DNA of 10,947 nt from Bryobacterales bacterium (GTDB lineage Bacteria; Acidobacteriota; Terriglobia; Bryobacterales; Bryobacteraceae): the NCBI GenBank assembly GCA_003164075.1, contig PLRZ01000491.1, forward strand, positions 1,190-12,136. Reading direction: 5' to 3'. The position numbers and the translations under genes were made by a program. The notes beneath the pieces are model-generated. The model did no database searches. It worked only from the letters and a program-made list of their open reading frames with translations, and was not told the DNA's origin. The stretch's first letter is position 1; each line of letters starts with the position of its first letter. This document shows, in pieces, positions 1-10,947 of this stretch.

Positions 1-573
1 GCCGCGCTTGAGGGCGGTAGAGATGACACCGGTGCCGATTCGTTTAGTGAAGACCAGGACATCGCCGGGACGCGCGCCGGCATTGGCTTTCACGCGCGCG
101 GGATGGATGGTGCCGGTGACGGCGTACCCGAACTTGATTTCGTCGTCGGAGACGCTGTGGCCGCCCAGGATGGAGCAGCCGGCCTCGTGCATTTTTTCGG
201 CGCCGCCTTTGAGGATGGCCCGCAGATCGTCCAGGTCGCCCTTGGCGGGGTACGCCAGGATGGAGAGCGACGAAATAGGGCGTCCGCCCATGGCGTACAC
301 GTCGCTCAGGGCGTTGGCCGCGGCGATCGCGCCGAAGGTTTCGGGATCGTCGACGATGGGGGTGAAGAAGTCCACGGTCTGCACCAGGGCAAGCTCCGCC
401 GTCAGCTTGTACACGCCGGCATCGTCGGCAGTGTCAAACCCGATCAAAACGTTCTCGTCGGCCCAACGGGGCACGGTGGCCAGTACCTGGTCCAAAACCT
501 TTGGACTGAGCTTGGACGCTCAACCCGCGGCTTTCACGTGTGCCGTAAGCTTCTTCAGTGAAGTGCCATCCAT
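1..573 (-). CDS. selD: Selenide, water dikinase SelD, selenocysteine-containing, 3' end outside window
   Basis: SelD makes selenophosphate from selenide and ATP; selenophosphate is the selenium donor for selenocysteine and 2-selenouridine. Reading from ATG at 573, the protein opens MDGTSLKKLTAHVKAAG, then an in-frame UGA (codon 18), then ASKLSPKVLDQVL. The UGA sits where E. coli SelD has its catalytic Cys17, three residues before the catalytic Lys (Lys20 in E. coli, K21 here). After the UGA the frame continues as clear SelD: ADDAGVY (Mg-ATP binding, about 49-55), TVDFFTPIVDDPETFG (66-81), NALSDVYAMGG (87-97) and GGHSVSDDEIKFGYAVTG. About 191 codons are present of a usual 340-350, the rest lying beyond position 1. 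I see no strong Shine-Dalgarno. Automatic annotation would probably start it after the UGA. Family certain; Sec decoding very likely given the SECIS-like hairpin. Confidence 0.95.
490..506 (-). promoter_or_regulatory. Candidate bacterial SECIS hairpin of selD
   Basis: On the minus strand a perfect 7-bp stem GUCCAAA/UUUGGAC closes a GGU loop. The stem starts 13 nt after the UGA and the loop 20 nt after it. Bacterial SECIS elements place the apical loop roughly 16-37 nt after the UGA and carry a G in the first two loop bases; both hold here. The element lies inside the coding sequence, as bacterial SECIS elements do. Its role is to recruit SelB-GTP-Sec-tRNA. Confidence 0.7.
520..522 (-). other. 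UGA selenocysteine codon in selD
   Basis: TGA on the minus strand at 522-520, in frame with both the N-terminal SelD motif (KAAG before it) and all downstream SelD sequence. Its place equals the redox/catalytic Cys of SelD, which is known to be either Cys or Sec across bacteria. A sequencing error would have to hit exactly this residue, so Sec is the simpler reading. Confidence 0.88.
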
Positions 574-607
574 AGTTTGGCTTTGCGCTTTTACTATAAT
601 AGCGGGG
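574..607. promoter_or_regulatory. Divergent promoter between selD and the phospholipase B-like gene
   Basis: The 34-bp gap is AT-rich against its surroundings and contains ACTATAATAG (593-602), which gives a perfect TATAAT (595-600) on the plus strand and TATTAT/TATAGT on the minus strand. The plus TATAAT ends 7 nt before the ATG at 608, so transcription would start at or next to that ATG (leaderless or nearly so). On the minus strand the leader to the selD ATG would be about 10-20 nt. No convincing -35 box is seen for either direction. Confidence 0.5.
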
Positions 608-1996
608 ATGCGACGCACGTCTCTTTTCTCCGCCGCCCTTTTGCTGGCGCTGGCGTTTACGCTGGTGTCTCGTGAACCACAAACCGACCCGCGCTTGAAG
701 AAAGCATCGCGCGCGGCCGAGCGCAGCGGCTGGATTCAGGTCCACCTGGAAGGGTCGCCGGCCGAGATCGGCTTCCAGCATGGCTACCTGCTGGCGCCCG
801 AGATTCAGGACAATTACAAAGAGATTTCCACCGAGATCACGCACGACGAGAAAAAAGACTGGGCCTTCTTCCGCAAGACGGCGCAGGAGGTTTTCTGGCC
901 GCACATCGAGCCGGAGTATCGCGACGAGCTGACCGGTATTGTCGACGGGCTGAAGGCGCATGGCGGCAGCCTGGACATCTGGGACATCGTCGCCATGAAC
1001 GCGTGGCTGGAGCTGCCTTACTACGATAAGTGGCTGGATAAGAGCAAGCCTAACATCACGGCGGACCACTGCAGCGCCTTCGTGGCCACCGGTAAGTATA
1101 CTAAGGACGGCCGGGTGGTGATCGGGCACAATAACTGGACCAGTTATGCTTCGGGTGAGCGGTGGAACATTATGTTCGACATCCGGCCGGCGAGCGGCGC
1201 GCGCATTTTCATGGATGGCCAGCCCGGATTGATCCATAGCGCCGACGATTTCGGTATCAATGGCGTGGGCATCATCGTCACCGAGACCACCATCAGCGGT
1301 TTCAGCGGCTTCGATCCCCAGGGCGTGCCGGAGTTTGTACGCGCCCGTAAGGCGATGCAGTACGCCGCTACCATTGATGAGTTTGCGGCTATCATGAAGG
1401 CCGGCAACAACGGCGGCTATGCCAATAACTGGCTGGTGGCCGACAGCAAGAGCAATGAAGTGGCCAGCCTGGAGCTGGGACTCAAGAATGTGGTGCTCCA
1501 GCGCACGCGTGACGGGTACTTCGTGGGGTCGAACTTCCCTAACGATCCGAAATTGATCAAGGAAGAGACCGATTTCGACGTCAACGATAAGAGTAAGAGC
1601 GAAAATGCGCGGCACGCGCGCTGGCTGACACTGATGGAGCAATATAAGGGTAAGATCGACGTGGCCGCGGGACAGAAGTTTCTCGCCGATCATTACGATA
1701 GCTTCGAACGCAAAGCGGACCCCAGCGAGCGCAGTTTGTGCGGACATATCGACTTATCGCCGCGCGGCATGGGCACGTGGCAGGCGCCTTACGCGCCGGC
1801 GGGCGCGGTGCAGAACAAAGTGACTGACGCCGCGGGGGCCGATAAGATGTCGATGACAGCGGCGCTGGGGCATGCCTGCGGGCTGCGCTTTAAGGCGGCC
1901 GATCATCTGGCCAGGCACCCGGAATTCGCCTGGTACCAGCCGGTTCTGCACGATATGAACGCCCGCGGATGGGCCCGGTTCACGGCATCCAAGTAA
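608..1996 (+). CDS. Secreted phospholipase B-like / C45-type Ntn hydrolase
   Basis: A 462-aa protein with an N-terminal signal or anchor (MRRTSLFSAALLLALAFTLV, 1-20). The core matches the phospholipase B-like (PLBD) and peptidase C45 Ntn-hydrolase group: ADHCSAF with the likely N-terminal nucleophile Cys155, GHNNWTSY (173-180), a DDFG segment (213-216), TETTISG (225-231), a VRARKAM segment, and GGYANNWLVAD (269-279), like the SGTYNNQW motif of PLBDs. Such enzymes mature by self-cleavage before the Cys and hydrolyse amide or ester bonds; the substrate cannot be read from sequence, and a lipid or N-acyl amide is plausible. The frame is open far upstream (to position 8), but that part runs antisense through selD. 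The ATG at 608 gives a signal peptide and follows a TATAAT box, so it was chosen. Confidence 0.85.
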   Translation: MRRTSLFSAALLLALAFTLVSREPQTDPRLKKASRAAERSGWIQVHLEGSPAEIGFQHGYLLAPEIQDNYKEISTEITHDEKKDWAFFRKTAQEVFWPHIEPEYRDELTGIVDGLKAHGGSLDIWDIVAMNAWLELPYYDKWLDKSKPNITADHCSAFVATGKYTKDGRVVIGHNNWTSYASGERWNIMFDIRPASGARIFMDGQPGLIHSADDFGINGVGIIVTETTISGFSGFDPQGVPEFVRARKAMQYAATIDEFAAIMKAGNNGGYANNWLVADSKSNEVASLELGLKNVVLQRTRDGYFVGSNFPNDPKLIKEETDFDVNDKSKSENARHARWLTLMEQYKGKIDVAAGQKFLADHYDSFERKADPSERSLCGHIDLSPRGMGTWQAPYAPAGAVQNKVTDAAGADKMSMTAALGHACGLRFKAADHLARHPEFAWYQPVLHDMNARGWARFTASK

Positions 1997-2067
1997 GCGC
2001 TGCGCGGCGTCCGGCATGATGCGGAGATCTAATTCCAATAGATCCGGAGATCCTTGCTTGGTGAGTT

Positions 2068-2189
2068 GTGGGGCAGGCTTCAGCCTGCGCGGGGCTTCAG
2101 CCCCGCCCATGCCGCGAGCGATGTGAAACCCTGCGGCAGGCGGACTAAAGTCCGGGGTCCCCTCTGGGGAAGGCTGAAGCCTGCCCCAC
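2068..2189. repeat. Nested palindromic intergenic repeat (REP/MITE-like array)
   Basis: Outer arms are a perfect 19-bp inverted repeat: GTGGGGCAGGCTTCAGCCT (2068-2086) and its complement at 2171-2189. Inside lie short palindromes of one design, six-base arms around two bases: CAGGCT-TC-AGCCTG (2074-2087), GGGGCT-TC-AGCCCC (2091-2104) and CGGACT-AA-AGTCCG (2141-2154). The whole could fold into a branched hairpin. No ORF in it looks real. It lies 3' of the plus-strand hydrolase and could act as a transcript end or mRNA stabiliser, but the layered design is typical of dispersed genomic repeats. Confidence 0.75.
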
Positions 2190-2205
2190 CCAGGCTCAGA
2201 GTGAT

Positions 2206-2342
2206 GTCCGCTAAGGGTAGCCGGAACAATAATCTGGGCGCGAACCGGGGTCGGATCCGCTAAACGCAGGTATTCACCCACCCTACGGTATCCGAGTCAG
2301 CGCCAAATGTCCAGCTTGTTTATCCGGCTACCCTAAGCGAAC
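2206..2342. repeat. 137-bp element with imperfect terminal inverted repeats (MITE or IS-end remnant)
   Basis: Left arm GTCCGCTAAGGGTAGCCGGA (2206-2225) and right arm 2323-2342 are inverted repeats matching at 18 of 20 positions. Weaker similarity continues inward (AATCTGGGC on the left against AAGCTGGAC on the reverse of the right). The arms and their inward continuation resemble the ends of an insertion sequence brought together after loss of the transposase, or a non-autonomous MITE. No coding sequence lies between them. No clear target duplication is visible. Confidence 0.55.
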
Positions 2343-2352
2343 AGACACGGGG

Positions 2353-2367
2353 GCCGATCCTATCGGC
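2353..2367. terminator. Hairpin downstream of the SDR gene, possible terminator
   Basis: GCCGAT-CCT-ATCGGC is a perfect 6-bp stem with a 3-base loop, about 38 nt after the SDR stop on the minus strand. A second, looser pair GTATCG/CGATAC (2370-2375 and 2399-2404) lies between it and the stop. There is no T-run, so intrinsic termination is uncertain. Confidence 0.25.
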
Positions 2368-2404
2368 AGGTATCGCCTTTGGCATTGGCGGGTCTGACCG
2401 ATAC

Positions 2405-3142
2405 TCAGCTCATATACCAGCCGCCATTGACGTTGATGGTCTGCCCCGTGATGTAGCCATTGGTGACCAGCATGACCGCAACATCCGCCACTTCGCCCAC
2501 CGCCCCGAAGCGGCCGATGGGAATGCGCTCCGGGCGCGTGTTCAGATTGGACGTCACCATTTCCGTCTCCACCAGCGCCGGCGCGATGGAGTTTGCGGTG
2601 ATTCCCTCCTTGGCGAATCGCTGCGCATAAAAATGAGTCAGCCCGAGCATGCCGGCCTTTGACGCGGCGTAGTGCGGTCCCACCACTCCTCCCACCTGCG
2701 CAGCCACGGAAGATAGATTCACGATGCGGCCCCACTGGCGCGCACGCATCCCCGGCAGCACGGCTTGCGTCATCAGAAAACAGGACTTCAGATTGCCATC
2801 GATCAGCTCGTCCCAATCGCGCTCGGTGATTTCTTCCACTGGCTGCACACGGGCGATGCCGGCGTTATTAATGAGGATGTCGATGGGCCCCAGCCGCTCC
2901 CCGGCGGTGCGCGCCAGCCGCTCCACGCCGGTGGCCGAGGAGACATCCGCTTGCACGGTGGTCGAACGCCTCCCGAGTTGCCGGATCTCCGCCTCCACGG
3001 CTTGCGCTTCCGCCTCGCGGTGCAGATAATTGACCGCTACGTCCGCGCCCGCCTCCGCCAACGCGATGGCAATGGCCCGCCCGATCCCGCGGCTCGATCC
3101 GGTGATCAGCGCGGTTCTTCCATGCAGTGGATTCATCCCCAT
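2405..3142 (-). CDS. SDR-family oxidoreductase, FabG-like
   Basis: A 245-aa classical short-chain dehydrogenase/reductase. It has the Rossmann motif TGSSRGIG (14-21), a D66 adenine contact, NNAG (92-95), structural N117, and the catalytic set S145, Y158, K162 (YxxxK). It ends GQTINVNGGWYMS, as FabG-type proteins do. These enzymes reduce or oxidise carbonyl/hydroxyl groups with NAD(P)(H). The closest match by pattern is 3-oxoacyl-ACP reductase, but true FabG activity cannot be told from other SDR substrates, and no other fatty-acid genes are nearby. A second in-frame ATG at 3136 (MNPLHGR) is an equally good start and is preceded by GGGG; neither start has a classical Shine-Dalgarno. Confidence 0.92.
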   Translation of the reverse strand: MGMNPLHGRTALITGSSRGIGRAIAIALAEAGADVAVNYLHREAEAQAVEAEIRQLGRRSTTVQADVSSATGVERLARTAGERLGPIDILINNAGIARVQPVEEITERDWDELIDGNLKSCFLMTQAVLPGMRARQWGRIVNLSSVAAQVGGVVGPHYAASKAGMLGLTHFYAQRFAKEGITANSIAPALVETEMVTSNLNTRPERIPIGRFGAVGEVADVAVMLVTNGYITGQTINVNGGWYMS

Positions 3143-3378
3143 AAGCTTCTAGTTTGCACCTTGCGGACCAGCCCCCGCACGGTCCGTTCGCTCCAATCGC
3201 CGAAGGGCCGGTCGGTAGTGAGGTAGGGGCGCACTTTGGGGGTGCTCGGTAGCGCTTGCGAAATCAATGCGACCGTTCCGAGCCGCCCGAGGTCTTCGCT
3301 TCTTCCGGCCGCGGGTTCACCATGTAATGTGCGCTCATCGGATGCTTTTTTAAATCGCTTAGGGTAAGCTGTCGGCAT
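3133..3378 (-). CDS. Doubtful 81-aa ORF directly upstream of the SDR gene
   Basis: The frame from ATG at 3378 (MPTAYPKRFKKASDERTL...) ends in TGA at 3135-3133, forming an ATGA overlap with the SDR's second ATG (3136). The last half (KVRPYLTTDRPFGDWSERTV, then RGLVRKVQT) has a GC-rich third-position pattern like a gene; the first half does not. There is no Shine-Dalgarno and I recognise no family. It may be a gene remnant or chance. Otherwise 3143-3376 holds nothing I can name. Confidence 0.18.
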   Translation of the reverse strand: MPTAYPKRFKKASDERTLHGEPAAGRSEDLGRLGTVALISQALPSTPKVRPYLTTDRPFGDWSERTVRGLVRKVQTRSLWG

Positions 3379-3456
3379 GGCCAGAAGGAATCCGCACGCG
3401 GAGGCCGCGCCAGAGCCGATAAGCTCTCGAAAGAGCGGCTTTCGAGGATTGGACGC

Positions 3457-3573
3457 ATGGGCGGCCTCGTCAGCGGAGTCGCCCGCGCGGAAGCTCTGAC
3501 CGGCAAGCGGCGCTGCGAGATCGCCAGGAAGGCCGCTGCGGCCAGGTGGGGCCAAGGAGAAAGCGCGAAATGA
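3457..3573 (+). CDS. Small basic protein, C-terminal 'EIARKAAAARW' type, probably frameshifted upstream
   Basis: 38 aa from ATG 3457: MGGLVSGVARAEALTGKRRC, then EIARKAAAARWGQGESAK. GAGGA at 3444-3448 is a good ribosome site 8 nt before this ATG. The stop TGA overlaps the next gene's ATG (ATGA at 3570-3573), so the two are probably translationally coupled. The pattern (GRMGG...ARA..LT..RR.EIARKAAAARW) matches a common family of tiny basic proteins of unknown function that usually begin with M-x-x-x-NPHA. That beginning (MARRNPHAEA) is present at 3377, but in another frame, so the gene may have lost its original N-terminus. Confidence 0.45.
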   Translation: MGGLVSGVARAEALTGKRRCEIARKAAAARWGQGESAK

Positions 3574-3773
3574 CGAACATCCAACTGTATCTGGCGATTT
3601 GCGTCCCCGTTCTGTTCAACGGGCTGATCTTCGTCTTCGGATTCACGATGCTGCTCACGAAAGTGAACCACCTGGAGACCAGGTTCGATGCCAATTTCAA
3701 TCTGGTGGTAGGCAAGCTGATGGAGATGGGCAGCCGATTGTCGAAGGTCGAGGCGAAGCTGGGAATCGGGTAA
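3570..3773 (+). CDS. Small single-span membrane protein with coiled-coil tail
   Basis: 67 aa. Residues 5-30 (QLYLAICVPVLFNGLIFVFG...) are one strong transmembrane segment; the rest (KVNHLETRFDANFNLVVGKL, then MEMGSRLSKVEAKLGIG) has a heptad-like pattern suited to a short coiled coil. AAGGAG at 3554-3559 is a strong ribosome site 10 nt before ATG 3570, and the start overlaps the stop of the preceding small ORF. A longer start at 3546 is possible but would put the ribosome site inside the gene. Function unknown; such proteins are common next to small basic ORFs in Acidobacteria-like genomes (inference). Confidence 0.65.
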   Translation: MTNIQLYLAICVPVLFNGLIFVFGFTMLLTKVNHLETRFDANFNLVVGKLMEMGSRLSKVEAKLGIG

Positions 3774-3894
3774 AAGCCGTCTCTCCGAACGCGGTTTTCG
3801 GAATCGCGGCGAAACCATTAGCCGGTCAATACGCACCCTTCCGCGGCAGCCGGTAAGCGGCATGGCAGGAAACCGATTACAATAATCTTGCTAT

Positions 3895-4221
3895 ATGCCG
3901 CATTATCGGATCTATCGCATGAAGGATTCGCCACGGCAGCAGTTCCGCTGGGCGCCGCATCTTTCCGGTTGCGCCTCCCTCAAGCCCAAGGAGTACGAAC
4001 CGCGGGGCGAAGTCGAGGCTCGCCACGAATATGACGCGTGGGAACGCATGCGCGACTCGGGGGAGCCGATCGCCGTGGGTGACCTGCTGGAGACCGAGGA
4101 TGGCCAACTGCGCATCTGCAAATATGTCGGCTTCGAGCCGGCCCAGTGGGTACTGCCCGAGCCGAAGCACCAGGCGCCGCCGGACAACGTCACCCAGCCC
4201 GCGGAGTCCAGTGCCAGATAG
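3895..4221 (+). CDS. Conserved-looking 108-aa hypothetical protein
   Basis: A soluble protein beginning MPHYRIYRMKDSPRQQFRWA. No signal peptide or membrane span. It contains a compact centre (EYDAWERMRDSGEPIAVGDL, then LETEDGQLRICKYVGFEPAQWVLPE) that looks like a small beta fold, and a Pro-rich, disordered C-terminus. I do not recognise the family. There is no Shine-Dalgarno; an AT-rich stretch with TACAAT (3878-3883) and TAATCT (3883-3888) sits just before the ATG, so a leaderless start is possible. Its TAG stop overlaps the ribosome site of the next gene, which points to joint translation and a shared process with the zinc-ribbon protein. Positions 3774-3894 hold only this presumed promoter. 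Confidence 0.75.
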   Translation: MPHYRIYRMKDSPRQQFRWAPHLSGCASLKPKEYEPRGEVEARHEYDAWERMRDSGEPIAVGDLLETEDGQLRICKYVGFEPAQWVLPEPKHQAPPDNVTQPAESSAR

Positions 4222-4231
4222 GAGAGTTTTT

Positions 4232-4636
4232 ATGCGCGATATCCGCCTGGGCGACGATATCGACGATTTTTGCGTTCGCTGCAAACGCATCATGAATCAC
4301 GCGGTGGTTTCGGTGATCAGCGCCGCACCGGCGAAAGTGCGCTGCCGCACGTGCCATAGCGATCATGATTACCGCCACGAACAAGCCCCTCCACCGAAGG
4401 TCGATGCGCGCAAAGCGGCGCTGTTCCAGGAGGTGCTCAAGAAGGTGAACCCGGATGCCTTGGCGGTGGTGGACGCCGATGTGGAGGAAGTGCCCGAAGT
4501 TGAAATCGAGGCCGACGCCGAGGTCCTGGCGGATGTCGACGGCGAAGGGGCGGAAATGGCCGTGGAAGAGGCGCCTCCCGTGGTGATCCAGGCCCCCAAG
4601 CCAAAGGCCAAAGCCAAGGGCCGAGGCAAGAAGTAA
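4232..4636 (+). CDS. Zinc-ribbon protein with acidic and lysine-rich tail
   Basis: 134 aa. The N-terminal 50 residues carry two CxxC knuckles (C14-x2-C17 and C38-x2-C41) followed by HSDHDYRH, a typical small zinc ribbon. A helix follows (DARKAALFQEVLKKVNPDAL), then a long Glu/Asp/Val-rich low-complexity part, and finally an AKPKAKAKGRGKK-style basic end. The mixed acidic and basic tail suggests binding to RNA, DNA or ribosomes, but that is inference. AGGAGA at 4220-4225 is a good ribosome site 6 nt before ATG 4232 and overlaps the stop of the preceding gene. A longer in-frame upstream start lies inside the other gene and is rejected. Confidence 0.8.
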   Translation: MRDIRLGDDIDDFCVRCKRIMNHAVVSVISAAPAKVRCRTCHSDHDYRHEQAPPPKVDARKAALFQEVLKKVNPDALAVVDADVEEVPEVEIEADAEVLADVDGEGAEMAVEEAPPVVIQAPKPKAKAKGRGKK

Positions 4637-4648
4637 ACGGCTTCCGGC

Positions 4649-6136
4649 ATGATCAGCAGGCGCACTTTCCTGGCGGCGGCGCCGGCCGCGGTGGCAGCCT
4701 CCGCGGCGCGGAAGGTCTTGCCGCCGGAGCCATACGGCGCCGTCCCCTCGGGCCCTCAGATGGCATGGCACCACATGATCTTCACGGCCTTTCTGCACTT
4801 CACCGTCAACACCTTCACGGATAAGGAATGGGGTTATGGCGACGAGGATCCCAACATTTTCCAACCGGCCAAGTTCGATGCCGACGCGATCGCCCTCGCC
4901 TTGAAGTCGGCCGGAGCCCGCGGGTTCATTCTCACCTGCAAACACCACGACGGCTTTTGCCTTTGGCCTACTAAGACTACGGATCATTCGGTTCGCAGCA
5001 GTTCCTGGAAGGGCGGCCAGGGCGATGTGGTGGGCGATCTGGCCGATGCCGCGCGGCGCGCCGGCCTCCAGTTTGGCATTTACCTTTCGCCGTGGGACCG
5101 CAATAGCCCGCACTACGGCACGGCCCGTTATATCGATATCTACCGCCAGCAACTTACCGAACTACTTACTCAGTACGGCCCCATTTTCGAGGTGTGGCAC
5201 GATGGCGCCAACGGCGGCGACGGCTATTATGGAGGCGCCCGCGAGAAGCGCGTCATCGATAAGCGCACTTACTACGATTGGCCCAAGACGTGGGAGCTGG
5301 TGCGGGCGTTGCAGCCCCTGGCCGTGATCTTCAGCGATGTGGGTCCCGACGTTCGTTGGGTGGGCAATGAACGCGGCATCGCCGGCGACCCCTGCTGGGC
5401 GGCTTACGATCCGGTGGGCGCGGACGGCGGACCGGCGGCTCCCGGCGATGTGCGCGAGCGCGAATCGCCCACCGGCACGCGCCATGGCTCGCACTGGATG
5501 CCGGCGGAATGCGACGTCTCCATTCGCCCCGGCTGGTTCTGGCACGAAAATGAAAACGCCCGAGTCAAGACGCCGGCACAATTGATCGACCTCTTTTATA
5601 AGTCGGTGGGCCGGGGAGCGAATTTGCTGCTGAACGTCCCGCCGAACCGCGACGGCCGTCTGCAGCACGAGGACCTGGTCTCATTGCGGGGCTTTCGGAG
5701 TTACACAGACGGAACCTTCCGTGAGGACCTGGCGGTCAAAGCCAAGGTCACGGCTTCCAATATTCGCGGTAAAGACATGACCTACGGCCCGGCCAACATG
5801 GTCGCGCGCAAGCCGGGCATTGCGTGGGCCACGGACGATGAAGTGCACGTAGCGGACGCGGTATTCGAATTCCGCGGCGCCATTACGTTCAATGTGATCG
5901 CGGTCTACGAGGATATTCGCTACGGTCAACGGGTGGACGCGTTCGTAGTGGAGCGCTGGAACGGCGGGGGCTGGGAGCAGGTGGCCTCGGGCACCAGCAT
6001 TGGGCCGCGGCGATTCCTTCGTTTGGACAAGCCCGTCACCTCCACGCGTGTGCGTCTGCGCGTGACGCAGGCGTCGGCCAGCCCGGTGCTGAGTCAGTTT
6101 TCATTATTTGCCGAACCTCCCGATGCGGTCCGCTAA
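4649..6136 (+). CDS. GH29 alpha-L-fucosidase, Tat-exported
   Basis: A 495-aa glycoside hydrolase family 29 enzyme that removes L-fucose from glycans. Residues 1-20 (MISRRTFLAAAPAAVAASAA) form a Tat signal with the SRRTFL motif, so it is exported folded. The catalytic barrel shows EWGYGDEDP (60-68), CKHHDGF (97-103), SPWDRNS (147-153) and VWHDGANG (182-189), where D185 is the expected nucleophile. NLLLNVPPNRDG marks the end of the barrel. About 370-490 is a beta-rich domain like the F5/8C (discoidin, CBM32-like) modules that follow many GH29 barrels. The gene starts 12 nt after the zinc-ribbon gene without a clear ribosome site, and its end overlaps the next gene by 14 nt. Length and layout fit the plant/bacterial 1,3/1,4-fucosidase subgroup, though linkage cannot be fixed from sequence. 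Confidence 0.93.
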   Translation: MISRRTFLAAAPAAVAASAARKVLPPEPYGAVPSGPQMAWHHMIFTAFLHFTVNTFTDKEWGYGDEDPNIFQPAKFDADAIALALKSAGARGFILTCKHHDGFCLWPTKTTDHSVRSSSWKGGQGDVVGDLADAARRAGLQFGIYLSPWDRNSPHYGTARYIDIYRQQLTELLTQYGPIFEVWHDGANGGDGYYGGAREKRVIDKRTYYDWPKTWELVRALQPLAVIFSDVGPDVRWVGNERGIAGDPCWAAYDPVGADGGPAAPGDVRERESPTGTRHGSHWMPAECDVSIRPGWFWHENENARVKTPAQLIDLFYKSVGRGANLLLNVPPNRDGRLQHEDLVSLRGFRSYTDGTFREDLAVKAKVTASNIRGKDMTYGPANMVARKPGIAWATDDEVHVADAVFEFRGAITFNVIAVYEDIRYGQRVDAFVVERWNGGGWEQVASGTSIGPRRFLRLDKPVTSTRVRLRVTQASASPVLSQFSLFAEPPDAVR

Positions 6137-6722
6137 ACGCCCCACCTGCGTTGCCATCCTGCTGATGGCCGTGTGCCCGCGGCCGGCGCGCGCCGTGGAA
6201 CTGCACCTGCAGTTCGGCGCGCTGGACCGCATGATCGCGGAGACGGTGTTCACACAAGACGGACGCCGCTATGTGTACCACGATAAAAGTAATAAGTGTA
6301 ACTTCGCTTACCTGGAGAAACCGCAAATTCAAGGGGCCGATGGCCGCCTGCGCATCCGCGCGAAATTCACCGGCCGGTCGGCCCTCAACGTGATCGGTCA
6401 GTGTGTGGGCCTGGGCGACGCCTTCATGGTGGTGGTAACGGCCACGCCGCAGTATCGCGATGGCAACATCGTGCTGCAAAACGCGGTGGCCACCAGCGAA
6501 AACAAGACGGGAATCTACATCCGGCGCGTCTGCTCCATTCTGGGCGCCAGCCTGGCGCGCGATTTCAAATACCCGCTGGCGGCGGAAGCGAAACGGATCC
6601 TGGAGGATTCCAGCGGCCAGCCAGGGTACAAACGCGAACTGCACGATTTCCAGGTGCCGGCCATCCGGGTGACCAACGATGCCCTGGTGATCCAGGCGGA
6701 GTTCGCGCTAATTGTGAAGTGA
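6123..6722 (+). CDS. Secreted protein of unknown function, coupled to the fucosidase gene
   Basis: 199 aa from ATG 6123, with an N-terminal signal peptide (MRSAKRPTCVAILLMAVCPR, then PARA, cleavage likely after ARA). The mature part is about 175 aa, alternating beta strands and helices, with VELHLQFGALDRMIAETVF at its start and IRVTNDALVIQAEFALIVK at its end. The layout resembles lipid-binding TULIP-like or YceB/DUF1439-like periplasmic proteins, but I cannot assign a family. Three cysteines remain in the mature part. Its ATG lies 14 nt inside the fucosidase gene, so translation is probably coupled. An earlier in-frame ATG at 6108 would spoil the signal peptide. Confidence 0.75.
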   Translation: MRSAKRPTCVAILLMAVCPRPARAVELHLQFGALDRMIAETVFTQDGRRYVYHDKSNKCNFAYLEKPQIQGADGRLRIRAKFTGRSALNVIGQCVGLGDAFMVVVTATPQYRDGNIVLQNAVATSENKTGIYIRRVCSILGASLARDFKYPLAAEAKRILEDSSGQPGYKRELHDFQVPAIRVTNDALVIQAEFALIVK

Positions 6723-6749
6723 CCGGGTATGATAGCAGCAGGTCCACCC

Positions 6750-7073
6750 ATGAAGATCAGACTGTTCCGCGGGGCGTTCCTTTTCTTATTGGCGGCCGTA
6801 TCGCCGGTGGCCTTGTCGCAGGACGCGCCGTTTCCCCCGAGCCATCCCCAGGAAGATATCAAGCTGCCGAACGGCAAATGGCAAAGGGACGAAATCCTCA
6901 AAGCGGACCATGAGCAGAACATCAAGGACGCGGGCCGCCTGGTTGAAATGGCCGCGGGGCTGAAGGCCGACCTGGAAAAGAACGACACTTTCGTGCTCTC
7001 CATGGACACCCTCAAGAAAACGGATGATATCGAAAAACTGGTCAAGAAGATCCGTAGCCGTCTGCGCCACTAG
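6750..7073 (+). CDS. Small secreted helical protein ('LPNGK.QRDEILKA' type)
   Basis: 107 aa starting MKIRLFRGAFLFLLAAVSPV, a signal peptide with likely cleavage near ALSQ. The mature part is about 83 aa, Pro-rich first and then almost wholly helical and charged (DEILKADHEQNIKDAGRLVE; a KADLEKNDTFVLS segment; KKTDDIEKLVKKIRSRLRH). Proteins of this form recur in Acidobacteria next to secreted enzymes; role unknown. TATGAT at 6728-6733 could be a -10 box giving a short leader, so this gene may have its own promoter inside the operon. An ATG at 6729 would add seven residues and lies inside that box, so 6750 was preferred. Its last 50 nt overlap the next gene. Confidence 0.75.
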   Translation: MKIRLFRGAFLFLLAAVSPVALSQDAPFPPSHPQEDIKLPNGKWQRDEILKADHEQNIKDAGRLVEMAAGLKADLEKNDTFVLSMDTLKKTDDIEKLVKKIRSRLRH

Positions 7074-8223
7074 CATTCTGGCCGGCGGGCTCGCCTGGGC
7101 GCAGCCGGCGGCGCCGAAGACGCCGGCCCCGGCGGTCGCCCTGGTGGACGCGGCCGATACCGCGCAGTGGCAGAGCCTGACCGCCGGGTCGGGCTGGCAA
7201 ATTGTGTCCGCGCCACTGGACCCGGACGCCAACATCGACAAGCGCGTGCAGGCGCTGGCCCTCAAAGTGGAAGAGGCCGTCAAAGCCGGCGACGTCGACC
7301 GCAGCCGCGTGTACGTGGCCGGACGCAACAATTCCGCCGCCCTGGTCTTCTATGCCATCGCCCGCATCCCCGACCGTTGGACGGCGGGCGTGGCGCTGGG
7401 CGGGTCACCCAAAGGCGCCATCGATACCAATCGCGTGTTCGCCATCAACTTCACCAATACCCCGGTGCTGTGGGCCAGTGCCGGCGCCAACGACCAGGAA
7501 CTGGCCAGCAGGCTCAAATTAGACGGGGTCAACCTCGAATGGCGGACCTCCACCGGGCTCACCAACCAGGCCGTGCTCGAGTGGATGGCGGCCCACGTGC
7601 GCGCCGAATACCCGCTGACGGTGGATTGCGAAACCAACTCGCCGACGTTCGCCAGTTGCTATTGGGTCCAGCCGACCAAGTTCGACGCCGGGGAGCGCAA
7701 CGATGTGCTGCCTATGACGCTGATCCCCGGGGATGCCGGTTCGGCGCTCGACCTGGGCGGATTCGGCTACCGCGCCACCGATCCCGGCCCCGGCGTGACG
7801 GTCGCCTTCCTGCCCGAAAAGTACAACGGGCCGCTCAAGGTGGGCGACCGGCTGGATGCGCTCGACGGTAAGCCTATCGAGAACGCGCGCCACTTGATGC
7901 AGACGCTGGAGAAGGCCGATACCACCAGGAGCGCGGTGGTGATGGTGGTGCGCGGCAAGGATCGCATTCGCGTGGAAACCCGCATCGTGGTGCCACGCCG
8001 GGATCCGGTGGTCACCGCGCGGGTGAAAGCCGAGTACATGCCGGAGTCTCACCAGATCATCCTCATCAGCCGCTCGGTGACGGAAATGCGCGTGACCATT
8101 CCGGCGGAGTGGATTCCGGGCGACCTGCTCTGGAACGGGCTGACGCTCGAAAACGTGAAGACGGCCGGCTGTTACGCGCTCAAGCTCGAAAAGGAATTGC
8201 TACATGCCGGACCCTGTCAGTAA
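7024..8223 (+). CDS. Secreted esterase-like protein with PDZ domain
   Basis: 399 aa with a signal peptide (MISKNWSRRSVAVCATSILA, cleavage near AWA-Q, about 26). Residues 55-195 follow an alpha/beta-hydrolase (phospholipase/carboxylesterase) plan: VYVAGRNNSAALVFYAIARI, then VALGGSP and TNTPVLWASAGANDQ. The usual nucleophile elbow GxSxG reads GRNNSAA, so catalysis is doubtful. Residues about 250-325 look like a PDZ domain (GPLKVGDRLDALDGKPIENA; VVMVVRGKDRIRVETRIVV). The last 75 aa are beta-rich and unassigned. The first 17 codons overlap the preceding gene in another frame (50 nt), and no later ATG, GTG or TTG would keep the signal peptide. The product probably binds peptides or other proteins outside the cytoplasm. 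Confidence 0.75.
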   Translation: MISKNWSRRSVAVCATSILAGGLAWAQPAAPKTPAPAVALVDAADTAQWQSLTAGSGWQIVSAPLDPDANIDKRVQALALKVEEAVKAGDVDRSRVYVAGRNNSAALVFYAIARIPDRWTAGVALGGSPKGAIDTNRVFAINFTNTPVLWASAGANDQELASRLKLDGVNLEWRTSTGLTNQAVLEWMAAHVRAEYPLTVDCETNSPTFASCYWVQPTKFDAGERNDVLPMTLIPGDAGSALDLGGFGYRATDPGPGVTVAFLPEKYNGPLKVGDRLDALDGKPIENARHLMQTLEKADTTRSAVVMVVRGKDRIRVETRIVVPRRDPVVTARVKAEYMPESHQIILISRSVTEMRVTIPAEWIPGDLLWNGLTLENVKTAGCYALKLEKELLHAGPCQ

Positions 8224-8779
8224 GCGGCGCTGCGGATGGGCGGCCGACGAACTCTCGGCGGCCTACCACGATAGCGAGTGGGGCGTGCCGGTGCATGACG
8301 ACCGGCTTCTGTTCGAGTTCCTCATTCTGGAAGGGGCGCAGGCCGGTTTGAGCTGGATCACGATTCTCAAGAAACGCCCGGCCTATCGGAAAGCTTTCGA
8401 CGGCTTCGATCCGCGCAAGGTGGCGCGCTATGACGCTGCCCGGATGGCCGCGTTGCTGGCGGATGCGGGGATCGTGCGCAATCGTCTGAAGATCGCCTCG
8501 GCGGTCACCAATGCGCAGGCATTTCTCGAGGTGCAGAAAGAATTCGGCAGCTTCGACCGGTACATCTGGGGATTCGTGGATGGCCGGCCGGTGCGGAATT
8601 GCCGGCGCGCGGGCGAGGCGCCTCCCGCGCGCACCCCGCAATCCGACGCCATGAGCAAGGATCTGGGGCGCCGCGGCTTCAAGTTTGTCGGGTCCACCAT
8701 TTGTTATGCCTTCATGCAGGCCACCGGTATGGTCAACGACCATACCAGCGATTGTTTCCGCTACTCCGAACTGCAATGA
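8204..8779 (+). CDS. tag: DNA-3-methyladenine glycosylase I
   Basis: 191 aa. Tag removes 3-methyladenine from alkylated DNA, starting base-excision repair in the cytoplasm. Family motifs are intact: CGWA (C10), YHDSEWG (H22), LEGAQAGLSWITILKKR (E43 equals catalytic Glu38 of E. coli Tag), GFKFVGSTICYAFMQA (159-173) and VNDHTSDC (H180, C184). C10, H22, H180 and C184 match the zinc snap of the family. Length equals the norm. AAGGA at 8191-8195 is a good ribosome site 8 nt before the ATG, which lies 20 nt inside the esterase-like gene. Its stop is 3 nt from the convergent RES gene, leaving no room for a shared terminator outside the coding regions. Confidence 0.96.
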   Translation: MPDPVSKRRCGWAADELSAAYHDSEWGVPVHDDRLLFEFLILEGAQAGLSWITILKKRPAYRKAFDGFDPRKVARYDAARMAALLADAGIVRNRLKIASAVTNAQAFLEVQKEFGSFDRYIWGFVDGRPVRNCRRAGEAPPARTPQSDAMSKDLGRRGFKFVGSTICYAFMQATGMVNDHTSDCFRYSELQ

Positions 8780-8782
8780 GAC

Positions 8783-9370
8783 TCAGTTCGTGAGCCCCAC
8801 ACCGTACCGCTTCAGGAGTCTCGCCATCTGCTGACGATCCGCGGCAAGGGAGTGATGCTGAACGATTGCCAAACCATCCTTTGCACGATGGTACACGCCA
8901 ACGCAGAGGGCTGAATCGTCGTGGCGCGATCGATACAGAATACCGTCCGGCTGGTCACTGTGCTCCCACAGGGCACGCGACCAAAGTTGCGACATGGCGT
9001 AGTCGTTGCCGCTTGCCAGTTCGGCCGTCACCCCCAGCCGGGCGGGGCCCGGACCGTGAATCGGCACGAGTCGCAGATCGCGGACCACCTCCACCGTAGC
9101 GATGGAGCACGCAGCCAGATCGTCGAGCGCCAGTATTCTTACGGGCGGATTCCGGAGGAACGTCTCGGCAAAGCACACTTCGAGAGTGGTTCCGAAATAG
9201 CACACGCGGAATCGCCCGGCAGGATCGTCGAAGCGATGAATCGGCTGGCGTCCGCGGGCAGGGCCAAACCAGAGTGCATTCCTGGTTCGCGCATGAATTC
9301 GCATCCAGCGACTCCCAGCCCCCACACGGCTCAGGGGAAGGCGCTTTGGCAAGGGTGGCGCCGGCGTCAT
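8783..9370 (-). CDS. RES-domain toxin
   Basis: 195 aa. RES toxins degrade or transfer NAD+, starving the cell when not held by their antitoxin. The fold core is visible: ALWFGPARG, RFDDPAGRFRVCYFG, TLEVCFAETFL, LGVTAELASGNDYAMSQLWS, and DGILYRSRHD. The name-giving residues are probably R53, E69 and S148. ATG 9370 lies 7 nt after the antitoxin stop, with AAGG just upstream; a TTG at 9397 would extend it into the antitoxin gene and is less likely. It follows the HTH antitoxin in one operon, the normal RES arrangement. Confidence 0.9.
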   Translation of the reverse strand: MTPAPPLPKRLPLSRVGAGSRWMRIHARTRNALWFGPARGRQPIHRFDDPAGRFRVCYFGTTLEVCFAETFLRNPPVRILALDDLAACSIATVEVVRDLRLVPIHGPGPARLGVTAELASGNDYAMSQLWSRALWEHSDQPDGILYRSRHDDSALCVGVYHRAKDGLAIVQHHSLAADRQQMARLLKRYGVGLTN

Positions 9371-9377
9371 CCGCGCC

Positions 9378-10022
9378 TTAAGCTGTCTGTTCGCCAAACG
9401 AGGCAGCGATGGCGACGGCCCTTTCGACCGTGCCCGATTTCAGCGCTTCGACAATCGTCTTGCCTGCCAGAGCCGGCGCGGGTGCGAGCAGCACCGAGAG
9501 TTGGGTCCAGGGGCTTCGAATCCGGAATGCCCGAAGCACATCCTCAATGCCGGGAATGACGCCGTCCGCGGAGAACTGGCAAGCTGGATACACGTACTCG
9601 CCGGATCCGTTCGGAACCGCCAACAGGGCACGCCGGCCACGGCGTTTGTCCACGGCTTGCCTGGTGATGCCCAGAGCGCTCGCCACCTGACTGGAAGAAA
9701 GGCCTCCCCCGCCGCTGGTCAACAATTCCCGTTTGATAGCGGCTCCCTGCGCCATGGCTTCCACCAACGGATCCACGGAGGACAGATCGACAGCCAGCGG
9801 AGCAAGGTCCGATAGCAGGGATGCTACGCCGCCCACATCCGTCGGAGAAGACAAGGCGGATTGCAAGGTTTCGGCCGATGCGGAGGAACTCACACGCTCC
9901 AGCATCTTCACGGATCGCTGCAGGAATGCCTGTGCCAGAGCCCGCCGGGCGCTATCGGCGGGATGCCTGCCCATTGGGGCGACAGCCTTTGGCAATATTG
10001 CAGTGCTGCTCCTGGCTCTCAT
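9378..10022 (-). CDS. HTH antitoxin of the RES pair (Xre/MbcA/ParS-like)
   Basis: 214 aa. The middle holds a helix-turn-helix (LSSSQVASALGITRQAVDKR, about 108-127) followed by a basic stretch and a strand (RALLAVPNGSGEYVYPACQF). The C-terminal 65 aa (PGIEDVLRAF; SPWTQLSVLLAPAPALAGKT; IVEALKSGTVERAVAIAASF) match the toxin-binding domain of RES/MbcT antitoxins. The first 100 residues are helical and Ala/Ser-rich, longer than in most antitoxins. GAGGAG stands 3 nt before ATG 10022, a short spacing; Met17 is another possible start. It lies just upstream of the toxin, as expected, and probably represses its own promoter. Confidence 0.87.
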   Translation of the reverse strand: MRARSSTAILPKAVAPMGRHPADSARRALAQAFLQRSVKMLERVSSSASAETLQSALSSPTDVGGVASLLSDLAPLAVDLSSVDPLVEAMAQGAAIKRELLTSGGGGLSSSQVASALGITRQAVDKRRGRRALLAVPNGSGEYVYPACQFSADGVIPGIEDVLRAFRIRSPWTQLSVLLAPAPALAGKTIVEALKSGTVERAVAIAASFGEQTA

Positions 10023-10138
10023 GGACTCCTCGTCTGTAGTTTACCATGTCCGTCAGCGGAGACTCCGGACAACAGCAACCGCGTGCACCTGTGGCGTGGT
10101 ATGCTTTCATCCAGGCCAATCGGCATGGCCAACTGCAA
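10023..10138. promoter_or_regulatory. Divergent promoter region with candidate antitoxin operator
   Basis: This 116-bp gap separates the RES antitoxin (minus) from the alkyltransferase-like gene (plus). CGGAGACTCCG (10057-10067) is a perfect palindrome with one central base and could be the antitoxin's operator. TAAACT on the minus strand (10038-10043) and TATGCT on the plus strand (10100-10105) are possible -10 boxes. No matching -35 boxes are clear. Confidence 0.3.
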
Positions 10139-10507
10139 ATGAGGCGTAAACTGACTGCCCGCGAAGCGGCGCGCCGCCTGGTACGCGCCCCCAAGAGCGC
10201 CACGCGCGACGCCGCGATCCGCAAGACCATCCGTTCGATTCCGCGCGGCAAAGTGGCGACGTATTCGCAGGTGGCGGCCGCGGCGGGCTATCCGCTGTAT
10301 CATCGCCAGGTGGCGCAGTTGCTGCGTACTGCCGGCGGCTCGCTGCCGTGGCAACGGGTGGTGGGCGCGGGCGGCGAAATTAAACTGAAGTTTGAGGCCG
10401 GCCTGGAACAGCGTACGCGGCTGGAGATGGAAGGCGTCCGCTTTCGCGGCAAGCGGGTCGACATGGTGGAGCACCAGCACCGCTTCCGCCCCTGGGATCT
10501 CGAATAG
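10139..10507 (+). CDS. Alkyltransferase-like protein (ATL), PWQR active-site variant
   Basis: 122 aa, the DNA-binding domain of O6-alkylguanine-DNA alkyltransferase without the reactive Cys. IPRGKVATYSQVAAAAGYP carries the nucleotide-flipping Tyr (Y42), and R56 in HRQVAQLL fits the arginine finger. The active-site motif PCHR is PWQR (70-73), with Trp for Cys as in bacterial ATLs (usually PWHR) but also Gln for His. Known ATLs bind O6-alkylguanine and hand the lesion to nucleotide-excision repair. ATG 10139 was chosen because an earlier ATG (10046) adds 31 residues unlike the family and begins inside the promoter area. A TATGCT box at 10100 would give a leader of about 27-33 nt. Confidence 0.88.
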   Translation: MRRKLTAREAARRLVRAPKSATRDAAIRKTIRSIPRGKVATYSQVAAAAGYPLYHRQVAQLLRTAGGSLPWQRVVGAGGEIKLKFEAGLEQRTRLEMEGVRFRGKRVDMVEHQHRFRPWDLE

Positions 10508-10605
10508 GATCTCCACAGATGGCGCGAAGGGCTGTCCTCGCTGTTCTGCTCAGGGGCGCTACACTGAAAGAGGGACGCGCTCCAATCAGTATTAATGGTA
10601 TCGAT

Positions 10606-10872
10606 ATGAAGACCTACACTTTCAAAGCGATTGTCGAGCCCGATGAAGATCGGTGGCACGCATATTGCCCGGCCCTCCATCAATATGGCGCGGCAACGTG
10701 GGGCGACACTCGCGAGGAAGCGTTCCAGCACATCCAAGAGGTCGTCCAAATGATCATTGACGAGCTTCGCGAGGATGGGATCGCACTGCCGGTGGATCCG
10801 AAAGAGGACGTGGAGGTGTTCGCCGGCGAACGCGTCGCAACCTTCGCAAGCCGACTGCCCGCGAGATCATAG
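10606..10872 (+). CDS. hicB: HicB-family antitoxin
   Basis: 88 aa. The N-terminal half is the partial RNase-H-like HicB fold: YTFKAIVEPDEDRWHAYCPA, then LHQYGAATWGDTREEAFQHI, then a helix QEVVQMIIDELREDG and the strand region IALPVDPKEDVEVF. HicB binds and silences the HicA mRNA interferase. A DNA-binding C-terminal domain is absent, as in the short HicBs. The end (ERVATFASRLPARS) is longer than usual and runs over the start of hicA. ATG 10606 has no Shine-Dalgarno; TACACT at 10560-10565 is a plausible -10. The 29-aa longer start at 10519 shows no family sequence and was rejected. Confidence 0.87.
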   Translation: MKTYTFKAIVEPDEDRWHAYCPALHQYGAATWGDTREEAFQHIQEVVQMIIDELREDGIALPVDPKEDVEVFAGERVATFASRLPARS

Positions 10873-10947
10873 CCACTCTTATCCGAGACGGCTTTTATTT
10901 CCGTTCCACCGGTGGGAGCAGCCACCAGCGATACCAGCACGCTGACG
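10830..10947 (+). CDS. hicA: HicA-like toxin, start unclear, 3' end outside window
   Basis: The frame reads TRRNLRKPTAREIIATLIRD, then GFYFRSTGGSSHQRYQHAD and runs off the window. HicA is a small mRNA interferase with a dsRBD-like fold; REIIATLIRDGF and the TGGSSHQRY segment with its catalytic His match the family well. It overlaps the end of hicB in another frame. No ATG, GTG or TTG exists in this frame near the expected start; ACG at 10830 is only a nominal boundary. The gene may use a rare start or may have lost its start in a small deletion that also extended hicB. Confidence 0.7.

Follow-up and report, generated by a model that had tools for sequence, protein, structure and literature searches.

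A very probable selenocysteine form of SelD in a Bryobacterales bacterium, with an in-frame UGA at the catalytic position followed by a candidate bSECIS hairpin

A stretch of 10,947 nucleotides from a Bryobacterales bacterium (contig PLRZ01000491.1), which as a whole we call the window, carries at its edge the N-terminal part of selD, the gene for selenophosphate synthetase (selenide, water dikinase). Judging from the sequence and its comparison with relatives, this gene very probably encodes a selenocysteine (Sec) form of SelD, and we put the probability of this reading at about 0.96.

Results

The selD frame and its UGA codon

The N-terminal 191 residues of SelD are encoded at 1..573 on the minus strand, and the 3' part of the gene lies past the window edge. 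Translation of 573..1 with TGA read as U begins with MDGTSLKKLTAHVKAAGUASKLSPKVLDQV, and in the 191 residues the only stop is the UGA at codon 18 (520..522, minus strand), where we infer selenocysteine. The NCBIfam SelD model TIGR00476, whose cut-off is 125 bits, matched residues 8-190 over its positions 1-187 of 311 with 244.1 bits; the match ends at position 187 because selD is cut by the window edge. The curated equivalog cut-off was passed by the N-terminal 191 residues alone, which places the protein in the SelD family. PF00586 also matched (E 4.8e-26), and the C-terminal AIRS domain, PF02769, whose region in the window gene falls past the edge, was found in predicted homologues that are 98-99% identical over the shared part. 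The best solved relatives were 3u0o (E 4.4e-44), which we take to be SelD of E. coli, and 2yye (E 1.9e-39), both of them selenide, water dikinases. In the alignment with 3u0o (query residues 8-190), U18 corresponds to Cys17 and K21 to Lys20; U18-A-S-K21 stands opposite Cys17-G-C-Lys20, in agreement with the SelD motif C/UxxK. An earlier note on this DNA, made from the sequence alone, had claimed a UGA at codon 18, at the catalytic position of SelD, in a frame that is clean SelD on both sides, and the coordinates, the motif and the frame were all borne out.

The start of selD (573) is separated by 34 bases (574-607) from that of a divergent phospholipase-B-like gene (608). This leaves little room for two promoters, and one of the two starts may sit too far upstream.

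Codon usage at the active site of relatives

Contigs were scanned for SelD relatives, and the best 80 of at least 586 confirmed relatives were used; under a stricter motif search, 9 of the 80 were left without an assignment. Alignment with Cys and Sec forms, which the earlier note had proposed, gave for the active-site codon of 81 genes (the window and these best 80) 61 TGA, 17 TGC and 3 TGT. The window gene has an in-frame UGA where its homologues have Cys or UGA, which is what we looked for in a selenoprotein gene and is beyond what chance would explain. TGA is the codon in each of the 13 nearest relatives among the best 80 of at least 586 (L001-L013), whose identity over the best segment is 74-88% and which are labelled Bryobacterales, Bryobacteraceae, Solibacter, Sulfopaludibacter, Terriglobia or Acidobacteria.

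A tree computed without the active-site residue placed the window gene with L001 and L004 (support 98/83) inside a clade of 23 rows (100/99), which we call the Bryobacterales clade after several of its members. Three Cys forms, L014, L016 and L018, fall inside this same clade. Parsimony required at least four changes between U and C among 49 acidobacterial SelD genes. The divergent phospholipase-B-like gene stood beside selD in the window and in L001, L003, L004, L005, L007 and L015; at the remaining 74 of the 80 loci, which include short ones, it was not seen there. All of the 172 records from a plasmid collection were below 60% identity.

A probable bSECIS hairpin behind the UGA

A probable bSECIS hairpin, with a 7-bp stem (GUCCAAA/UUUGGAC) and the loop GGU, lies at 490..506 on the minus strand. 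It begins 13 nt past the UGA, and the distance from the UGA to the loop is 20 nt. The window forms all seven pairs. In the UGA-form acidobacterial genes the hairpin occupies positions 17-33, with the U of the UGA as the first, and these are 506-490 of the window. We compared it in 49 acidobacterial genes including the window (42 UGA forms and 7 Cys forms), a set without the acidobacterial genes L056, L059 and L065.

Among 36 distinct UGA-form rows, 94.4% of the cells were paired, and pairing fell to 17-56% when the partner was slid by 1-3 columns. Compensatory changes were seen as well: cells with both sides changed numbered 24, as against 9.7 in shuffles, and none of 500 shuffles reached this value. 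Two other counts showed no excess over shuffles, namely the pairs in which both sides had changed (2; 500 of 500 shuffles as high) and the further pair types (6; 488 of 500 as high). The innermost stem pair was open in 12 of the 36 distinct sequences, and one UGA form, L051, formed four of the seven pairs in the same register.

The synonymous sites of the hairpin are frozen. All 42 UGA-form genes have AGT as the serine codon at +5, whereas AGT makes up 34 of the 726 other serine codons that follow the UGA in these genes. Synonymous identity among 19 UGA-form members of the Bryobacterales clade, a set that excludes L022 of the same clade, was 1.0 at codons +5, +6, +7, +9 and +10, 0.69 at +8 and 0.84 at +11; at 21 of the 23 codons from +1 to +4 and +12 to +30 it was 0.26-0.63, and at the other two 0.89 and 0.77. 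Of 5000 synonymous recodings, 58 fold as well as the window hairpin or better; taken by itself it is only moderately unusual, so the case for it rests on the comparison. A scan of the window against Rfam at gathering scores gave no match. Taken together, these data suggest that the structure is a bSECIS-like hairpin. It fits the bSECIS model summarised in PMC13188914 in stem length (7 bp), loop (GGU) and distance (20 nt); its sequence is particular to SelD of the window's lineage.

The seven Cys forms retained the stem to different degrees: two pairs of seven in L016 and L048, three in L014 and L018, four in L044, and six in L024 and L026. The last two look as would be expected after a recent change from Sec to Cys.

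Sec machinery in related genomes

We searched 32 relative genomes, 25 with a UGA-form and 7 with a Cys-form SelD; the organism of the window is outside this set. SelA was found above its curated cut-off in 29 of the 32 and SelB in 27, while in a 28th genome, G019, SelB scored below the cut-off. In a search limited to 94 scored candidates per genome, the Rfam tRNA-Sec family was above cut-off in 31 of 32 relatives. Because this family also matched 14 of 14 control genomes, 5 of them above cut-off, ARAGORN calls were counted instead. ARAGORN called tRNA-Sec with anticodon TCA at 28 of 30 loci and Ile and Ser at the remaining two, and no tRNA locus was available for the scan in G004 and G008.

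Among the 25 UGA-form relatives, 24 have SelA, 21 SelB, 22 tRNA-Sec(UCA) and 18 all three; the 7 genomes in which at least one factor was missing are assemblies whose completeness is not stated. All three are present in the nearest relative genome, G001. They are also complete in four of the seven Cys-form genomes (G014, G016, G026 and G031), whereas SelA is missing in G018, the tRNA in G024, and both SelA and SelB in G032. Selenouridine synthase (TIGR03167) was found in none of the 32 relative genomes at E 1e-10.

Other UGA-containing selenoprotein genes

The earlier note had suggested a search for further UGA-containing selenoproteins such as formate dehydrogenase; run in the relatives, it was productive for that enzyme and for PF00578 and PF02627 types. 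The groups were named by family and motif (peroxiredoxin, AhpD-like and formate dehydrogenase types). In seven UGA-form genomes, TGA lay inside 11 of 137 PF00578 matches, with at least one in every genome. These eleven fall into three groups: peroxiredoxins with FTGG-U-TKE (5) or TPG-U-T (1), proteins with RSADW-U-xxCK (3) and proteins with SYT-U-PPF (2). The acidobacterial UGA-containing PF00578-type genes L158, L159 and L186 have the SYT-U-PPF motif, which resembles that of deiodinases. In ten UGA-form genomes, 4 of 43 PF02627 matches, from three genomes, contained TGA, all as CPF-U; their scores were weak and one was below the cut-off. SelW-like PF10262 matched three times, all in two of the 17 genomes searched, and no match had an internal stop.

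Formate dehydrogenase searched at E 1e-30 gave one TGA-containing match in each of 10 of the 25 UGA-form genomes, none above the family cut-off. Nine of these read ENQ(A/S)R(L/V)-U-HGPTV; that of G002 reads SCNRT-U-HAPSV and has an in-frame TAA at its very start. At the stricter E 1e-80, UGA was found in 1 of 20 genomes.

In the Cys-form genomes, TGA lay inside 15 of 117 PF00578 matches, in six of the seven genomes (not G018), and the eight of these matches that were read, at least one per genome of the six, had it at the same or similar motif sites (RGYW-U-PFC in G032). One formate dehydrogenase match with TGA was found at E 1e-30 in five of the seven (G016, G018, G024, G026 and G031), the TGA standing before His-Gly-Pro, His-Ala-Pro or His-Ser-Ala. 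Every one of the seven Cys-form genomes thus carries one or more further UGA-containing selenoprotein genes. G014 and G032 have no UGA in SelD or in any formate dehydrogenase match at E 1e-30.

The absence of selenouridine synthase from all 32 genomes and the single UGA-containing formate dehydrogenase at E 1e-80 had led us to consider SelD as the sole selenoprotein of the lineage, in a self-serving loop. This idea was dropped when the other UGA-containing genes were found.

Annotation of homologues

The earlier note had expected most gene callers to begin the gene after the UGA and lose the active site. This expectation agreed with what we found in the predicted homologues, of which the best 120 of 7936 matches (from 7999 scored candidates) were examined: 77 of the 120 have no active-site motif, 41 have Cys and 2 have Leu. 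Of the 77, 46 start at the residue of UUG 495, the earliest possible start past the UGA in the mechanical list of open reading frames (codon 27, 493..495, minus strand; ORF 495..1, TTG, 165 aa), 24 start elsewhere nearby, and 7 could not be placed. The two with Leu at the catalytic position, P0002 and P0006, are each single-member predictions, and P0002 ends in a sequence that by eye does not resemble SelD; both are probably read errors that let an open reading frame pass.

Other features of the window

A RES-domain protein (PF08808, E 5.1e-18) is encoded at 8783-10022 on the minus strand and is overlapped by an upstream gene of 214 aa without a Pfam match; from the arrangement we presume a toxin-antitoxin pair of the RES/Xre type. 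Near the window edge, 10519-10872 on the plus strand gave a weak HicB-like antitoxin match (PF15919, 20.2 bits, below the cut-off of 27). Between called genes lie an inverted repeat with 19-nt arms that are 100% complementary (2068-2086/2171-2189) and a neighbouring one with 33-nt arms at 82% (2205-2237/2311-2343); these repeats (2068-2343) are possibly REP-like or mobile elements. A tRNA scan of the window found none, and a PADLOC scan of four window proteins gave no match.

Alternative explanations of the UGA

The occurrence of the Cys forms L014, L016 and L018 in the window's own clade raises the question of whether the true codon is TGC or TGT, misread through a sequencing or assembly error, which would make the gene a Cys-form SelD. 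All of the 13 nearest relatives among the best 80 of at least 586 have TGA in separate assembly records, and the window keeps seven of seven stem pairs where those three Cys forms keep three, two and three; we regard such an error as extremely unlikely. An equally slight chance is left for a decaying gene, or for a start past the UGA at UUG 495 that would yield a protein without the catalytic residue. The mechanical list of open reading frames does offer that start, and 77 of the best 120 predicted homologues lack the active site. However, the stretch upstream of the UGA, which reads KLTAHVKAAG in the window, is kept in frame, with close variants, throughout the acidobacterial set, and there would be no need for the frozen synonymous sites of the hairpin if translation began at 495. 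Moreover, UxxK is listed as a SelD motif in PMC9312934.

The UGA could also be read as an amino acid other than Sec, through a code change, a suppressor or a Cys-charged UCA tRNA, and natural Cys-tRNAs that read UGA have been described. Against this, UGA (8777-8779) also ends the Tag glycosylase gene of the window, whose domain match reaches position 176 of the 177 in the model, the nearest genome has SelA, SelB and tRNA-Sec, and a bSECIS-like hairpin follows the UGA of selD. We consider this reading very improbable as well, if marginally less so than the other two. The Sec form of SelD is thus the explanation that we retain.

Discussion

The structures 2yye, 2zod and 2zau, which we take to be the natively Sec-containing SelD of Aquifex aeolicus, belong to the same family as the window SelD, and the active site is aligned (2yye over query residues 2-191); there is no difference in kind, only in sequence and host. 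The Cys-form SelD 3u0o has Cys17 where the window has U18, and its Cys19 is Ser20 in the window. The window SelD is an ordinary new example of the widespread, long-known Sec-SelD.

From established biochemistry, SelB with Sec-tRNA(Sec) would bind the hairpin, leading to insertion of Sec at the UGA and not to termination. Sec in the flexible N-terminal loop would help to make selenophosphate from selenide and ATP, and SelA would use the selenophosphate to form Sec-tRNA(Sec). Since SelD would need Sec made from its own product, a positive feedback loop would result. By analogy with the relatives, the selenophosphate probably supplies selenoproteins of the peroxiredoxin type and, in certain members, formate dehydrogenase as well.

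According to PMC1794560, FdhA and SelD are the most widespread bacterial selenoproteins, and one or the other is present in every selenoproteome; Sec-decoding organisms that lack FdhA possess Sec-SelD, and the majority of these also use selenouridine. The same paper reports 15 Sec-to-Cys events, 20% of them in SelD, notes that some of the Cys genes retain remnants of SECIS-like structures, and gives Acidobacteria three selenoprotein families with four selenoproteins and no selenouridine trait. The absence of selenouridine synthase from 32 of 32 relatives is in line with the last point, whereas our relatives show, against the three families, six UGA groups (SelD, FdhA, three PF00578 groups and the PF02627 type). 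Bacterial selenoprotein families of these kinds are listed in PMC13188914. Our literature search found nothing on Solibacter usitatus with selenoprotein, and for Bryobacter with selenocysteine only goat rumen bacteria.

One genome, G014 (L014, L181 and L182), has SelA, SelB, tRNA-Sec and UGA-containing peroxiredoxin-type genes and yet a Cys-form SelD, and no UGA-containing formate dehydrogenase was found in it. Unless the assembly is incomplete, it looks like an exception to the FdhA-or-SelD rule of PMC1794560.

The changes between U and C in SelD, at least four in number, and the UGA-containing selenoprotein genes in seven of seven Cys-form genomes suggest that this lineage may shut the feedback loop down without giving up selenoprotein synthesis. 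On a speculative reading that we think unlikely, the main role of Sec in SelD of Acidobacteriota would be that of a selenium-dependent switch that sets the supply of selenophosphate, and not that of a catalytic need.

The overall picture is unchanged, since Sec-SelD and changes from Sec to Cys in SelD are already described in PMC1794560. The UGA of selD offers a clean annotation case, in that gene callers lose the active site in 77 of the best 120 homologues. The lineage itself, with its four or more changes between Sec and Cys in SelD, has intact hairpins next to remnant and lost ones, while the other UGA-containing genes stay.
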